Assembly: GCF_000429545.1 (NCBI RefSeq) | Contig: NZ_AUCB01000026.1 | Location: 1-64,000, forward strand | DNA: 64,000 nt | DNA from: Arenibacter certesii DSM 19833 | GTDB taxonomy: Bacteria > Bacteroidota > Bacteroidia > Flavobacteriales > Flavobacteriaceae | Direction: 5' to 3' | Shown here: one piece after another, positions 1 through 64,000 of the stretch | Layout of the letters: each line of letters opens with the position of its first letter | Position numbering within the stretch: position 1 is the first letter of the stretch | Notes under the pieces: model-generated | Told to the model about the DNA's origin: nothing | What the model saw: the letters and a program-made list of their open reading frames with translations, nothing else | Database searches by the model: none | Position numbers and translations under genes: made by a program

Positions 1-3000
1 GTTAAAACGTTGGAAACGGTCAACTGATTCTCTATAACTACCGTATTGGTCGTTACTTTACAGCCATAGGCATCCCAAACCTCAACAGTATATGAGTTGG
101 GCGCAAGGTTATTAAATACATTGCCGTTCTGTGCTGGGGCACCGTTTAGGCTATAGGTATAAGGGGCAACTCCTCCAGCTGCCGTAGCGGTTAAGCTTAC
201 CCCCGTTCCCGGAACATAACAAAGGTCTGTTGTAGCCGACAAGGTAGCCGTAGGCATTGCAGAGGTAACAATGTTAAACGTCTTGGTCTGCACACAGCCA
301 CCTGCATCGGTTACACTAATAGTATAGGTACCTGTTTGGGTAAGACCAGAAAACACATTGCTGGCCTGTGGACCAAGAATATTGGAATTAGGGTCGGTAA
401 GTTGGTATTCATATCCTCCCCAGCCATTGGTAGCGGTAATCGTAACAGATCCATCTGCTGAACAGGTCAATGGGCTCACTGCAAAAGTAAAGTCCATCTC
501 CGTATCGGGCTCACTAATAGTAACCGTAGCCGTATCACTACAATTGGTAGTATCGTCGGTAACTGTAATAGTATAATCACCGGCAACAAGACCAGTTAAG
601 TTAATTGTATTTGAAGACTGAGCACTAACTGCTGTAGCCCCGTTAATAGAGTAACTATAAGTAGTACTAAAATCACTTACAAAAAAGTCGACTGCACCGT
701 CGGCATTTCCTAAACAAGTTATGTTGCTGACTAAGCTACCCGAAACCAGAATGGGGTCTATTGGAGTTATAGTATAAGTTTCATCATAAGAACATCCTTT
801 ACTATCTGTCACCCTGAAGGTATAGGTATCTGGGGCCAAGTTGTTAAAAGTGGCCATTTTACCAGTAGTAGTAGTTGCAGCAATAGTAACTGGAGCAATG
901 ATCTCTATGTTTAATGGATCAGACCCATTTACAGCGGTTACTGTTACATTGGATGTTTGGGTAGGACAATTGGGTGCTGTAGACGAAAAAGTTAAATCGG
1001 TAGGTTCATCTAACGCGGACAATACTATAGTATTCGTAACAAAAGTACAAAGTGTTGCATCCCTAATACTAATACTATAACTACCGCTAGTTAGATTAGA
1101 GAAAGTTTCTGCTCCTGGACCAGAGACAAAATTTACACCATCTATACTATAGGAGTAGGGCGCAGTACCACCAGTAACATTCTGTGCTTCAATAATCCCG
1201 TCCTGTAGACAGGTATAATCCTGCACTAAAACAGCGTCACCAGAAACAGCGTCTATTGGTCCTCCAATAGTAATAGTTTCTATAAATTCGCAACTGTCAT
1301 TGCCTTTCGTTTGAGTAAGGGTTACCGTATAATCACCCTGTGGTAAATTTGTAAAAGTACCTGAGGAGTTATTAAATATACTGCCATCAGGATAAGCAAG
1401 GGAATAGTCAACCTTATAGCCACCCGTTGTGCCCATGTTAAAGGTAATTGATCCATCTTCGGCACCAAAACAACTCTCGTCTATAACCGAGGTAGTGTAT
1501 TCCACCGCAGGAACCAAATCAATGTTAACAGTATTGGAAAATACGTAACAATTGTTCCTATCTACCACCAAAAAGGTATAATCACCTGGATCAAGGACAT
1601 CAAATATTACGCTGGTTTGAAATTTACTTGGAGGTATTGAGGTTACATTTGGATAGGAGATAATAGAGTTTCCGTTATCATCAACATAGGACCAAATTGC
1701 ATATGAATGAGGTGTCCTACCACCATTAGAGTCCATTTGAATATTTCCCTCTCTACAAGTAATATGTTGAGATACCCGTGCAGTTAAAGTTAAATCTGCT
1801 TCATTAAGTACAATAACTTTTTCTTCTTTATAACAGCCATCATCGGTACGAACACTAACAATGTAATTTCCTGCATTTAAATTAGAAAAAGTGAAATTAT
1901 TATTCGGTTGGGCTGTCTCATTGTCCAAAAAAGTTCCGTTGCCACCATTACTACCATCATCAATTCTAATTACATATTCATAATTTCCTTCAACATTCAA
2001 TGCCTGAATGTTTATACTTCCAAGAGTGCCACATGTCGTTCCTGTTGCTATGGTATTAAGTTGAAAATCTCGATCTCTAATTCCGATTTCGGGGGTAGTG
2101 AATTCACAGGATCCATCAATTGGCTCCCCTGTATTGGTATCAAGTTGACTAACTCCAATTCTATAAGCACCATTTGTATTGATTTCAAAACTTGGTCCAT
2201 TATTAGCACTGTAAGGCACTATAATGGTGTTATTAGCTATATCATATAATTGATATCCGTATCCTAAACCTAAATTGGTAATTGTAATATTCCCTGGTGT
2301 GGTACAGATAATATCATTTGAGGTGTATTGAATATCCAGGTTATTTTGGAATACATTGAAGTAAAAACGACTAAAACATCCTCCTTGATAATTAACAACA
2401 AGTCGGTATTTACCCTCTTGGTTTGCCATAAAATTTCCACCAGTTGACACTTGGTTCCAGGTACAGGTAGCATTTTTATTACCACAATCGTCTCCTGAAT
2501 CTGTACAACTGCCTTCCACCAATTTTTCCCAAACCATACTCTGGGCATCGGCTATGTTAACTTCAATTAATTGTGTGTCATTTACCCCACAAAGGAATAT
2601 TTTAGGCAAGGGACTTCCATCTACCGAACAACTGACAATTTCCCCCTGAATATCATTTGTAGGATCTGCATCATTATTACTATTATTAAAGAAGTCTACA
2701 ATAGGATTGGTTTGGGTAGTCCCAAAACGTTCAACGGTCAATATTTCCTTAAAACCTTTACAGGGATCGGCCACAATTTTATCTACGATATAGGTACCTA
2801 TATCACGTACAATAAAAGTGCTAGGGTCATTATCAGGATCTCCATCTGTTATTAAGGTGTCGGACGCATCTAACTCCCCATTTCCATTTTCATCCTTATA
2901 CCATTTATAATCGTCAAAACCGTTACCGGCATCCAGAATTACCTGTTCTCCACAAAGTTGTACCGTCCTTTTAAAATTACAATCGTCTAAATTATCCAAT

Positions 3001-4640
3001 AAAAAATTGGTGGCACCAGGAGAGGCAAACCCACAACCATCAAAATCATGGGCAGAAGGATCATCGGTAATAACGTTACTATTAAGTCTTCCTTGGTAGG
3101 TAGAATAGGCCAAGTTTTGGATTATATTAGAACAGGCATCTATAAAATCAAAGCAGTTTTCTGCTACAGTTACCCGCATACGAATACTGCTAGATGAACG
3201 TCCTTTAACCCCTAATTCATTTGGAATGTTAAAGACTATAGTCCTTGTAGGTGCATCAAAAGTATAAGTCACCCCTGCTGGTAAGCTAAGGTTAGTCTCA
3301 TTTAAAGTAACATTTATTGGAAGTATGTCTTTTATGGTAAAATTCTCTGCATCATCATTTCCAACATTCTGGAATTCTAATACATAATCTAACGTTTGTC
3401 CTAAATTTACCCCTGCACCCGTAATATCATTACCCGCAATATCTTCTACTGTCTTTTTTAGATTGATAATAGGTTCAATTATCTCTACATCAAAAGAGGT
3501 AAAGAAAATATCATACTTATCTTGGGAAGAACTAGCCTTTAGAACGGCTCCTGTTTCATTATTAGGGATAACCCCATTAAATTCGTTCGAGATTCTGAAT
3601 AAATCTACGTCCCAACCCAACGTATTTATAGAATTAGGATTCCTGGAGGTAACGATGGCATCTGATATGGTAATATTACTATTAAAAAAGTTATTAGTAG
3701 GATTTACGGTATTTCCTAAAGGCGTAAAGACAGCACTACTGTTCGCTTTAATGGAAAGTCCGTCCCCCCCAATTCTATTATCGCCTTCAAGTGCCGCTAC
3801 ACCTAGTTGGGCATTAACTGGAAAAGGAGCTGGTAACGTAGTAAATCCGTTAAAGGGAATATCTATGGTCTCTCCAGATTTTATACCTGCATACCCATCA
3901 AAGGTGGTGATGAATTTTCCAGGTAGGCCTGGATTCTCAAAGACCACTACCATTTTCCAACCTCCAGAAACACCTCCAGAGACATTATCTCCAGAACTTG
4001 CCCTAATGTTAGCTGCAAAATATTCCCCATTAGGGTCGGCCATTCCACTTACAATAGAGGTAACATCCTTATAACAGGCATAAGGGCTATAAGACCCAAA
4101 ATCGGAATCCCCTTGCCCATCAAATAATATTTCATCTGCTGTTAAATCTTGATACGTACCACCTGGAGTTTTAAATTTTATTTGATTAAAACCACTTCTA
4201 TTATTTTCTTTAAATACAGCCGACCAATAGAGTCCCGCATAACGGACCTTGGCGCAACTTATATCTGGTACCGTAAGGGTGGCGCTACTACTACTAAATG
4301 TAGATGGATCCCCATCTACATCTATATATTGCATATTTAGATTGTCATTATACTCCGATGAATTTCCAGTATCATTATAGGGTTCATTTGGGGAAACAGG
4401 TGAAGAAACCCAAACATTCTCCCATTTATCACATTTCCCTTTTTTCCATTTAACGCAACGTCTTTCCCAATATCCATTTCCTTGCCTATTGACAATATTA
4501 TTGGCGATAAAGGTGATATCACCACGTAGTTCATCTGCATATCGAACTTCAAAATCGTTCTTCACCTGAGAGACCGCACTAAAGGCACCCAATAGTAAAA
4601 AACAAGTTAAAAACAGATACTTGAAGGATATTGGCTTCAT
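1..4640 (-). CDS. Giant SprB-repeat / DUF11-type surface adhesin, partial (3' end beyond window)
   Basis: A minus-strand reading frame stays open from an ATG at 4640 to the left edge: 1546 codons (positions 3-4640) with no stop. Residues 1 to about 24 form a signal peptide. The N-terminal ~390 residues look like a surface domain. A DUF11-like module follows at about 390-510 (ion of the type [17 protein letters not shown]), then a cysteine-containing region, and from about residue 780 at least seven SprB-type repeats with the pattern GG..PY.YS..G, F.NL..G.Y...V.D..GC. In Flavobacterium, SprB is a mobile cell-surface adhesin exported by T9SS and used for gliding. Proteins of this build usually end in a type B sorting domain, which would lie outside the window. 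It lies 450 bp downstream of a PorP/SprF-family gene, the class of protein needed to export SprB. The family call is firm. A motility role is inference. Confidence 0.85.
85..2300 (-). repeat. Array of diverged SprB-type protein repeats
   Basis: Within the partial adhesin, about seven consecutive units of roughly 70-90 residues share the pattern cysteine, then a short acidic/aliphatic strand, GG..PY.YS..G, F.NL..G.Y.I.V.D, then GC. Clear units lie near 85-285, 290-500, 530-740, 780-985, 1030-1240, 1270-1490 and 1510-1790. The copies differ strongly in sequence, so this is an old domain array rather than a recent DNA duplication. Confidence 0.75.
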
Positions 4641-5091
4641 TTGAAAATCGATTTTGGTTGAGTATTGGTACTGCACTTGGATTGGTTTATTAGTTTGGGA
4701 AATACGAGTGTTTTTCGTTTGGGAAATTGTACGACAGTCGATTCCCATTACATTCTTATTCAAAACAAATATTGATCTTAATAGGGAGGCGATAAAGTTA
4801 TTGTTGTAGAGTCGGGTAATTCTGTTGTGAAACCCATAGAACACATGGTATGGATTTATCTCCAATACCGCCTTAGAATTAAAGTGATGTTAAAATATGT
4901 AAATGGAGAGAATAACACCTTCCTTTAAAGAGGTGCTTTTACCCGATTATACTCCCTGATTACGGATTTTACTTAATAGAAAACAGGGTATACAGGCCAT
5001 ATCGGACAGGAGCTAGAGACAAGGAATTAGCCTACCTCAAAAAAACAATCGGTTTATAAAAAACCTTGGTAGTTAGTTGCATTAATCCCCT
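4641..5091. other. Intergenic region upstream of giant adhesin
   Basis: This 451-bp gap contains no credible reading frame. It holds an 11-bp direct repeat GTTTGGGAAAT at 4693-4703 and 4717-4727, placed 53-87 bp before the adhesin start. The remainder is AT-rich with no clear terminator or exact TAnnTTTG box. The gap length suggests the adhesin can be transcribed separately from the PorP/SprF gene. Confidence 0.5.
4693..4727 (-). promoter_or_regulatory. 11-bp direct repeat, possible operator
   Basis: GTTTGGGAAAT occurs at 4693-4703 and again at 4717-4727, a 24-bp period, directly upstream of the adhesin start. Paired direct repeats at a fixed period are typical of sites for tandem-binding response regulators such as LytTR proteins. 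No regulator is identified here and chance is not excluded. Confidence 0.3.
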
Positions 5092-7179
5092 TTAGGTAAT
5101 CTGGTTAGGGGCCACCTTCATAATCCAAATCTTATCATTATAGGAGTTATTTATTTTAGAATAATATGATACTAATGCATTATTCCATGAATCATATTTC
5201 TTTAGATAAACATACCGATAATTATTTTTAGGATTTATGAAATAGCCAGCACTATATCCCTGCGCATTTAATAATTTCACAAAGCTGTTAGCATTGTGGG
5301 CATTGGCGAAAACATTAGCGATAATATAATAGTCATTGCTTCCCCGCTTTTTATATTCCTTGGGAGTACTAGTGGCTGTAGCCTCACCACCAACATTATC
5401 CTTGACCACAACGTTTTTTTGTAGTTTGTCTACTTCATATTGGGAAGATGTTCCTTTAAGCTTGTTTACATTATTTACATAAGCTTTATCGTTATCACTC
5501 TGGTTATCTACATTCATGATCCACAAATCCTCCTGATAAGATCCGTTAAACTTAGTCTTATGGGCTGCAAGGGCTTCTTGCCAAGTGTCATATCTTTCTA
5601 GATACACATACTTTAATCCGTTCCTATTATTCTTAAAATGGTCTGCTTTAATGCCCTCATCAGCAAGTTTATCTATAAACTGATTCATATAACGATCCCC
5701 TTTGTAAACATTTGCTACCACGTAATAACCCTTATCAACACCTTCTAAATTTGTGAACTTTTTACTTTTAATATTCTGCCGCTTAGCCATCTCTGTAAAC
5801 TGGTCTTTTACAACAGCATTATTTTCAGTATTTTTATTTAAACGATTATTGTTTGCAACCTTCCCGTTAGCATCCTTAGATTGCAACGCTTCTTTTATCC
5901 CAATTGGTTTATTCGTATTTTTCTTATTATTAGCTTGTAGCGCCAAAGCCCCCTGTACATTATTGGGCAGGTACATATTTTTAGCTTTTTCTTCAATATC
6001 GGGACGTTTTCCTTGGGTCTCGTTACGTACCATTTTCATGACCATATCAAACCTACGCTCCAAATCCCTCTGACGATTGGCTTCCAAAGAGTCTTGCCTG
6101 AACATTAGTTCTGCCAAAATCTCATTATTCTCTGCAAGGGACTTTCTAAGTTCTTCCAATTCGTCCTTTTGTTTTATAAGATTATCTTCCGTTTCCACTT
6201 CTTTTTCTACCAGCTGCTCATAGTCCTCTTGTAGCATTACCCTATCTTCCGTAAGAGTTGGAGTTATAGAATAGGCAAAGGAGATTTCGTGGGTTAGTCC
6301 AAAATTATCAAAATTGTTAGACAAACCCTTTTCCATAGTATAACCTAAGGAAAGTCGCTCGTTTAAATTAAATCCAATTCCTGCTGAAGCACCATAAAAA
6401 TCATCATAGCCGGCCTGTATCCATCCAAGTTTTGGTAGGTCTACTATTAAGCTTCCCCCAAGTACCACTTCCTCCTCGCCCACTTTCCTAACTCGGGCCA
6501 AAGGCATTAAACGTCCATTCTCGAAAATTCCTTTTTCATTTTCAAACTCGTGGGTATATTGTAGATGACTAGAAAAAGTCTTGTCTTGAAATTCACTTAC
6601 AGATTTACTTGTTTTCAGATTATAGTCGAACAGATTTTCTGCGAAAACACCCACATCGAACTTACCAAAAGAAATATTAAATCCAGGTTGAAAAGATAAT
6701 AGATTTGACTCTTGCAAGCCATTCAACGATGGATCATTGGGATCTAAGGCAGACGCCCTATTCCTATCAAAACCACTATTGTAATATGCTAAGTTAGCCC
6801 CAAAAGTAAAGTTGCTTTTATCACTTAGTTTGACCCCATAGGCATAATTTGCCATCACCCCATAATTGGTAATCAAGCCTTCTCTTTGGGTGTATAGACT
6901 TAATCCTACCCCATTACGATCACTTACCCTTCCACTGTAACTCAAAAAATAATCTTGGTTATTATCATCAAATGATACCGATTGGTTTCTGTGTAATAGG
7001 TTTATATAGGATTTATTTTCCCTTACCGTAGAGAAGGTTGGGTTAATTAGAAACCTATTAAACTTTAAAAGATTCTGCGAAGGAACATCATAAGATATAA
7101 ACGGACTATCATCTTGCGCGCTTAGAGAGGAAAACGCCAATATGAAAAATAGGATATATAAAAAGTTTTTCTTGTACAT
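5092..7179 (-). CDS. PorP/SprF-family T9SS membrane protein with coiled coil and two SPOR-like repeats
   Basis: This 695-residue protein has a signal peptide at 1-21 ending in SLSAQ. A PorP/SprF-type outer-membrane beta-barrel domain spans about 25-305 (NRFLINPTF near the start, repeated glycine/aromatic strands). A charged coiled coil spans about 315-400 (LVEKEVETEDNLIKQKDELE), followed by an Asn/Lys-rich linker. Two homologous modules sit at about 484-557 and 616-690. Each begins YY(V/I)(V/I)ANV, then has YVYL(E/K)(R/K)YD(T/S)W..AL, and ends (L/I)WIM.V, resembling SPOR domains that bind peptidoglycan glycan strands. PorP/SprF proteins work with T9SS cargo of type B. Typical PorP/SprF proteins are about 300-350 residues, so the C-terminal half is an addition. 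It starts 6 bp after the upstream Ig-module gene and is surely co-transcribed with it. Confidence 0.85.
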   Translation of the reverse strand: MYKKNFLYILFFILAFSSLSAQDDSPFISYDVPSQNLLKFNRFLINPTFSTVRENKSYINLLHRNQSVSFDDNNQDYFLSYSGRVSDRNGVGLSLYTQREGLITNYGVMANYAYGVKLSDKSNFTFGANLAYYNSGFDRNRASALDPNDPSLNGLQESNLLSFQPGFNISFGKFDVGVFAENLFDYNLKTSKSVSEFQDKTFSSHLQYTHEFENEKGIFENGRLMPLARVRKVGEEEVVLGGSLIVDLPKLGWIQAGYDDFYGASAGIGFNLNERLSLGYTMEKGLSNNFDNFGLTHEISFAYSITPTLTEDRVMLQEDYEQLVEKEVETEDNLIKQKDELEELRKSLAENNEILAELMFRQDSLEANRQRDLERRFDMVMKMVRNETQGKRPDIEEKAKNMYLPNNVQGALALQANNKKNTNKPIGIKEALQSKDANGKVANNNRLNKNTENNAVVKDQFTEMAKRQNIKSKKFTNLEGVDKGYYVVANVYKGDRYMNQFIDKLADEGIKADHFKNNRNGLKYVYLERYDTWQEALAAHKTKFNGSYQEDLWIMNVDNQSDNDKAYVNNVNKLKGTSSQYEVDKLQKNVVVKDNVGGEATATSTPKEYKKRGSNDYYIIANVFANAHNANSFVKLLNAQGYSAGYFINPKNNYRYVYLKKYDSWNNALVSYYSKINNSYNDKIWIMKVAPNQIT

Positions 7180-7185
7180 AGTGCG

Positions 7186-9453
7186 TTAACGTATTACTGT
7201 TATAGTTCCTTTCTTTAAAGTTTGTTTTGCATTTTTTATGGTATAATAGAATACCATATTTTGTTTAGGAAACTTCATGTTAGCCTCTGGCCAATTGTTC
7301 TGGTACTGAAATTGGTTAAGAACCTCTTCCCCTTTTTGATTATAGATAATTACATTTATCTCGGGATCCTTGGTATAGGTATTGGGTAGCACCCATTGGT
7401 CATTGTATCCATCACCGTTGGCAGTGACCACATTGGGCACTCCAAAAATATCTTGATAGGAAACAACAAACGTTTTCATTACTTGGCAGTCGTTTACTGA
7501 TGCAATCAACATATAGGTTCCTTCCATAGTTAACGTAATGGTAGCGGTGTCTCCCAACAATACATTATTTTCAGTAAACCATTGGTAGCTATTTGCTCCA
7601 TTGGCAGAAATTTCCTTACTGCTCCCTTCTGGGAATACAATTTCCTTAGCTGCAGGGTTGATTGTAACTAAAGAATCATCAAAAGGTGCAACAATCACTT
7701 GGTTAGACATAAGAGCACAACCATTTTTTTCCATCGTTAATTGATAGGTTCCTGCTTCGGTTACCGTTAACTCCTCTGTTGCAGTTGGCAAAATTATCCC
7801 ATCTTTAAACCATTGGAAAGTTTCCCCACTTAAATTGGTTTCTGTACTAATAATTGCAGTATCTCCAGAACTACATATAAATGGAATGGTACTCGTTATG
7901 GTTAAACTCTCATTGGTCAGCAACTGTAAGCTAAGGTCATTGGAAATAGAATTAAAACTACCTAAGGTAGCGTTTAAGGCATAACTGCCATTTTCACCTG
8001 TATTGATTAAACTTATGGTTTTGGAAGTGGCCCCGATCACATTAATTCCATTTTTGATCCATTGATAATTAAATGAGGATTGTAAATCTGAAGTAACCTC
8101 CATTTTAGACCCATCGGACAATACCGCATCTATACGTGCTATTTCTAAGGCTACACTAGTATTAAAACAATTGATATATTCTGTTGCATAGTCTATTTTA
8201 AATTCAAAGGTATTGGGATGTACCACTGTTGTAGTTTCTATTGCTTTGGTTGATGTTGCACAGCTACCTCCACTTAAGGAAACTTCTGCGTAATAAACAC
8301 CCACCGAATTAGCAACTAGGGAGCTTTCCGTTTCTCCACTTAAAGCTACATTGTCCTTGTACCATTGATAAGTTACTGGGGATGCATCTGATGAGGCATT
8401 TAACGTGATGGCATTCCCGGGAAGCATTACCATATTAGCCGGATTATCCCTACTCACTGTAAATATTCCATCTTGGGTAATGGAAACCGGATCGGAAGTT
8501 TCAGTACATATGCCGTTACCTTGCACCTTTACTGAATAATCTCCAGGGAATGATACGTCATTGGTATCAATGGAAAAAGTATAGGCGCCCTGTGAACTTG
8601 GTTGAATTACATTTCCATTTTTGTACCACGTATAGTACAGATCGGGATAGTTCATGTTGGCTTCCAATGGCGCTACTGTCTCGCCAGTACACAACGCTGC
8701 TTTTATAGGGGGATTTATATTGAGGCCAACACTAGATCCCACTTGGACTTCTATTGATAAAGATTGGGTATTGGAAGATCCCGAACAGGTATTACCATAA
8801 TCTAGCTCCACTACATAATATCCTGCTTCGGTTACTTCAATAGAAGAACCGTATCCAGAGCTGGTATAAGGGGAGGTATTCCTATACCAATTATACCGAT
8901 AGGTTTCGGCATTGGGAACATTGTAAACCTCCAAGGTAGTGGACCCACCATCACACAGTTCCACTTTCATAGCGGGAGTAGGAGCAGTATCGCCCATTTC
9001 CCTAATTTTAAGGGTAGTATTAAAATCAATATAATACATTTCGAAGGACTCTGATTGTGGACTAGTCTTTGCGGGTTTAGTGCTTCTAACTCTAAAACGA
9101 TAGGCATCTCCCCTAGTATTACTCGGAAGCGCAAACTTGAAATCGAAATCGAAACTTGTATTTTTATCCGAAACACGTGAAAGTTCTGTGGCGTTAGTAA
9201 ACAAGCCGTTCGCATCGGAAAGTTCTAAGATAAATTCATTATCCGCCGCAACTGTGGGCAACCAGGTAAAATTTACATAATACTCATTAAAACTAGCCGA
9301 ACCACATGCTGCTGTCCAAACCGAATTCCCCGGTAAATTAGGATTATCGGCAGGAGTAGGTTTGTTTAAAGTCTGTGCACCAATAGTGGTCATTCCCAGA
9401 GCAACAAAGCTAAGAATAGAGAACACTAATTTAATTAAGAAGTTCGGTTTCAT
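7186..9453 (-). CDS. Secreted Ig-module protein with T9SS type B sorting domain
   Basis: This 755-residue protein has a signal peptide at about 1-27 and a fibronectin/Ig-like N-terminal domain (about 45-145). Six Ig/PKD-like modules follow, marked by conserved W(Y/I/F) core positions at W189, W276, W364, W465, W548 and W625 in contexts such as YTWYKNG and FQWFKDG. The last ~88 residues (GVPNVVTANGDGYNDQW onward) are a gliding-motility-type C-terminal domain (type B), which directs export by T9SS and usually depends on a neighbouring PorP/SprF protein. That protein is the next gene, 6 bp downstream. It is predicted to be a surface or matrix protein. No enzymatic domain was recognised and its ligand is unknown. 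Confidence 0.85.
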   Translation of the reverse strand: MKPNFLIKLVFSILSFVALGMTTIGAQTLNKPTPADNPNLPGNSVWTAACGSASFNEYYVNFTWLPTVAADNEFILELSDANGLFTNATELSRVSDKNTSFDFDFKFALPSNTRGDAYRFRVRSTKPAKTSPQSESFEMYYIDFNTTLKIREMGDTAPTPAMKVELCDGGSTTLEVYNVPNAETYRYNWYRNTSPYTSSGYGSSIEVTEAGYYVVELDYGNTCSGSSNTQSLSIEVQVGSSVGLNINPPIKAALCTGETVAPLEANMNYPDLYYTWYKNGNVIQPSSQGAYTFSIDTNDVSFPGDYSVKVQGNGICTETSDPVSITQDGIFTVSRDNPANMVMLPGNAITLNASSDASPVTYQWYKDNVALSGETESSLVANSVGVYYAEVSLSGGSCATSTKAIETTTVVHPNTFEFKIDYATEYINCFNTSVALEIARIDAVLSDGSKMEVTSDLQSSFNYQWIKNGINVIGATSKTISLINTGENGSYALNATLGSFNSISNDLSLQLLTNESLTITSTIPFICSSGDTAIISTETNLSGETFQWFKDGIILPTATEELTVTEAGTYQLTMEKNGCALMSNQVIVAPFDDSLVTINPAAKEIVFPEGSSKEISANGANSYQWFTENNVLLGDTATITLTMEGTYMLIASVNDCQVMKTFVVSYQDIFGVPNVVTANGDGYNDQWVLPNTYTKDPEINVIIYNQKGEEVLNQFQYQNNWPEANMKFPKQNMVFYYTIKNAKQTLKKGTITVIR

Positions 9454-9715
9454 ATTTTTTGTAGTTTAGACTACTACCAACAGCTATTTTTTTGCCTTTT
9501 AGGTCCTAATTAGAAAGCTATATTGTTGATAACTAATGGGTAACTTCCCCAAGCCAGGACTTAATTGCCTCATTTTCAAAGAAAGGGGATATCAAATATG
9601 ACGTTTTGTTGAAATTTTTAGAATTTAAAGTTGTGAGGTTCTATAAAAGCGTTGTGAAACACACTTTCTTGTATGGTAGGTGCTTTTTATAGGTTAGTTT
9701 TAAGCGCAATTTCGT

Positions 9716-9723
9716 TACCTTTG
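9716..9723 (+). promoter_or_regulatory. -7 promoter element for glnS
   Basis: TACCTTTG matches the Bacteroidota -7 consensus TAnnTTTG exactly and lies 18 bp before the glnS ATG, giving a very short leader. No convincing -33 TTTG was seen. Confidence 0.6.
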
Positions 9724-9741
9724 CACCTCAAAATTTAGACT

Positions 9742-11427
9742 ATGAGTGAAACATCCCGTTCGTTAAATTTTATTGAGCACATTATAGAGGAAGATTTAAC
9801 CAAAGGCTTCCCAAATAACAAGCTTAGGTTTAGGTTTCCACCAGAGCCAAATGGATATCTACATATAGGGCATGCAAGTTCTATTTGTCTAAACTTCGGC
9901 TTGGGCATTAAATATCAAGCCCCAGTTAACTTAAGATTCGATGATACCAATCCCGCAAAGGAGGAGCAAGAATATGTAGACGCCATAAAGAGGGACGTAG
10001 AATGGTTGGGGTTTGAATGGGATACCGAATGTTATGCTTCAGATTATTTCCAACAGTTATATGATTGGGCCATAATTTTAATAAAGAAAGGAAAGGCCTA
10101 TGTCGATAGTCAATCTTCAGAGGACATTGCTATTCAAAAAGGAACTCCCACAGAACCGGGAAAGGAAAGTCCACATAGGAATCGGTCCGTAGAAGAGAAC
10201 CTACTTCTTTTTGAAGGCATGAAAAATGGTGAATTTAAAGAAGGTGAACATGTACTTAGAGCAAAAATAGACATGGCATCCTCCAATATGTTGATGCGTG
10301 ACCCTCTGATGTACCGTATTCTACATAGAGCGCACCATAGAACAAATACCGATTGGTGTATTTATCCTATGTACGACTGGACACATGGGGAGAGTGATTA
10401 TATTGAACAAGTTTCACATTCTTTTTGTACCATGGAGTTTGCCATGCACAGAGAATTGTATGATTGGTTTTTAGATCAAGTAGTGGAAGACGGAAGGGTT
10501 CGTCCCAAGCAACGAGAATTTGCTAGGCGAAATTTTAGTCACACCGTTGTGAGCAAACGTAAATTATTACAATTAGTCGAAAAAGGTATTGTAACAGGAT
10601 GGAATGACCCGCGAATGCCTACTATTTCCGGGCTAAGAAGAAGAGGTTACACTCCAGAATCCATAAAAGCCTTTGCTAACACCATTGGAATTGCAAAAAG
10701 GGATAATGTGGTAGACGTTTCATTGTTAGAATTCCATGTTAGGGAACATTTAAATAAAATTGCCCCTAGAGTTATGGCTGTTTTAAACCCTTTAAAAGTG
10801 GTTATTACCAATTACCCCGAAGGGGAGGAAGAATGGTTGGAAGCTGAAAATAATCCAGAAGATGAAGGAGCTGGATTTAGAAAAGTTCCATTCTCTAAAG
10901 AACTTTATATAGAACAGGAAGATTTTAAGGAAGAAGCCAATAGAAAGTTCTTCAGACTTAAATTGGGCGGGGAAGTACGCTTAAAAAATGGGTATATCAT
11001 TAAAGCAGAATCCTGTACTAAAGATTCCGATGGGAATATAATTGAGGTACAATGTACTTATGATCCTAAGAGTAAGAGCGGTAGTGGTACGGAAGAAAGT
11101 TTAAGGAAAGTGAAAGGAACTCTTCACTGGGTTTCCGTTAAACATGCCGTGGAAGCAGAGGTTAGATTGTACGATCGACTATTCACGGACGAAACTCCAG
11201 ATTCTCATAAAGAAAAAGATTTTATGGATTTTATAAATCCAGATTCCCTTAATGTAATTACCGCGTATTTAGAACCAAGTTTGGCCGATGCTAAAGTAGG
11301 GGAGAAATTCCAATTTCAGCGCATGGGATATTTTAATGTAGACAAGGACAGCTCAGTGGATAAATTAATTTTTAATAGAACGGTTGGTTTACGTGATACA
11401 TGGGCCAAACTTCAGGATAAAAAGTAA
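9742..11427 (+). CDS. glnS: Glutaminyl-tRNA synthetase
   Basis: Class I aminoacyl-tRNA synthetase that charges tRNA(Gln) with glutamine. The 561-residue length is close to that of the E. coli enzyme. The N-terminus carries FRFPPEPNGYLHIGH, the ATP-binding HIGH motif of GlnRS, followed by FDDTNP. The KMSKS-equivalent is VVSKRKL around residue 271. Conserved blocks FPMYDWTH-like (CIYPMYDWTHGESDYIEQ) and the C-terminal beta-barrel anticodon-binding domain (about 345-550) are present. An exact -7 box lies 18 bp upstream and an intrinsic terminator follows, so it is probably monocistronic. A separate gltX occurs nearby, as expected for an organism that charges Gln directly. Confidence 0.97.
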   Translation: MSETSRSLNFIEHIIEEDLTKGFPNNKLRFRFPPEPNGYLHIGHASSICLNFGLGIKYQAPVNLRFDDTNPAKEEQEYVDAIKRDVEWLGFEWDTECYASDYFQQLYDWAIILIKKGKAYVDSQSSEDIAIQKGTPTEPGKESPHRNRSVEENLLLFEGMKNGEFKEGEHVLRAKIDMASSNMLMRDPLMYRILHRAHHRTNTDWCIYPMYDWTHGESDYIEQVSHSFCTMEFAMHRELYDWFLDQVVEDGRVRPKQREFARRNFSHTVVSKRKLLQLVEKGIVTGWNDPRMPTISGLRRRGYTPESIKAFANTIGIAKRDNVVDVSLLEFHVREHLNKIAPRVMAVLNPLKVVITNYPEGEEEWLEAENNPEDEGAGFRKVPFSKELYIEQEDFKEEANRKFFRLKLGGEVRLKNGYIIKAESCTKDSDGNIIEVQCTYDPKSKSGSGTEESLRKVKGTLHWVSVKHAVEAEVRLYDRLFTDETPDSHKEKDFMDFINPDSLNVITAYLEPSLADAKVGEKFQFQRMGYFNVDKDSSVDKLIFNRTVGLRDTWAKLQDKK

Positions 11428-11794
11428 AATCAGAATCCCTTATTAGAAAAATAATAACAACAGGTATTTTCTATTAAAAATAAACACCACAGCGCTTATA
11501 TGCTGTGGTTTTTTGTTTGCGGCAGGATTTCCATCCAGTGCATGCATTTTATAACGTTAGAACGGCTCAAATCGCGAATTTTAATGTCATGGTCGTCATC
11601 ACCTCGGTTTACGTCAAAAGTTTATGCGATTGCACGCATACAGTATCTGCTTTTTCGTTAATTTTATACAATCGATGCATGGGCCTAAATAAAATGGCTA
11701 GGATATAAGAAAGTAACCATTTATCTATTTGGAAATTGTACGTTTTATTCCTACATTATAATTAAAATTACTAACATTTTAAATATTGACTATT
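11428..11794. other. Intergenic region glnS to YtxH operon
   Basis: The 367-bp gap contains the glnS terminator at 11487-11514. The remaining ~270 bp is less AT-rich than most spacers. A 67-codon open frame at 11505-11708 begins inside the terminator and shows no recognisable protein character, so it is not called. Confidence 0.5.
11487..11514 (+). terminator. Intrinsic terminator of glnS
   Basis: A perfect 7-bp stem CCACAGC/GCTGTGG (11487-11493 with 11502-11508) with an 8-nt loop is followed by six T residues. Confidence 0.85.
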
Positions 11795-12124
11795 ATGACA
11801 AACGAAAGTGGAAATACTTTATTGGCTTTGCTTACTGGTGCAGCTATTGGTGCAGCGGTAGGAATTCTATATGCTCCAGATAAAGGAACTAAGACTAGAA
11901 AGAAAATTAAGGAAAAAGCACAGCAAACCAGCGACGATATCACTACGCGTGTATTACATGCCAAAGAGGAGCTCACCAAAACTGCGGAGGCCAAAAAAGT
12001 GGATTTTGAGCAAAAGTTGGAAGATACTATATCCACTATGAGCTATAAGGCTGATGACATTATAACGGCTTTGGAAAAAAAGTTGTCCGACTTAAAAAGC
12101 AAGAACACACAACTCCAAAAATAA
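11795..12124 (+). CDS. YtxH domain small protein
   Basis: A 109-residue protein with a short N-terminal hydrophobic glycine/alanine segment (LLALLTGAAIGAAVGILYAP, about residues 8-27), then a highly charged helical tail (TKTRKKIKEKAQQ). This is the hallmark of the YtxH/GvpP family of small envelope-associated proteins, often stress-linked, with no defined activity. The ATG at 11795 is preferred over a TTG three codons upstream because the hydrophobic segment and family start fit it. It is the first gene of a three-gene run with spacings of 11 and 2 bp. Confidence 0.8.
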   Translation: MTNESGNTLLALLTGAAIGAAVGILYAPDKGTKTRKKIKEKAQQTSDDITTRVLHAKEELTKTAEAKKVDFEQKLEDTISTMSYKADDIITALEKKLSDLKSKNTQLQK

Positions 12125-12135
12125 AAATATACTAA

Positions 12136-12480
12136 ATGGCTTTGGAGGAATTAAAGGATAACTTATCGGAAGTTGACAGAAATGTACGTGCCTATTTAGA
12201 AAACACCGAAGAGTATTATAAGCTCAGAGGGTTTAAATTAGCGATGCGTGGCATAAGTTCGCTGGTGAAACTCCTATTAATGGGAAGTATCGCTTTGTTA
12301 GCATTGTTTATGTTGTCCTTTGCCCTTGCCTATGGTATTGGACAATGGTTGAACAACATTTTCCTAGGTTTTTTAATAGTAGGGGGGATTTATATCCTTT
12401 TTGGAATAGGTTGTTATCTGTTTAGAAGTAAATTGGACAAACCCTTATTAAAGAAATTCTCAGATTATTATTTTGATTAA
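12136..12480 (+). CDS. Phage-holin-family-like small membrane protein
   Basis: A 114-residue protein with a charged N-terminal helix (about 1-35), two membrane segments (about 47-70 and 77-97) and a short basic C-terminal tail. The layout matches the putative Actinobacteriophage holin III superfamily domain found in many non-phage Bacteroidota genes beside YtxH proteins. Nothing suggests a prophage here. It sits between the YtxH gene and a basic small protein and is likely part of the same envelope or stress operon. Its molecular role is unknown. Confidence 0.7.
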   Translation: MALEELKDNLSEVDRNVRAYLENTEEYYKLRGFKLAMRGISSLVKLLLMGSIALLALFMLSFALAYGIGQWLNNIFLGFLIVGGIYILFGIGCYLFRSKLDKPLLKKFSDYYFD

Positions 12481-12482
12481 AT

Positions 12483-12701
12483 ATGAACACAAAACCCGTA
12501 TTTACCTCCTTTGAGGAAATAGATCACAGATTACGAATTCTAAAGCTACAGCGCCAAATAGAGCTGGAGCAGATGAAGTTACAGGTTAAAGGAGCAAAAA
12601 ATAATATTGTTCCTACGGCATTGATGGGCGGAGTGGGAAAATGGTCTAAAAGACTCTTAATTTCATTTATTTCAAGAAAGATTCTGAGAAAATTAACTTA
12701 G
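12483..12701 (+). CDS. Small basic conserved protein (DUF6327-like)
   Basis: A 72-residue, strongly basic protein with an N-terminal helix (FEEIDHRLRILKLQRQIELE) and a weakly hydrophobic C-terminus (LISFISRKILRKL). It starts 2 bp after the holin-like gene. Its place as third gene after YtxH and holin-like genes resembles the DUF6327 family of Bacteroidota, but I assign that by memory of context and pattern only. It may be a cytoplasmic partner of the two membrane proteins. The operon ends at a strong terminator just downstream. Confidence 0.6.
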   Translation: MNTKPVFTSFEEIDHRLRILKLQRQIELEQMKLQVKGAKNNIVPTALMGGVGKWSKRLLISFISRKILRKLT

Positions 12702-12712
12702 GTAAAACAAAT

Positions 12713-12757
12713 AAAACCCTTTTATTCTTGTGAAAATTAAGAGATAAAAGGGTTTTT
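12713..12757. terminator. Strong, possibly bidirectional terminator
   Basis: A perfect 13-bp stem AAAACCCTTTTAT/ATAAAAGGGTTTT (12713-12725 with 12744-12756) with an 18-nt loop, T-rich on the right arm and A-rich on the left. It ends the YtxH operon and could also stop transcription from the convergent SPFH gene. Confidence 0.85.
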
Positions 12758-12945
12758 ACTTTGCTTTAATTAAACGAATATAAATTTATGTCAATTAAGG
12801 GTTTACACGATGTCTAATGGTCCGTTTCAGCACTTATATACCAATAGGTCCTTTAAAGAGTTTTGGCTTAATACAGGGCAGAAGAAGATCTCCATAGGCG
12901 TGTCATCCCATTCGCAGGAGTGTATCGTATGATAAGTACGATCAC

Positions 12946-13890
12946 TTACTTTCTACCTTCTTGCTTCTTATCCTTCTCCTCGGCCTGTTTCTTCATAGTC
13001 TCCCCAATCATATTACTCGCGGTAAAGGAAGCCACCATATTATTCAACATATCACTTCCAGCCTGTGGCGAATTAGGCAATAAAATAAGATTGGTATTTG
13101 TTGCTTCACCAATAGATTGTAAGGTATCATAATGCTGGGTTACAACAATAAGTGCAGAGGCTTCCTGTGAATTAATCCCCACCTTATTCAATACTTCTAC
13201 GGATTCTTCCAATCCGCGTGCAATTTCTCTACGTTGATCCGCGATACCCTGACCTTGTAAACGTTTGCTTTCAGCTTCTGCTTTCGCTTTTTCTACAATA
13301 AGGATACGAGCTGCATCACCTTCAAACTGAGCAGCAATTTTTTCCCTTTCCGAGGCATTAATTCTGTTCATAGCCTCTTTAACCTGGCCATCCGGATCAA
13401 TATCCGTAACAAGCGTTTTAATTATATCATATCCATAATCCAACATCGCATCCTGCAATTCGGTCTTTACGGCTATTGCGATATCATCTTTCTTAACAAA
13501 GACATCATCTAATTTCATTTTTGGCACTTCGGCTCGAACCACGTCAAATACATAGGAAGTAATTTGGTCATGTGGATATTCAAGTTGGTAAAATGCTTCA
13601 TACACCTTTTCTCTAATTACCACATACTGAACGGATACTTTTAGTTTTACAAAAACATCATCTAATGTCTTGGTCTCTACTATAACATCCAATTGCTGAA
13701 TTTTAAGTCCAACCCTTGCTACTATTTTATCTACTAAAGGAATTTTAATATGTAAACCAGAGGTCCTTATACTATGGAATTTACCAAAACGCTCTATAAT
13801 AGCTGCGGTTTGCTGTTTTACCGTAAAAAAGGATGAAAAAAGAACTATAAACCCGATTAATACAATCGGAATTAATAAAAATGAACCCAT
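12946..13890 (-). CDS. SPFH/Band 7 (stomatin/prohibitin-like) membrane protein
   Basis: A 314-residue protein with an N-terminal membrane anchor (about 3-23), the Band 7/PHB domain (about 20-200: VKQQTAAIIERFGKFHSIRTSG through DIIKTLVTDIDPD) and a C-terminal coiled-coil rich in Ala/Glu/Lys (EKAKAEAESKRLQGQG). It belongs to the stomatin/QmcA-type family of oligomeric scaffold proteins associated with membrane microdomains and proteases. No NfeD or FtsH partner is adjacent. It follows gltX on the same strand by 120 bp and may share its transcript. Confidence 0.9.
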   Translation of the reverse strand: MGSFLLIPIVLIGFIVLFSSFFTVKQQTAAIIERFGKFHSIRTSGLHIKIPLVDKIVARVGLKIQQLDVIVETKTLDDVFVKLKVSVQYVVIREKVYEAFYQLEYPHDQITSYVFDVVRAEVPKMKLDDVFVKKDDIAIAVKTELQDAMLDYGYDIIKTLVTDIDPDGQVKEAMNRINASEREKIAAQFEGDAARILIVEKAKAEAESKRLQGQGIADQRREIARGLEESVEVLNKVGINSQEASALIVVTQHYDTLQSIGEATNTNLILLPNSPQAGSDMLNNMVASFTASNMIGETMKKQAEEKDKKQEGRK

Positions 13891-14010
13891 AATATTTAAT
13901 TTTAGTTATTGAAAATAAGATATATTCGGAAGATACGGTTAGTTTTTTATAATCTATTAAATTAATTCACTTACCGTATCCCCAATATATCCATAACGAG
14001 ATGGATCCTA

Positions 14011-15525
14011 TTATTTCAATTCTACTATAGCCTTATTAATTCTACGAATGCTATCTTCTTTACCAATTAAAGATAAAATATGAAACATATCTGGCCCTTT
14101 CATATCACCAACCGTAATCAGTCTCAACGGGGGCATCACTTTTCCGAAGGCCAAACCCTGGTCTCCAATCCAATCTTTCACTTTAGATTCCACATTTTGG
14201 GCGGTGAAGTCCGATATATTTTCTAAAATGCTTACCAATTGCCCCATAATATTGGCCGTCTCTTCTTTCCATTGTTTCTTAACCGCTTTTTCATTATAGT
14301 TATCGGGAGCAACAAAGAAAAAACTTGTTAATTCCCAGAAATCGTGGATAAAAGTAGCACGCTCCTTTATTAGTGCTACGACTTCTTCCACGTAGGGGAG
14401 TGCTATTCTTTCCTCAGAAATAAAGACATCTTTGTTCTCTAAAAGGGTAGTGTATGCCACAGCCAATTCCTTATTGGACTGCTGTTGCATATACTGATGA
14501 TTATACCACTTGGTTTTATCAGGGTCAAAACGCGCTCCAGATCGGTTAACCCTATCTAAATCAAAGGAATTGACCAATTCTTCTAAAGAAAATATCTCCT
14601 GTTCGGTACCGGGATTCCAACCTAAAAGAGCTAAGAAATTTACAACTGTTTCCGGAAAATAACCAGATTCTCTATAACCAATAGACTCCTTCCACGTTAA
14701 CGGGAAAACAGGAAAGCCCAATTTATCTCCATCTCGCTTACTCAGTTTTCCTTTTCCTACCGGTTTCATTATCAATGGTAAATGCGCAAATTGAGGAACT
14801 TCCCATTCAAAAGCTTCATATAACAACTGGTGTAGCGCCATAGAAGGCAACCATTCTTCCCCACGGATAACATGGGAAATATCCATTAAATGATCATCTA
14901 CGATGTTGGCCAAATGGTAAGTAGGCATACCATCACTTTTAAACAACACCTTATCGTCCAATACGTTAGAATCAATCTCCATTTTTCCACGTACTAAATC
15001 TGATAATATAATTTTAGTATCGGTGGGGGATTTAAAGCGAATAACATATTCCTCCCCAGCTGCAATACGTTTTTTAGTTTCCTCTTCACCTAAAACAAGC
15101 GAATTGGTCAATTTTAATCGGTTATGGTGATTATAAATAAAGGTTTTTCCTTTTTCTTCGTGATCCATTCTATGCGCATCTAATTCTTCACTAGTATCAA
15201 ATGCATAATAAGCGGCCCCCTTTTCAAGAAGAATATCCGCATATTTTCTATACAGTTCTTTTCGTTCACTCTGTCTATATGGACCATGGTCACCCTCTTT
15301 ACCAGGACCTTCATCATAAGGTATATTACACCAATTTAATGCATCTATAATATATTCTTCGGCACCCTCAACATAGCGTTTTTGATCTGTATCTTCTATT
15401 CTCAATATAAAATCCCCATTATGCTTTTTAGCAAATAGATAATTAAATAGGGCGGTACGTACACCACCAATATGTAGGGGGCCAGTGGGACTAGGCGCAA
15501 AACGAACACGTACTCTCTTTGTCAT
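14011..15525 (-). CDS. gltX: Glutamyl-tRNA synthetase
   Basis: Class I synthetase that charges tRNA(Glu). The 504-residue protein has VRFAPSPTGPLHIGGVRTAL near the N-terminus (HIGH-equivalent HIGG) and KLSKRDGDKLG around residue 255 (KMSKS-equivalent). The glutamate-specific catalytic core and C-terminal alpha-helical cage (about 345-504) are present. No cysteine-rich zinc motif was noticed between the two signatures. An exact minus-strand -7 box lies 17 bp upstream of the ATG. Confidence 0.97.
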   Translation of the reverse strand: MTKRVRVRFAPSPTGPLHIGGVRTALFNYLFAKKHNGDFILRIEDTDQKRYVEGAEEYIIDALNWCNIPYDEGPGKEGDHGPYRQSERKELYRKYADILLEKGAAYYAFDTSEELDAHRMDHEEKGKTFIYNHHNRLKLTNSLVLGEEETKKRIAAGEEYVIRFKSPTDTKIILSDLVRGKMEIDSNVLDDKVLFKSDGMPTYHLANIVDDHLMDISHVIRGEEWLPSMALHQLLYEAFEWEVPQFAHLPLIMKPVGKGKLSKRDGDKLGFPVFPLTWKESIGYRESGYFPETVVNFLALLGWNPGTEQEIFSLEELVNSFDLDRVNRSGARFDPDKTKWYNHQYMQQQSNKELAVAYTTLLENKDVFISEERIALPYVEEVVALIKERATFIHDFWELTSFFFVAPDNYNEKAVKKQWKEETANIMGQLVSILENISDFTAQNVESKVKDWIGDQGLAFGKVMPPLRLITVGDMKGPDMFHILSLIGKEDSIRRINKAIVELK

Positions 15526-15542
15526 CTTATAAAGTTTAATTG

Positions 15543-15550
15543 CAAAGATA
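15543..15550 (-). promoter_or_regulatory. -7 promoter element for gltX
   Basis: TATCTTTG on the minus strand is an exact TAnnTTTG match, 17 bp before the gltX ATG at 15525. Confidence 0.6.
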
Positions 15551-15641
15551 CAAATTGTGGTTATTCCATCCCTCTGTTTAAGCTTCTCTTAGAGGATCTA
15601 GGGGCATTTTTTTTGTATCTTGGTAATAAAAATTTCGCACA

Positions 15642-18600
15642 TTGGACAATTACCAGCAAATACTGAATAAGCTTAATGCCTTTACCACAAAATACTACAC
15701 TAAAAGGTTACTTAAAGGAGTATTGTTATTTTTAGCGTTAGGCCTATTTTTCTTCCTTTTAATATTGGGTATAGAATATTTTTTCTGGTTAAATTCTATA
15801 GGAAGGCTACTATTACTAGTATTGTTTATCTGTTCAGAACTATTCCTACTGGTTCGGTTCATTATAATTCCTCTCATATATCTTTTCCGATTAAAAAACG
15901 GACTAACTTATAAACAAGCATCGCTATTAATCGGCAAACATTTTAAGGAAATTGATGATAAATTATACAACTTAATAGATCTAGCTGAAAATAGAAATAA
16001 GTCCGAACTATTATTGGCAAGTATAGACCAAAGATCAGATAACCTAACTGTTATTCCATTTGTTAAGGCCATAAACTTAAATGAAAGCATTAAGTATTCT
16101 AAATACTTAATAATCCCAATATTTCTCTTCATAATGATATGGATCTTTGGAGATGTAGCATCTTTTTTAGGCTCCTACAAACGAGTCGTGAATTATGATA
16201 TGGCCTACGACCCCCCTACGCCATTTTCCTTTCATCTCCTTACTTCAGATTTAAATGTGTTGGATAACGAGCCTTTTATCATCCAAATCACTACAGAAGG
16301 AAAAATTAAACCAGAAGGTATAACAATGCTCATGGAAGGAAAAGAATTTATATTACAGGAGCAGAACGGGTTATACCAATACGTTTTTTCTCCTCCAATA
16401 AAATCCACCACATTCTCTTTTTCCGCTAATGGAGTTAAATCCAGAAGGTATAGGCTAAATGTACTAAACACGCCAACTATGGAGGATTTTGAAATGCAGA
16501 TGATTTTTCCTTCCCATACCAAAAAGTCTCGTGAGATAATAAAGGGTACTGGTAATGGCACTATTCCTGAAGGAACCAGAATGGAGTGGAAGATAAACTC
16601 ATTACACACCACAAATGTAAACTTCACCACAGAGGACACATTATATAATTTTATTAGAAAAGATAATCTATTCCATTTTCACCAAAAAGTATATAATGAT
16701 TTAAACTATACCATATCAGCGTCCAATTTAGCTGTAAAAGATTATGAAAAACTTGGTTATTCCCTAACAGTTATCAAAGATGCATTTCCTACCATACGCG
16801 TACAACAGATTTTAGATTCCATAAATCCCAATATTTCCTACTACAGGGGAGAAGCAACAGATGACTATGAGTTAAGCAACATCCGATTGGTATATTATCC
16901 CTCGGATGATAAAGCGTTGGCTAAGGTCTTAGGAATCTCCAAACCCGAACAAAATTATGATTCATTTTATTACACTTTTCCTTCCGGTTTAGCTCTAGAA
17001 CAGGGAAAGGAGTATAGCTTTTATTTTGAAGCCCTAGACAATGACGGCGTAAACGGCTCTAAATCAACTAAGAGTCAGGTTTTCACGACTCAAATCTTAA
17101 AGGATAATGAGCTTTTAGATCGGGATATAAAGGCTAAAAAGGATATTCTTTCCAATATGGATAGAAGTATAGAAAAATTTAAGCAACAACAAACCTCCTT
17201 GGAGCAATTAAAGAGGGAACAAAAAGAAAAAGAGCGCTTAAGTTTTAATGATAAAAATAAAATTCATGATTTTCTTAAAAAGCAAGAGCAACAGGAGCAA
17301 CTAATGAACCGTTTTAGAAATGAACTAAAAGAAAACTTACAACGAACCAATAAGGAAGATAAGAAGAATAAATTACTTCGAGAACGATTAGAACGCCAAG
17401 AAATTGAAGCCAGAAAGAACGAAAAACTCTTAGAAGAGTTAAAGAAACTCTCCGATAAAATAAATAAAGAGGAACTAACCAAACGGTTAGAAGAAATGGG
17501 AAAAAACCAAAAAAACAGTCAGCGTAACTTAGAACAATTGTTAGAATTGACCAAAAGGTATTATGTAGAAGAGAAGGTAAATCAATTGGGAGAAAAACTA
17601 AAAGAATTGAGTAAGGCGCAAAAATCCTTGGCGGAAGAAAACTTAGAAAATAAAAATCTAATTAATGAACAGGAAAACCTAAATAAAAAATTTGAGGAAA
17701 TCTCCGAGCAATTAGAAGAAGTACAAAGAGACAATGAAAGTTTAAAAAAGCCAATGACTTTGGAAATTGACAAAACCAAAGAAGAGTCGATTAAAACGGA
17801 CCAAAAAAATGCTTTAGAAGAACTCGGGAAGGACCAAAGTAAAAAAGAAGCTGAAAATAATAGGGAAATCAGCAATACAAATAAAGCAAAATCCCAGCAA
17901 AAATCTGCTGCCCAAAAAATGAAAGAAATGGGAGAGCAATTACAACTATCGGCTGGGAGTTCTGGAGCATCGGATGTTATGGAAGATTCTCAGGTATTAC
18001 GCCAAATATTAGATAACCTCTTGCATTTTTCATTTCAGCAAGAGGAACTACACCACAATTTAGCGGAAGTGGATATCACCTCAAATCTTTTTAGCGGCAC
18101 TTTAAAAAGACAACAAGAACTAAGAGAATTATTCAATCATGTAGATGATAGTTTATTTGCGCTTTCCTTAAGGCAAATAGAAATTTCCGAATTAGTAAAC
18201 AAGCAGATTACGGAAGTATATTATAATCTAGACAACACCTTAGAAAGTTTAGCGGAAAGTCAATTTCACAAAGCATCCTCCGATCAAAAATATGTTTTAA
18301 CGGCAACCAATGAATTAGCTGATCTTCTAGCATCCATTTTAGAAAATATGCAACAGCAAATGCAATCTGGTTCAGGGGGTGGAGGTGGCGGACCTGAATT
18401 TCAATTACCAGATTTAATCCTAGGTCAGCAAGAGCTGCAGGAGAAAATGGAGGGATTAGGAAAGCAATCAAAGAAGGACGGCGAAAAAGGTGAAAATGGC
18501 CAAAAAGGAGAAAACTCTCCTGGAGAAGATGGTAATTCCAAAGAAGGTAAAAAAGGTCAGCCTAAAGTACAAGGGCAAGGTACTTCAGAAGGAGAAGGTA

Positions 18601-19076
18601 ATAGCCCAAATGGCAAAAATGGAGAAAACAGCAAGAATGACAATAATCCAAGTGAAGCAGAATTACAAGAGATTTATGACCTCTACAAGGAACAGCAAAG
18701 ATTACGCGAACAGTTAGAAAATCAATTAAACTCCCTGCTCAATAATGAGGAGCGCACATTAGGGGAGAAATTAGCGAAACAAATGGAGGAATTTCAGAAC
18801 CAGTTGTTAGAAAATGGGATCACCCAAGAGACTTTAAGTCAGATAAACAATATCAATTATGAATTGCTGAAATTGGAGAATGCCACAATGAAACAGGGCG
18901 AAAAAGAAGAAAGGGAAAGTCGCACTGCAGACGATAGATTTCAAAATCCGTTATTAAGTACTCCTGAGGTCTTCAAGAAAACTAATATCGATGTCGATAT
19001 TTTAAATAGACAAGCCTTACCTTTGCGGCAAACTTATAAGAACAAGGTAAAGGAATATTTTAAAAGCGATGATTGA
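15642..19076 (+). CDS. DUF4175-family large membrane-anchored coiled-coil protein
   Basis: A 1144-residue protein starting at a TTG codon (15642). There is no in-frame ATG nearby, and a near-consensus TATCTTGG lies 18 bp upstream. Three N-terminal membrane segments (about 24-46, 52-77 and 170-190) are followed by a beta-rich periplasmic region (about 200-490), a long Glu/Lys/Gln coiled coil (about 495-745), a helical region and a Gly/Ser/Lys/Asn low-complexity linker (about 910-1000) that partly repeats G-x-x triplets such as GEKGENGQKGEN. This is the Bacteroidota DUF4175 architecture, of unknown function. The gene overlaps ybeY by 8 bp and heads an operon with ybeY and mnmG. Confidence 0.8.
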   Translation: MDNYQQILNKLNAFTTKYYTKRLLKGVLLFLALGLFFFLLILGIEYFFWLNSIGRLLLLVLFICSELFLLVRFIIIPLIYLFRLKNGLTYKQASLLIGKHFKEIDDKLYNLIDLAENRNKSELLLASIDQRSDNLTVIPFVKAINLNESIKYSKYLIIPIFLFIMIWIFGDVASFLGSYKRVVNYDMAYDPPTPFSFHLLTSDLNVLDNEPFIIQITTEGKIKPEGITMLMEGKEFILQEQNGLYQYVFSPPIKSTTFSFSANGVKSRRYRLNVLNTPTMEDFEMQMIFPSHTKKSREIIKGTGNGTIPEGTRMEWKINSLHTTNVNFTTEDTLYNFIRKDNLFHFHQKVYNDLNYTISASNLAVKDYEKLGYSLTVIKDAFPTIRVQQILDSINPNISYYRGEATDDYELSNIRLVYYPSDDKALAKVLGISKPEQNYDSFYYTFPSGLALEQGKEYSFYFEALDNDGVNGSKSTKSQVFTTQILKDNELLDRDIKAKKDILSNMDRSIEKFKQQQTSLEQLKREQKEKERLSFNDKNKIHDFLKKQEQQEQLMNRFRNELKENLQRTNKEDKKNKLLRERLERQEIEARKNEKLLEELKKLSDKINKEELTKRLEEMGKNQKNSQRNLEQLLELTKRYYVEEKVNQLGEKLKELSKAQKSLAEENLENKNLINEQENLNKKFEEISEQLEEVQRDNESLKKPMTLEIDKTKEESIKTDQKNALEELGKDQSKKEAENNREISNTNKAKSQQKSAAQKMKEMGEQLQLSAGSSGASDVMEDSQVLRQILDNLLHFSFQQEELHHNLAEVDITSNLFSGTLKRQQELRELFNHVDDSLFALSLRQIEISELVNKQITEVYYNLDNTLESLAESQFHKASSDQKYVLTATNELADLLASILENMQQQMQSGSGGGGGGPEFQLPDLILGQQELQEKMEGLGKQSKKDGEKGENGQKGENSPGEDGNSKEGKKGQPKVQGQGTSEGEGNSPNGKNGENSKNDNNPSEAELQEIYDLYKEQQRLREQLENQLNSLLNNEERTLGEKLAKQMEEFQNQLLENGITQETLSQINNINYELLKLENATMKQGEKEERESRTADDRFQNPLLSTPEVFKKTNIDVDILNRQALPLRQTYKNKVKEYFKSDD

Positions 19077-19488
19077 TTATCACTATTTAACGGATTTTCA
19101 GATAGACAATGAAGCCGAGTACAGCGATTGGATAGATAGGATTATAATTTCAGAAAATGCTACTCAAGGTCAACTAGATTTTATTTTCTGCGACGATGAA
19201 TATCTTCTTAAAATAAATCAGGATTATTTACAGCACGATACATTTACAGATATTATAACCTTCCCATATGGGGACGATCAAAATATAGCTGGAGACATTT
19301 TCATTTCAGTTGAGCGTGTTCGGGAAAACGCAAAGACATTCAAGGTAGAATTTGAGTCGGAATTGCGACGAGTTATGTCTCACGGCATTCTTCATATGTT
19401 AGGTTTTGGCGATAAAAACGACCAAGAAATCCAGTTGATGAGAGAAAAGGAAAACGAAAAACTAAAATTGTTCCACGTGGAACACTAG
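19069..19488 (+). CDS. ybeY: Endoribonuclease YbeY (16S rRNA maturation)
   Basis: A 139-residue zinc-dependent endoribonuclease family involved in 16S rRNA 3' maturation and ribosome quality control. The family motif is seen as MSHGILHMLGFGDKND. The two HGxLH histidines are present, but the third ligand position of the common HGxLHLxGyDH motif is Asp rather than His, a variant I believe is usual in Bacteroidota. FTDIITFPYG and AGDIFISVERV are the other conserved blocks. Its start overlaps the DUF4175 gene by 8 bp and mnmG begins 6 bp after its stop. Its last codons (FHVEH) are formed by a perfect parS-like palindrome. Confidence 0.93.
   Translation: MIDYHYLTDFQIDNEAEYSDWIDRIIISENATQGQLDFIFCDDEYLLKINQDYLQHDTFTDIITFPYGDDQNIAGDIFISVERVRENAKTFKVEFESELRRVMSHGILHMLGFGDKNDQEIQLMREKENEKLKLFHVEH
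19469..19484. other. parS: parS-like ParB binding site 1, inside ybeY 3' end
   Basis: TGTTCCACGTGGAACA is a perfect 16-bp palindrome. It matches the known ParB site (TGTTTCACGTGAAACA in B. subtilis, GTTCCACGTGGAAC core in Pseudomonas) in all but the symmetric T/A to C/G pair. It encodes the FHVE part of the YbeY C-terminus. Only two copies were found by eye in the window, 1.96 kb apart. Confidence 0.85.
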
Positions 19489-19494
19489 AGAAAT

Positions 19495-21363
19495 ATGTTC
19501 GACAAAGTATACGATGTTATAGTAGTAGGAGGGGGACACGCAGGGGCGGAAGCTGCAGCTGCAGCAGCTAATTTAGGTTCTAAAACCTTATTAGTTACCA
19601 TGAGCTTACAAAATATAGGACAAATGTCTTGTAATCCCGCTATGGGCGGAATTGCAAAAGGACAGATTGTTAGAGAAATTGATGCCTTAGGCGGATATAG
19701 CGGAATCATAACAGATAAAAGCGCGATCCAATTTAAAATGCTTAACAAAAGCAAAGGTCCCGCAATGTGGAGTCCAAGGGCGCAGTGTGATAGAATGCGT
19801 TTTGCTGAAGAATGGAGAATAGCTCTAGAAAACACACCCAATGTAGATTTCTATCAGGAAATGGTTTCCGGTTTATTAATAGAAGAAAACAAAGTTGTTG
19901 GTGTAAGAACCAGTATGGGTTTAGAAATAAAATCGAAATCCGTTGTTTTAACCAACGGAACTTTTCTGAACGGATTAATCCATATTGGAGATAAACAAAT
20001 GGGTGGTGGTAGATCAGGGGAAAAGGCCTCCACAGGAATTACCGAACAATTAGTAGCATTAGGTTTTGATAGTGGCCGAATGAAAACTGGTACTCCTCCG
20101 AGAGTAGACGGAAGATCGTTAGATTATTCTGTAATGATTCCCCAACCAGGTGACCTACATCCAGAAACTTTTTCTTACCTAGACACCAAACCACTTGCCA
20201 CACAAAGAGAATGTCATATGTCTCATACCAGTGCGCTTGTTCACGATTTATTGAGAGAAGGTTTTGATAGATCTCCTATGTTTAATGGCAGAATCAAAAG
20301 TTTAGGTCCAAGATACTGTCCGTCCATAGAAGATAAAATAAATCGTTTTGCAGACAAGGACAGTCACCAACTGTTTGTTGAACCAGAAGGGTGGAATACC
20401 GTAGAGGTGTATGTAAACGGATTCTCTACATCACTACCAGAAGATGTTCAATTTAAAGCATTGCGCTCCGTAAAAGGATTTGAAAAAGTAAAATTCTTTA
20501 GACCAGGATACGCAATTGAATATGATTATTTTCCTCCAACCCAATTAAAACATACCTTAGAAACTAAATTAATAGACCACCTTTATTTTGCAGGACAGAT
20601 CAACGGAACAACCGGATATGAAGAAGCAGCCTCCCAAGGTTTAATGGCTGGAATAAATGCTCACCTTAAATTAAATGAGAAAGATCCATTTATTCTACAG
20701 AGAGATGAAGCTTACATTGGAGTATTAATAGATGACCTTATAACTAAAGGCACAGAAGAACCCTATAGAATGTTCACTTCAAGAGCAGAATATAGAACAC
20801 TGTTAAGGCAAGATAACGCAGATTTAAGACTAACTCCTAAGAGCTTTAAAATTGGTTTAGCTACAAAAGAAAGAATGGAGAGAATGGAGTTAAAAGAAAA
20901 ACAATCCAATTCTTTTATACAGTTCTTTAAAGAAACAAGCTTCTCACCAGAAGAAGTAAACCCAATATTAGAACGACTAGATTCTTCCTTGGTTAAACAG
21001 CCAGATAAAATGTTTAAGGTCTTTTCTAGACCTAAAGTCACTATGGACCACATGAAGGAATTAGATGTAGTATCTACCTATATTAACCAAAACAGTTTAG
21101 ATAGGGAAGTGTTAGAGCAAACGGAAATTCAAGTTAAATACTCTGGGTATATCGCTAAAGAAAAAAACAATGCCGATAAACTTCAGCGTTTAGAAAACAT
21201 AAAAATTCCAGCAGATTTCGATTACAGTAATATTAAATCTTTGTCTTTTGAAGCAAGAGAAAAGCTAAAATCAATAAAGCCAATTAGCATTTCACAAGCA
21301 TCAAGAATTAGCGGAGTATCTCCAAGTGACATAAGTGTCCTTCTAGTTTATATGGGTAGATAG
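19495..21363 (+). CDS. mnmG: tRNA uridine-5-carboxymethylaminomethyl modification enzyme MnmG (GidA)
   Basis: FAD-dependent enzyme that, with MnmE, installs cmnm5 at wobble U34 of certain tRNAs. The 622-residue length is normal. It has the Rossmann FAD motif VIVVGGGHAGAEAAAAAANL at residues 7-26 and the family blocks SCNPAMGGIAKGQIVREID, TGTPPRVDGRSLDY and GYEEAASQGLMAGINAHLK. The C-terminal helical MnmE/tRNA-binding domain (about 550-622, ending SGVSPSDISVLLVY) is intact. It is third in the DUF4175-ybeY-mnmG operon and is bracketed by two parS-like sites. mnmG is often near chromosome origins, which fits the candidate origin 15 kb away. Confidence 0.97.
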   Translation: MFDKVYDVIVVGGGHAGAEAAAAAANLGSKTLLVTMSLQNIGQMSCNPAMGGIAKGQIVREIDALGGYSGIITDKSAIQFKMLNKSKGPAMWSPRAQCDRMRFAEEWRIALENTPNVDFYQEMVSGLLIEENKVVGVRTSMGLEIKSKSVVLTNGTFLNGLIHIGDKQMGGGRSGEKASTGITEQLVALGFDSGRMKTGTPPRVDGRSLDYSVMIPQPGDLHPETFSYLDTKPLATQRECHMSHTSALVHDLLREGFDRSPMFNGRIKSLGPRYCPSIEDKINRFADKDSHQLFVEPEGWNTVEVYVNGFSTSLPEDVQFKALRSVKGFEKVKFFRPGYAIEYDYFPPTQLKHTLETKLIDHLYFAGQINGTTGYEEAASQGLMAGINAHLKLNEKDPFILQRDEAYIGVLIDDLITKGTEEPYRMFTSRAEYRTLLRQDNADLRLTPKSFKIGLATKERMERMELKEKQSNSFIQFFKETSFSPEEVNPILERLDSSLVKQPDKMFKVFSRPKVTMDHMKELDVVSTYINQNSLDREVLEQTEIQVKYSGYIAKEKNNADKLQRLENIKIPADFDYSNIKSLSFEAREKLKSIKPISISQASRISGVSPSDISVLLVYMGR

Positions 21364-21415
21364 TTATATTTTGGATATGCTATCGAAATAAACCCTATAA
21401 ATAGTAGTTTAAACA

Positions 21416-21453
21416 AAAATAGCTAATGTTCCACGTGGAACATTAGCTATTTT
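21416..21453 (+). terminator. 38-bp perfect palindrome, mnmG terminator built around parS
   Basis: Both 19-nt arms (AAAATAGCTAATGTTCCAC and its exact complement) are perfect, centred at 21434/21435, with A-run and T-run ends as in an intrinsic terminator 53 bp after the mnmG stop. The central 16 bp is the parS-like site. Confidence 0.7.
21427..21442. other. parS: parS-like ParB binding site 2, downstream of mnmG
   Basis: Identical to site 1 (TGTTCCACGTGGAACA), noncoding, at the centre of the 38-bp palindrome. Its recurrence 1.96 kb from site 1 argues against chance. Confidence 0.85.
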
Positions 21454-21916
21454 AATACGCAATATATTGATAATCACTAATTTAATATATTTACAAAAGC
21501 CCAATATAGCCATATTCAATAGAAATAAGGCCTCCTAATACATCTAAAAGGCAATACATAATCCGTTAGAAGTTCTTTTGACCAATACTACCTAAATACT
21601 TAATAGTAAGGGAGCGTTAATTTCAGAGGTAAACTAACCACCGCTAAGATTCTAAACAGTAAAAAATAAAAAGGAACCATATCAAGCAACAATACCTAGT
21701 TGTTGAAAATTGAAAGACTACTTCCTTCTAATCATCTTTAAATTAATTGAACGTTTAAAAGTACCATCATAGTAAAATTAACTTAATATCATTAAAAAAG
21801 GGGAAACATGTAACCAATAAGTACTAAAACCCGTCTTACATAATGGGTCATTAAATCCTTTTTATTTCCCTCTCAATTAAAGTATCTTCGTCACAATTTA
21901 AACGCTATTTGGAAAA

Positions 21917-22765
21917 ATGAAATCCAATGATTTATATTTAGATTGTAAAGACCATTCCGTAAGTGGTGAAAATTTTCAACTGCTATACCAAGCTAAAACG
22001 GATATGTTAGTTACCAATCCACAGCCAGAAAATTTAGAACAATATTATCAGAGCGATGATTATATTTCCCATACCGATTCCAATAAAACCATCGTCGATA
22101 AAGTATATCAGACGGTAAAAATTTTTAATTTAAAATCTAAAACCAATCTTATAAGGAGATATTCTAACGACGGTACAAATCTTTTAGATGTAGGTTCGGG
22201 GACGGGAGACTTTTTAATGGCCGCTAAAAAGAAAGGATGGAAAACAATAGGAGTGGAACCCAATACTAAAGCGAGAACAAAAGCTAAAGAAAAAGGGGTG
22301 GAGGTAGTATCTAACGTAGAAATGATTTCCAACACAAAATTTGATACAATTACCTTATGGCATGTTCTAGAACATCTCCCTAATTTGGAAGAACAGATAA
22401 AAACCTTAACCGGTCTTCTAGCAGAAAATGGAACGCTTATAATTGCAGTACCAAATTACAAATCATACGATGCTAAATATTATAAAAGCAATTGGGCAGC
22501 ATTTGATGTCCCAAGACACTTATGGCACTTTTCAAAAAATAGCATCTCGGCGCTGTTTGAAAAACATAATTTTAGAGTTGTTAAAACTAAGCCGATGCTT
22601 TTTGATGCGTTTTACGTTTCCCTATTATCTGAAAAATATAAATCAAAGAAACAGAATTTTATAAAAGCGATTTATATCGGATTAAAATCAAATATCTACG
22701 GTTGGAGAACCAAAGAGTATTCCTCGCATATATATATCCTTAAAAATGCTTCAAACGTAATTTAA
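21917..22765 (+). CDS. Class I SAM-dependent methyltransferase
   Basis: A 282-residue protein. Residues ~8-60 are a short N-terminal region (LDCKDHSVSGENFQLL), then a Methyltransf_23-type Rossmann domain. Motif I is LLDVGSGTGDFL (about 92-103), motif II acidic VEPN, and the motif IV-like TLWHVLEHLPN. A C-terminal PRHLWHFS block is common in Bacteroidota envelope or polysaccharide methyltransferases. The substrate is not evident. It is an unlikely arsenite methyltransferase because no conserved cysteine trio of ArsM was seen. It precedes the Skp-like lipoprotein gene by 270 bp. Confidence 0.85.
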   Translation: MKSNDLYLDCKDHSVSGENFQLLYQAKTDMLVTNPQPENLEQYYQSDDYISHTDSNKTIVDKVYQTVKIFNLKSKTNLIRRYSNDGTNLLDVGSGTGDFLMAAKKKGWKTIGVEPNTKARTKAKEKGVEVVSNVEMISNTKFDTITLWHVLEHLPNLEEQIKTLTGLLAENGTLIIAVPNYKSYDAKYYKSNWAAFDVPRHLWHFSKNSISALFEKHNFRVVKTKPMLFDAFYVSLLSEKYKSKKQNFIKAIYIGLKSNIYGWRTKEYSSHIYILKNASNVI

Positions 22766-23034
22766 TCGCGTTTAATGCCGATTTATAAGGCATACTATCC
22801 AACCATATTGCCTAGATATAGAAACTGTCTTAAAACGGATGTATGAAGGTATATTTTAATAAATATAATCTATAACAGTGGATTTATCTATCAATAATCC
22901 TTATATTAATATAATTGGAAAAATTAATTCGTGAGCTTAACAAAAAAAATATTCATGAAAATCGGAATCCGCACAATTTTTTACAATTAATAAAAAAGCT
23001 TTTCTATTTTTACGCAAAATATAAAAACGGGAAA

Positions 23035-23541
23035 ATGAAAAAATTAGTTTTGGCTTTGGTGTTTTTAGGAATGCTTTCTTGCCAACAAGAAAAAATAGGA
23101 TTTGTTGATAACGTAAAGTTAATGGATTCTTATAAAGAAAAGTTGGATGTTGAAAATAGATTCAAATCCCGTTCAGAAAGATTTACCAAAAAAAGAGATA
23201 GCATCTCCCAAGCATTCCAAATTGAAGCTCAAGCTTTTCAAGCAAAAGCACAAAAATTATCTCAAGCCAAAGCTCAGGAAGAATACGGAGCATTACAGCA
23301 ACGAAGTCAATTTATTGGTCAACAATTACAACAAGAAGAACAAGAGCTTCAGATGAAAGGCCAAACTGAAATGGATAGTCTAGTGTCTAAAGTAAAAAAG
23401 GAAATAAAAAAATATGGAAAAGCTAATGGATATTCTTTTATCCTTAGTGGAGGAGAAGGGGGTAGTGTTCTTTATGGAACAGAAGCCCATGACATAACCG
23501 ACGCCATTGTTAAAATATTGAATGATAAATACGAAGAATAA
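23035..23541 (+). CDS. OmpH/Skp-like periplasmic chaperone, predicted lipoprotein
   Basis: A 168-residue protein from the ATG at 23035. An in-frame extension of 40 codons upstream lacks signal character and is rejected because residues 1-18 (MKKLVLALVFLGMLSC) form a lipoprotein signal with lipobox GMLSC. KIGFVDNVKLMDSY is the first strand of the Skp core. The middle is a Gln/Ala/Lys-rich helical pair (QAQAFQAKAQKLSQAKAQ), and the C-terminus has the YSFILSGGEGGSVLYG strand typical of OmpH. Skp holds unfolded outer-membrane proteins. A lipid-anchored form would act at a membrane surface. An intrinsic terminator follows. Confidence 0.85.
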   Translation: MKKLVLALVFLGMLSCQQEKIGFVDNVKLMDSYKEKLDVENRFKSRSERFTKKRDSISQAFQIEAQAFQAKAQKLSQAKAQEEYGALQQRSQFIGQQLQQEEQELQMKGQTEMDSLVSKVKKEIKKYGKANGYSFILSGGEGGSVLYGTEAHDITDAIVKILNDKYEE

Positions 23542-23570
23542 AGAATACCTTATTATCGTAAGTAGTACTG

Positions 23571-23600
23571 AAGCCTTGGGTTAGAAATCCAAGGCTTTTT
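23571..23600 (+). terminator. Intrinsic terminator of Skp-like gene
   Basis: AAGCCTTGG/CCAAGGCTT is a perfect 9-bp stem (23571-23579 with 23589-23597) with a 9-nt loop, running into a T tract. Confidence 0.85.
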
Positions 23601-23985
23601 CTATTTTATAGGTGCAGACCCTCTAAAATTAAACCCTATATTTAATCTAAAAGGAGTTCTACCTATATAGAAACGCATAGCACAAGTTCTTTATAGTAAA
23701 ACTGTTAGATATAAAAAGGTATCCTACAACATTTAGTAGCGCTCCCAATAAGACTTTTAAAAAAGAGCGAACCCTAATTTGTGGAAAAATAATCATACCC
23801 TACTTAGTTAATAAAATACGAAACAACTTTTATCAATAGGGGTTTTAATGATAAAAATCCCTTAAGAATTTATATTGTACGAAAAAACTTAAAGAACGAT
23901 AAGAAATATAATTCAAACTTTTACAATATTCTTCAATTTTATGTTAATTTTTAACAACATAACGAGAATATTGTCCTCTTCATCG

Positions 23986-23993
23986 TACTTTTG
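23986..23993 (+). promoter_or_regulatory. -7 promoter element for T9SS type A protein
   Basis: TACTTTTG is an exact TAnnTTTG match about 160 bp before the start of the secreted protein gene. Confidence 0.5.
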
Positions 23994-24152
23994 CGTTCAC
24001 CCCACTTAACAATAAATTAAGAAAGGTTGAAATAAATGAATTAACTTTTTGAAGTACTAATTAAAGTAATCAATTTAACCATCAATCATTTAGATTTATT
24101 ATTAGCATAATTATCAAAACGAGAAATTAACACTAACTGACATCTGGAAACT

Positions 24153-26483
24153 ATGAAAACAAAAATTACTCTATTATTATTAATGAATTTCTTTTTTATA
24201 ACGCATCTCTCCGCACAATGTTCGGGAGCTGATTTTGAAGAAAAGAATGGAATTGCCATTTTAGAAATGGAAGCCAAAACAGCAGGAAGCTGGAGAAAGG
24301 AAGCACGTTCTGGTGCTTCAGCTGGTTCAGCTATAGTATACAGGGGAAGTAATTCCTTTAGCGGACCAAGTAGTTCCGTTATTACCTATAATGTGAAAAT
24401 TAATTCTCCCGGTACTTATCGTTTTATATGGAGAAACAGTATCGCCATTATTGCGAGTTCTAATGCTGCGACAGAACATAACGATTCTTGGTTAAAAATA
24501 AACGCTAGCAATTTTTTTGGTTTAAAAGGTTCTCACAGAGTTTACCCAAAAGGTTCTGGTAAATCACCAGTGCCAAATGGCGCTGGAGGAGGGGGATATT
24601 TTAAAATATTCACTAATATTATAAACTGGAGTTGGTCTACACAGACCAGTGATCACGATGATCATTATATCTATGCTACATTTAATAACCCAGGTGTATA
24701 CTCCATACAAGTATCAGGAAGGTCTCAAGGGCATTCTATTGATAGAATGGTACTTTATAAAGAGAGTAATTATAGTGCATCACAGGCACAAAATTTGGCA
24801 ACATCACAAACAAATTGTACAGGCGGTTCTACCCCTCCACCAACAACTCCTCCAACTACCAATGTAGCTCCAACCGTGAGTTTTACCAACATAAAAAACG
24901 GACAAGTTTTCCCAGTAGGGAGTAGTTTTCCCGTAGGAATAGCTGCAAAAGATTCCGATGGAAGTATAAGCAAACATCAGATCTATGTAAACAACGCATT
25001 GGTGGACACTGACGGGGCAAATTATTCACCGCATCAACTCACCAAATTAACTGCAGGAAGTTATACGGTAAAAGCAACTGTTACCGACAACCGCGGCGCA
25101 ACCGGTTCAGCTACAGTAAACTTTGTTGTTGGCAGTGGTACAACACCCCCAACAACACCACCAACTACCCCCCCTTCAGGTAATAATCCACCTTCTGTTA
25201 GTTTTACCAACATAAGTAATGGACAAAATTTTGTTGTAGGAAGCAGTTTCCCGATTCTTATCGCAGCAACTGATTCCGATGGTAGTATCAGTAAACATCA
25301 GATTTACGTGAACGGAAAATTAGTAGATACGGACGGTGCAACCTATACTGCACATCCACTTACCAAATTAAGTGCAGGAAGCTATACCATCAAAGCAACT
25401 GTTACCGATAATAAAGGAGCTGCTACCTCTGCAACGGTAAACTTTACTGTAGGTGGAAGTACGACCACACCACCGACAACACCGCCCACAACACCACCAA
25501 CAGGAGGAAATACTCCCCCTACGGTGAGGATTTCTACTTTAACTGATGGACAAACTGTTAAAGTTGGTAGCACGGTATCTGTTGGCGTGATTGCAAATGA
25601 TAGTGACGGTAGTATTGCTAAGCATCAAATTTTTGTGAACGGCATATTGGTAGATACCGATGGCGCCAATTTTACTCCACATCCCATTGTTGGAATTAAA
25701 GCTGGTAACCATCAAATTAAAGCAACAGTTACGGATAATAAAGGGGCAACAGCAACAACTACGATAAATATCGTAGCAGGTACTGGAACACCTACAACGC
25801 CCACACCTCCAACAACACCAACCAATCCTACCATTAGCTTAGATTTGATAAAAGCATCTACAAATGCAAAAATTACTTCGATTTCTAATGGTGTTTCCTT
25901 AAGTTCAACCAATGCACAAGGAATGAACATAAGAGCAAATGCTCCTAGTGGAACAAAAAGTGTTGTGTTTAGACTTTCTGGCACCCAATCTAGGTACTGG
26001 GTTGAATCTGCCGCTCCTTATGCCTTATTTGGCGATATAGGTGGTAATTACAACCCTCATAACCTTCCGAATGGATCGTATACTTTAAGTGCCTCGGCAT
26101 ATTCATCTAATGGTGGATCTGGAACACTAATTGCTAATTCTACTATAAGTTTTACAGTAGGTGGTGCTTCCACTTTTAATGCCTTAAGTGCAAGAAGCAA
26201 TTCGAGACCTGATAGAAGCGATAAAACAATTGCCTATCCAAATCCTGTTCAGACTGATGGAAGGGTATCCCTAAAATTAGCTGAGGGTAAGTCGGGTGAG
26301 CATACCTATTATATCACCAATTCGCTTGGAATTCAAATTGATCAAGGTAAATTTAAAATCCAAGGTTCACAGAAGGAAGTTGATTTACAACTTTCGAATG
26401 TAGGAAGACAAATACCTGGTGTTTATTACCTCACTATATTAAATGGAAATTCTAAGGAAACAATCCCATTAATTAGAGAGTAA
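24153..26483 (+). CDS. Secreted multidomain protein with three Ig repeats and T9SS type A sorting domain
   Basis: A 776-residue protein with a signal peptide at 1-22 (ITHLSAQ). Residues ~23-205 form a tryptophan- and aromatic-rich domain that may bind carbohydrate, resembling by eye the C-terminal module of some glycoside hydrolases. Three near-identical bacterial Ig (Big_7-like) repeats lie at about 236-328, 344-434 and 453-544, each with DSDGSI.KHQI(Y/F)VN..LVDTDGA and AGxxxxKATVTDN.GA, joined by Thr/Pro linkers. A fourth, different beta domain spans about 554-671. The C-terminal ~80 residues (AYPNPVQTDGRVSL to the end) are a type A (Por) sorting domain. No catalytic domain was found, so it is likely a surface-anchored binding protein. 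It has its own promoter and terminator. Confidence 0.85.
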   Translation: MKTKITLLLLMNFFFITHLSAQCSGADFEEKNGIAILEMEAKTAGSWRKEARSGASAGSAIVYRGSNSFSGPSSSVITYNVKINSPGTYRFIWRNSIAIIASSNAATEHNDSWLKINASNFFGLKGSHRVYPKGSGKSPVPNGAGGGGYFKIFTNIINWSWSTQTSDHDDHYIYATFNNPGVYSIQVSGRSQGHSIDRMVLYKESNYSASQAQNLATSQTNCTGGSTPPPTTPPTTNVAPTVSFTNIKNGQVFPVGSSFPVGIAAKDSDGSISKHQIYVNNALVDTDGANYSPHQLTKLTAGSYTVKATVTDNRGATGSATVNFVVGSGTTPPTTPPTTPPSGNNPPSVSFTNISNGQNFVVGSSFPILIAATDSDGSISKHQIYVNGKLVDTDGATYTAHPLTKLSAGSYTIKATVTDNKGAATSATVNFTVGGSTTTPPTTPPTTPPTGGNTPPTVRISTLTDGQTVKVGSTVSVGVIANDSDGSIAKHQIFVNGILVDTDGANFTPHPIVGIKAGNHQIKATVTDNKGATATTTINIVAGTGTPTTPTPPTTPTNPTISLDLIKASTNAKITSISNGVSLSSTNAQGMNIRANAPSGTKSVVFRLSGTQSRYWVESAAPYALFGDIGGNYNPHNLPNGSYTLSASAYSSNGGSGTLIANSTISFTVGGASTFNALSARSNSRPDRSDKTIAYPNPVQTDGRVSLKLAEGKSGEHTYYITNSLGIQIDQGKFKIQGSQKEVDLQLSNVGRQIPGVYYLTILNGNSKETIPLIRE
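24861..25785 (+). repeat. Three tandem ~275-320 bp Ig-domain repeats with Thr/Pro linkers
   Basis: Units near 24861-25137, 25185-25455 and 25512-25785 are similar at DNA as well as protein level (for example GATTCCGATGG and AGCAACTGTTACCGA recur), separated by ACA/CCA-rich linkers coding TPPTTPPTTPP. Unlike the SprB array, these look recently duplicated. Confidence 0.8.
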
Positions 26484-26503
26484 AAAAAGGATTAAAAAAG
26501 TTT

Positions 26504-26539
26504 AAAAATCAGCTTCCGAGACGAAGCTGATTTTTTTTT
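26504..26539 (+). terminator. Intrinsic terminator of T9SS type A protein
   Basis: A perfect 13-bp stem AAAAATCAGCTTC/GAAGCTGATTTTT (26504-26516 with 26523-26535) with a 6-nt loop, inside a run of nine T residues. Confidence 0.9.
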
Positions 26540-26650
26540 ATTTTAAATATAAGAATCCCATAACTTGTAATGAACTACAAGGGGAACCGACCAAATAACT
26601 ATTACTATTATTGTATGTTTACCAATTAACTATGATTTAGGTCCAAGACA

Positions 26651-27349
26651 ATGGAAAATAAAACCGCCATACTTGTTTTTGCCAATTCTGCTAGGGAAGA
26701 AATTAAGCATAAGGAAATCCCTGGTGGCGGAGCTTTATTCAACGGACTAACAACACATACGTTAAAAACCGTAGAAAATACAAAATTGCCCTTTTTCCAT
26801 TGCACCGAGCAGCAGCAATGGGGAAATAGTTTTGGGGAACGTTTTCTAAATGCCATAAATTGGGTATTTGATAAAGGTTACCAAAACGTCATCACAATTG
26901 GTAACGATACCCCACAATTAACAACAAATCTAATTTTAAATACGCATTCACAATTAACAGACAATAAAATAGTATTAGGACCCTCTTGCGATGGTGGATT
27001 CTACCTAATGGGATTTCATAAATCATTATTAAAAATTATAGGAGAGGACCAATTTAAAAACCTCCCATGGAAAACTGCCAGTTTAAACAATACACTAAAT
27101 AAACTTTTAAAATTTATAAATGGGACAACTGTAAGTTTACCTACTTTACAAGATCTAGATGATCTAAGTGACGTGAAAACATTAATGGACCTATACCCAA
27201 CCTTTACAAACAAAATTAGGGCAATACTGAGGTCTATCTTTCGAACCGTTATAAACATAATTGCATTACCTCTTCAGTTAACCCGCTTATATTTTTTTAA
27301 CTACTACTTTAATAAAGGTTCTCCAGCACTAGAATTATCAAAAATATAA
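26651..27349 (+). CDS. DUF2064 / TIGR04282-type glycosyltransferase-like protein (arsenosugar set)
   Basis: A 232-residue protein with a GT-A-like nucleotide-sugar fold: TAILVFANSARE at the N-terminus, VITIGNDTPQLT (acidic D in the DxD-like position) and GPSCDGGFYLMGFHKS, the signature of DUF2064 proteins. Members of this family are repeatedly encoded beside ArsS and are named as arsenosugar biosynthesis glycosyltransferases. The extra ~35 hydrophobic/basic C-terminal residues (about 196-225) may contact the membrane. It precedes the AhpD-like gene by 173 bp and the radical SAM gene. The family assignment is good. The substrate is inferred from context only. Confidence 0.8.
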   Translation: MENKTAILVFANSAREEIKHKEIPGGGALFNGLTTHTLKTVENTKLPFFHCTEQQQWGNSFGERFLNAINWVFDKGYQNVITIGNDTPQLTTNLILNTHSQLTDNKIVLGPSCDGGFYLMGFHKSLLKIIGEDQFKNLPWKTASLNNTLNKLLKFINGTTVSLPTLQDLDDLSDVKTLMDLYPTFTNKIRAILRSIFRTVINIIALPLQLTRLYFFNYYFNKGSPALELSKI

Positions 27350-27522
27350 TTCGAAGATATTTAAAATTTGTTGCCCAGTAGCGCCAAAATTTTATGACCT
27401 CTTTATCCATTTTCGGATATGCAATTCTATAAAATAATCCATTTAATAAACACAGGTACCATCAAGCAGTTAAACCTTGTGATACCCTATTTACTATAAC
27501 ATTAATTTTAAAGACAATAACA

Positions 27523-27858
27523 ATGGCAGATACATACTACAATCCAGCAGACTTAAGAAAATTTGGCAAAATAAGCGAATGGAGTGAGGAATTAGGAACT
27601 AAATTTTTTGATTATTATGGAAAGGTCTTTGAAGAAGGTGCACTAAGTGCAAGAGAAAAATCCCTTATCGCCCTAGCGGTATCACATGTGGTAAAATGTC
27701 CCTATTGTATTGATGCGTATACCAAAGACGGCCTAGAGAAAGGTATTACGAAGGAAGAAATGATGGAGGCTGTCCATGTAGGCGCAGCCATAGAAGGAGG
27801 GGCTACATTAGTACACGGGGTGCAAATGATGAACAAATACAACAAATTAAGCATGTAG
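27523..27858 (+). CDS. Arsenosugar biosynthesis-associated peroxidase-like protein (CMD/AhpD fold)
   Basis: A 111-residue carboxymuconolactone decarboxylase-fold protein. KSLIALAVSHVVKCPYCIDAYT holds the CxxC redox pair (CPYC) and is followed by AVHVGAAIEGGATLVHG, the AhpD-like histidine segment. Small CMD proteins of this type sit next to ArsS genes in many bacteria. It begins 173 bp after the glycosyltransferase gene and ends 63 bp before arsS. It probably acts in thiol redox steps linked to the arsenosugar pathway, which is inference from context. Confidence 0.85.
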   Translation: MADTYYNPADLRKFGKISEWSEELGTKFFDYYGKVFEEGALSAREKSLIALAVSHVVKCPYCIDAYTKDGLEKGITKEEMMEAVHVGAAIEGGATLVHGVQMMNKYNKLSM

Positions 27859-27921
27859 TTTATCGCCATACAGAAATAGTCAAAGTAGGATTATGAGTCT
27901 AATAGATCTGGAAAGAAGCAC

Positions 27922-28992
27922 ATGAATAAAGTTAAAATGGCAACAAAATCATTAAAGGCAAGACAAGATGAACTTGCTATAGGGAACAAGCAGCTAGAAA
28001 TTCTTAATGGAGGGCCTTTTAAGGAAGGGGAATTACCTTATTTTAAGGATAAAATAGACCAGATTGGAAGATTTCCATTGCGCCCCAATAAATTAGAAAT
28101 CCTTCAAATCAATGTAGGATATATGTGCAATCAGGTCTGTGAACATTGCCATGTAGATGCAGGTCCGGATAGGAAAGAAATTATGACCAAAGAAACCATG
28201 GCACTTTGTTTGGAAGTAATAAAAAATACCGGTGCCCACACCTTGGACCTTACTGGAGGAGCACCCGAAATGAACCCTAATTTTAGATGGTTTGTAGAGG
28301 AAGCATCTAAACTAGGGATAAAAGATTTTATTGTACGGTCTAACTTAACCATCATCCGTGCAAATAAAAAATATTATGACCTACCTCAGTTTTTTAAAAA
28401 ACACAATGTCCACGTAATTTCTTCTATGCCTCATTACACTAGGGGAAAAACAGATAAGCAAAGGGGAGACGGAGTATTTGATAAGTCCATTCAGGCCCTA
28501 AAGGATTTGAATGCAGTTGGTTATGGTATGGAAAACAGTCCTCTTAAATTAGATTTGGTCTATAATCCTTCTGGTGCCTTCTTGCCCGGTAACCAAGAAG
28601 CCATGGAGCGCGACTTTAAAAAGGCCTTAAAAGAAGATTTTGATATCAGTTTTCATCAGCTATTTGCTATTACTAATTTGCCCATAGCACGTTTCTTAGA
28701 CTATCTTATTGCTTCAGAAAATTATGAGGATTATATGTATTCCTTGGTTGAAGCGTACAATCCTGTAGCAGTTGCCAATGTAATGTGTACTAATACCATT
28801 TCTGTAAGTTGGGACGGATGGTTGTACGATTGTGATTTTAATCAAATGCTAGGTTTAAAAGTGGCTAGTACCGTAAAACATATTAAAGAGTATAATGAAG
28901 TTATCCTTAACAATAGGGAGATCATTATTTCACAACATTGTTACGGTTGTACTGCCGGTGCAGGCAGTAGTTGCCAAGGAAACGTTATATAA
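27922..28992 (+). CDS. arsS: Arsenosugar biosynthesis radical SAM protein ArsS
   Basis: A 356-residue radical SAM enzyme. MCNQVCEHCHVDAGPDRKE contains the CxxxCxxC iron-sulfur motif, followed by LDLTGGAPEMNPNFRWFVEEA (SAM-binding GGE-like element as GGA). The C-terminal region carries extra cysteines: NVMCTNTISVSWDGWLYDCDF and QHCYGCTAGAGSSCQG, matching the ArsS C-terminal auxiliary domain, where some members have selenocysteine. ArsS acts with the arsenic methyltransferase ArsM to attach a 5-deoxyadenosyl group and form arsenosugars. No arsM is visible in this window. It is the third gene of the arsenic-linked set. An alternative start five codons in (27937) is possible. Confidence 0.88.
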   Translation: MNKVKMATKSLKARQDELAIGNKQLEILNGGPFKEGELPYFKDKIDQIGRFPLRPNKLEILQINVGYMCNQVCEHCHVDAGPDRKEIMTKETMALCLEVIKNTGAHTLDLTGGAPEMNPNFRWFVEEASKLGIKDFIVRSNLTIIRANKKYYDLPQFFKKHNVHVISSMPHYTRGKTDKQRGDGVFDKSIQALKDLNAVGYGMENSPLKLDLVYNPSGAFLPGNQEAMERDFKKALKEDFDISFHQLFAITNLPIARFLDYLIASENYEDYMYSLVEAYNPVAVANVMCTNTISVSWDGWLYDCDFNQMLGLKVASTVKHIKEYNEVILNNREIIISQHCYGCTAGAGSSCQGNVI

Positions 28993-29030
28993 AGGATTTT
29001 TAAGAAGTAGTTTTCCTATTATATATGAGG

Positions 29031-29067
29031 AGTCCTAATAAACTGTATGGTCTGTTAGGGCTCTTTA
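29031..29067 (+). terminator. Possible weak terminator after arsS
   Basis: AGTCCTAA (29031-29038) pairs with TTAGGGCT (29055-29062) with one G-T pair, a 16-nt loop and a short T-rich tail. Weak compared with other terminators here. Confidence 0.4.
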
Positions 29068-29197
29068 TGATAAGTCTATATTCTAGATTGGGTGTTTCAA
29101 CGAAAATAATGTTACTTTTAACATACCACTTTTAATATTTCTTCCCATGTGGAGTTAGGGTAACAAACTTAGAGGTCTGTTTACCAAAAACCCAACT

Positions 29198-29812
29198 ATG
29201 AAGAACCAAATTAAACGGCTTGCCACAATAAATAGAATCCAATCTACGGGATTGGAACTTTTCTATCAAAAAGGATTTTACAATACCAGTTTAGACGATA
29301 TATTAAAAAAACTATCTCTTTCCAAAGGTGCTTTTTACTATCATTTTCAATCCAAGGAGGAATTCTTTATAAGTATCGCACAGACGCTATTATTTAGAAA
29401 AGTATACCTGGATCTTATAGCACCGATTGAAGGAAAGGAAGACCCCTTAGATACTATTATCCAGTGTCTGGATACTAATTTAGAAACTGCAGAGAATAAC
29501 TTTTTGGATTATGGATTTATACTGGGGAATTTTATTACAGAGTTTAATGGTAAAAATCCAGAGGTTATGACCTATCTACAAGATATTTTAACGGTATGGG
29601 AAGTTAATCTGGTAACTATTCTACAGAAAGGAAAAACCGATGGTTATATCAGTAGACATGTGGATAGTGAAGCTCTTGCCTCTTTTATAATTTCCTCCTA
29701 TATGGGGGTACGTACTTTAATGGTAGAGAAAAAAAATAAGCGACTTAGGTATAAATATATACAACAGTTACGACAATATTTTAAAACAATGGACAGTAGG
29801 GCTACCGTTTAG
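29198..29812 (+). CDS. TetR/AcrR-family transcriptional regulator
   Basis: A 204-residue protein with the TetR N-terminal DNA-binding domain (about 8-60): IQSTGLELFYQKGFYNTSLDDI followed by LSLSKGAFYYHFQSKEEFF, the classic recognition helix region. The C-terminal ~140 residues are an all-helical ligand/dimer domain with no identifiable ligand. It is downstream of arsS on the same strand by 205 bp and ends 1 bp before the convergent GT9 gene. It might regulate the neighbouring set, but no operator was found. Confidence 0.88.
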   Translation: MKNQIKRLATINRIQSTGLELFYQKGFYNTSLDDILKKLSLSKGAFYYHFQSKEEFFISIAQTLLFRKVYLDLIAPIEGKEDPLDTIIQCLDTNLETAENNFLDYGFILGNFITEFNGKNPEVMTYLQDILTVWEVNLVTILQKGKTDGYISRHVDSEALASFIISSYMGVRTLMVEKKNKRLRYKYIQQLRQYFKTMDSRATV

Positions 29813-29813
29813 C

Positions 29814-30875
29814 TTATTGTACTTTTAATATTTCCAAGGCTTTACCTAATACCAACTCTGGTGAAATGCTTCTCATAGCATTCTCATAGCCAGATGGAAA
29901 TTTATTTCCGTATACCGAGGTTGGGATCAGGGGATATTTTTCTCTGTCTGAAACCAGTACATTTTCTCCTTGACCAAAGGGATAAAATCCTGCGTAGGGA
30001 TGAGTAACTCCCCATAAGGTGATACAAGGTACCCCAAACATGGCCGACAAATGTGCATTGCCACTATCCATAGCTATCATCAGCTTCAATTGTGAGATAA
30101 CAGCCAGTTCTTCCTTAAAGGGAATTTTACCTACCAGATTAAGACAATTTTCATATTTATCTTCCCAGATTGCCAATTTTGTCCGTTCCATTTCTCCTCC
30201 TCCAAAGAGTAAAATATGAAACAAACCAGCACTATTTAACCCAGCAACCACTTTCTCCATCAAATCCAAGGGATACATTTTACCATCAAATGCAGCGAAT
30301 GGAGCAATACCTATCCATTGCTTTGTGGTATCCTTTATCACCATTTGAGTTTTAGAAGAAATCCTTCGTATTGGAAGTAAATTAACCTCTTCTAAAGGTA
30401 CTGGAAACCCGAGCGTTGAAAAAACATCGGCATAGCGCTGATGCGTAGTTTTTAAAGGTTTAAATACTTTCTTGGAAAGAGAGGTCAACGCCCCTTTTTC
30501 TGTCCTTCCTTTATCTATTTGTACAAAACGAGTAGCTCCCATTGCAAAAAAAGCCCTTAGGACATTACTACGCATCACATTATGCAAATCGGCAACTACA
30601 TCTATCTGCAGTAATTTTAATTCGTTATATAGCCTCCATAGGCCTAGAACACCCTTATGTTTACCCTTTACATCGGCTTCAAAAACCGTTAGCCTAGGAA
30701 GACCCTCAAAAATAGGTTTAAAAAATCCTTTGGTAAGAACTGTTATTCTAGTATTGGGATAGTGCTGAAGCAGACCAGCTATAATAGGAACAGTCATGGC
30801 AACATCTCCCATAGCAGACATCCTAATGACCAATATGTGGACTTCCTGTGAATGTAAATTTTTACCGGTATCCAT
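29814..30875 (-). CDS. Glycosyltransferase family 9 (heptosyltransferase-like)
   Basis: A 353-residue GT-B protein. LVIRMSAMGDVAMTVPIIAGL is the N-terminal heptosyltransferase motif, ADLHNVMRSN the mid-domain block, and MIAMDSGNAHLSAMFGVPCITLWG the conserved D(S/T)G..H.A sugar-nucleotide site. It is likely to add a sugar to LPS core on the cytoplasmic side of the inner membrane. It is downstream of DUF4254 by 58 bp and of DUF6427, an arrangement I recognise from other Flavobacteriaceae. Acceptor and donor are unknown. Confidence 0.9.
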   Translation of the reverse strand: MDTGKNLHSQEVHILVIRMSAMGDVAMTVPIIAGLLQHYPNTRITVLTKGFFKPIFEGLPRLTVFEADVKGKHKGVLGLWRLYNELKLLQIDVVADLHNVMRSNVLRAFFAMGATRFVQIDKGRTEKGALTSLSKKVFKPLKTTHQRYADVFSTLGFPVPLEEVNLLPIRRISSKTQMVIKDTTKQWIGIAPFAAFDGKMYPLDLMEKVVAGLNSAGLFHILLFGGGEMERTKLAIWEDKYENCLNLVGKIPFKEELAVISQLKLMIAMDSGNAHLSAMFGVPCITLWGVTHPYAGFYPFGQGENVLVSDREKYPLIPTSVYGNKFPSGYENAMRSISPELVLGKALEILKVQ

Positions 30876-30933
30876 ACCTTCGTTAGGATTTTTTAAAAAA
30901 ATTGTGATTATCTCTAGATAACCAAGGGATGCC

Positions 30934-31536
30934 TTAGTTCTTTTTTCGAAGTACCGGATTTAATTCATCGTCATTATACATTTTCATCTGCTTATAGACT
31001 TTCATGTATTTTTTTCCGGATTCAATATCAGCTAACAACTGGTTTATGGCCGTAAAAAGATCTTTTCTTTGTTCTAGTAGAATGTTAAGTTTTGCCTGGC
31101 ATTTTTCTATATGTTCTGGAGATGCATCAGTTCTGTTTACTTCCTCCTGCATATGATATATTTTAAGTGCTAAAATAGATAACCTGTCTATAGCCCAAGC
31201 CGGACTTTCGGTATTTATAGTAGCCTCTTCTGCTTTGGTAACGGATTGATATTTATTTAGAAAATAACTATCTATATATTCCACTAAATCTGTTCTATCC
31301 TGATTACTAGCATCAATTTTTCTTTTCAACTTAAGGGCTGCTACCGGATCAATATTAGGATCTCTAATAATATCCTCATAATGCCATTGAACTGTGTCTA
31401 TCCAATTTTTTCTATATAGCAGGTGGGCAATGTCATCTTTAGGATATGGATTGGTGAAAACTTGATCCACATTATCCTCTATATGATATTTATCAATACT
31501 CTCATTAAATATTTTAAAAGCAAACTCACTAAACAT
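30934..31536 (-). CDS. DUF4254 domain-containing protein
   Basis: A 200-residue, mostly helical, soluble protein of the DUF4254 family. Recognisable blocks are NLAHLLYRKNWIDTVQWHYEDIIRDP-like (here DIAHLLYRKNWIDTVQWHYE) and INQLLADIESGKKYMKVYKQ near the C-terminus. Function is unknown. Its constant pairing with a GT9 glycosyltransferase points to LPS or another glycan. An exact -7 box immediately upstream suggests it starts its own transcript with the GT9 gene. Confidence 0.85.
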   Translation of the reverse strand: MFSEFAFKIFNESIDKYHIEDNVDQVFTNPYPKDDIAHLLYRKNWIDTVQWHYEDIIRDPNIDPVAALKLKRKIDASNQDRTDLVEYIDSYFLNKYQSVTKAEEATINTESPAWAIDRLSILALKIYHMQEEVNRTDASPEHIEKCQAKLNILLEQRKDLFTAINQLLADIESGKKYMKVYKQMKMYNDDELNPVLRKKN

Positions 31537-31554
31537 AGTCTTATCTTTTATTTA

Positions 31555-31562
31555 CAAATATA
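31555..31562 (-). promoter_or_regulatory. -7 promoter element for DUF4254-GT9
   Basis: TATATTTG on the minus strand is an exact TAnnTTTG match, 18 bp before the DUF4254 ATG and inside the short gap after DUF6427. Confidence 0.55.
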
Positions 31563-31575
31563 CCTTTAATTTAAT

Positions 31576-32508
31576 TTAAAAGATCCGAGACAACAGAACA
31601 ATAAATGGTAGCACAATAACTGAAATTAGTACCAATTCCTTTACTCTATCTTTTTTTATGGTTTCTAAATAGGTAGTCATGAAAACCACTGAAGGGAAAA
31701 ACGTAAGCATAATTGGATGGTGTTCAGAAGAAGATTTAAAAAGGAAAATTACCAAGCCTACAAGAAATAAGTATAGCACCAACCGCATGCTCATTAGCCA
31801 ATTTAAGCCAACGTTACCTAACCTAATATAACTGATTAAACCGCTCAATAGCACTATGAATACATAAAGAAATAAATAGGCAACATTTTCAAAATCATTA
31901 AAATAAGAAGGTGTTATTACCATATTAAAGACATAATGATCAGAAAGAAAATAAGGATCTTTTAATAACACCAGAATAGCCAGTGTAATTATAGACATCG
32001 CAATTATTGCCACAAATGGAATAAGCCAATTACGAATATTTTTAGCCTGATAAAAATAGATAGCAACAAAAACAAGCAGTAGATAAAGTAAGGCCCAATC
32101 GTAAAACAAGCTGGCTATTAAAATCCATACGGAAGCGTCAAATATTTTAAGTTTTACCTCTTTAAAGGATCGTAAGCTCAACAATCTTCTTACCGCCAAT
32201 AAAATAAAGAAACTACAGAAAATAGCATCGGAATCTAGTAATACCCTTGGGAAAAACACGATAAGAAGGGTGTAAAATAAAATAGATAAAGAATTAGATC
32301 CCGTAATTTTATTTCTGTTGGTTATAAAATTTACTAGGAATATACTCAGCATTAAACAGCCCAAAATCACGGATTGTTCAAATAGCTGATCCACAGTATA
32401 GGTCTGTTGGAACATCACTAAATGCACAAACCAATAGAAGACAAAAAGGAATACAAGGAGTATTATATAATTAATTGGCTTTGTTTTCCCAAAAATGCTT
32501 GAAATCAT
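31576..32508 (-). CDS. DUF6427-like polytopic membrane protein
   Basis: A 310-residue integral membrane protein with about nine or ten hydrophobic segments throughout and very few charged residues. It resembles the DUF6427 family of Bacteroidota, found next to DUF4254 and GT9 genes. A role as an envelope-glycan membrane component is possible, but no motif identifies an activity. It is 39 bp upstream of DUF4254 on the same strand and divergent from the small gene at 32547 across a 38-bp gap. Confidence 0.7.
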   Translation of the reverse strand: MISSIFGKTKPINYIILLVFLFVFYWFVHLVMFQQTYTVDQLFEQSVILGCLMLSIFLVNFITNRNKITGSNSLSILFYTLLIVFFPRVLLDSDAIFCSFFILLAVRRLLSLRSFKEVKLKIFDASVWILIASLFYDWALLYLLLVFVAIYFYQAKNIRNWLIPFVAIIAMSIITLAILVLLKDPYFLSDHYVFNMVITPSYFNDFENVAYLFLYVFIVLLSGLISYIRLGNVGLNWLMSMRLVLYLFLVGLVIFLFKSSSEHHPIMLTFFPSVVFMTTYLETIKKDRVKELVLISVIVLPFIVLLSRIF

Positions 32509-32520
32509 TCTAGTTTTTTA

Positions 32521-32528
32521 TATTTTTG
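32521..32528 (+). promoter_or_regulatory. -7 promoter element for small membrane protein
   Basis: TATTTTTG is an exact TAnnTTTG match located 18 bp before the ATG at 32547. Confidence 0.6.
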
Positions 32529-32546
32529 TAGGTAAATATAATTAAG

Positions 32547-32768
32547 ATGAATACATTTTTTTACGGTATCGAGGATTTATTTGTAAATGTGCTACTTGCA
32601 CCACTTGATGCCTTACGTTCTATGGAAAGCTGGTGGGCAGCTAATACATTGAATTGGGTTTTCATATTGATCGGTTTTGTAGCCTTCGTATACTGGATGT
32701 TACAACTAAAAAATTATAATGATAGCGGTGAAGAAAATAAGGAAATTACTGCACATGATTACCTTTAA
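32547..32768 (+). CDS. Small single-span membrane protein (DUF6341-like)
   Basis: A 73-residue protein with an amphipathic N-terminus (FFYGIEDLFVNVLLAPLDALR), one membrane span (about 35-53, NWVFILIGFVAFVYWML) and a charged acidic tail. Similar short Flavobacteriaceae proteins have been misannotated as uracil phosphoribosyltransferase. No such domain is present. It is divergent from DUF6427. Both an exact -7 box and a strong terminator frame it, so it is an expressed gene. Function is unknown. Confidence 0.7.
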   Translation: MNTFFYGIEDLFVNVLLAPLDALRSMESWWAANTLNWVFILIGFVAFVYWMLQLKNYNDSGEENKEITAHDYL

Positions 32769-32796
32769 ATTGCCGGTAAGAAACCAAACCCAAAAT

Positions 32797-32826
32797 AAAA
32801 AAAGATTGCTTTCGCAATCTTTTTTT
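32797..32826. terminator. Bidirectional terminator
   Basis: AAAAAAAGATTGC/GCAATCTTTTTTT is a perfect 13-bp stem (32797-32809 with 32814-32826) with a 4-nt TTTC loop. It lies between the convergent small membrane protein and LysE genes and has A/T tails on both sides. Confidence 0.92.
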
Positions 32827-33490
32827 ATTCCCTAATAAGTTCTATACCCTGCTCAATGTTAAGTTTATCCTTGGGCAAAAATCCTTTTACAATTAGTACA
32901 ACTCCACAAAGAATTAGAATAATACCTAGCCCTTTCTTAACCAGATGAATTCTTCTTTTGGTTAATTTTCTACGCAATTGCTTTGCTAGAAGTATTTTAA
33001 AAATATCTGTAATAAAATAAGCACCTATCATGGCTCCAAAGAAAGTCCATATCCTTTTAGGATCATTATCCAAACTAGGCCCTACCACAATAATAATCCC
33101 AAGCCAAAACACCAAAACGCCAATATTGATGAAGTTTAGTAAAAAGCCTTTTACAAAAAGACTTAAGTAATCTCCTTTGGTAACCCTTATTTTTTCTACG
33201 GAATGTTTGGACTCCTTCTTTAGAACATTCGTAAGTCCGTAGATCAATAGTATAACGCCACCAAATACATACAGACCAGGCTGGTTACTTAAATTTTCCA
33301 ACAACTGAAAACTACTGAAATAGGCTACCGTAATAAAAATAACATCAGCAATTATTACTCCAAAATCAAAACAGAGAGCGGCTCTAAATCCTTTAATAGC
33401 ACTAGTTTCCAGTAATACAAAAAACACAGGACCTATCATAAAACTCAGTAAAAAGCCTAATGGTATTGCCGCCTGTACATCTTCAATCAT
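32825..33490 (-). CDS. LysE-family translocator
   Basis: A 221-residue protein with six membrane segments and the LysE/RhtB N-terminal signature (IPLGFLLSFMIGPVFFVLLETS, GxxxGP). The family exports amino acids or related small molecules across the inner membrane by proton exchange. The substrate cannot be read from sequence. Its stop overlaps the right arm of the bidirectional terminator. Confidence 0.88.
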   Translation of the reverse strand: MIEDVQAAIPLGFLLSFMIGPVFFVLLETSAIKGFRAALCFDFGVIIADVIFITVAYFSSFQLLENLSNQPGLYVFGGVILLIYGLTNVLKKESKHSVEKIRVTKGDYLSLFVKGFLLNFINIGVLVFWLGIIIVVGPSLDNDPKRIWTFFGAMIGAYFITDIFKILLAKQLRRKLTKRRIHLVKKGLGIILILCGVVLIVKGFLPKDKLNIEQGIELIRE

Positions 33491-33580
33491 ACAATTTATT
33501 TAACACCCTGGGAATTGGTACCCTGGTAATAGGGTTATGTGGTTATACTTACGTTACTATTCAATTTTAAAAAACGGTTA

Positions 33581-34267
33581 CTATTTCATTCGGGTGATTT
33601 TTCCGCCAAAAATTGTTTTCTCTTCCATTCTAGACGGATTGCCATAAACCATTACTTCCCCACCTGCTTTTACACTTGCTTGAACGTAATCTGTTGCAAA
33701 AATTTCTGCTCTGGAACCTGCGTTTACGTTAACGGTACTGAATTTCGTTTTAAACTCCTTTCCATTATAAATACCACCCGTGTTTATTTGAACATCCTGG
33801 TTATGCGAGCTGCCAACCGCAGTTATCATACCACCCATTACGCTTTTTATTAATAGCTGTTCTACATTGGCATTTATAACCAACTCGCCTCCCTCCTGCG
33901 CCTTAAGCTCTAAAACCTTTTGTTTTACTGCTTCTTTAGAAGTAATCCTAGCATCCTCATTTGTATCTATTACCAACAAGTCATCTGAATAGAACAGATC
34001 CACAAAGGTTCTATATCCACTAAACAACTTATTAATTTCCATACGTATTTTAAGGACTCCTCCATTGTTAATTATAACAACATTATTGGTATTGACTCCG
34101 GTTATTACCGCCTTATTCTCATTAGATCTAATAAGGTTAATAGACAGGCCATCAAAAGCTTTTACTTCCTTAAAAGTACTGAGTTCCTGAACTAACTTCT
34201 CATTTTGTGCCCCTATGGGCAGTATCACGATTAGGCAGAACAGAATAATTGATATTTTTTGTTTCAT
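33581..34267 (-). CDS. Head-GIN domain (DUF2807) secreted protein
   Basis: A 228-residue protein with a signal peptide at 1-20 (ILFCLIVILPIGAQ) and a right-handed beta-structured DUF2807 domain rich in alternating hydrophobic strands (LKIRMEINKLF, GELVINANVEQLLIKSVMGG, DVQINTGGIYNGKEF). The family is called a putative autotransporter adhesin head domain, but is common in Bacteroidota as a stand-alone periplasmic or surface protein of unknown role. It is 180 bp downstream of rnr on the same strand. Confidence 0.85.
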   Translation of the reverse strand: MKQKISIILFCLIVILPIGAQNEKLVQELSTFKEVKAFDGLSINLIRSNENKAVITGVNTNNVVIINNGGVLKIRMEINKLFSGYRTFVDLFYSDDLLVIDTNEDARITSKEAVKQKVLELKAQEGGELVINANVEQLLIKSVMGGMITAVGSSHNQDVQINTGGIYNGKEFKTKFSTVNVNAGSRAEIFATDYVQASVKAGGEVMVYGNPSRMEEKTIFGGKITRMK

Positions 34268-34447
34268 TTGTTAAAAGCTATCGTTTTTATAAGAAGTGAA
34301 CTAATAAATTCCCTATAAAAACATTTATCTTTACTTACAATCTACTATTAAGTTAAGCAGAAACAATCCCTAAATTCTATTCATCTTTAGAGGTATTTCA
34401 GCTTAACACAATAGTAGTTTAAACAAAATTCATTCCAAAACGCAGAA

Positions 34448-36640
34448 CTAGTTCTTTTTCCCCAATAAGGAAAAATCCAAATGACGCTTAACTAGGTCGG
34501 TACTTTTAACCATAACGATCACCTCGTCTCCTAATTGATATGTCTTATTGGTTTTTTGACCAACAATAGCATACTCCTTTTCATCAAATGTATAGTAATC
34601 ATCCTTTATGTCTCTAATACGGATCATTCCTTCACATTTATTCTCTATAATCTCCACATAAAGGCCCCATTCCGTAACCCCAGAAATAACTCCTACAAAT
34701 TCGCGATCCTTATGGTCTTCCATAAATTTAATCTGCATGTATTTTATGGAATCTCTTTCGGCATTAGCGGCCAAACCTTCCATATTGGAAGAATGCTTAC
34801 ATTTTTCTTCGTATGTAGCTGCCTTAGCAGAATTACCACCATCCAAATAGTGTTGTAATAATCTATGTACCATAATATCTGGATACCTCCTAATTGGCGA
34901 AGTAAAATGGGTATAATAATCAAATGCCAATCCATAATGACCAATATTATCAACGGTATAAATGGCTTTGTTCATACTACGGATGGCCAAGGTATCAACC
35001 AAATTTTGTTCCTTTTTCCCTTTAACATCCTCTAGAAGTTGGTTTAAGGAACTGCTAATGGATTTTTTATCCTTAAAATTCAGTTTATGCCCGAAACGCG
35101 AAATTATTCCGTTTAAGGCCATTAATTTGTCCTCATCTGGTTCTGGGTGCACTCGGTATACAAAAGTTTTCTCTGGTTTTTGCTTACCTATAAACTGGGC
35201 TACTCTTCTATTGGCGAGTAGCATAAATTCCTCAATCAATTTATTGGCATCTTTGGACTCTTTAAAGTAAACACCTTCGGGTTCATTATTTTCATTCAAA
35301 TTAAAACGGACTTCTACCTTATCAAAAGAAATAGCGCCTTCCTTCATTCGTTCAGAACGCATAATCTTGGCAAGCCTATCCAGTGTTAATGTGGCTTGTA
35401 CCACTTCATCATCTACTGTATAAGCCTCATCCCTAATAGAAATCTCCTTACTTATATTTCCATCATGGGTTTCTATAATATACTGAGCTTCTTCATAAGA
35501 GAATCTTTCATTGGATTCAATAACCGTTCGTCCAAACCATTCTTTTTTAATTTTGGCATTAGTATCCAACTCAAAAACTGCAGAAAAGGTATATTTTTCT
35601 TCGTTCGGTCTTAGGGAACAAGCATTGTTAGACAACACTTCCGGTAACATAGGAACTACCCTGTCTACCAAATAAACAGAGGTTGCCCTATTATATGCTT
35701 CATCATCTAAGATGGTATCTGGCGTTAAGTAATGCGATACATCGGCAATATGGATTCCAATCTCATAATTTCCATTTTCTAGAACGGTAAAAGAAAGCGC
35801 ATCATCAAAATCCTTGGCATCCTTTGGATCAATAGTAAAAGTAAGGCTATCACGCATATCCCTTCTTTTCGCTATTTCCTCCTCTTTTATAGAAGTATCC
35901 ATTTTATTGGCAAACATCTCTACTTCTACTGGAAACTCGTGAGGTAATCCATATTCAGCTAAAATAGAATGAATTTCAGTATCGTGCTCACCTGGTTTAC
36001 CTAAAACTTGAATAATACTACCAAACGGTGAATCGGCATTGTCCGGCCACTCTTTAATTTCTACAATTACTTTATCCCCATCTTTAGCCGTAGATAACTT
36101 ATCTTTTGGAATAAAAATATCGGTATACATTCTATAATCCGTAGGGCGAACAAAGGCAAAATCTTTTTGCATATCCACGATTCCCACAAAAGAAGTTTTA
36201 AAACGAGATATTATCTTGGTAATCTCCCCTTCTAATTTTTTTCCTTTTCTTTTTGGAAAAATATAAACCTCTACCTCATCTTTATGAAAGGCTTTTTTTA
36301 GTTTATTGAATGGAACAAAAACATCGTCATCTATACCTTCAACTAGTATATAGGCATTACCCCTTCCTGTTATATCTACTTTTCCGTTATGATAGGTTTT
36401 GGTACTCGCAATAGCCTTATAATTCCCTTTTCCTTCTTCTTGGATCCTCCTTTTTTCCTTTAATTGGACTAAACGCTTTATTAGATTATTTCTATCGCTA
36501 GCATCCGTTATACCAATCTTAGCCGCTATTTGTTTATAGTTAAAGGTTTTTTGAGGTTCCTTTTCTAGAACAGTAAATATACCTTTGGTTATTTCGTTAT
36601 TTCTGTGATTTTTGATTTTCTTCTTACTTTTTGACATCAA
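34448..36640 (-). CDS. rnr: Ribonuclease R
   Basis: A 730-residue 3'-5' exoribonuclease that degrades structured RNA and mRNA fragments. In order: a basic N-terminus, a winged-helix domain (about 14-70), two cold-shock OB domains (about 75-230), and an RNB catalytic domain (about 260-590) with IDPKDAKDFDDALS giving the metal-binding aspartates and HFTSPIRRYPDIMVHRLL near its end. A C-terminal S1 domain (about 640-725, EFVGVISGVTEWGLYVEI) completes it. Either of two adjacent Met codons can be the start. It borders the candidate replication origin and is transcribed away from it. Confidence 0.97.
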   Translation of the reverse strand: MMSKSKKKIKNHRNNEITKGIFTVLEKEPQKTFNYKQIAAKIGITDASDRNNLIKRLVQLKEKRRIQEEGKGNYKAIASTKTYHNGKVDITGRGNAYILVEGIDDDVFVPFNKLKKAFHKDEVEVYIFPKRKGKKLEGEITKIISRFKTSFVGIVDMQKDFAFVRPTDYRMYTDIFIPKDKLSTAKDGDKVIVEIKEWPDNADSPFGSIIQVLGKPGEHDTEIHSILAEYGLPHEFPVEVEMFANKMDTSIKEEEIAKRRDMRDSLTFTIDPKDAKDFDDALSFTVLENGNYEIGIHIADVSHYLTPDTILDDEAYNRATSVYLVDRVVPMLPEVLSNNACSLRPNEEKYTFSAVFELDTNAKIKKEWFGRTVIESNERFSYEEAQYIIETHDGNISKEISIRDEAYTVDDEVVQATLTLDRLAKIMRSERMKEGAISFDKVEVRFNLNENNEPEGVYFKESKDANKLIEEFMLLANRRVAQFIGKQKPEKTFVYRVHPEPDEDKLMALNGIISRFGHKLNFKDKKSISSSLNQLLEDVKGKKEQNLVDTLAIRSMNKAIYTVDNIGHYGLAFDYYTHFTSPIRRYPDIMVHRLLQHYLDGGNSAKAATYEEKCKHSSNMEGLAANAERDSIKYMQIKFMEDHKDREFVGVISGVTEWGLYVEIIENKCEGMIRIRDIKDDYYTFDEKEYAIVGQKTNKTYQLGDEVIVMVKSTDLVKRHLDFSLLGKKN

Positions 36641-37278
36641 CTCTTTAATTTTTGGAAAATTACGAATTTATATCCATTGTCTTTCTATTCCGTTTTAGAA
36701 GTTAGAAATTCTTGTTATCAACATTTATAATATATATATATTTCTTTTTTCTAAAATTTAAAAAAAAATGCTTGTTATGATAGTGTGTTAATAGGGGACA
36801 TAATTATTTCACTTAATACTTGCTTCGAGTAGATTTGGAAGTTTATCGACATCTTATGGACTATTGATTTGTATATAAATCAATAGGTTGACTTAGTTAT
36901 CAACACTTATTGATAACCTTGTTGAACATGAAATTAGTGATAAGTAAAATTTAAATTACTGTTAATTACTTCTATTTAACGTTTGATATCTTTTAATGAT
37001 ATTTGAAAAGTAAATTATTAATCTTCCTTATTATTTTGTAAGGCAAAATTTAAATGGATTTTAAAAATTTTAAAGTTACTTTTTGTCGGTAGTTTATCAA
37101 CAATTAACACAATTTATTAAACCACTAAATAACAACAGCTTTACGTTTTTTCTTAATTAATGTTGTTAACAACCCAAATAACGTTGTGAAACCATAGGTA
37201 TTTGTACATTTGTACACCTCCATGTAGGTAGTAATAAACGTTTTAAACATTATATAATCTAAAATTAACTATAAAAGG
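36641..37278. other. oriC: Candidate replication origin region (oriC-like)
   Basis: A 638-bp AT-rich gene-free stretch lies between divergent rnr and rpiB. Exact DnaA-box-like TTATCAACA occurs at 36715-36723, 36897-36905 and 37094-37102, with near-matches TTATCGACA at 36843-36851, TATTGATAA (reverse) at 36908-36916 and TGTTGTTAA (reverse) at 37161-37169. Immediately right of the first box is a long A/T tract (36724-36768, including TATATATATATTT), a plausible unwinding element. Two parS-like sites lie 16-17 kb to the left. In many bacteria the origin is marked by clustered DnaA boxes, an AT-rich element and nearby parS. dnaA itself is not in the window. The rpiB promoter occupies the right end. 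Confidence 0.6.
37205..37212 (+). promoter_or_regulatory. -7 promoter element for rpiB
   Basis: TACATTTG is an exact TAnnTTTG match, with a TTG at 37184-37186 about 18 bp upstream in the -33 position. The leader would be about 60 nt. Confidence 0.6.
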
Positions 37279-37713
37279 ATGAAAATAGCCGTTGGTAATG
37301 ATCACGCGGGAACTGAATACAAGTTTGCGATTGTTGAACTGTTAAAATCTATGGATTTGGAAGTCGTTAATTATGGTACGGATAGTTCAGAAAGTGTAGA
37401 TTATGCAGATTATATACATCCAGTGGCAAGTGATGTGGAAAATGGAAACGCAAATCTAGGTATTATAATTTGTGGAAGCGGTAATGGGGCCTCAATGACA
37501 GCTAACAAACACCAAAAGATTAGAGCTGCGCTATGTTGGAATACAGAAATTGTAAAATTAGCCAAGGAACATAATAATGCCAATATTTTAAGTTTGCCAG
37601 CACGTTTTATTTCCCTGCCTCAAGCTTTGGATATGGTAAAAACGTTCTTAAATACTCCCTTTGAGGGTGGCCGACATGAAAAACGAATAGAAAAAATACC
37701 TACCTGTTCGTAA
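37279..37713 (+). CDS. rpiB: Ribose-5-phosphate isomerase B
   Basis: A 144-residue RpiB/LacAB-family sugar-phosphate isomerase of the pentose phosphate pathway. MKIAVGNDHAGTEYK (phosphate and ring-opening Asp/His), VVNYGTDS and IIICGSGNGASMTANKHQKIRAA (catalytic Cys and anion-hole loop) are all present, and AREHNNANIL-type sequence (KEHNNANILSLPAR) follows. It is the first gene to the right of the candidate origin and is transcribed away from it, followed after 71 bp by an ElaA-type acetyltransferase. Confidence 0.95.
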   Translation: MKIAVGNDHAGTEYKFAIVELLKSMDLEVVNYGTDSSESVDYADYIHPVASDVENGNANLGIIICGSGNGASMTANKHQKIRAALCWNTEIVKLAKEHNNANILSLPARFISLPQALDMVKTFLNTPFEGGRHEKRIEKIPTCS

Positions 37714-37784
37714 CTATTTTTTGGTTATTTAAAAGACCTCATATGGTTTAATAGTGGCTTCTCCTGTAATAGGAACCAACAGTT

Positions 37785-38228
37785 ATGATAATAAAAGTAA
37801 AAACATTTAAGGAATTAGAGACGCCGGAATTATATGATATACTACAATTACGTTCAGAAGTGTTTGTGGTAGAGCAGAATTGCGCATACCAAGATGTGGA
37901 TGGTAAAGATACTTTAGCATTACATCTATTAGGTTTAAAGAAAGGTAAACTGGTGGCTTACACGCGTATTTTTAAAACAGAAGTTGTATATAAGGAAGCT
38001 AGCATTGGTAGAGTAATCGTAAGAAAAGAGGAACGTATGTACGGTTATGGTAAGGCTATAATGGAAGCTTCTTTAAAGGTTATTGAGAATACATGTGGTA
38101 CCGTTCCCGTTCGTATATCTGCTCAAACTTATTTACTTAAATTTTATAATTCTCTTGGATTTGTACAAGAAGGAAAGAACTATTTAGAAGATGGTATTCC
38201 TCATATATTGATGATAAAAAAAGAATAG
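37785..38228 (+). CDS. GNAT-family acetyltransferase, ElaA-like
   Basis: A 147-residue GNAT protein. The N-terminus LYDILQLRSEVFVVEQNCAYQD is the ElaA signature, and SIGRVIVRKEERMYGYGKAIME contains the acetyl-CoA pyrophosphate loop (R/Q-x-x-G-x-G/A as ERMYGYGKA). The C-terminal FYNSLGFVQEGKNYLEDGIPH is typical. The acceptor is unknown. It probably shares the rpiB transcript and ends at a 40-bp palindromic terminator. Confidence 0.88.
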   Translation: MIIKVKTFKELETPELYDILQLRSEVFVVEQNCAYQDVDGKDTLALHLLGLKKGKLVAYTRIFKTEVVYKEASIGRVIVRKEERMYGYGKAIMEASLKVIENTCGTVPVRISAQTYLLKFYNSLGFVQEGKNYLEDGIPHILMIKKE

Positions 38229-38242
38229 ATTCCAATGAGTTT

Positions 38243-38282
38243 TAAACTAAAAAACACCGAATATTCGGTGTTTTTTAGTTTA
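38243..38282. terminator. 40-bp perfect palindromic bidirectional terminator
   Basis: A fully symmetric palindrome with arms TAAACTAAAAAACACCGAAT and its complement, centred at 38262/38263. Each arm has a GC core CACCG/CGGTG followed by a T tract in both directions. It separates convergent genes ending at 38228 and 38300. Confidence 0.9.
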
Positions 38283-38299
38283 TATAATTCTTATTGGTT

Positions 38300-38698
38300 T
38301 TATATTTTAATTGGGACTTTATCGGTAAGATTAATATCTTCCAACATATTATCTGTAAACTTATAATGACCCTTTGTTGTAATTATTTTGAATTTATTAG
38401 ATCTCATTCTGCTTAAGGTATCCAAAAACAACCATTTGGATTTGAGCATCAATGGTCTTTCTGACTTTAAGCTGATTTCAAAATAATATTTTCTACCATT
38501 TTTTAAAGCTACAATATTCGGGGTAATCTTTGTATCACTACCTTTTTTAAGGTAAGATTTTGGACGGTCATAACCTTCAATATCTGCCTTGATATTTTCA
38601 AAACCATGTGCTTCTAAATGGGAAACGGACTTCTTTATAAAGGCCTCATTCTCAGAATTTTCGATCTTAGGAATTTCAGAATTTTCAAATTGTGTCAT
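38300..38698 (-). CDS. Conserved hypothetical protein with nuclease-like core pattern
   Basis: A 132-residue, basic, soluble protein that I do not recognise. The N-terminal 20 residues are acidic and low-complexity (ENSEIPKIENSENEAF). The middle, TPNIVALKNGRKYYFEISLKSE, has the strand pattern of the PD-(D/E)xK nuclease fold (Pro, Asn in place of Asp, hydrophobic strand, E-x-x-x-K), but the catalytic residues are not canonical. A downstream FKIITTKGHYKF would fit a further core strand. Coding is supported by the terminator shared with the convergent ElaA gene and by balanced composition. Confidence 0.6.
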   Translation of the reverse strand: MTQFENSEIPKIENSENEAFIKKSVSHLEAHGFENIKADIEGYDRPKSYLKKGSDTKITPNIVALKNGRKYYFEISLKSERPLMLKSKWLFLDTLSRMRSNKFKIITTKGHYKFTDNMLEDINLTDKVPIKI

Positions 38699-39071
38699 AA
38701 CGGAAAATTAATGATTTATTTTAGATATAACAAAATTTATGTAGAGATCTCGTTGATTTTAGTAGATTTTTAACAAAATTTAGTTTACGATGTTAAAATC
38801 CATATTTATTTCAAATCTTTAGGACTATTCAAACTTAATTAATTGGAACATTAATAGTTGGAAGAATATGTTCTTATTTTGAAATACCGTCAGATTTATT
38901 TTATAGGACTTTAATAACTAGATTTTTAAGTATTCCAAGTCCTTTTACTAAATAAAATTTTCTATTTTTCCAAGTTAAATTCAGAACCTAAATAAATTGG
39001 GATTTGTTCTGAAGCAGAATTGGTTGTTACAATTGTAATTAATTATAAGTCCCTACTTAAAACGAAATTTT
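38699..39071. other. Intergenic region
   Basis: A 373-bp very AT-rich spacer between divergent genes. A near-consensus -7 box TATTTTTC is at 38963-38970, about 100 bp before the NlpC/P60 gene. Nothing else recognised. Confidence 0.4.
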
Positions 39072-40268
39072 ATGCGACGGTATTGGAATGGATTTTTAGC
39101 GGTATTTTGTTTAACATTGTTTACTTCTTGCCTTAGCGAAGAAAAGGAGGGTAATGAAGTTTTAAATAAACTCATAGAGGAAACAAAACAAGAATTTGCA
39201 CCAGATCAACGAGTAGCTTTATTAAATTTAGAGCTTGTACCGATGGGTTCTAAAACGCTTATTAAGGGAGAAAGCAACCTTCCTGATGCCGTAAATGCCC
39301 TGAAGGAAAAATTAAAAGAGAATAATGTTTTCTATACAGATAGTATTCAGTTATTGCCATCTGCAGAATTACAGGGGAAGACGTATGGTCTTATAACAAT
39401 TTCTGTTGCTAATTTACGAGGTAAGCCTTCTCATTCTTCGGAATTGGTAACCCAGGCCACCTTAGGTACTCCGGTGGAGATTCTAAAGGAAGAAGATAGT
39501 TGGTATTTAATACAGACGCCAGATCATTATCTTTCATGGGTAGATGGAGGGGGAATTTCTAGCTTTTCCAAAGAAGATTTTTTAAAGTGGAAAGCGACCA
39601 ATAAAGTGATTTTTACAAAAACTATGGGTCAGGCCTTTTCTGCTCCCGATCAAAATTCACAAGTGGTTTCTGATATGGTAGCCGGTGGGATATTGGAATT
39701 GATAGGAGAAGAAAATAGTTTTTATAAGGTTAAATTTCCAGATGGAAGAATGGCTTTTATAAATAAAAATGAATCCCAGGATTATGACGCCTGGCTAGCC
39801 GCTTTAGACCCTTCCCAAGAATCATTGGTAAATACCTCCATGGACTTAATGGGCGTACCTTATCTTTGGGGAGGAACCTCAACAAAGGGAGTAGATTGTA
39901 GTGGTTTCACAAAAACCATTTACTTTTTAAACGGCATGGTGCTGCCTAGAGATGCTTCTCAACAAATACACACTGGGGCTACAGTGGATAAGGATAAAAA
40001 TTTTGATCAGCTACAACCTGGTGATTTATTGTTTTTTGGAAAGCCGGCAACAGAGACTTCCAAAGAAAGAGTTGTTCATGTGGGGATGTGGATCGGTAAC
40101 AATGAATTTATACATTCTGCAGGTAGGGTTCATATTAGCAGTGTAGATAAAGAGGCCGACAATTTTGATGAATATAACCTAAACCGATATTTGCGTTCCA
40201 ATAGGTACCTTAAAGAACCAATGGACGGGTTGATAGAATTGGCAAAAACGCCGGTTTTCAAAGATTAG
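39072..40268 (+). CDS. NlpC/P60-family (C40) cell-wall peptidase, lipoprotein with SH3 domains
   Basis: A 398-residue predicted lipoprotein with lipobox FTSC at Cys20. Two bacterial SH3 modules lie at about 110-175 (ISVANLRGKPSHSSELV, WYLIQTPDHYLSWVDG) and 185-240. The C-terminal NlpC/P60 domain spans about 255-385: catalytic Cys in GVDCSGFTKTIYFLNG and His in VVHVGMWIGNNEFIHSAG. The family cleaves gamma-D-glutamyl-diamino acid bonds in peptidoglycan peptides. It is flanked by a good terminator and is probably monocistronic. Confidence 0.93.
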   Translation: MRRYWNGFLAVFCLTLFTSCLSEEKEGNEVLNKLIEETKQEFAPDQRVALLNLELVPMGSKTLIKGESNLPDAVNALKEKLKENNVFYTDSIQLLPSAELQGKTYGLITISVANLRGKPSHSSELVTQATLGTPVEILKEEDSWYLIQTPDHYLSWVDGGGISSFSKEDFLKWKATNKVIFTKTMGQAFSAPDQNSQVVSDMVAGGILELIGEENSFYKVKFPDGRMAFINKNESQDYDAWLAALDPSQESLVNTSMDLMGVPYLWGGTSTKGVDCSGFTKTIYFLNGMVLPRDASQQIHTGATVDKDKNFDQLQPGDLLFFGKPATETSKERVVHVGMWIGNNEFIHSAGRVHISSVDKEADNFDEYNLNRYLRSNRYLKEPMDGLIELAKTPVFKD

Positions 40269-40288
40269 TCGACTAGATTAAAATTAAG

Positions 40289-40330
40289 GGCCTCATTACA
40301 CTTCTGAAAGATGGTAATGAGGCCTTTTTT
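40289..40330 (+). terminator. Intrinsic terminator of NlpC/P60 gene
   Basis: GGCCTCATTAC/GTAATGAGGCC is a perfect 11-bp stem (40289-40299 with 40314-40324) with a 14-nt loop and a six-T tail. Confidence 0.92.
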
Positions 40331-40406
40331 AATGTGCAAAAATTACAGATTTGATCTTGAATCCGTTAGAAAGAATGTAAATGGATTCTATATAGTATTC
40401 TGATTA

Positions 40407-41468
40407 TTATAAAAGAACGGTTTTTCCTGTTCGCACCGATTCATCCGCTGCCAATACTATTTTCAGACTGTTAACGGCATCGTTTAAATGATCTGTAAGG
40501 TCTAAATCTTCTTTAATGGCTTTTAATAAATATTCCTGTTCCAATAGACATAATCCATCATGATCGGGCTCGTCCTCGGTTGGAATCATTTCATCTTTCT
40601 TTGAAAATTTACCTGCAGCATCTAATTCGCTGTAATGTAATTTTAGACTGTTGGTTTTGCTATGGCCATCTATATCTTGGGACTCACCTTTAGCTTCATC
40701 TATTATGGAGACAGCTCCTTTTGGGCCAATTACATCTTTTACAAAAAATGCGGTTTCACTCATCATAGGACCCCATCCTGCTTCGTACCAACCTACAGAG
40801 CCATCTTTAAATCGTACTTGTAGCTGACCATAGTTATACATTTCAGAGTCTATTTCCTCGCTTAAACGGGCTCCTATGGCGCTTACGCTAATAGGCTTGG
40901 ATTGAGTCATAAGGCACATAATATCTACATAATGGACCCCACAGTCTACTATGGGCGACATGGAGTTCATTAATTGTTTATGGGTATACCAATGGTCTCC
41001 GGAACTTTGTTGGTTAAGGTTCATTCTCATAACCAATGGTTTTCCTAAACCACGGGCAACGTCTACAAACTTGGTCCAGGATGGGTGTACTCTAAGAATA
41101 TACCCTACCACCATTTTTCTTTTTTTCTCTAAAGCTAAATCTACTAATTCTTGTGCCTCTTCAACAGTTAATGCCAATGGCTTTTCTACGAAGACATGGG
41201 CCCCTGCCTCTAAACTCATTTTGGCATATTCGGCATGGGTATCGGGATAGGTATTTATAGATACCACATCTGGTTTTGTTTGCTCCAAGGCAGTTTTAAA
41301 ATCTGGAAAAGTAGGATATCCTCCCAATTCCTTGGATAGCTTTTCCCTGCTCTCCGCACTTCTACTTACAAGTCCCACTATTTCAAAATCGGAGAGTTTA
41401 TGGTAGGCCCTAGCATGGGAAATGCCCATATTACCACAGCCTACAACAAGTGTTTTTAATTTTTTCAT
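40407..41468 (-). CDS. Gfo/Idh/MocA-family oxidoreductase
   Basis: A 353-residue NAD(P)-dependent dehydrogenase. The Rossmann motif VVGCGNMGISHARAYHKL is at about 7-24, AGAHVFVEKPLALTVEEAQEL holds the EKP signature (about 92-112), and a C-terminal alpha/beta substrate domain has CGVHYVDIMCLM. Members oxidise sugars, inositol or related polyols. The substrate is not evident and no sugar operon surrounds it. It stands alone between a terminator and a 393-bp spacer. Confidence 0.92.
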   Translation of the reverse strand: MKKLKTLVVGCGNMGISHARAYHKLSDFEIVGLVSRSAESREKLSKELGGYPTFPDFKTALEQTKPDVVSINTYPDTHAEYAKMSLEAGAHVFVEKPLALTVEEAQELVDLALEKKRKMVVGYILRVHPSWTKFVDVARGLGKPLVMRMNLNQQSSGDHWYTHKQLMNSMSPIVDCGVHYVDIMCLMTQSKPISVSAIGARLSEEIDSEMYNYGQLQVRFKDGSVGWYEAGWGPMMSETAFFVKDVIGPKGAVSIIDEAKGESQDIDGHSKTNSLKLHYSELDAAGKFSKKDEMIPTEDEPDHDGLCLLEQEYLLKAIKEDLDLTDHLNDAVNSLKIVLAADESVRTGKTVLL

Positions 41469-41861
41469 TATATAGTTTTAGTTGTTCACAATTATAATCA
41501 ATTGTTGAAGTTACCCATTAGGGCCTCTTCAAATCAACTTAATTTCAATTTATTACCGATGTATCTTTACATTTTAAAATTACTTCATTAGCCTATTAGG
41601 TCATCTTTAAACTGACCATTGTTACATTAATTAAATGACTCATCTTCCTGCAAATTAAGAAAAGTATGTCTATTTAAGAAAGTTTCATCAAACTAGTGAT
41701 TAAACTTTGGGAAAGACGTATTTGTTACTGTATTTATAATTACTAAATTGTATGCTTTTCGTATGTGTATTCACAGAACAAGAAAAAGTGCCAACAACCA
41801 AACCTATACTTTATACTATTCCATATAGGATAGTATAGCAAACCAACTTTATCGACTTAAA
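41469..41861. other. Intergenic region with inverted repeat
   Basis: A 393-bp spacer between divergent genes. It contains the inverted repeat TATACTAT (41812-41819) and ATAGTATA (41830-41837) just before the DUF5009-like gene. The rest is AT-rich without recognisable promoter consensus or RNA. Confidence 0.45.
41812..41837. promoter_or_regulatory. Inverted repeat upstream of DUF5009-like gene
   Basis: Perfect 8-bp arms TATACTAT/ATAGTATA separated by 10 nt, extended by CC/GG with one bulged base, end 24 bp before the ATG. It could be an operator or a leader hairpin. No evidence distinguishes the two. Confidence 0.35.
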
Positions 41862-42968
41862 ATGAGCAAAACCGCACTTCCTATTACCCAACGTTTGTTT
41901 TCTTTGGATGTATTTCGTGGTTTAACCATGTTTTTATTAATTGCTGAAGCAGCCGGCTTTCATGGGAGCTTTGTAGAATTGGTATCAGGAAATAAATTAT
42001 TAGAACCAATAGCGCAACAATTGCGTCACCATCCCTGGAATGGGCTGCGTTTTTGGGATTTAATTCAACCTTATTTTATGTTTATCGTTGGGGTGGCCAT
42101 GCCTTTTTCCTTAAGAAAACGACTAGCAACACAATCTAAAAAAGAGGTAAATGCACATATTATTAAACGATGCATACTATTGTTTGCCTTTGGGGTACTC
42201 TTGCATTGTGTGTACATTCACGCCTTGGTATGGGAACTGTGGAATGTATTGGTACAATTAGCATTTACTATTGCCATTGCCTATTCTATTATGTCCTTAT
42301 CTCACAGGACTCAGATTTTTATTTGCTTTGGAATTTTACTACTTACCGAAATAGTATACAGAGCCTATAATCCACAAGATCCTTTTGTAATGGGAAGCAA
42401 TTTTGGATCGTGGGTAGATATGTTGTTGATGGGGAAATTAAGTGGTGGAGGATGGGTAACCATTAATTTTCTTCCTACCGCTGTTCACACGATTATGGGG
42501 GTACTTTGTGGACAATTATTGCTCTCTGGAAAATCGATCAAAGAGAAAATAAATCCACTATTACGATGGGGAGGTATCTTACTGGTATTAGGATATGGTT
42601 TGGATATAACGGGAGTTACCCCAATTATTAAACGAATTGCTACCACTTCCTTTACCTTGGCGTCAGGAGGTTGGGCATTACTTACCTTAGGCCTATTTTA
42701 TTGGTGGATAGATATTAAGGGGCATAACAATAAATGGTTACGGATATTTTCCGTAGTAGGCACCAATTCCATTTTCATCTATTTGTTTGCAGAAACAGTA
42801 GGCTCCCAATGGTTTAGGGATTTTGGACTCATTTTTACCAAGGGTATTTTAGCTCCAATGGGTGTAGATACCGGTTTAATAATGGTTATTAATTCCCTAT
42901 TCGTCTTATTTATGTTTTGGTATATCACCTATTTTCTAGATAAGAAAAAGGTGTATTTTAAAATATAG
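41862..42968 (+). CDS. DUF5009 / HGSNAT-like acyltransferase membrane protein
   Basis: A 368-residue polytopic membrane protein. RLFSLDVFRGLTMFLLIAEAAG is the N-terminal signature of the family related to eukaryotic heparan-alpha-glucosaminide N-acetyltransferase, with a DLIQPYFMFIVGVAMPFSLRKR block next. About ten hydrophobic segments follow. Bacteroidota members are thought to acetylate sugars using cytoplasmic acyl-CoA across the membrane, but no substrate is known. An inverted repeat precedes the start. Confidence 0.82.
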   Translation: MSKTALPITQRLFSLDVFRGLTMFLLIAEAAGFHGSFVELVSGNKLLEPIAQQLRHHPWNGLRFWDLIQPYFMFIVGVAMPFSLRKRLATQSKKEVNAHIIKRCILLFAFGVLLHCVYIHALVWELWNVLVQLAFTIAIAYSIMSLSHRTQIFICFGILLLTEIVYRAYNPQDPFVMGSNFGSWVDMLLMGKLSGGGWVTINFLPTAVHTIMGVLCGQLLLSGKSIKEKINPLLRWGGILLVLGYGLDITGVTPIIKRIATTSFTLASGGWALLTLGLFYWWIDIKGHNNKWLRIFSVVGTNSIFIYLFAETVGSQWFRDFGLIFTKGILAPMGVDTGLIMVINSLFVLFMFWYITYFLDKKKVYFKI

Positions 42969-42991
42969 GTCAGTCTATAATTGTATATAGT

Positions 42992-44623
42992 TTAGTACCC
43001 TAAGATTTCCTTGTATTTTGAATTATCCTTTAACAATGCCGTTGCAGTTAGTATTGCTTCGTCATGGAGTAAGTGATATTCATAAAGTCCGTTTCTATAG
43101 AAGTATCTTTTGAGGATTTCGTCTTCTAAATTCTTTTGAATCTCTTTTCTATATTTTTCCAAGGCAGCAGTCTTATCCTTGTTCATGGCCATCAAAAGGG
43201 ATTTGTAATTATCGGTCACCTCCGAGCTGTATAAGTTGCTTTCTTCGCTTGCCATCACTTCCTTTAATGCCTTCTCTGCCTTGGTTTCAAACTCAAAACT
43301 ACTTTTAGCAACATAAGACTTAAAATTTTCATATTCACTTTCGCCAATATTAAAATCGGATACTTCATCAAAAGTATTTTTGTAAAAATAATCCGTTGCA
43401 AAATCAAAAATCAGATTATCGTTAATCAAGGATTGGGTAAGCGCATTTGTTTTAGATGTGGCAATTTCGATATCTGGCAAAACACCGCCACGATCCTGAA
43501 CCTTTCTTCCGTTTTTGGTGGTAAAGTCTTGAAATTTGGTGTTTTTAAGTGCATTTCCGTCTTCGTCCCTGTTCCAATAATCCAAAGATTGGATACATCT
43601 CCCTGAGGCCGTATAGTATCTAGAGATGGTAACTTTTAATTGGGTACCATAGGTAAGTTTTAAAGGACGTTGTACCAATCCTTTTCCAAAACTCCTTGCT
43701 CCAACAATAACTGCCCTGTCTAAATCCTGTAAACTTCCCGATACTATTTCACTAGCAGAAGCACTTCTCCCATTTACTAAAACTACTAAGGGTATTTCTG
43801 TATCAACAGGCTGATTGGTGGTTTTGTATTCCCTATTAAATTTTTTCACTTTGGATTTGGTAGTTACCACAAGTTCCCCTTTAGGGATAAATAGGTTGGT
43901 TATGTTAATGGCTTCGGTTAATAATCCACCAGGATTATCCCGTAAATCCAGTATTATATTGTTAGCTCCATTATTCTTAAGATCTAAGAGTGCCTCCTTG
44001 GTTTGTTTTGTTGCTTTTTGATTGAATTTAGATAAGACAATATAGCCAGTATTGCCATTTATCATTTTATAAAAAGGTACGGCATCTACCTCTATGGCTT
44101 CCCTATTTATGATGGTGGTCTTGGTCTGACCTTGTCTTAGATAGGTAACTTCTACACTAGTATTGTTAGCCCCTTTTAGAAGTTCATCTGCATTGTCCTG
44201 AATTTGGGAAACGGTAAGATCACCAATTTTAATTATTTCGTCCCCTGCTTTTAAACCAGCCTTATCCGCTGGATAATTCTCATAAGGTTCTATAATGAGA
44301 ATTTTATCCTTAAAACTACGGACCACGGCCCCTATTCCAGAATATTTTCCTTGATTATTTATTTTGAAGGTTTCTACATCTTGTTCGTTGAGGAACTTGG
44401 TATAGGGATCCAATTCTTCTAGCATGTTCTTAATTGCAGTGTCCATCAACTCAGCTGGATTGGTTTCATCCACATAGTTCATATTTAATTCTTTGAATAG
44501 TGTGGTGAAAATTTCGATCTGCTTGGCAATTTCAAAAAAATCGCCTTTAAAACTACTTCCTGCAATTAAAAAAGCAATGGCAATTACGGGAATAAGCACT
44601 CGCTTTAGTAATATCCTTTTCAT
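42992..44623 (-). CDS. S41-family C-terminal processing peptidase
   Basis: A 543-residue exported protease with a signal or membrane anchor (about 8-25). An N-terminal helical region is followed by a PDZ domain (about 85-165: YSGIGAVVRSFKDKILIIEPYENYPADKAGLKAGDEI) and the S41 catalytic domain (about 190-370) with LDLRDNPGGLLTEA, the nucleophile Ser in GRSASASEIVSGSLQD and the Lys in GARSFGKGLVQ. The C-terminal ~130 residues are helical. It trims periplasmic proteins at C-termini. It follows rnpA by 105 bp on the same strand, an adjacency common in Flavobacteriaceae. Confidence 0.93.
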   Translation of the reverse strand: MKRILLKRVLIPVIAIAFLIAGSSFKGDFFEIAKQIEIFTTLFKELNMNYVDETNPAELMDTAIKNMLEELDPYTKFLNEQDVETFKINNQGKYSGIGAVVRSFKDKILIIEPYENYPADKAGLKAGDEIIKIGDLTVSQIQDNADELLKGANNTSVEVTYLRQGQTKTTIINREAIEVDAVPFYKMINGNTGYIVLSKFNQKATKQTKEALLDLKNNGANNIILDLRDNPGGLLTEAINITNLFIPKGELVVTTKSKVKKFNREYKTTNQPVDTEIPLVVLVNGRSASASEIVSGSLQDLDRAVIVGARSFGKGLVQRPLKLTYGTQLKVTISRYYTASGRCIQSLDYWNRDEDGNALKNTKFQDFTTKNGRKVQDRGGVLPDIEIATSKTNALTQSLINDNLIFDFATDYFYKNTFDEVSDFNIGESEYENFKSYVAKSSFEFETKAEKALKEVMASEESNLYSSEVTDNYKSLLMAMNKDKTAALEKYRKEIQKNLEDEILKRYFYRNGLYEYHLLHDEAILTATALLKDNSKYKEILGY

Positions 44624-44728
44624 AGGTAGCTATTTATTTTTTTATATGTAAACTTATCTAATGGCATTCATCGACTAAACCTCTTACCTCCTAGTCATCA
44701 GCTTTCGGTTATGCGTAATTCACCTGTA

Positions 44729-45127
44729 TTATTCTTTTTTATCTGCTTTAGTATGTTCCGCTGCAAACTTTGTCATCAACCGAATCATAGTATCCGATAT
44801 TTTTGTCTGTACGGGCATCTCTTTACCAAGATATAAAAACATAAACGCAAATTGGTTTTCGTTGTTGTTAAAAATCAGGTGTTTATTTAGTCTATATCCT
44901 TCCCGCATCAATCTTTTTATACGATTTCTTTTTACCGCACTCTTAAAATTTCTTTTGGAAGCGGTTACTCCTACCTTACAATGGGCATCATCCTCAAAAT
45001 CAATTTTCAGGTATATTAGTCTAATGGGATATTGGGTAATGGATCTACCCTCGGCAAATAACTTTTCAATTAGTTTTTTGCTCTTTAGTTTCTCTTTTGT
45101 TGGGAGGGAAAATTTCTTAGGTTCCAT
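44729..45127 (-). CDS. rnpA: Ribonuclease P protein component
   Basis: A 132-residue basic protein that aids the RNase P RNA in tRNA 5' processing. The start at 45127 (MEPKKFSLPTKEKLKSKK) is chosen over an in-frame upstream Met at 45229 because the extra 34 residues lack family similarity. The RNR signature is seen as VGVTASKRNFKSAVKRNRIK, followed by RLMREGYRLNK. rpmH, the usual upstream neighbour, is absent, as the upstream gene is the M1 peptidase operon end. Its own promoter was not identified. Confidence 0.93.
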   Translation of the reverse strand: MEPKKFSLPTKEKLKSKKLIEKLFAEGRSITQYPIRLIYLKIDFEDDAHCKVGVTASKRNFKSAVKRNRIKRLMREGYRLNKHLIFNNNENQFAFMFLYLGKEMPVQTKISDTMIRLMTKFAAEHTKADKKE

Positions 45128-45248
45128 ACTTAATATTTTCTCTAGTGGCAACAGTGTTTCCTTATGATTACTTTTAATATTAAAAGACTTAATTTTCCAA
45201 GGTATTGTAGGGATTATGAGTGCTCCCAATTTACCGTATAATGGTAGA

Positions 45249-45327
45249 CTTATCCCCTATCGATGCTAAAAATAATATAGGGATAAGTTTTTTATCCATA
45301 TTAATTGGTAAAAATGCTTATCCCTAT
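45249..45327 (-). terminator. Three-arm hairpin region between M1 peptidase and rnpA
   Basis: The arm ATAGGGATAAG (45277-45287) can pair perfectly with CTTATCCCTAT at 45317-45327 or, with one bulge, with CTTATCCCCTAT at 45249-45260. The minus-strand reading of the first pair is followed by ATTATTTTT, so it can terminate the M1 peptidase operon. The alternative pair has a T tract on the plus strand. Confidence 0.55.
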
Positions 45328-45363
45328 AAAAAATAATGTTGGTACTAATTTCTATTAGAAATT

Positions 45364-47244
45364 CTATTCAACGTTTTGCGTTGCCTGCCAGAAATTATTT
45401 TCAAAATTAATGTCCGCCATCAACTGGGATGGATCTATAACAATCGCTTTAATACTATTTAAAGGCTTGTTTAGCTCAAAACTGTAGTTTGGGTAAGCCC
45501 AGGGCCAGTTTTGTAATACAGTCCTTTTAAGAGTTGGATATGGGTTTTCCTTCTCACCGTACATCATCCTAAGCGGTGCGTAAAGTGTTTCTTGGGTACC
45601 ATCATTATAGATTACAAAAATGTCTATGGGCATAGGCATGGACCCAATGCGTTCCAAACTTATCTTAGTCTTATCTCCTTCTGCTACAACTTCCTTAATA
45701 CCATAGTCTATAGTGTTTGTGGTCTGTGTCCAATCTGTAAGGTACCAGTTTAATTCCATATGGGACACTTTTTCGGCTGTTCTAATAAAATCGGTTGGTG
45801 TAGGATGGGTAAATTTAAAATCCTCATAATATTTACGCAAGGTTTCCATAAGCTTGTCCTGTCCAATTATATAGCCCAATTGGGAAAGGAAAATTGCACC
45901 TTTACTATAGGCAGCTACACTATAGGAAAAATTAAGGTCGTATCTATCGGCATGTGTTGTCTGTGGTCGCTCTTCCCCTGCTTCTATAAGTCTATAATAG
46001 CTATTGTAAGATCCTTCAAAAGGATTTTCCTTTTTCTGATCCATAATCAAGTTCATGCACAAACTAGAAATAAAGGAAGTAAATCCTTCATCCATCCATT
46101 CATGTTTGGTCTCGTTAGTGGCCAATACGTGCTGAAACCAAGAGTGTGCCAACTCGTGAACCATGACCCCTACTAGGCTTCCAATTGTTCTTTCTCCTGT
46201 AATAAGTGTACCCATGGCATATTCCATACCACCGTCTCCACCTTGGATAACAGAGTATTGATCATAGGGATATTCTCCTAGGTTATTATTGAAAAACTCC
46301 ATCGCTTCCACCGTTTTTGGCTGAAGGTTTTTCCAGTTTTCCAAAATTTCCTTGTTGTCCTTATATAGGAAATGTAGGGTTGGACCGTTCTCCATTTGCA
46401 CGATATCGTGAATATATTCTGGATCAGCTGCCCACATAAAATCGTGTACTTGCGGGGCTTTAAAATGCCAAGTAAGGGTTTTTCCCTTTACTCTTTTCAC
46501 CTTAGATCCAGGCGTTTCATAACCATGACCTACTTCTTGTGCGTTTTGCAGGTAACCGGTACCCCCAACAGTATAGTTTTTGTCTAGGGTTATCTTTACG
46601 TCATAATCTCCCCAAACCCCATGAAACTCACGTCCAATATAGGGAGTAGCATGCCAGCCTTCAAAATCGTATTCTGCCATTTTTGGATACCACTGGCTCA
46701 TGGAGAGCGCTATGCCTTCACTGCTATTTCTACCGCTACGTCTTACTTGTTCAGGAACCTGCCCAGTAAACGACATGTCAAAAGTAGCCTTGCCTCCTGC
46801 TGGAATGGGCTTGTTTAGGCTAACCACCAAGATAGTCCCTTCTTCCTTAAACGTAACAGGTTGCCCATCTTGATTAAGTTGTGATACGCGTAAGTAACCA
46901 ATCTCGTCTGGACTTAGGGTAGCGATTCTACTTTTCCCTTCGTGCATCATTCTACGGTCTGGATCTGGAATACTTTGTAAGCGTACATCCATTTCACTAC
47001 CTGGTTGAAAGGCGTTAAAGTAGAGATGGTAATATACTCTCGTCAATTCGTCCGGAGAGTTATTGGTGTATACCAATTTTTGAGTTCCAGTAAATTGATA
47101 GTTTTTCACATCCATGGATACGTCCATGGTATAATCTACATGTTGTTGCCAATAGGAGGTGTTTCCCTGCGCCTTAATTGTGGAGGTCAGTCCACAGAGC
47201 GCAATGATTAAACCTGCTAAAAGTCCTTTACTATACTTCATCAT
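45364..47244 (-). CDS. M1-family metallopeptidase
   Basis: A 626-residue exported zinc aminopeptidase with a signal peptide at about 1-26. The N-terminal beta domain (about 30-240) is followed by the catalytic domain with the exopeptidase-type GGMEYAM (GxMEN-like, with Tyr for Asn) and the zinc motif HELAHSWFQH, the third ligand lying in MDEGFTSF 18 residues on. The C-terminus has a beta domain. It probably digests peptides in the periplasm or outside. It is the last gene of a tight operon, 2 bp after the S8 protease. Confidence 0.92.
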   Translation of the reverse strand: MMKYSKGLLAGLIIALCGLTSTIKAQGNTSYWQQHVDYTMDVSMDVKNYQFTGTQKLVYTNNSPDELTRVYYHLYFNAFQPGSEMDVRLQSIPDPDRRMMHEGKSRIATLSPDEIGYLRVSQLNQDGQPVTFKEEGTILVVSLNKPIPAGGKATFDMSFTGQVPEQVRRSGRNSSEGIALSMSQWYPKMAEYDFEGWHATPYIGREFHGVWGDYDVKITLDKNYTVGGTGYLQNAQEVGHGYETPGSKVKRVKGKTLTWHFKAPQVHDFMWAADPEYIHDIVQMENGPTLHFLYKDNKEILENWKNLQPKTVEAMEFFNNNLGEYPYDQYSVIQGGDGGMEYAMGTLITGERTIGSLVGVMVHELAHSWFQHVLATNETKHEWMDEGFTSFISSLCMNLIMDQKKENPFEGSYNSYYRLIEAGEERPQTTHADRYDLNFSYSVAAYSKGAIFLSQLGYIIGQDKLMETLRKYYEDFKFTHPTPTDFIRTAEKVSHMELNWYLTDWTQTTNTIDYGIKEVVAEGDKTKISLERIGSMPMPIDIFVIYNDGTQETLYAPLRMMYGEKENPYPTLKRTVLQNWPWAYPNYSFELNKPLNSIKAIVIDPSQLMADINFENNFWQATQNVE

Positions 47245-47246
47245 TC

Positions 47247-48878
47247 TTATAATTTTAATTTGCCTTTAGAAACAGCCTCGGCCATTATAAGGGCGTTATA
47301 GGCATTTACCATTTTTCCGGATTTAGAAATATCTTTAAAATCCATAGACTTATTATCATCGCCACCTACCGATACTTTCGATTTAGAGGAAAGACCAGAC
47401 TGCATAATTATTTTCTTCACCTGCGAAGCAGATAAATCGGGATAGTAAGACATAATTAATGCTGCTACTCCGGCCACAGCGGGAGCTGCCATGGAAGTAC
47501 CGCCTTGAAAATCATATTTACTTTCTGGCATAGTAGAATAAATAGCACTTCCAGGGGCAAAAACGTCTACGTTTATTGCACCGTAATTGGAAAATGAAGC
47601 TACCATTTCCGATCCGTACTTGCTGGTTAACGCTCCTACAGTAATAACGTTATCGGCCATTTCTGGACCGTTGTTTATTTGGTCGTTAGGAAAGTTAGGG
47701 TTTTTTGGATCGTCTAAGTCTTGACTAGAATTTCCTGCGGCATGTACAAAAAGCACATCGTTTTCTGCTGCGTATTTAATAGCATCATATACCCATTCTG
47801 CATTTGGTGAAAAAGATTTTCCAAAACTACCATTGATAATTCTGGCACCGTTGTCTACTGCATATCTAATCCCTAAAGCAATATCCTTATCGTATTCATC
47901 TCCATTAGGTACTGCACGGATACTCATTAATTTCACATTGTTAGCAACACCATTGGCTCCTTTTCCGTTATTTCTTTCGGCTCCAATAATACCGGCCACA
48001 TGGGTACCGTGACTTTCATCTTCCAACCTGCTTTGAGGATTTCCGTCTCCGTAGTTGGTATCGGTAATATCATAAGGATCGTCACCAACTATTTCTCTAC
48101 CGTTAAAATCTACGTTTAGGTTATAATTCAACTGGTCCGAGAAATAGGTAATACCGTTGTTCAAATCCTTTAATACCTCGGAAATGGAATCCTTAATAGT
48201 TAACATTTGGGTTAATATTCCCACATTGCCCATCATAGCTTCATTTTCTGGCTTTATTGTCGCTAGGTCTTTTTTGGTGTAGGTATCTTTTCCTAACAAT
48301 TCCTTTACGTCAGAATCTGCATTTTTAACAGCCTGATAGATTTGCTCATATCGCTGTTTGTTTTGTAAAGCTTTATCGTAATCCTTCTCCAAGTTTTCCT
48401 TGGCTCTTGCTTGTAAAGCTGCATCACCTAGGTTAAGGGCAACAATTCTAGCCATTTCTAACTGCTCGTTATAGGAATCTCCTAAAAAGTTATAGCCGTG
48501 AATATCATCTACATAACCATTATTGTCGTCATCAATATTATTACCGGGAATTTCTTTTTCGTTTACCCAAAGTACATTTTTAAGGTCCTCATGAGTTAAG
48601 TCCATTCCCGCGTCCAATACAGCTACAACTACTGTTTTTCCTTTTTTATCTTTAATTATCTCAGCATACGCCTTATCTACACTCATTCCTGGGATAGTAT
48701 CTGTAAGCAGATCTAAATGTCCCCAGTTCTTTTTCTCCGCCTCGGTTAGTTCAGCGGTTTTTAGTGGGAGGGTATCTATATTTTCAATTGGGGTTGAAAC
48801 AAGGGCGGTTCCACCGCAACCAAAAAGGAGAAAGGAGGCCATTATGGCCAACATAGATTTGTTAAATGTCATCGTCAT
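47247..48878 (-). CDS. S8-family (subtilisin) serine peptidase, lipoprotein
   Basis: A 543-residue predicted lipoprotein with lipobox LFGC at Cys21. The catalytic triad is visible: Asp in VVAVLDAGMDLTHEDLK (about residue 89), His in ESHGTHVAGIIGA and Ser in QGGTSMAAPAVAG. A ~200-residue mostly helical insertion lies between Asp and His (EQLEMARIVALNLGD to YNLNVDFNG), as in many Bacteroidota subtilases. It lies between an SMP-30-like lipoprotein (16 bp upstream) and the M1 peptidase (2 bp downstream), suggesting joint protein turnover in the envelope. Confidence 0.93.
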   Translation of the reverse strand: MTMTFNKSMLAIMASFLLFGCGGTALVSTPIENIDTLPLKTAELTEAEKKNWGHLDLLTDTIPGMSVDKAYAEIIKDKKGKTVVVAVLDAGMDLTHEDLKNVLWVNEKEIPGNNIDDDNNGYVDDIHGYNFLGDSYNEQLEMARIVALNLGDAALQARAKENLEKDYDKALQNKQRYEQIYQAVKNADSDVKELLGKDTYTKKDLATIKPENEAMMGNVGILTQMLTIKDSISEVLKDLNNGITYFSDQLNYNLNVDFNGREIVGDDPYDITDTNYGDGNPQSRLEDESHGTHVAGIIGAERNNGKGANGVANNVKLMSIRAVPNGDEYDKDIALGIRYAVDNGARIINGSFGKSFSPNAEWVYDAIKYAAENDVLFVHAAGNSSQDLDDPKNPNFPNDQINNGPEMADNVITVGALTSKYGSEMVASFSNYGAINVDVFAPGSAIYSTMPESKYDFQGGTSMAAPAVAGVAALIMSYYPDLSASQVKKIIMQSGLSSKSKVSVGGDDNKSMDFKDISKSGKMVNAYNALIMAEAVSKGKLKL

Positions 48879-48894
48879 TTGTTGTTAAGTTAAT

Positions 48895-49782
48895 TTATTC
48901 GTTTTTATTGAAGGATCTGCCAGGATATTCCGCTCTAAAGGTTTCTATACTACCACGATCTGCCATGGTTACAAAGCAGGTTTTACCGTCTTGGCCTCCA
49001 AAAGCAATATTGGAAGGTTTTTTTCCTTTCAGTTGAATTTCCGATATTATTTTTCCGCTTTTATCTACTACCACCACGGAGCCTTTATCGTATCGGGTAA
49101 TGTATAAGTTCCCCTTAATATCGCATCGCATCCCATCCATACCAAAATCATCGAAAGCAAGAAACTCCTTTTTTTGGTGTATGGTGCCATCCTCTTTAAT
49201 ATCATATTCCCAGACCTTCCGCTGTACCGATTCGTTCACATATAGCTTACGCCCATCTGGACTCACCTCTATGCCGTTAGTAGTTCCCATATTATCTTCT
49301 AAGAGTTGTATTTTTCTATTCTGGTCTACCATCCAAATCCTGCCACTGCCTTCTTTCCAATTGGGATCGCTAAGATAAATGGTGTTATTTGGTGCTATGG
49401 CTAAATCGTTAGGCTGATTAAGTATAGAATCTTGAGCCCAAACTTCAGGTGTTTTGCTTCCTTTTTTTACCCGATATACTTTATGGCCTTTATAATCTGC
49501 AATAAACATATTCCCGTGGGTGTCAAAACGGATTCCGTTTCCTATACTTCCCTCGGGTAAGGTTAGGTATATTTTTCCTTTTCCATTTTGGTCTACGATT
49601 CCTATAGTACCTTCTTCCTCAAAATTAACGGCAAAGAGATCACCATTGGCATTTACTGCGGGACCTTCTATCCCTTTGGTAAATACATATTCTGCTGTAA
49701 AATCAGTACTGTGTTTTTGTTTTGGATTACAATTAGTAAGTACAAAAAGGCAAGTAATGGTAAAAATGGTTAGGCGGATCAT
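48895..49782 (-). CDS. SMP-30/gluconolactonase-like lipoprotein
   Basis: A 295-residue six-bladed beta-propeller of the SMP-30/Gluconolactonase/LRE family. The start at 49782 is chosen because it avoids a 20-bp overlap with the upstream gene and gives a compact lipoprotein signal (MIRLTIFTITCLFVLTNC). Blade motifs NGIRFDTHGNMFIADYKG, LNQPNDLAIAPNNTIYLSDPNW and GTTNGIEVSPDGRKLYVNES carry the metal-site Asn/Asp residues. The family hydrolyses lactones or phosphate esters. The substrate is unknown. It begins 1 bp after the MBL gene stop. Confidence 0.88.
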   Translation of the reverse strand: MIRLTIFTITCLFVLTNCNPKQKHSTDFTAEYVFTKGIEGPAVNANGDLFAVNFEEEGTIGIVDQNGKGKIYLTLPEGSIGNGIRFDTHGNMFIADYKGHKVYRVKKGSKTPEVWAQDSILNQPNDLAIAPNNTIYLSDPNWKEGSGRIWMVDQNRKIQLLEDNMGTTNGIEVSPDGRKLYVNESVQRKVWEYDIKEDGTIHQKKEFLAFDDFGMDGMRCDIKGNLYITRYDKGSVVVVDKSGKIISEIQLKGKKPSNIAFGGQDGKTCFVTMADRGSIETFRAEYPGRSFNKNE

Positions 49783-49783
49783 A

Positions 49784-50644
49784 TTATTCAAAAATATGGG
49801 CAAAGTTATGTGTTTCTTTTAAACGGACTCCTTTTTCTGTATGCTGCAAAGTACAGACTTGGTTATGGGCGTCGTGTTCCATAAATAGGTAATACTCATT
49901 TTTTACGGCGGTATCCAAAAAACGAGCTTTTTCTGAAAGCGTTAATAGGGGCCGGGTGTCGTACCCCATAACATAGGCAAGAGGAATATGGCCTACGGTA
50001 GGGAGCAGGTCTGCAACAAAGACCAATGTTTTTCCCTGGTAGGATATATGGGGTAACATTTGTTTTTCGGTATGTCCGTCTACAAATAGTATCCCAAAAT
50101 CGAGTTCCGATTTTTCAATAAAATCAGTTTCGTTTCTACTAACGAATCGCAATTGCCCACTTTCTTGCATAGGCAATAAGTTTTCGGTTAAAAACGATGC
50201 TTTTTCCCTAAAGTTGGGTTTGGTAGCCCAGTCCCAGTGAGCTTTATTAGACCAGAAAGTTGCATTTTTAAAGGCAGGTTCATAGCCTGTTCTGTCCTTG
50301 TTCCATTGCACGCTTCCTCCACAATGGTCAAAATGAAGGTGGGTCATAAAAACATCGGTAATATCATCTCTGTGAAAGCCGTGTTTTTTTAGGGAACGGT
50401 CTAAAGTATGATCGCCCCATTGGTAATAATAGCCAAAGAATTTTTCTGATTGCTTATTACCCATTCCAGTATCAATTAGAATTAAGCGGTCGCCATTCTC
50501 TATCAGGAGGCATCGGGCTGCAAGATCAATCATGTTATTGGCGTCGGCCGGATTGGTTCTGTTCCAAATTGATTTTGGAACAACACCGAACATGGCCCCA
50601 CCATCCAACTTAAAATTTCCTGTTTCTATGGGGTATAGTTTCAT
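49784..50644 (-). CDS. MBL-fold metallo-hydrolase
   Basis: A 286-residue cytoplasmic metallo-beta-lactamase-fold protein. The zinc motif is FMTHLHFDHCGGSVQW (HxHxDH), preceded by LILIDTGMG and followed by FVDGHTEKQMLPHISYQG with the next His ligand and FMEHDAH near the C-terminus. This resembles lactonase/quorum-quenching-like and AHL-lactonase-type members, but the substrate is not predictable. It is first gene of the MBL, SMP-30, S8, M1 operon (gaps 1, 16 and 2 bp). Confidence 0.9.
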   Translation of the reverse strand: MKLYPIETGNFKLDGGAMFGVVPKSIWNRTNPADANNMIDLAARCLLIENGDRLILIDTGMGNKQSEKFFGYYYQWGDHTLDRSLKKHGFHRDDITDVFMTHLHFDHCGGSVQWNKDRTGYEPAFKNATFWSNKAHWDWATKPNFREKASFLTENLLPMQESGQLRFVSRNETDFIEKSELDFGILFVDGHTEKQMLPHISYQGKTLVFVADLLPTVGHIPLAYVMGYDTRPLLTLSEKARFLDTAVKNEYYLFMEHDAHNQVCTLQHTEKGVRLKETHNFAHIFE

Positions 50645-50756
50645 CGAAAATACTTAATCCGTGCAAATTAACAAAAGGAGTAAGTATATTGTTGAAAACC
50701 CTATTTTATTAGTGGTTTTTTAACATTTTTCAAGAAATTGAGTATTGTAAAACCTA

Positions 50757-52538
50757 CTATTCCAGATAAATAACCTTTTCATTGGCACTAATATTATCTT
50801 TAAAATGGAAGGGACGCTTATGACCATTTTCATCTACAATTAAAATAGGAAGAATATCTTTATTTTTACCGCGTTCCTTTACCCATTCCCTTGTGGTACT
50901 ATCGCTTTCCACAGTTTCTATGTTTTCCTTAAATTCATTGGCCGATATTTTATATGCCCATGGAGCCATATCGGTTTTATTGGCAAATAGAGAAGAAGCG
51001 TCCATAGGATCTAGAAGATTTACTCCTGCTGCGTTTTCATCTGGCGACATCAACACTATTTTATTGGGGATATAAAAGGAATTATTTGCTAGTTGGGTAG
51101 CAAGCAGATTGATCTCGCTATTCCCAGTGAGCGCAATAAAGGTATTTTTATCAATGGCATTGGCCATTTCAAAAGTATCTTCTTTTAAAGCATTTCCGTG
51201 TATTGCGGTTACCCCCTGCTCATTGGCCTCGTGTATTAGCTCTTTATTAGAATCTATTAAGACCACCTCATGGTGTTCCTTAAGTTGTTTAGCAATATAT
51301 AGTCCTAAGGGATTGGCGCCAAGGATTAAATATCCTTTTCTAGTGTCTTGTTTTACCAATTCCCCTCTTTTTCGTAACCAATTAGTAGTCCATGTTAAGA
51401 ATAAGGGAACTGTAAGTGTGGTAGAAATGGCCATGAATACCAATATGGAGAATATTTCTGTGGTGATAATTCCCATTTGGAGGCCTATACCTGCTATGAT
51501 AATTTCTACGGCTCCCCTCCCGTTCATACCTGTTCCTATGGTGATCCCCTCTCGCCATCCGTAGCCGCTAGGGAGATAAAACAAGGCGGTCCCTACAATC
51601 TTTCCAATCACGGCTCCTGCAATAATTAATATTAAAAGAACAAGATCGGTTTGGAAGACCTCCAAGCTAACGTGAAACCCAGCGGTAACAAAGAAAATAG
51701 GAGCTAGAAATCCAATGGACATGTCATGGAAGACAATGGTTACATCCTTTAAAACGTTTCTAGAAAACACCCCTTCCCTAATAAAGAGACCCGCCATAAA
51801 GGCCCCTAGAATACCATGGAGACCAGCAATTTCGGCAAGTTCAGAAAAGGCCAATACAATGATGACCATTATAGTAAAATGAAATGTACGGTTAATTGTT
51901 TTTGTTTTGGACAACAATTTACCTAAGAGTGGAAAACCATAGATCCCTATTAAGGTGGCTGCTGCAAAAAATAGAATTGCTTTTCCTGCTACCCAAGTCA
52001 ACCCGGCAGCGTCTACACTTCCTACATCTACAAAACCAATTATCCCAGCAAAAATTACCAAAGCCAAGGTGTCGGATATTAACGCTCCGGCCATAAGTAC
52101 ATAAGCTATTCTAGTATCCAGAAGTTTAAGGTCTACCAAAATTCTACTTTTTGTGGCCAAGGAGGTTACCCCAACAGCAATACCTACAAAAAGCGCGGCA
52201 ATCTGGGTACCATCAAAAATTATAATGGTATAATAACCCAGCGCAAAAGGAACTACAAATCCACCTATGGCAGCAAGTAATCCTGCCCATGAAGCTTTTC
52301 CTAAATCTTTAAAATTGATTTCCATTCCGATATAGGCCATCAGAAAAAGAATACCTACTTCTGCCAAAGTATTAAGGGCTTCCGAGGTTTCTAAAATGCC
52401 CAGTAAAGCGGGACCAAGTAAAATACCAATTAACAATTCACCTAGGATAGGAGGAAAACCTACTCGTTTTGCAACCATTCCACCTACCCAGGCGGCAATT
52501 AAAACAAGAAGAAGATTTAAGATTTGTAGTTCTGCCAT
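50757..52538 (-). CDS. Cation:proton antiporter, CPA2/Kef type with RCK_N domain
   Basis: A 593-residue protein with about 12 N-terminal membrane segments (Na/H exchanger domain, about 1-385: GFPPILGELLIGILLGPALLG). A cytosolic Rossmann RCK/TrkA-N domain follows (about 400-510: GYLILGANPLGLYIAKQLKEHHEVVLIDSN). The C-terminal ~80 residues are a possible regulatory (TrkA-C-like) region. It would exchange K+ or Na+ for protons under NAD(H) or nucleotide control. It is divergent from a second antiporter across a 220-bp gap. The N-terminus is unusually short before TM1, as is normal for this family. Confidence 0.9.
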   Translation of the reverse strand: MAELQILNLLLVLIAAWVGGMVAKRVGFPPILGELLIGILLGPALLGILETSEALNTLAEVGILFLMAYIGMEINFKDLGKASWAGLLAAIGGFVVPFALGYYTIIIFDGTQIAALFVGIAVGVTSLATKSRILVDLKLLDTRIAYVLMAGALISDTLALVIFAGIIGFVDVGSVDAAGLTWVAGKAILFFAAATLIGIYGFPLLGKLLSKTKTINRTFHFTIMVIIVLAFSELAEIAGLHGILGAFMAGLFIREGVFSRNVLKDVTIVFHDMSIGFLAPIFFVTAGFHVSLEVFQTDLVLLILIIAGAVIGKIVGTALFYLPSGYGWREGITIGTGMNGRGAVEIIIAGIGLQMGIITTEIFSILVFMAISTTLTVPLFLTWTTNWLRKRGELVKQDTRKGYLILGANPLGLYIAKQLKEHHEVVLIDSNKELIHEANEQGVTAIHGNALKEDTFEMANAIDKNTFIALTGNSEINLLATQLANNSFYIPNKIVLMSPDENAAGVNLLDPMDASSLFANKTDMAPWAYKISANEFKENIETVESDSTTREWVKERGKNKDILPILIVDENGHKRPFHFKDNISANEKVIYLE

Positions 52539-52758
52539 AAGATAGAAGATATGAAAAAATTGGTCGGGAAAATACCTAAATAATGCTAATTCACAAAGTA
52601 ACCATACAAAATAATGGATTTCTTCTCCATAATTTACACTTCATTATTGGGTTCAAAATTATTGTCACTTTTACGAATTTGTTGGCGTTGATCCATGTTT
52701 TTTCCCTTTAGACTAATATTTTTACCATTTTTAAACTTATATTGTCCCAAACAGATTT

Positions 52759-54624
52759 ATGGTAGAGCTTGCAGGAATAGTTGTTCTAGGTATTATAGCA
52801 CAGTGGGTAGCATGGCGTTTTAAATTACCCGCTATTTTGCCACTGATTCTTATTGGACTCTTAGTAGGTCCAATAGCTACATTGTTTACAGAAGATGGCA
52901 CTAAATTAATTAGACCTATATGGAATGAGAAGGAGGGATTATTTTTAGGGGAAAGCCTATATCATTTTGTCTCGCTGGCCATTGGTGTTATTCTTTTTGA
53001 AGGCGGACTTACCCTAAAACGGTCGGAGGTAGCAAGAGTAGGTCCCGTAATTACAAAGTTGATTACGGTGGGAAGCGCAGTAACCTTTTTCTTAGCGGGC
53101 ACCGCAGCTCATCTTATATTTAATTTATCATGGCAAATTTCATTTTTATTTTCTGCATTGATTATTGTCACTGGTCCAACGGTTATTACACCTATTCTTA
53201 GGAATATTCCGTTGAAAAAAGATCTATCAGCAGTATTGAAATGGGAAGGAATACTGATAGACCCTATAGGAGCATTAGTGGCGGTATTGGTATTTGAGTT
53301 TATAAGTATTGGAGAAGGACAGGGTTATACCCAAACAGGTTTGTTGGAGTTTGTAAAGGTTTTGTTGTTAGGCTTCACCTTTGGTTTCACTTTTGCACAC
53401 GCCTTAACTCAGGTCATAAAGAGGAATTATGTTCCGCATTATTTATTAAATGTGGTATCCCTATCCGTAGTACTTTCAGTTTTTGTGATTGCTGAGCTTT
53501 TTGCGCATGAATCCGGCCTACTTGCCGTGGTGGTTATGGGTATGGTAATGGGAAACACGCAGTTACCCAATATAAAAGAATTGCTCTATTTTAAGGAGTC
53601 CCTTAGCATACTCTTAATTTCTATGTTGTTCATTCTTCTTTCAGCAAGTATGAATATATCGGAATTGAAGTTATTGTATACCCCTCAAACATTGCTACTT
53701 TTCGCCATTGTAGTTTTTGTGATCAGGCCTTTGGGAGTATTCTTGAGTACCATGGGGTCTAATCTTAAAGTAAAGGAAAAGGTATTTATTAGTTGGGTAG
53801 GGCCAAGGGGAATTGTTGCTGCAGGAATCGCCTCGCTATTTGGATCAAAATTAATTTTAAGAGGAGAACCTGGTGCGGAATATATAACACCTCTGGTATT
53901 TATGATTGTATTGGGAACGGTATTGCTAAACGCTTCCACTGCCCGCCTTATGGCTAAATTATTGGGAGTGTATTTGGAGAAGTCCGAAGGAATTTTAATT
54001 GTTGGGGCATCTTCGGTATCTAGATTAATAGGTAGTTATCTTAAAAAGAACAATAGGCATGTGGTTTTAATTGATAATAACAAAACCAATATTGATAGCG
54101 CTAAAGGTCTTGGCCTAGAAGCTTTTGTAGCCAGTATTTATTCCGATGCGCTTACTGACGATTTAGAATTGAGTGATATTGGTTACCTCATGGCACTGAC
54201 CGGCAACTCGGACATTAACAAATACGCTGTGAATACCTTTAAAAAACAATTTGGGGAAAATGGTGCGTTTCGACTCATTAATTCCGAGGAGATGAGCAAT
54301 CCGGACAATAACCCCAAAGAAGGATTGTTTTCCCATACCGATGATTATGTTAAGTTAACGGAAACAGCAAGGAGATATCCGGTTATAAATGAAATTGAGT
54401 TAAAAGATAAAGAGCATTATGAGGGATTAATTGAAATCACCAAAGCGGATAGAGATATTGTTCCATTATTCTTTAAAGGGCTTGATGGGGATTTAAAGAT
54501 TATTTCATCGTTTAGCACTGATTTTGAGGATATAGCAGAGGGAAGCAAACTGGTATATCTTGGGAAAAAAATGGAAGTGGATATGGAGCCGGAAGAGGAT
54601 AAAATAGATACTGATATAAATTAA
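52759..54624 (+). CDS. Cation:proton antiporter, CPA1 type with RCK-like domain
   Basis: A 621-residue protein with about 12 membrane segments (about 1-400: LPAILPLILIGLLVGP, FSALIIVTGPTVITPILRN with the TGP/NhaP family block, KVFISWVGPRGIVAAGIASL). A cytosolic TrkA-N-like Rossmann domain spans about 415-520 (GILIVGASSVSRLIGSYLKKNNRHVVLIDN) with an acidic C-terminal tail. It probably exports Na+ or K+ in exchange for protons, relevant to a marine cell. It is transcribed divergently from the CPA2-type antiporter. Confidence 0.9.
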   Translation: MVELAGIVVLGIIAQWVAWRFKLPAILPLILIGLLVGPIATLFTEDGTKLIRPIWNEKEGLFLGESLYHFVSLAIGVILFEGGLTLKRSEVARVGPVITKLITVGSAVTFFLAGTAAHLIFNLSWQISFLFSALIIVTGPTVITPILRNIPLKKDLSAVLKWEGILIDPIGALVAVLVFEFISIGEGQGYTQTGLLEFVKVLLLGFTFGFTFAHALTQVIKRNYVPHYLLNVVSLSVVLSVFVIAELFAHESGLLAVVVMGMVMGNTQLPNIKELLYFKESLSILLISMLFILLSASMNISELKLLYTPQTLLLFAIVVFVIRPLGVFLSTMGSNLKVKEKVFISWVGPRGIVAAGIASLFGSKLILRGEPGAEYITPLVFMIVLGTVLLNASTARLMAKLLGVYLEKSEGILIVGASSVSRLIGSYLKKNNRHVVLIDNNKTNIDSAKGLGLEAFVASIYSDALTDDLELSDIGYLMALTGNSDINKYAVNTFKKQFGENGAFRLINSEEMSNPDNNPKEGLFSHTDDYVKLTETARRYPVINEIELKDKEHYEGLIEITKADRDIVPLFFKGLDGDLKIISSFSTDFEDIAEGSKLVYLGKKMEVDMEPEEDKIDTDIN

Positions 54625-54747
54625 GGCTTAAATGCGTAATTGCCAATACTAGATACATTGAACCGATTATGGTTTTCTATTTTATAAAGACTGTTTTACA
54701 AAGGTTAAAATCTAATAAACGGGGTGTGTTTTTAAATAACAAAGAGC

Positions 54748-55557
54748 TTACTGATATACTTTCACCCAATCAATAATCATTTGTACGGGCAAATCTTTTG
54801 GGTCTACTTTCCCTACCCAAGATCCACCTAACTGCATATCTAGCATAAAATAAAAGGGCTGATCAAAAGGCCATTGACTTGGGTCTACATCCTCTAGTTT
54901 AGGGTAAATAAAAGTCTCTTTTCCATTAAGGGTGAACACTAATTTATCTGGGAACCATTCCATCCCATAAACATTATATTTTTCTGGGTTTACAGCTACC
55001 GTGTTAGAATGTGGCGGAATAGATTTTTGTTTAAGTTCCAAGGTGTAGTAGGAGTGAACAGTCTGAAATATTTTTTCTTCAAAACTTAAACGCTCCATAA
55101 GGTCTATTTCCCCATTTTTGGGATAGGCCCCATATTTTGGTTGGTCTGCCAACATCCATAGTGCAGGCCAAGCACCTTGGGCACTTTCTAACTTAGCTTT
55201 TATTTCTATTTTCCCGTATTGATAGGCAAATTTACCCTTTGTAGATACTCCCCCTGTTAGGTAGGGCACGGTATCTATACTACGATCTGGATTAACGATA
55301 CCGCGTAGATAGAGTTTACCATCCTTTATATGGATGCAATCCTCATGAGGGGACATATAGTTGCCCCAGTCCGCTGAATTCCTTTCTATGACGTTCCATT
55401 TTGCCGCATCCAAATAATCATCTTTTTCGAAATGTTCTTCCCAGATCAGTTTCCAACTGCTCTGCTCTTCTGTGGCATTCTTGGATCCGCCACAACCTAA
55501 AAATAAAAATAGGCCACAAACTAATAAACTATAAACTTTACAGGTTGTGGAGGTCAT
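54748..55557 (-). CDS. Glycoside hydrolase family 16 lipoprotein (beta-glucanase/laminarinase type)
   Basis: A 269-residue predicted lipoprotein (lipobox FLGC, Cys22). The GH16 catalytic motif is NGEIDLMER, in which the first and last Glu are nucleophile and acid/base and Asp lies between. LIWEEHFEKDDYLDAAKWN and GAWPALWMLADQPKYG are further family blocks. GH16 enzymes cut beta-1,3/1,4-glucans, agar, porphyran or carrageenan. Laminarin-type is most likely but not proven. It begins 5 bp after lepA and probably shares its transcript. Confidence 0.9.
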   Translation of the reverse strand: MTSTTCKVYSLLVCGLFLFLGCGGSKNATEEQSSWKLIWEEHFEKDDYLDAAKWNVIERNSADWGNYMSPHEDCIHIKDGKLYLRGIVNPDRSIDTVPYLTGGVSTKGKFAYQYGKIEIKAKLESAQGAWPALWMLADQPKYGAYPKNGEIDLMERLSFEEKIFQTVHSYYTLELKQKSIPPHSNTVAVNPEKYNVYGMEWFPDKLVFTLNGKETFIYPKLEDVDPSQWPFDQPFYFMLDMQLGGSWVGKVDPKDLPVQMIIDWVKVYQ

Positions 55558-55562
55558 AATTA

Positions 55563-57359
55563 TTAGTCGTTTAATTTAAGTACGGCCATAAATGCCTCCT
55601 GCGGGATTTCCACATTACCGACCTGTCTCATTCTTTTCTTACCTTTCTTCTGCTTTTCCAGTAATTTTCTTTTTCTGGAAATATCCCCACCATAACACTT
55701 GGCGGTTACGTCTTTTCTTAAAGCTTTAATAGTTTCTCTGGAAATAATTTTAGCTCCAATAGCCGCCTGTATAGGAATATCAAATTGTTGTCTTGGTATT
55801 AGCTCCCTAAGTTTCTCACACATTTTCTTGCCAATATGGGCTGCGTTATCGGCGTGTATTAATGCAGATAGAGCATCTACTGGTTGTGCGTTCAATAAGA
55901 TATCTACCTTCACTAATTTGGAAGTCCTCATTCCAATTGGAGTATAATCAAAGGATGCGTATCCTTTTGAGACTGTTTTTAACCTATCGTAAAAATCGAA
56001 CACGATTTCAGCTAAGGGCATATCAAAATTAAGTTCTACCCTATCTGTAGTTAAATACGTCTGATTGGTAATCTGACCTCTTTTGTCTATACAAAGTGAC
56101 ATTACGTTGCCCACATAGTCGGACTTAGTAATAATGGTGGCCTTAATATACGGTTCCTCTACATGGTCCAAAGTAGAAGGATCGGGAAGATCCGATGGAT
56201 TATTAACAATTACAGCTACTTCTGGATCTTTACGGGTATAAGCAAAATAACTAACGTTGGGAACCGTGGTAATTACGGTCATGTTGAACTCCCTTTCCAA
56301 TCTTTCCTGAATGATTTCCATATGAAGCATTCCTAAGAATCCACATCGAAAACCAAAACCTAGGGCTGCACTACTTTCTGGCAAAAAAACCAAGGAAGCA
56401 TCGTTAAGCTGGAGTTTTTCCATGGAAGAACGCAGATCTTCGTAATCTTCTGTGTCTACGGGATAGATACCAGCAAATACCATTGGTTTCACATCCTCAA
56501 ATCCTCCAATAGGATTTTTTGTAGGGCTTGCAGCATCAGTAATGGTGTCCCCTACTTTTACTTCCCTTGCCTCTTTTATTCCAGTGATTAGGTAACCCAC
56601 ATCCCCAGCTTTTATACTTTGTTTAGGATGTTGTACCAACTTTAAAGTCCCCACCTCATCGGCAAAGTAATCCCTATTAGTTGCAACAAATTTTATTTTT
56701 TGACCTTTTTTAATTTCACCATTTATTACTCTAAAATAAGTTTCTACGCCCCTAAACGGATTATAAACAGAATCGAATACCAAGGCCTGTAAAGATTCGT
56801 CCACATTTCCTTTTGGTGCTGGGATTCGCTCTATTATAGCAGTTAATATTTCTTCTATTCCCAAACCAGATTTAGCCGATGCGGGGATAACCTCTTCTGG
56901 CTTACAGCCCAAGAGTTCTACAATATCGTCAGTTACTTCTTCTACATTAGCACTAGGAAGATCTACCTTGTTCAATACAGGGATAATTTCCAAGTCGTTT
57001 TCTAAGGCCAAATATAGATTGGAAATGGTTTGGGCCTGTATACTCTGTGCTGCATCTACCACCAATAAAGCTCCTTCACAGGCCGCAATGGAACGGGACA
57101 CTTCATAAGAAAAGTCCACATGCCCAGGCGTATCGATCAAGTTGAGGACATATTTTTCACCCTTATAAACATAATCCATTTGAATGGCGTGGCTTTTAAT
57201 GGTAATCCCGCGTTCCCGCTCAAGATCCATACTATCCAAAAGTTGATTTTGTTTTTCTCGTTCAGTAACGGACCCAGTAAAATCCAATAACCTATCCGCT
57301 AGTGTACTTTTTCCGTGATCAATATGTGCAATAATGCAAAAGTTCCGTATGTTCTTCAT
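55563..57359 (-). CDS. lepA: Elongation factor 4 (LepA)
   Basis: A 598-residue ribosome-associated GTPase that affects back-translocation and ribosome assembly. G1 [18 protein letters not shown]2 [15 protein letters not shown]3 [15 protein letters not shown]4 VLNKVDL and the C-terminal LepA-specific domain with [20 protein letters not shown] are present. An exact -7 box lies ~100 bp upstream. The GH16 gene follows by 5 bp. Confidence 0.98.
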
Positions 57360-57671
57360 CTATGCCTAATTTACATTCGCTGAATTTGTCTCAACGTTTC
57401 ATCATCCCATTTCCCTTGGTCTGCCATTAAGATGGTGCTCCAAGACTGGAAGTCATGGCAAAGATAGACTTTATCAACGATTTTTAAATTAAAAATAATA
57501 CAGAGCTTTAGGAGGTTGTACGATCAGTATATATTACAATTCCGTATTTTTGATTCCTTCATCTATCTTTTGGACCAGTGTTGACTTTTACTACAAAAAG
57601 CAGCGTTAAGCCTTGCTGTATATAAATATAAAGTTAACTTTATTTATTTTTAACTTGGGAAACTTTGTTTC
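57360..57671. other. Intergenic region lepA to outer-membrane receptor
   Basis: This 312-bp divergent spacer contains the lepA -7 box at 57459-57466 on the minus strand. For the plus-strand gene I see only T-rich near-matches. No RNA or repeat was found. Confidence 0.45.
57459..57466 (-). promoter_or_regulatory. -7 promoter element for lepA
   Basis: TATCTTTG on the minus strand is an exact TAnnTTTG match, about 100 bp before the lepA ATG. Confidence 0.5.
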
Positions 57672-60080
57672 GTGAAAAATTATATTCTCTCTTTTCTCTT
57701 CTATCTTTTATTAAGTGTTCCTATCCGTGCACAGGAGTTTAAGGTTTCCGGTACAGTAATCCATACTGACAATTCCGAGATCTCGTTTGCAAATATTCTA
57801 TTATATACTGCGGCGGACACTAGTTTTGTGAAGGGTTCAGTAACCGATGAGATTGGATTCTTTTCCGTTGATCAAATACCTGCAGCTGCCTATCTATTAA
57901 AAGCAAGTTACATGGGAAACCATTCCCAATTTATAAAGATAGACGTGCAATCAAACATAGATATAGGGTTGGTTTCCGTAGATAGTGAGGCCCAGGCCCT
58001 TGATGAGGTGGTAGTAGTCTTTCAAAAACCTACCTTGGAACAAAAGGTAGATCGACTTGTTTTTAACATTGGGAATACGGCACTTTCAGAATCTAATATT
58101 TGGGAGGCATTAAAAAGTACCCCCAGTGTATTTATTATGAACAACGAAATAACCGTGAAGGGTGAAAAAGGGGTTCAGGTACTAATTAACGATAAGAAAG
58201 TAAATCTACCGCAAGAAGACATCCTAAACCTCTTAAATGGCACCTCTGCCAATGGAGTTCAGGCAATAGAAGTGATAACAGCTCCTCCTGCAAAATACGA
58301 TGCTGAAGGGGGCACCATGATTAATATACGCATGAATAAGAATTTGATTGCGGGCTATAATGGTGCAGTTTTCAATAGGTATACCCAAGGAAATTTCCCG
58401 CAACATACCCTGGGAACCAATCATTATTTTAAAGGGGAAAAATTAGAAACTTCTTTTAATTACAGTTTTAGCCAAAGAAAGGAACTTACCAATTATACGG
58501 ATATTACAAATTATATGGAAAATGGAGCTATCACTGATATCTGGACCTCGGACCTAGAAGTTATAGATCGCTCGAGAAGACATAATTCCAGTATTTTCTT
58601 GGATTACAAAGTAAATACCAATAATACTATCAGTTTTTCTTCCATCACCACTTTTACCCCAAAATTTGTTGGAAGAGACTATTCAGAAACAGTAATTCGC
58701 GAGACGAATGATCCCAATAGTACAGGTTTTTTTACTAAAAACGATTCAAAATTTTCTTCAGTAAATACCGCGTTTTATTTAGATTATGAAAACAAGTTAA
58801 ATGATGAGGGGGCTCTAATAGCCTTTAATGCCCACTATACTTTTTACGATTACGATAAAAATCAGGAGTTGGAAACCGATTTTTATGATGAAAGGAAAAC
58901 AATTGTGAATGAGAATGCTTTTAGTACCACAAACCAACAACGTACAGATTTGTATAGTATACAGACGGATTATAGTACCCCATTGGGAGAAAGCTTCATT
59001 TTGGAGTCGGGCTTTAAATATGCGCTTACGAGTTCTGAAAGTGATATTTCTCAACAAGGATTTAATCGGGAACAACCGGGAATAGATCCTATGGAAGATG
59101 GCCAGTTTTTATATGATGAAAATATATATGCCGCTTATACCAGTGTAGAAACCAAATGGGAGAATTGGTCCTTTAAATCGGGTTTAAGGGCAGAATATAC
59201 AAAAACCAAAGGTGATTTTAGCCTCGATAAAAATGTTATTGGAAAAGATTATTTAGAATTGTTCCCCACGGTATTTTTTCAATTTACACCCACTGAAAAG
59301 CATCGATTTGGATTAAATTATAAAAGAAGTATCATAAGGCCCGATTATAGTACCATTAATCCTTTTCAGGTTTTTCAGAGTAGTAACTCTGTAGTTGAGG
59401 GGAATGTGAACTTAAGACCTTCATTCAAAAATTCTGCTATATTTAGTTATACGTATGATAAAGATTACACCCTTGAACTGTTTTATCGATATCATAAAAA
59501 TGCTATCAGCCTATTTACTTACCAGGATAATGAGAGCAAATTATTACGTTTTATAACGGACAATTTAGATCGCGAACTGGCTTATGGTCTGGATTTCATC
59601 TACAGAAAAGAAATAGTCAAAGCTTGGGACGCCTATTTGCTGACTTCTTATTTCTATGCTTCAGAACGTTTTAATGATAGGAATACTAATAACCAAATAG
59701 ATAATAATTTGTGGACGCTATTGGTACAGTTTAAAAACAACCTTACCTTTTTAGAAGATAGATCACTTACAGCAAATCTAAATTTCACCTATGTTTCCCC
59801 AATTGTGGTGGGTAACTCCAGACAGAGGGAATATTCTGATTGGGAAATTGCCCTAAAAAAGAATATATGGAGCAAAAAAGCGAATATAAGCCTTACGGTT
59901 AGCGATATATTTAATCAGTTTAAATTACACAATACCCGGGATTATGGAGATCAATATAATATATCCTATTACAGACCAGATAGTCGCACTTTCACCTTAG
60001 GGTTTAGGTACAATTTTGGAAATATGGGTATTAGGGACAATTATAAAAATAAAGATACCGAAGAAAGGGAAAGGTTGTAG
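57672..60080 (+). CDS. Outer-membrane beta-barrel / TonB-dependent-receptor-like protein
   Basis: An 802-residue protein from a GTG start at 57672 that places a clean signal peptide (MKNYILSFLFYLLLSVPIRAQ). A carboxypeptidase-regulatory-like fold (about 22-100) precedes a plug-like region (about 115-220: LNLLNGTSANGVQAIEVITAPPAKYDAEGGTMINI-type), then a long outer-membrane barrel rich in aromatic strand ends (the OMP_b-brl_3 type). No SusD or TonB gene is adjacent, and no clear TonB box was seen. It may take up a nutrient or a metal complex; ligand unknown. An MFS gene converges on it. Confidence 0.85.
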   Translation: MKNYILSFLFYLLLSVPIRAQEFKVSGTVIHTDNSEISFANILLYTAADTSFVKGSVTDEIGFFSVDQIPAAAYLLKASYMGNHSQFIKIDVQSNIDIGLVSVDSEAQALDEVVVVFQKPTLEQKVDRLVFNIGNTALSESNIWEALKSTPSVFIMNNEITVKGEKGVQVLINDKKVNLPQEDILNLLNGTSANGVQAIEVITAPPAKYDAEGGTMINIRMNKNLIAGYNGAVFNRYTQGNFPQHTLGTNHYFKGEKLETSFNYSFSQRKELTNYTDITNYMENGAITDIWTSDLEVIDRSRRHNSSIFLDYKVNTNNTISFSSITTFTPKFVGRDYSETVIRETNDPNSTGFFTKNDSKFSSVNTAFYLDYENKLNDEGALIAFNAHYTFYDYDKNQELETDFYDERKTIVNENAFSTTNQQRTDLYSIQTDYSTPLGESFILESGFKYALTSSESDISQQGFNREQPGIDPMEDGQFLYDENIYAAYTSVETKWENWSFKSGLRAEYTKTKGDFSLDKNVIGKDYLELFPTVFFQFTPTEKHRFGLNYKRSIIRPDYSTINPFQVFQSSNSVVEGNVNLRPSFKNSAIFSYTYDKDYTLELFYRYHKNAISLFTYQDNESKLLRFITDNLDRELAYGLDFIYRKEIVKAWDAYLLTSYFYASERFNDRNTNNQIDNNLWTLLVQFKNNLTFLEDRSLTANLNFTYVSPIVVGNSRQREYSDWEIALKKNIWSKKANISLTVSDIFNQFKLHNTRDYGDQYNISYYRPDSRTFTLGFRYNFGNMGIRDNYKNKDTEERERL

Positions 60081-60147
60081 TTATCTATGCTTTAATCCTA
60101 AGGCTCCTAATTTCTGTTACGAATTTGTAATATAAAATCGCTTGGTT

Positions 60148-61362
60148 TTATTCCGATAAGTAGCGGTTTTTTGCCGAGGTCAAACCAACTACCAACAATA
60201 GTATGGCAGATACAACCAATAATGCCAATGGCACGTACCAATTGTTCGAAAGGCTAAAGAGTGCACCAAATACAGGAGGTCCACAAGCGGCTATAATGTA
60301 ACCAACGGTTTGCGACATTCCGGACAACTCTGCAGATTCTGAGGTGGTTTTAGTCCGCAACACCATAAACATCATAGCGAGGGTAAACGCCAAGCCCAAG
60401 GAAATACCGATACTGATTACCGAAGGGATAACAAAACTTGTCTTTCCGAAAATGATCCCTGCTAATCCTAACATCAGTAAAATAAAAGTAACCCAAACCA
60501 ATGAGATCTGGTCTTTCATTCTGGCGGCTAGTATAGGGCCAATAAGCATAATGGGCAACTGGGCCATTTGTATAAAGGAGAGCATCCACCCAGAGCGATC
60601 GGGAGACATTCCCCAACTTTGTAATATTGTAGGTAGCCATGCGGCCAAGCAATAGAATAATAGGGATTGAAGTCCCATAAATACAGCAATATTCCATGCC
60701 AACGAGGATTTCCATAGCGCTTTGGAGGAAGTCCTTTTGCCTTGGGCAGTAATTACCGGGGATTTTTTAACCTGAGGATACCAGATAAATAAGGATACAA
60801 CGGCCAATATCCCCCAAATACCAATAGAGCCTTGCCATCCCATACCACTAACTTGCCCTATACGAATACTAAAACCGGCAGCTAAGGCCGAAGTTAAATT
60901 CATGGAGACCAAGTACATCCCGGTAACAATACCCACTTTGTTAGGAAATGTTTTTTTTATATAGGCAGGCATCAATACGTTACCTACAGTAATGGCAGCA
61001 CCTATAAGAGCGGCACCAATAAAAAGCAAGGGAACATTCCCAACCGAACGGGTAAATAATCCCAAAGCTAAAACCATTAAAGAGTATAGCAGCAGCCTTT
61101 CCAAACCTGTTTTTCTAGCTACCCTAGGGGCAAAGGCAGATAATAGGGCAAAAGAAATTAGAGGTATAGCAGTAAGTAGGCCTACAAAGGCTGGGGAAAG
61201 ACTTAGGGAATCAGATATTTCGTTGATTACAGGGCCAACTGAAGTGATGGGAGCCCGTAGATTAGCAGCGATAAATAGGATTCCCAGTAGTATTAAAATG
61301 AGCTCTAGATTTAATCTGTTACCCCATTTATTAGCTGATCCAGCATTGGTTTGCCCTTTCAT
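60148..61362 (-). CDS. MFS transporter, CynX/NimT type
   Basis: A 404-residue 12-TM transporter. The ATG at 61362 is chosen over a TTG 11 codons upstream because that TTG lies inside an exact -7 box. LGILFIAANLRAPITSVGPVI is the CynX/NimT N-terminal signature, and the family includes cyanate and nitroimidazole transporters. The substrate is unknown. It converges on the outer-membrane receptor gene across 67 bp. Confidence 0.88.
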   Translation of the reverse strand: MKGQTNAGSANKWGNRLNLELILILLGILFIAANLRAPITSVGPVINEISDSLSLSPAFVGLLTAIPLISFALLSAFAPRVARKTGLERLLLYSLMVLALGLFTRSVGNVPLLFIGAALIGAAITVGNVLMPAYIKKTFPNKVGIVTGMYLVSMNLTSALAAGFSIRIGQVSGMGWQGSIGIWGILAVVSLFIWYPQVKKSPVITAQGKRTSSKALWKSSLAWNIAVFMGLQSLLFYCLAAWLPTILQSWGMSPDRSGWMLSFIQMAQLPIMLIGPILAARMKDQISLVWVTFILLMLGLAGIIFGKTSFVIPSVISIGISLGLAFTLAMMFMVLRTKTTSESAELSGMSQTVGYIIAACGPPVFGALFSLSNNWYVPLALLVVSAILLLVVGLTSAKNRYLSE

Positions 61363-61392
61363 GTCTAATTGATCAATAATTTTTAGATCCTG

Positions 61393-61400
61393 CAAATGTA
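61393..61400 (-). promoter_or_regulatory. -7 promoter element for MFS gene
   Basis: TACATTTG on the minus strand is an exact TAnnTTTG match 30 bp before the ATG at 61362. It overlaps the alternative TTG start and so decides the start codon. Confidence 0.6.
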
Positions 61401-61596
61401 GCCCTTATAAAATAGCAGATTAGTTAATGCTTCCTTAAAGCAGTTGAATTTTTTAATAGCCTAATAGTCTTGCCCTAGCGTATTTAAGGGCCAAATCTCA
61501 GCTCCTACTTCCAACTGCTACTGTTCACCTTAGCTGTTAATTGTCTCTGCCTACTGATTTCCAGTCCCCTAGTGTTAGAGTAGCGTTTTTTTTCTG

Positions 61597-61604
61597 TAAT
61601 TTTG
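61597..61604 (+). promoter_or_regulatory. -7 promoter element for dus gene
   Basis: TAATTTTG is an exact TAnnTTTG match 27 bp before the GTG start at 61632. Confidence 0.6.
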
Positions 61605-61631
61605 CAATCCAAAATTTAATAGACAGTCATT

Positions 61632-62630
61632 GTGCCGAAAATAGGAGACATACAATTACCGGAATTCCCTTTGTTGTTAGCGCCAATGGAGGACGTAAGC
61701 GATCCCCCATTTCGTGCCTTGTGCAAGGAACAGGGTGCAGATGTGGTGTACACAGAGTTCATATCTTCGGAAGGCCTTATTCGTGATGCTGCCAAAAGTG
61801 TCATGAAATTGGATATCTATGAAAAGGAGCGTCCCGTTGGGATTCAAATTTTTGGAGCTAACCTGGATTCCATGTTACAATCAGTAGAAATTGTTGAAAA
61901 GTCGGGTCCAGACATTATAGATATCAATTTTGGGTGTCCCGTTAAAAAAGTGGTTTGTAAAGGAGCAGGAGCTGGAATTTTAAAGGATATAGATCTTATG
62001 GTATCCTTAACCAAGGCAATGGTAGAGCATACTAAACTACCCGTAACTGTAAAGACAAGATTGGGGTGGGATCACGATTCTATCAAGATTGTTGAGGTTG
62101 CCGAAAGGTTACAAGATGTAGGTTGTAAAGCTATTTCCATTCATGGGCGAACAAGAGTTCAAATGTATAAGGGAGAAGCAGATTGGAGGCCTATTGCCGA
62201 GGTAAAGAATAACCAGCGGATGCATATTCCTGTTTTTGGGAACGGCGACGTAGATAGTCCTGAAATGGCCATGAAAATGAGGGACGAGTATGGTTTGGAT
62301 GGTGCTATGATAGGTAGGGCCAGTATTGGGTACCCATGGTTTTTTAAAGAAGTAAAGCATTATTTTAAAACAGGGACTCACGCAGCCCCTCCAACCATGG
62401 AAGAGCGTGTGGAAGCTGCTAGGCGCCACCTACAAATGGCGATTGATTGGAAGGGTGAGCAGTTAGGAGTATTTGAGACCCGTAGGCATTATACCAATTA
62501 CTTTAAGGGAATTCCTAATTTTAAGGAATTTAGGATGAAAATGGTAACTAGTGACCACTCAGAAGACGTTTTTGCTGCTTTTGATGAGGTTTTGGAAGTT
62601 TTCGGGGATTACGAGTTTGCTACTCCCTAA
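61632..62630 (+). CDS. dusB: tRNA-dihydrouridine synthase (DusB type)
   Basis: A 332-residue flavoenzyme that reduces uridine to dihydrouridine in tRNA D-loops. It starts at GTG. The FMN-barrel motifs are LLAPMEDVSDPPFRALCKEQGAD, DINFGCPVKKVVCKGAGAGIL with the catalytic Cys, VTVKTRLGWD, AISIHGRTRVQMYKGEADW and DGAMIGRASIG. A helical C-terminal domain completes it. An exact -7 box lies just upstream. Confidence 0.95.
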   Translation: MPKIGDIQLPEFPLLLAPMEDVSDPPFRALCKEQGADVVYTEFISSEGLIRDAAKSVMKLDIYEKERPVGIQIFGANLDSMLQSVEIVEKSGPDIIDINFGCPVKKVVCKGAGAGILKDIDLMVSLTKAMVEHTKLPVTVKTRLGWDHDSIKIVEVAERLQDVGCKAISIHGRTRVQMYKGEADWRPIAEVKNNQRMHIPVFGNGDVDSPEMAMKMRDEYGLDGAMIGRASIGYPWFFKEVKHYFKTGTHAAPPTMEERVEAARRHLQMAIDWKGEQLGVFETRRHYTNYFKGIPNFKEFRMKMVTSDHSEDVFAAFDEVLEVFGDYEFATP

Positions 62631-62646
62631 CCCTATTCTAAAATTA

Positions 62647-63855
62647 TTATTGAGCGATTAGTTTCTTATTGATCCTACTACTGGCGATCAATGAGGCTAT
62701 AATTCCCAATACAAAGATAGTTCCAAGAACGACCAGTACATTTATTGAATTGTATTCTACAGGATAGGCAAGAGTTGGCGTAATTTTCAACCATCCCCAC
62801 TGCAATTGGGAGACAATTAATATTGAACCTAGGAATACGCCAATAAATCCGCCCAAGCCAGTTACCAATAATCCTTGGAAGAAGTAAATTTGCCTTAACG
62901 ATTTTATGGGGGCCCCTAAATTATATAGGGTTCTGGAGTTTTGTTGCTTGTCTAAAATCATCATTATTATTGCTCCTACAACATTAAAAAGGGCAATAAT
63001 AAGTACCAATGTAAATATGAGATAGGTAGCCAAATTCTCCGTATTCAGCATCCGGTGCAAGGTGCTATTTAGTTCTATACGGTCTTTTAAGATTACATTA
63101 TCTGGAAAGATTGCGGTGATTTTATTTCGCAACTCGGTAATATCGGCATTATATTGTAGTTTAAAATTGATGCCCGATAGCTGGGTACTGTCTTTCTCCA
63201 ATAACGCCTGTACCATAGGAAGTTCTGCAAATATATATTTCCTATCTAATTCTTCTTCTATTTGATAAATTCCACTTATCACTAAGGAAGCTTCGTTATA
63301 GGAGTCTTTTAGCTGCCGTTGTCCCAATAATCCATCTCCTGGTTTTGGAACCCGTATTAGTAAAGGACTTCTAAAATTGTTGATGCTCAATCCTAAAAGG
63401 TTGACTACCCCCTGTCCGGCAACGCCCTGAAGGGCATTAACTTCCCAATCTCCATAAAAATAAGCGCTACTATCTATGGGCGTGGTTTTTAGGTAGGTGG
63501 AGTCTATTCCCTTAATATAGGCAATATGCGATTTATGATCATGGGTAAGATATACTTTTTCCTCCAATTCCTTAGAATAGGCAATTACGCCAGGAAGATC
63601 TTGTAATGCCTTGTTCTGTTCCTCTGAGATGTTAAAAAACTTTCCGGTAGCGGGCAGGGCTTTTAGGTCCGGGTCTACCATATTGGTGTAGGAAAGACTA
63701 AAGGTTTTTAATCCAGCAAAGCCCGATAAGACAATGAATAGTGCTGCCGAACCAATAACAATAACCAAAAACGTAATAAAATTGATGATATTCACCGCAT
63801 TTTGGCTGCTCTTAGAACGTAGATATCGCTTTGCGATGTATAAGGGAAAATTCAA
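62647..63855 (-). CDS. ABC transporter permease, LolC/E-FtsX-like
   Basis: A 402-residue inner-membrane protein. One N-terminal TM (about 20-45) precedes a large periplasmic MacB-like domain (about 50-265), followed by three C-terminal TMs (FtsX domain: LIFTLVLIIALFNVVGAIIMM through the end). FPLYIAKRYLRSKSSQN is the family N-terminus. The start is TTG at 63855, two bases after the rbfA stop. No ATG alternative gives this N-terminus. It resembles LolC/LolE lipoprotein-releasing permeases. The ATPase partner is not adjacent. Confidence 0.9.
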   Translation of the reverse strand: MNFPLYIAKRYLRSKSSQNAVNIINFITFLVIVIGSAALFIVLSGFAGLKTFSLSYTNMVDPDLKALPATGKFFNISEEQNKALQDLPGVIAYSKELEEKVYLTHDHKSHIAYIKGIDSTYLKTTPIDSSAYFYGDWEVNALQGVAGQGVVNLLGLSINNFRSPLLIRVPKPGDGLLGQRQLKDSYNEASLVISGIYQIEEELDRKYIFAELPMVQALLEKDSTQLSGINFKLQYNADITELRNKITAIFPDNVILKDRIELNSTLHRMLNTENLATYLIFTLVLIIALFNVVGAIIMMILDKQQNSRTLYNLGAPIKSLRQIYFFQGLLVTGLGGFIGVFLGSILIVSQLQWGWLKITPTLAYPVEYNSINVLVVLGTIFVLGIIASLIASSRINKKLIAQ

Positions 63856-63857
63856 TC

Positions 63858-64000
63858 TTAAGACTTTTTCCTTTTTTCCAATAAATCGGGATTCTTAACC
63901 GGATTTTCTTCTCCTTTTAAAGATTTTTCAATACCATCTATATATTCTAGGGAGTCGTCTAAAAAGAACAACAATTCTGGTACGCGTCTCAATTGATTTT
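63858..64000 (-). CDS. rbfA: Ribosome-binding factor A, partial (5' part beyond window)
   Basis: The last 46 codons and stop are present (63858-63998). LRRVPELLFFLDDSLEYIDGI is the conserved RbfA C-terminal block. RbfA binds 16S rRNA during 30S maturation. The permease follows by 2 bp, so they are co-transcribed. Confidence 0.88.
   Translation of the reverse strand, partial: NQLRRVPELLFFLDDSLEYIDGIEKSLKGEENPVKNPDLLEKRKKS

Follow-up and report, generated by a model that had tools for sequence, protein, structure and literature searches.

The 638-bp intergenic spacer between rnr and rpiB (positions 36641 to 37278, without strand; 23% G+C) is, with a probability of about 93%, the chromosomal replication origin oriC of this genome, far from dnaA. 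The window, i.e., the whole stretch of 64,000 nucleotides that was analyzed, comes from an Arenibacter genome (G000; 83 contigs, 4.99 Mb). The closest named rnr proteins are from Arenibacter, with 86% identity, and this genus belongs, together with Tenacibaculum, to the family Flavobacteriaceae. An oriC at rnr/rpiB and away from dnaA had been proposed from the sequence of the window (the original prediction), and it is supported by third-codon-position (GC3) skew, conserved boxes and parS proximity. The box cluster, its conservation, the skew switch, the proximity of parS and the distance to dnaA are all computed features of the genomes described below.

For Tenacibaculum, Ori-Finder put the origin right next to rpiB in six of seven circular chromosomes, and not far from this gene in the seventh (PMC9864904). 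The two cases thus share the neighbor gene rpiB and an origin predicted by software; the Tenacibaculum account, in the portion available, is Ori-Finder output, whereas the box analysis, the parS sites, the family-wide comparison and the DnaA residue come from the present analysis. The position had been called not obvious from standard models. It does lie away from dnaA, but because Ori-Finder had already predicted it for Tenacibaculum (PMC9864904), it is less unexpected than claimed. In the open-license literature, we found no earlier account of the precise spacer, its family-wide conservation or the parS link, and no earlier report of the altered box or its link to a DnaA residue. The available portions of five other papers (PMC13342612, PMC4759079, PMC5219744, PMC5306329 and PMC6128925) bear on neither the box nor the place of the origin. 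What appears to be new is above all the altered box and the DnaA residue, the location being known already as a software prediction.

A DnaA-box cluster in the rnr-rpiB spacer

The spacer is bordered on the left by rnr (34448 to 36640, − strand), which codes for ribonuclease R with RNB, S1 and cold-shock domains, and on the right by rpiB (37279 to 37713, + strand), so that both genes point away from it, as the original prediction had it. The three exact copies of TTATCAACA on which that prediction was built are present as predicted DnaA boxes at 36715 to 36723 (box 1), 36897 to 36905 and 37094 to 37102, all on the + strand and within a span of 388 bp. Of the 17 genus spacers, 16 carry box 1 unchanged, and the remaining one (L011) reads TTATGAACA in the alignment. 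The second box is TTATTAATA in many genus rows, and the third is TTGTTAACA in most. Three DnaA-box-like elements accompany them: TTATCGACA at 36843 to 36851 (+ strand; TTATTGACA in most genus rows), TTATCAATA at 36908 to 36916 (− strand, inverted relative to the box at 36897 to 36905; TTGTCAACA in many genus rows), and TTGTTAACAA at 37163 to 37172 (without strand), which consists of two overlapping inverted TTGTTAACA boxes and is TTGTTAATAA in many genus rows. The same positions therefore hold box-like variants across the genus (TTATCAACA, TTGTTAACA, TTGTCAACA, TTATTGACA and TTATTAATA), and such letter changes at fixed positions are as expected if binding, rather than the exact sequence, were conserved. 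The alignment also holds eight non-genus rows, most of which were hand-picked because they contain a first box; the presence of box 1 in them is therefore no evidence.

The A/T-only tract reported beside the first box was recovered at 36724 to 36743 (without strand) and is followed by a T-rich stretch. Together they form a candidate DNA unwinding element, a hallmark of origins that is present here, next to the boxes, as sequence. The AT-rich, T-rich profile 3′ of box 1 is seen in 38 spacers. In the basal unwinding system of Bacillus subtilis, a box is likewise followed by an AT-rich tract (PMC10721633). The DnaA-trios of that system are a repeated trinucleotide with a central A (PMC10721633), whereas no three-base periodicity of A was found 3′ of box 1 in the 38 first-box sequences.

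Allowing one mismatch at most, 6 of the 53 TTATCAACA sites of the window fall in the 638-bp spacer, in agreement with the near matches initially described, and no other 500-bp segment of the window is as dense in sites as the spacer (three exact and three one-mismatch sites). Exact copies number six in the window for 1.13 expected, a count reached in 1 of 100 shuffles; three of them lie outside the spacer (5732 on the + strand, 9524 and 23103 on the − strand), where only one had been noticed. The genome as a whole contains 89 exact copies versus 103 for a reversed control pattern. Thus, TTATCAACA has no genome-wide enrichment, and the feature that stands out is the cluster. The spacer trio is the only such cluster among the 89 copies, the next-closest pair being 1.9 kb apart (contig C9), and by arithmetic, chance would yield about 0.002 triples spanning 388 bp or less in the whole genome.

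This organization is conserved among relatives. We collected 98 loci, 18 from the same genus and the best 80 named ones by rnr similarity, and found rnr and rpiB in divergent orientation with a spacer shorter than 4 kb in 89 of them, as well as in all nine single-contig genomes. Six of the nine loci without the spacer sit at contig ends, and in the other three (L063, L066 and L093) the 10-kb flank holds no rpiB. Spacer length ranges from 275 to 2674 bp over the 89 loci and exceeds 1300 bp in nine. A divergent rnr was also within reach in 21 of 30 further rpiB loci of the family, for which 1.5-kb flanks were read. The conserved intergenic position that an origin should have among relatives is thus observed.

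Box density had been proposed as a check on the original prediction. In a motif-free word count, TTATCAACA is the top 9-mer of the 72 non-genus spacers, being found in 40 of them for about 2 expected. The broader pattern TTRTYAACA occurs 84 times in the 17 genus spacers (3.0 expected from a dinucleotide model) and 188 times in the 72 others (13.1 expected), which amounts to a 14- to 28-fold excess across 89 related spacers, and its density is 2.86 per kb in spacers versus 0.16 per kb in flanks totaling 1.43 Mb. Five of the nine TTRTYAACA sites of the window lie in the spacer and form its densest cluster. The spacer is also the densest sampled window for boxes in G003, G073, G130, G142 and G148; it is tied in G038 and G085, and the densest one is elsewhere in G049 and G140. 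The DnaA-box cluster stands well above background.

An origin at rpiB throughout the phylum was considered and rejected. We examined 18 rpiB loci from outside family f1, taken as the best matches among 108 genomes that have the gene. An open reading frame of at least 800 bp lies upstream on the same strand in 12 of them, and 13 lack TTRTYAACA as well as TTRTYCACA over the 900 bp preceding rpiB. The long upstream frames and the missing boxes make the origin position look largely family-specific.

The altered box and the DnaA recognition helix

The usual consensus of the DnaA box is TTATnCACA (PMC5742627, PMC11511705), and wide conservation among bacteria has been ascribed to this box (PMC11511705). 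In the 89 spacers, TTRTNAACA is found 340 times versus 32 for TTRTNCACA. Position 6 is thus A where it is normally C, and the canonical box does not prevail. In the window, canonical TTWTNCACA boxes were sought and are not enriched (5 found versus 8.2 expected). TTRTNCACA predominates upstream of rpiB in two genomes of the family, G215 and G106, and accounts for half of the boxes in a third one, G039.

The DnaA residue that parallels these differences occupies the site of Thr435 in the E. coli numbering, after the review PMC5742627. When aligned with E. coli domain IV (PDB 1j1v), the DnaA of this genome reads RDHAT for RDHTT, which places Ala at the Thr435 site. The E. coli system thus combines TTATnCACA with Thr435, whereas TTRTYAACA goes with Ala here. 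In E. coli DnaA, the helix made of residues 434 to 451 reads TnCACA, and a T435M variant is defective in box binding (PMC5742627). The site is occupied by Ala in 60 family genomes and by Ser in 3 (G215, G039 and G106), in a sample of 63 that is enriched for Ser because 30 of its members, among them G215, were the top scorers out of 291. The recognition helix of two family proteins, L326 of G361 and L328 of G145, reads RNHAT, with Asn replacing the Asp of the other family DnaAs that were read. Ser is found in most other Bacteroidota read: for 13 of the 14 DnaAs from outside the family, the residue is Ser in nine, Thr in two and Ala in two. The last two are from the related families f6 and f7 and read KDHAT (L315 of G203 and L312 of G207, respectively), so that the residue change may predate the family.

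We then paired residue and box in the 25 genomes for which DnaA had been read along with the 900 bp preceding rpiB. The 22 genomes of Ala type hold 10 TTRTNCACA and 87 TTRTNAACA boxes (10 of 97 with CACA). The three of Ser type hold 14 and 5, with CACA:AACA counts of 5:0 in G215, 6:2 in G106 and 3:3 in G039. The CACA fraction ranges from 0 to 0.40 among the 21 Ala genomes that have boxes, G040 being left out because it has none, and is 0.50, 0.75 and 1.0 in the Ser genomes (rank test P = 0.0016, uncorrected for kinship). The difference is also seen within genera, with 5:0 in G215 (Ser) versus 2:3 in G443 (Ala), and 3:3 in G039 (Ser) versus 1:5 in G378 (Ala). The gene rnr is beside rpiB in G106 and is not found within 1.5 kb of it in G215 and G039; in the latter two, the first box ahead of the AT tract is TTATCCACA.

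A tree was built with the DnaA proteins of 67 of 77 loci, the 10 loci without an extractable protein being left out. The Ser rows are nested in a clade of 11 whose other members are all Ala (support 100/99), and G215 is sister there to G443, of Ala type (100/99). These placements require the residue to have changed at least twice within the clade, for example by a single regain of Ser plus a single loss; a second regain is not required by the tree. Exact placement is unsure, as the branches flagged as long include L333 and L309, which represent two Ser genomes out of three. The recognition-helix residue (449, E. coli 435) is Ser in all three Ser rows and Ala in each of the other 51 rows of the family.

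The box letter seems to track the DnaA residue among relatives, with three Ser genomes, which suggests co-evolution of DnaA and oriC. The A at position 6 is most simply explained by the Ala that the DnaA recognition helix carries at the Thr435 site, which is the weaker part of our explanation. By a narrow preference, we favor a scenario in which one recognition-helix residue would set box position 6 in the Flavobacteriaceae, the origin having been rewritten from TTATnCACA to TTRTYAACA and then wholly or partly back in at least one, perhaps three, lineages when DnaA regained Ser, as a natural replay of initiator-origin co-evolution. It may also be, with a somewhat lower but substantial likelihood, that the change from C to A in the box is unrelated to the DnaA residue, lineage drift and shared ancestry accounting for their agreement. 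Only three Ser genomes were paired, all from one clade of the tree, and DnaA sites 27, 378 and 423, which are outside the recognition helix as aligned, separate Ser from Ala rows nearly as well as residue 449. The 3:3 count of G039 despite its Ser, and the 2 CACA boxes out of 5 in the Ala-type G443 and G278, also fit drift, as do the spacers of genus g150, which go from CACA only to AACA over 23 of the 26 species with rpiB, DnaA having been read in two of the 23. Drift accounts less well for CACA fractions that do not overlap (at most 0.40 with Ala, at least 0.50 with Ser), for Ser rows nested in an Ala clade where G215 is sister to G443 and the label changes at least twice, and for the E. coli data on T435M and the TnCACA-reading helix (PMC5742627). 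How an essential initiator changes together with its many sites would become directly testable in a family where the box has shifted, with a matching residue and apparent reversions.

Second, short frames of 134 to 186 residues that match the DnaA C-terminal domain are present in addition to full-length DnaA in four genomes (L155 in G160, L156 in G140, L324 in G207 and L325 in G278; L156 is below the family cutoff). Their products are possible extra DnaA-box binders.

Strand composition and parS sites around the spacer

Cumulative GC3 skew in the window is lowest at rnr and rises after rpiB (−0.099 on the left and +0.087 on the right), and total GC skew is weak (−0.041 and −0.004, respectively). 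The skew analysis by which the prediction was to be judged supports it: the minimum of the window is at rnr and relatives mostly switch at rpiB, with exceptions. In the same-genus single-contig genome G003, which was sampled as 20 stretches of 20 kb, GC3 skew is negative in each of the 10 stretches located between −1584 and −11 kb relative to rpiB, positive in each of the 8 between +9 and +2076 kb, and negative in both stretches past the antipode. The sign changes at the spacer, and not near dnaA. Total GC skew departs from this pattern in G003, being positive in 3 of 10 left stretches and negative in 2 of 8 right ones. With 10-kb bins over 400 kb, the cumulative minimum is in the bin 1583001 to 1593000, which ends at the spacer; computed per open reading frame, the GC3 minimum moves 52 kb leftward, and it comes back to rnr once a single 20.6-kb frame is omitted. 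This long frame (G003:C1:1543554-1564214, − strand) shifts the local cumulative minimum by its own skew.

We read 10 stretches in each of eight more single-contig genomes, each of another genus. On the four plus four stretches around rpiB, the GC3 switch is clean in G038, G085 and G130 and has one exception out of eight in each of G049, G073 and G148. Total GC, but not GC3, switches in G142 (left, 4 of 4 negative; right, 3 of 4 positive and one zero), and no clear switch is seen in G140. Including G003, the strand-composition switch expected of an origin is therefore clean in four of nine genomes, present with exceptions in four and absent in one (G140). The stretches that abut the spacer change GC3 sign in G003, G038, G073, G085, G130 and G148, and do not differ in sign in G049, G142 and G140. 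The two stretches nearest dnaA share their GC3 sign in 8 of 8 genomes, one of the two being 48 to 91 kb from dnaA in G085, G130, G142 and G148. The skew of G049 has already turned negative where dnaA lies (+1.66 Mb), so that the terminus of this genome may be off the antipode.

The two parS-like sites that had been placed 16 to 17 kb away were found at 15.2 and 17.2 kb from the spacer. They are exact palindromes of sequence TGTTCCACGTGGAACA (without strand), located just upstream (19469 to 19484) and just downstream (21427 to 21442) of mnmG (gidA; 19495 to 21363, + strand), and they are the only such sites of the 4.99-Mb genome at one mismatch or less. At this threshold, parS is found in 24 of 26 genomes, the two without a site being G140 and G148. 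Of the 23 complete genomes, 21 have parS at 6 to 57 kb from rpiB (at most 57.4 kb), close to the proposed origin. TGTTCCACGTGGAACA is the form that fits here: the Bacillus form, GTTTCACGTGAAAC, has no match with up to one mismatch in the genome of the window and matches in 4 of 18 genus genomes. In 16 of the 18 complete genomes with at least two parS sites, a pair is 1.9 to 2.0 kb apart, and the pair of the window is about 2 kb apart. An open reading frame of 1144 residues next to ybeY and mnmG (15642 to 19076) has no Pfam match at an E value of 0.001.

Position of the proposed origin relative to mnmG and dnaA

In E. coli, mnmG/gidA is beside oriC and dnaA is some way off. The origins of Mariniflexile litorale and Algorimicrobium have been assigned to mnmG (PMC11278836, PMC12843772), which is in the same chromosomal neighborhood as the window, and the former source states that dnaA disagrees with the skew plot. 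In those genomes the origin is put at mnmG; here, mnmG is a parS-flanked neighbor, and the boxes and the skew minimum are at rnr-rpiB. We regard it as very improbable that replication really starts at mnmG or next to it, with the spacer only titrating DnaA in the manner of datA. Such an arrangement would agree with the Ori-Finder origin at mnmG or its neighborhood, as given in PMC12843772 and in the text of PMC11278836 (where a figure legend calls mnmG ter instead), and with the short distance between mnmG and the spacer (15 to 17 kb) and the parS sites on both sides of the gene. Yet the spacer rather than mnmG holds the main concentration of boxes, and the GC3 minimum of the window is at rnr. 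Moreover, the distance between parS and rpiB varies from 6 to 57 kb, and GC3 nevertheless flips at the spacer in six of nine genomes. As whole-genome skew has a resolution of 10 to 20 kb, a shift of 15 kb is excluded mainly by the boxes and by the gene-level minimum.

It is even less probable that the spacer is a long regulatory region for rnr and rpiB, with promoters, leaders or an RNA gene, conserved for transcription: divergent promoters are expected there and the rnr-side blocks are strongly conserved in the genus, but this would leave the skew switch, the parS proximity and the box enrichment unexplained, and promoters can coexist with an origin. An RNA gene was sought in particular, and no Rfam family reaches the cutoff between 36000 and 38000, two weak matches being outside the spacer.

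With the spacer as oriC, initiation may be pictured by analogy with known origins, from which we infer DnaA binding, melting and firing. E. coli oriC shares with it a DnaA-box cluster and an AT-rich unwinding element (PMC5742627). DnaA-ATP, encoded elsewhere on the chromosome, would bind the spaced TTRTYAACA boxes and, starting at box 1, oligomerize over the A/T-only tract next to it. This tract, the likely unwinding element, would then melt and let the helicase load. Forks would depart both ways, co-directionally with rnr and rpiB, and the parS sites 15 to 17 kb away would allow segregation of the new origins.

Adjacency to dnaA is a common, not a defining, feature of origins. Here, dnaA is on another contig than the window, and in all 23 complete genomes it is far from rpiB, at 0.40 to 0.96 of the half-chromosome and at 0.60 or more in 21 (nine chromosome lengths being exact and 14 rounded to 0.1 Mb or bounded). 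In 8 of the 23, the sequence starts at dnaA. If the origin is at rnr-rpiB, genomes started at dnaA would mislead copy-number, growth-rate and skew work. The terminus-proximal location of dnaA in these 23 Flavobacteriaceae may result from ancestry and symmetric inversions, or from selection on dnaA dosage.
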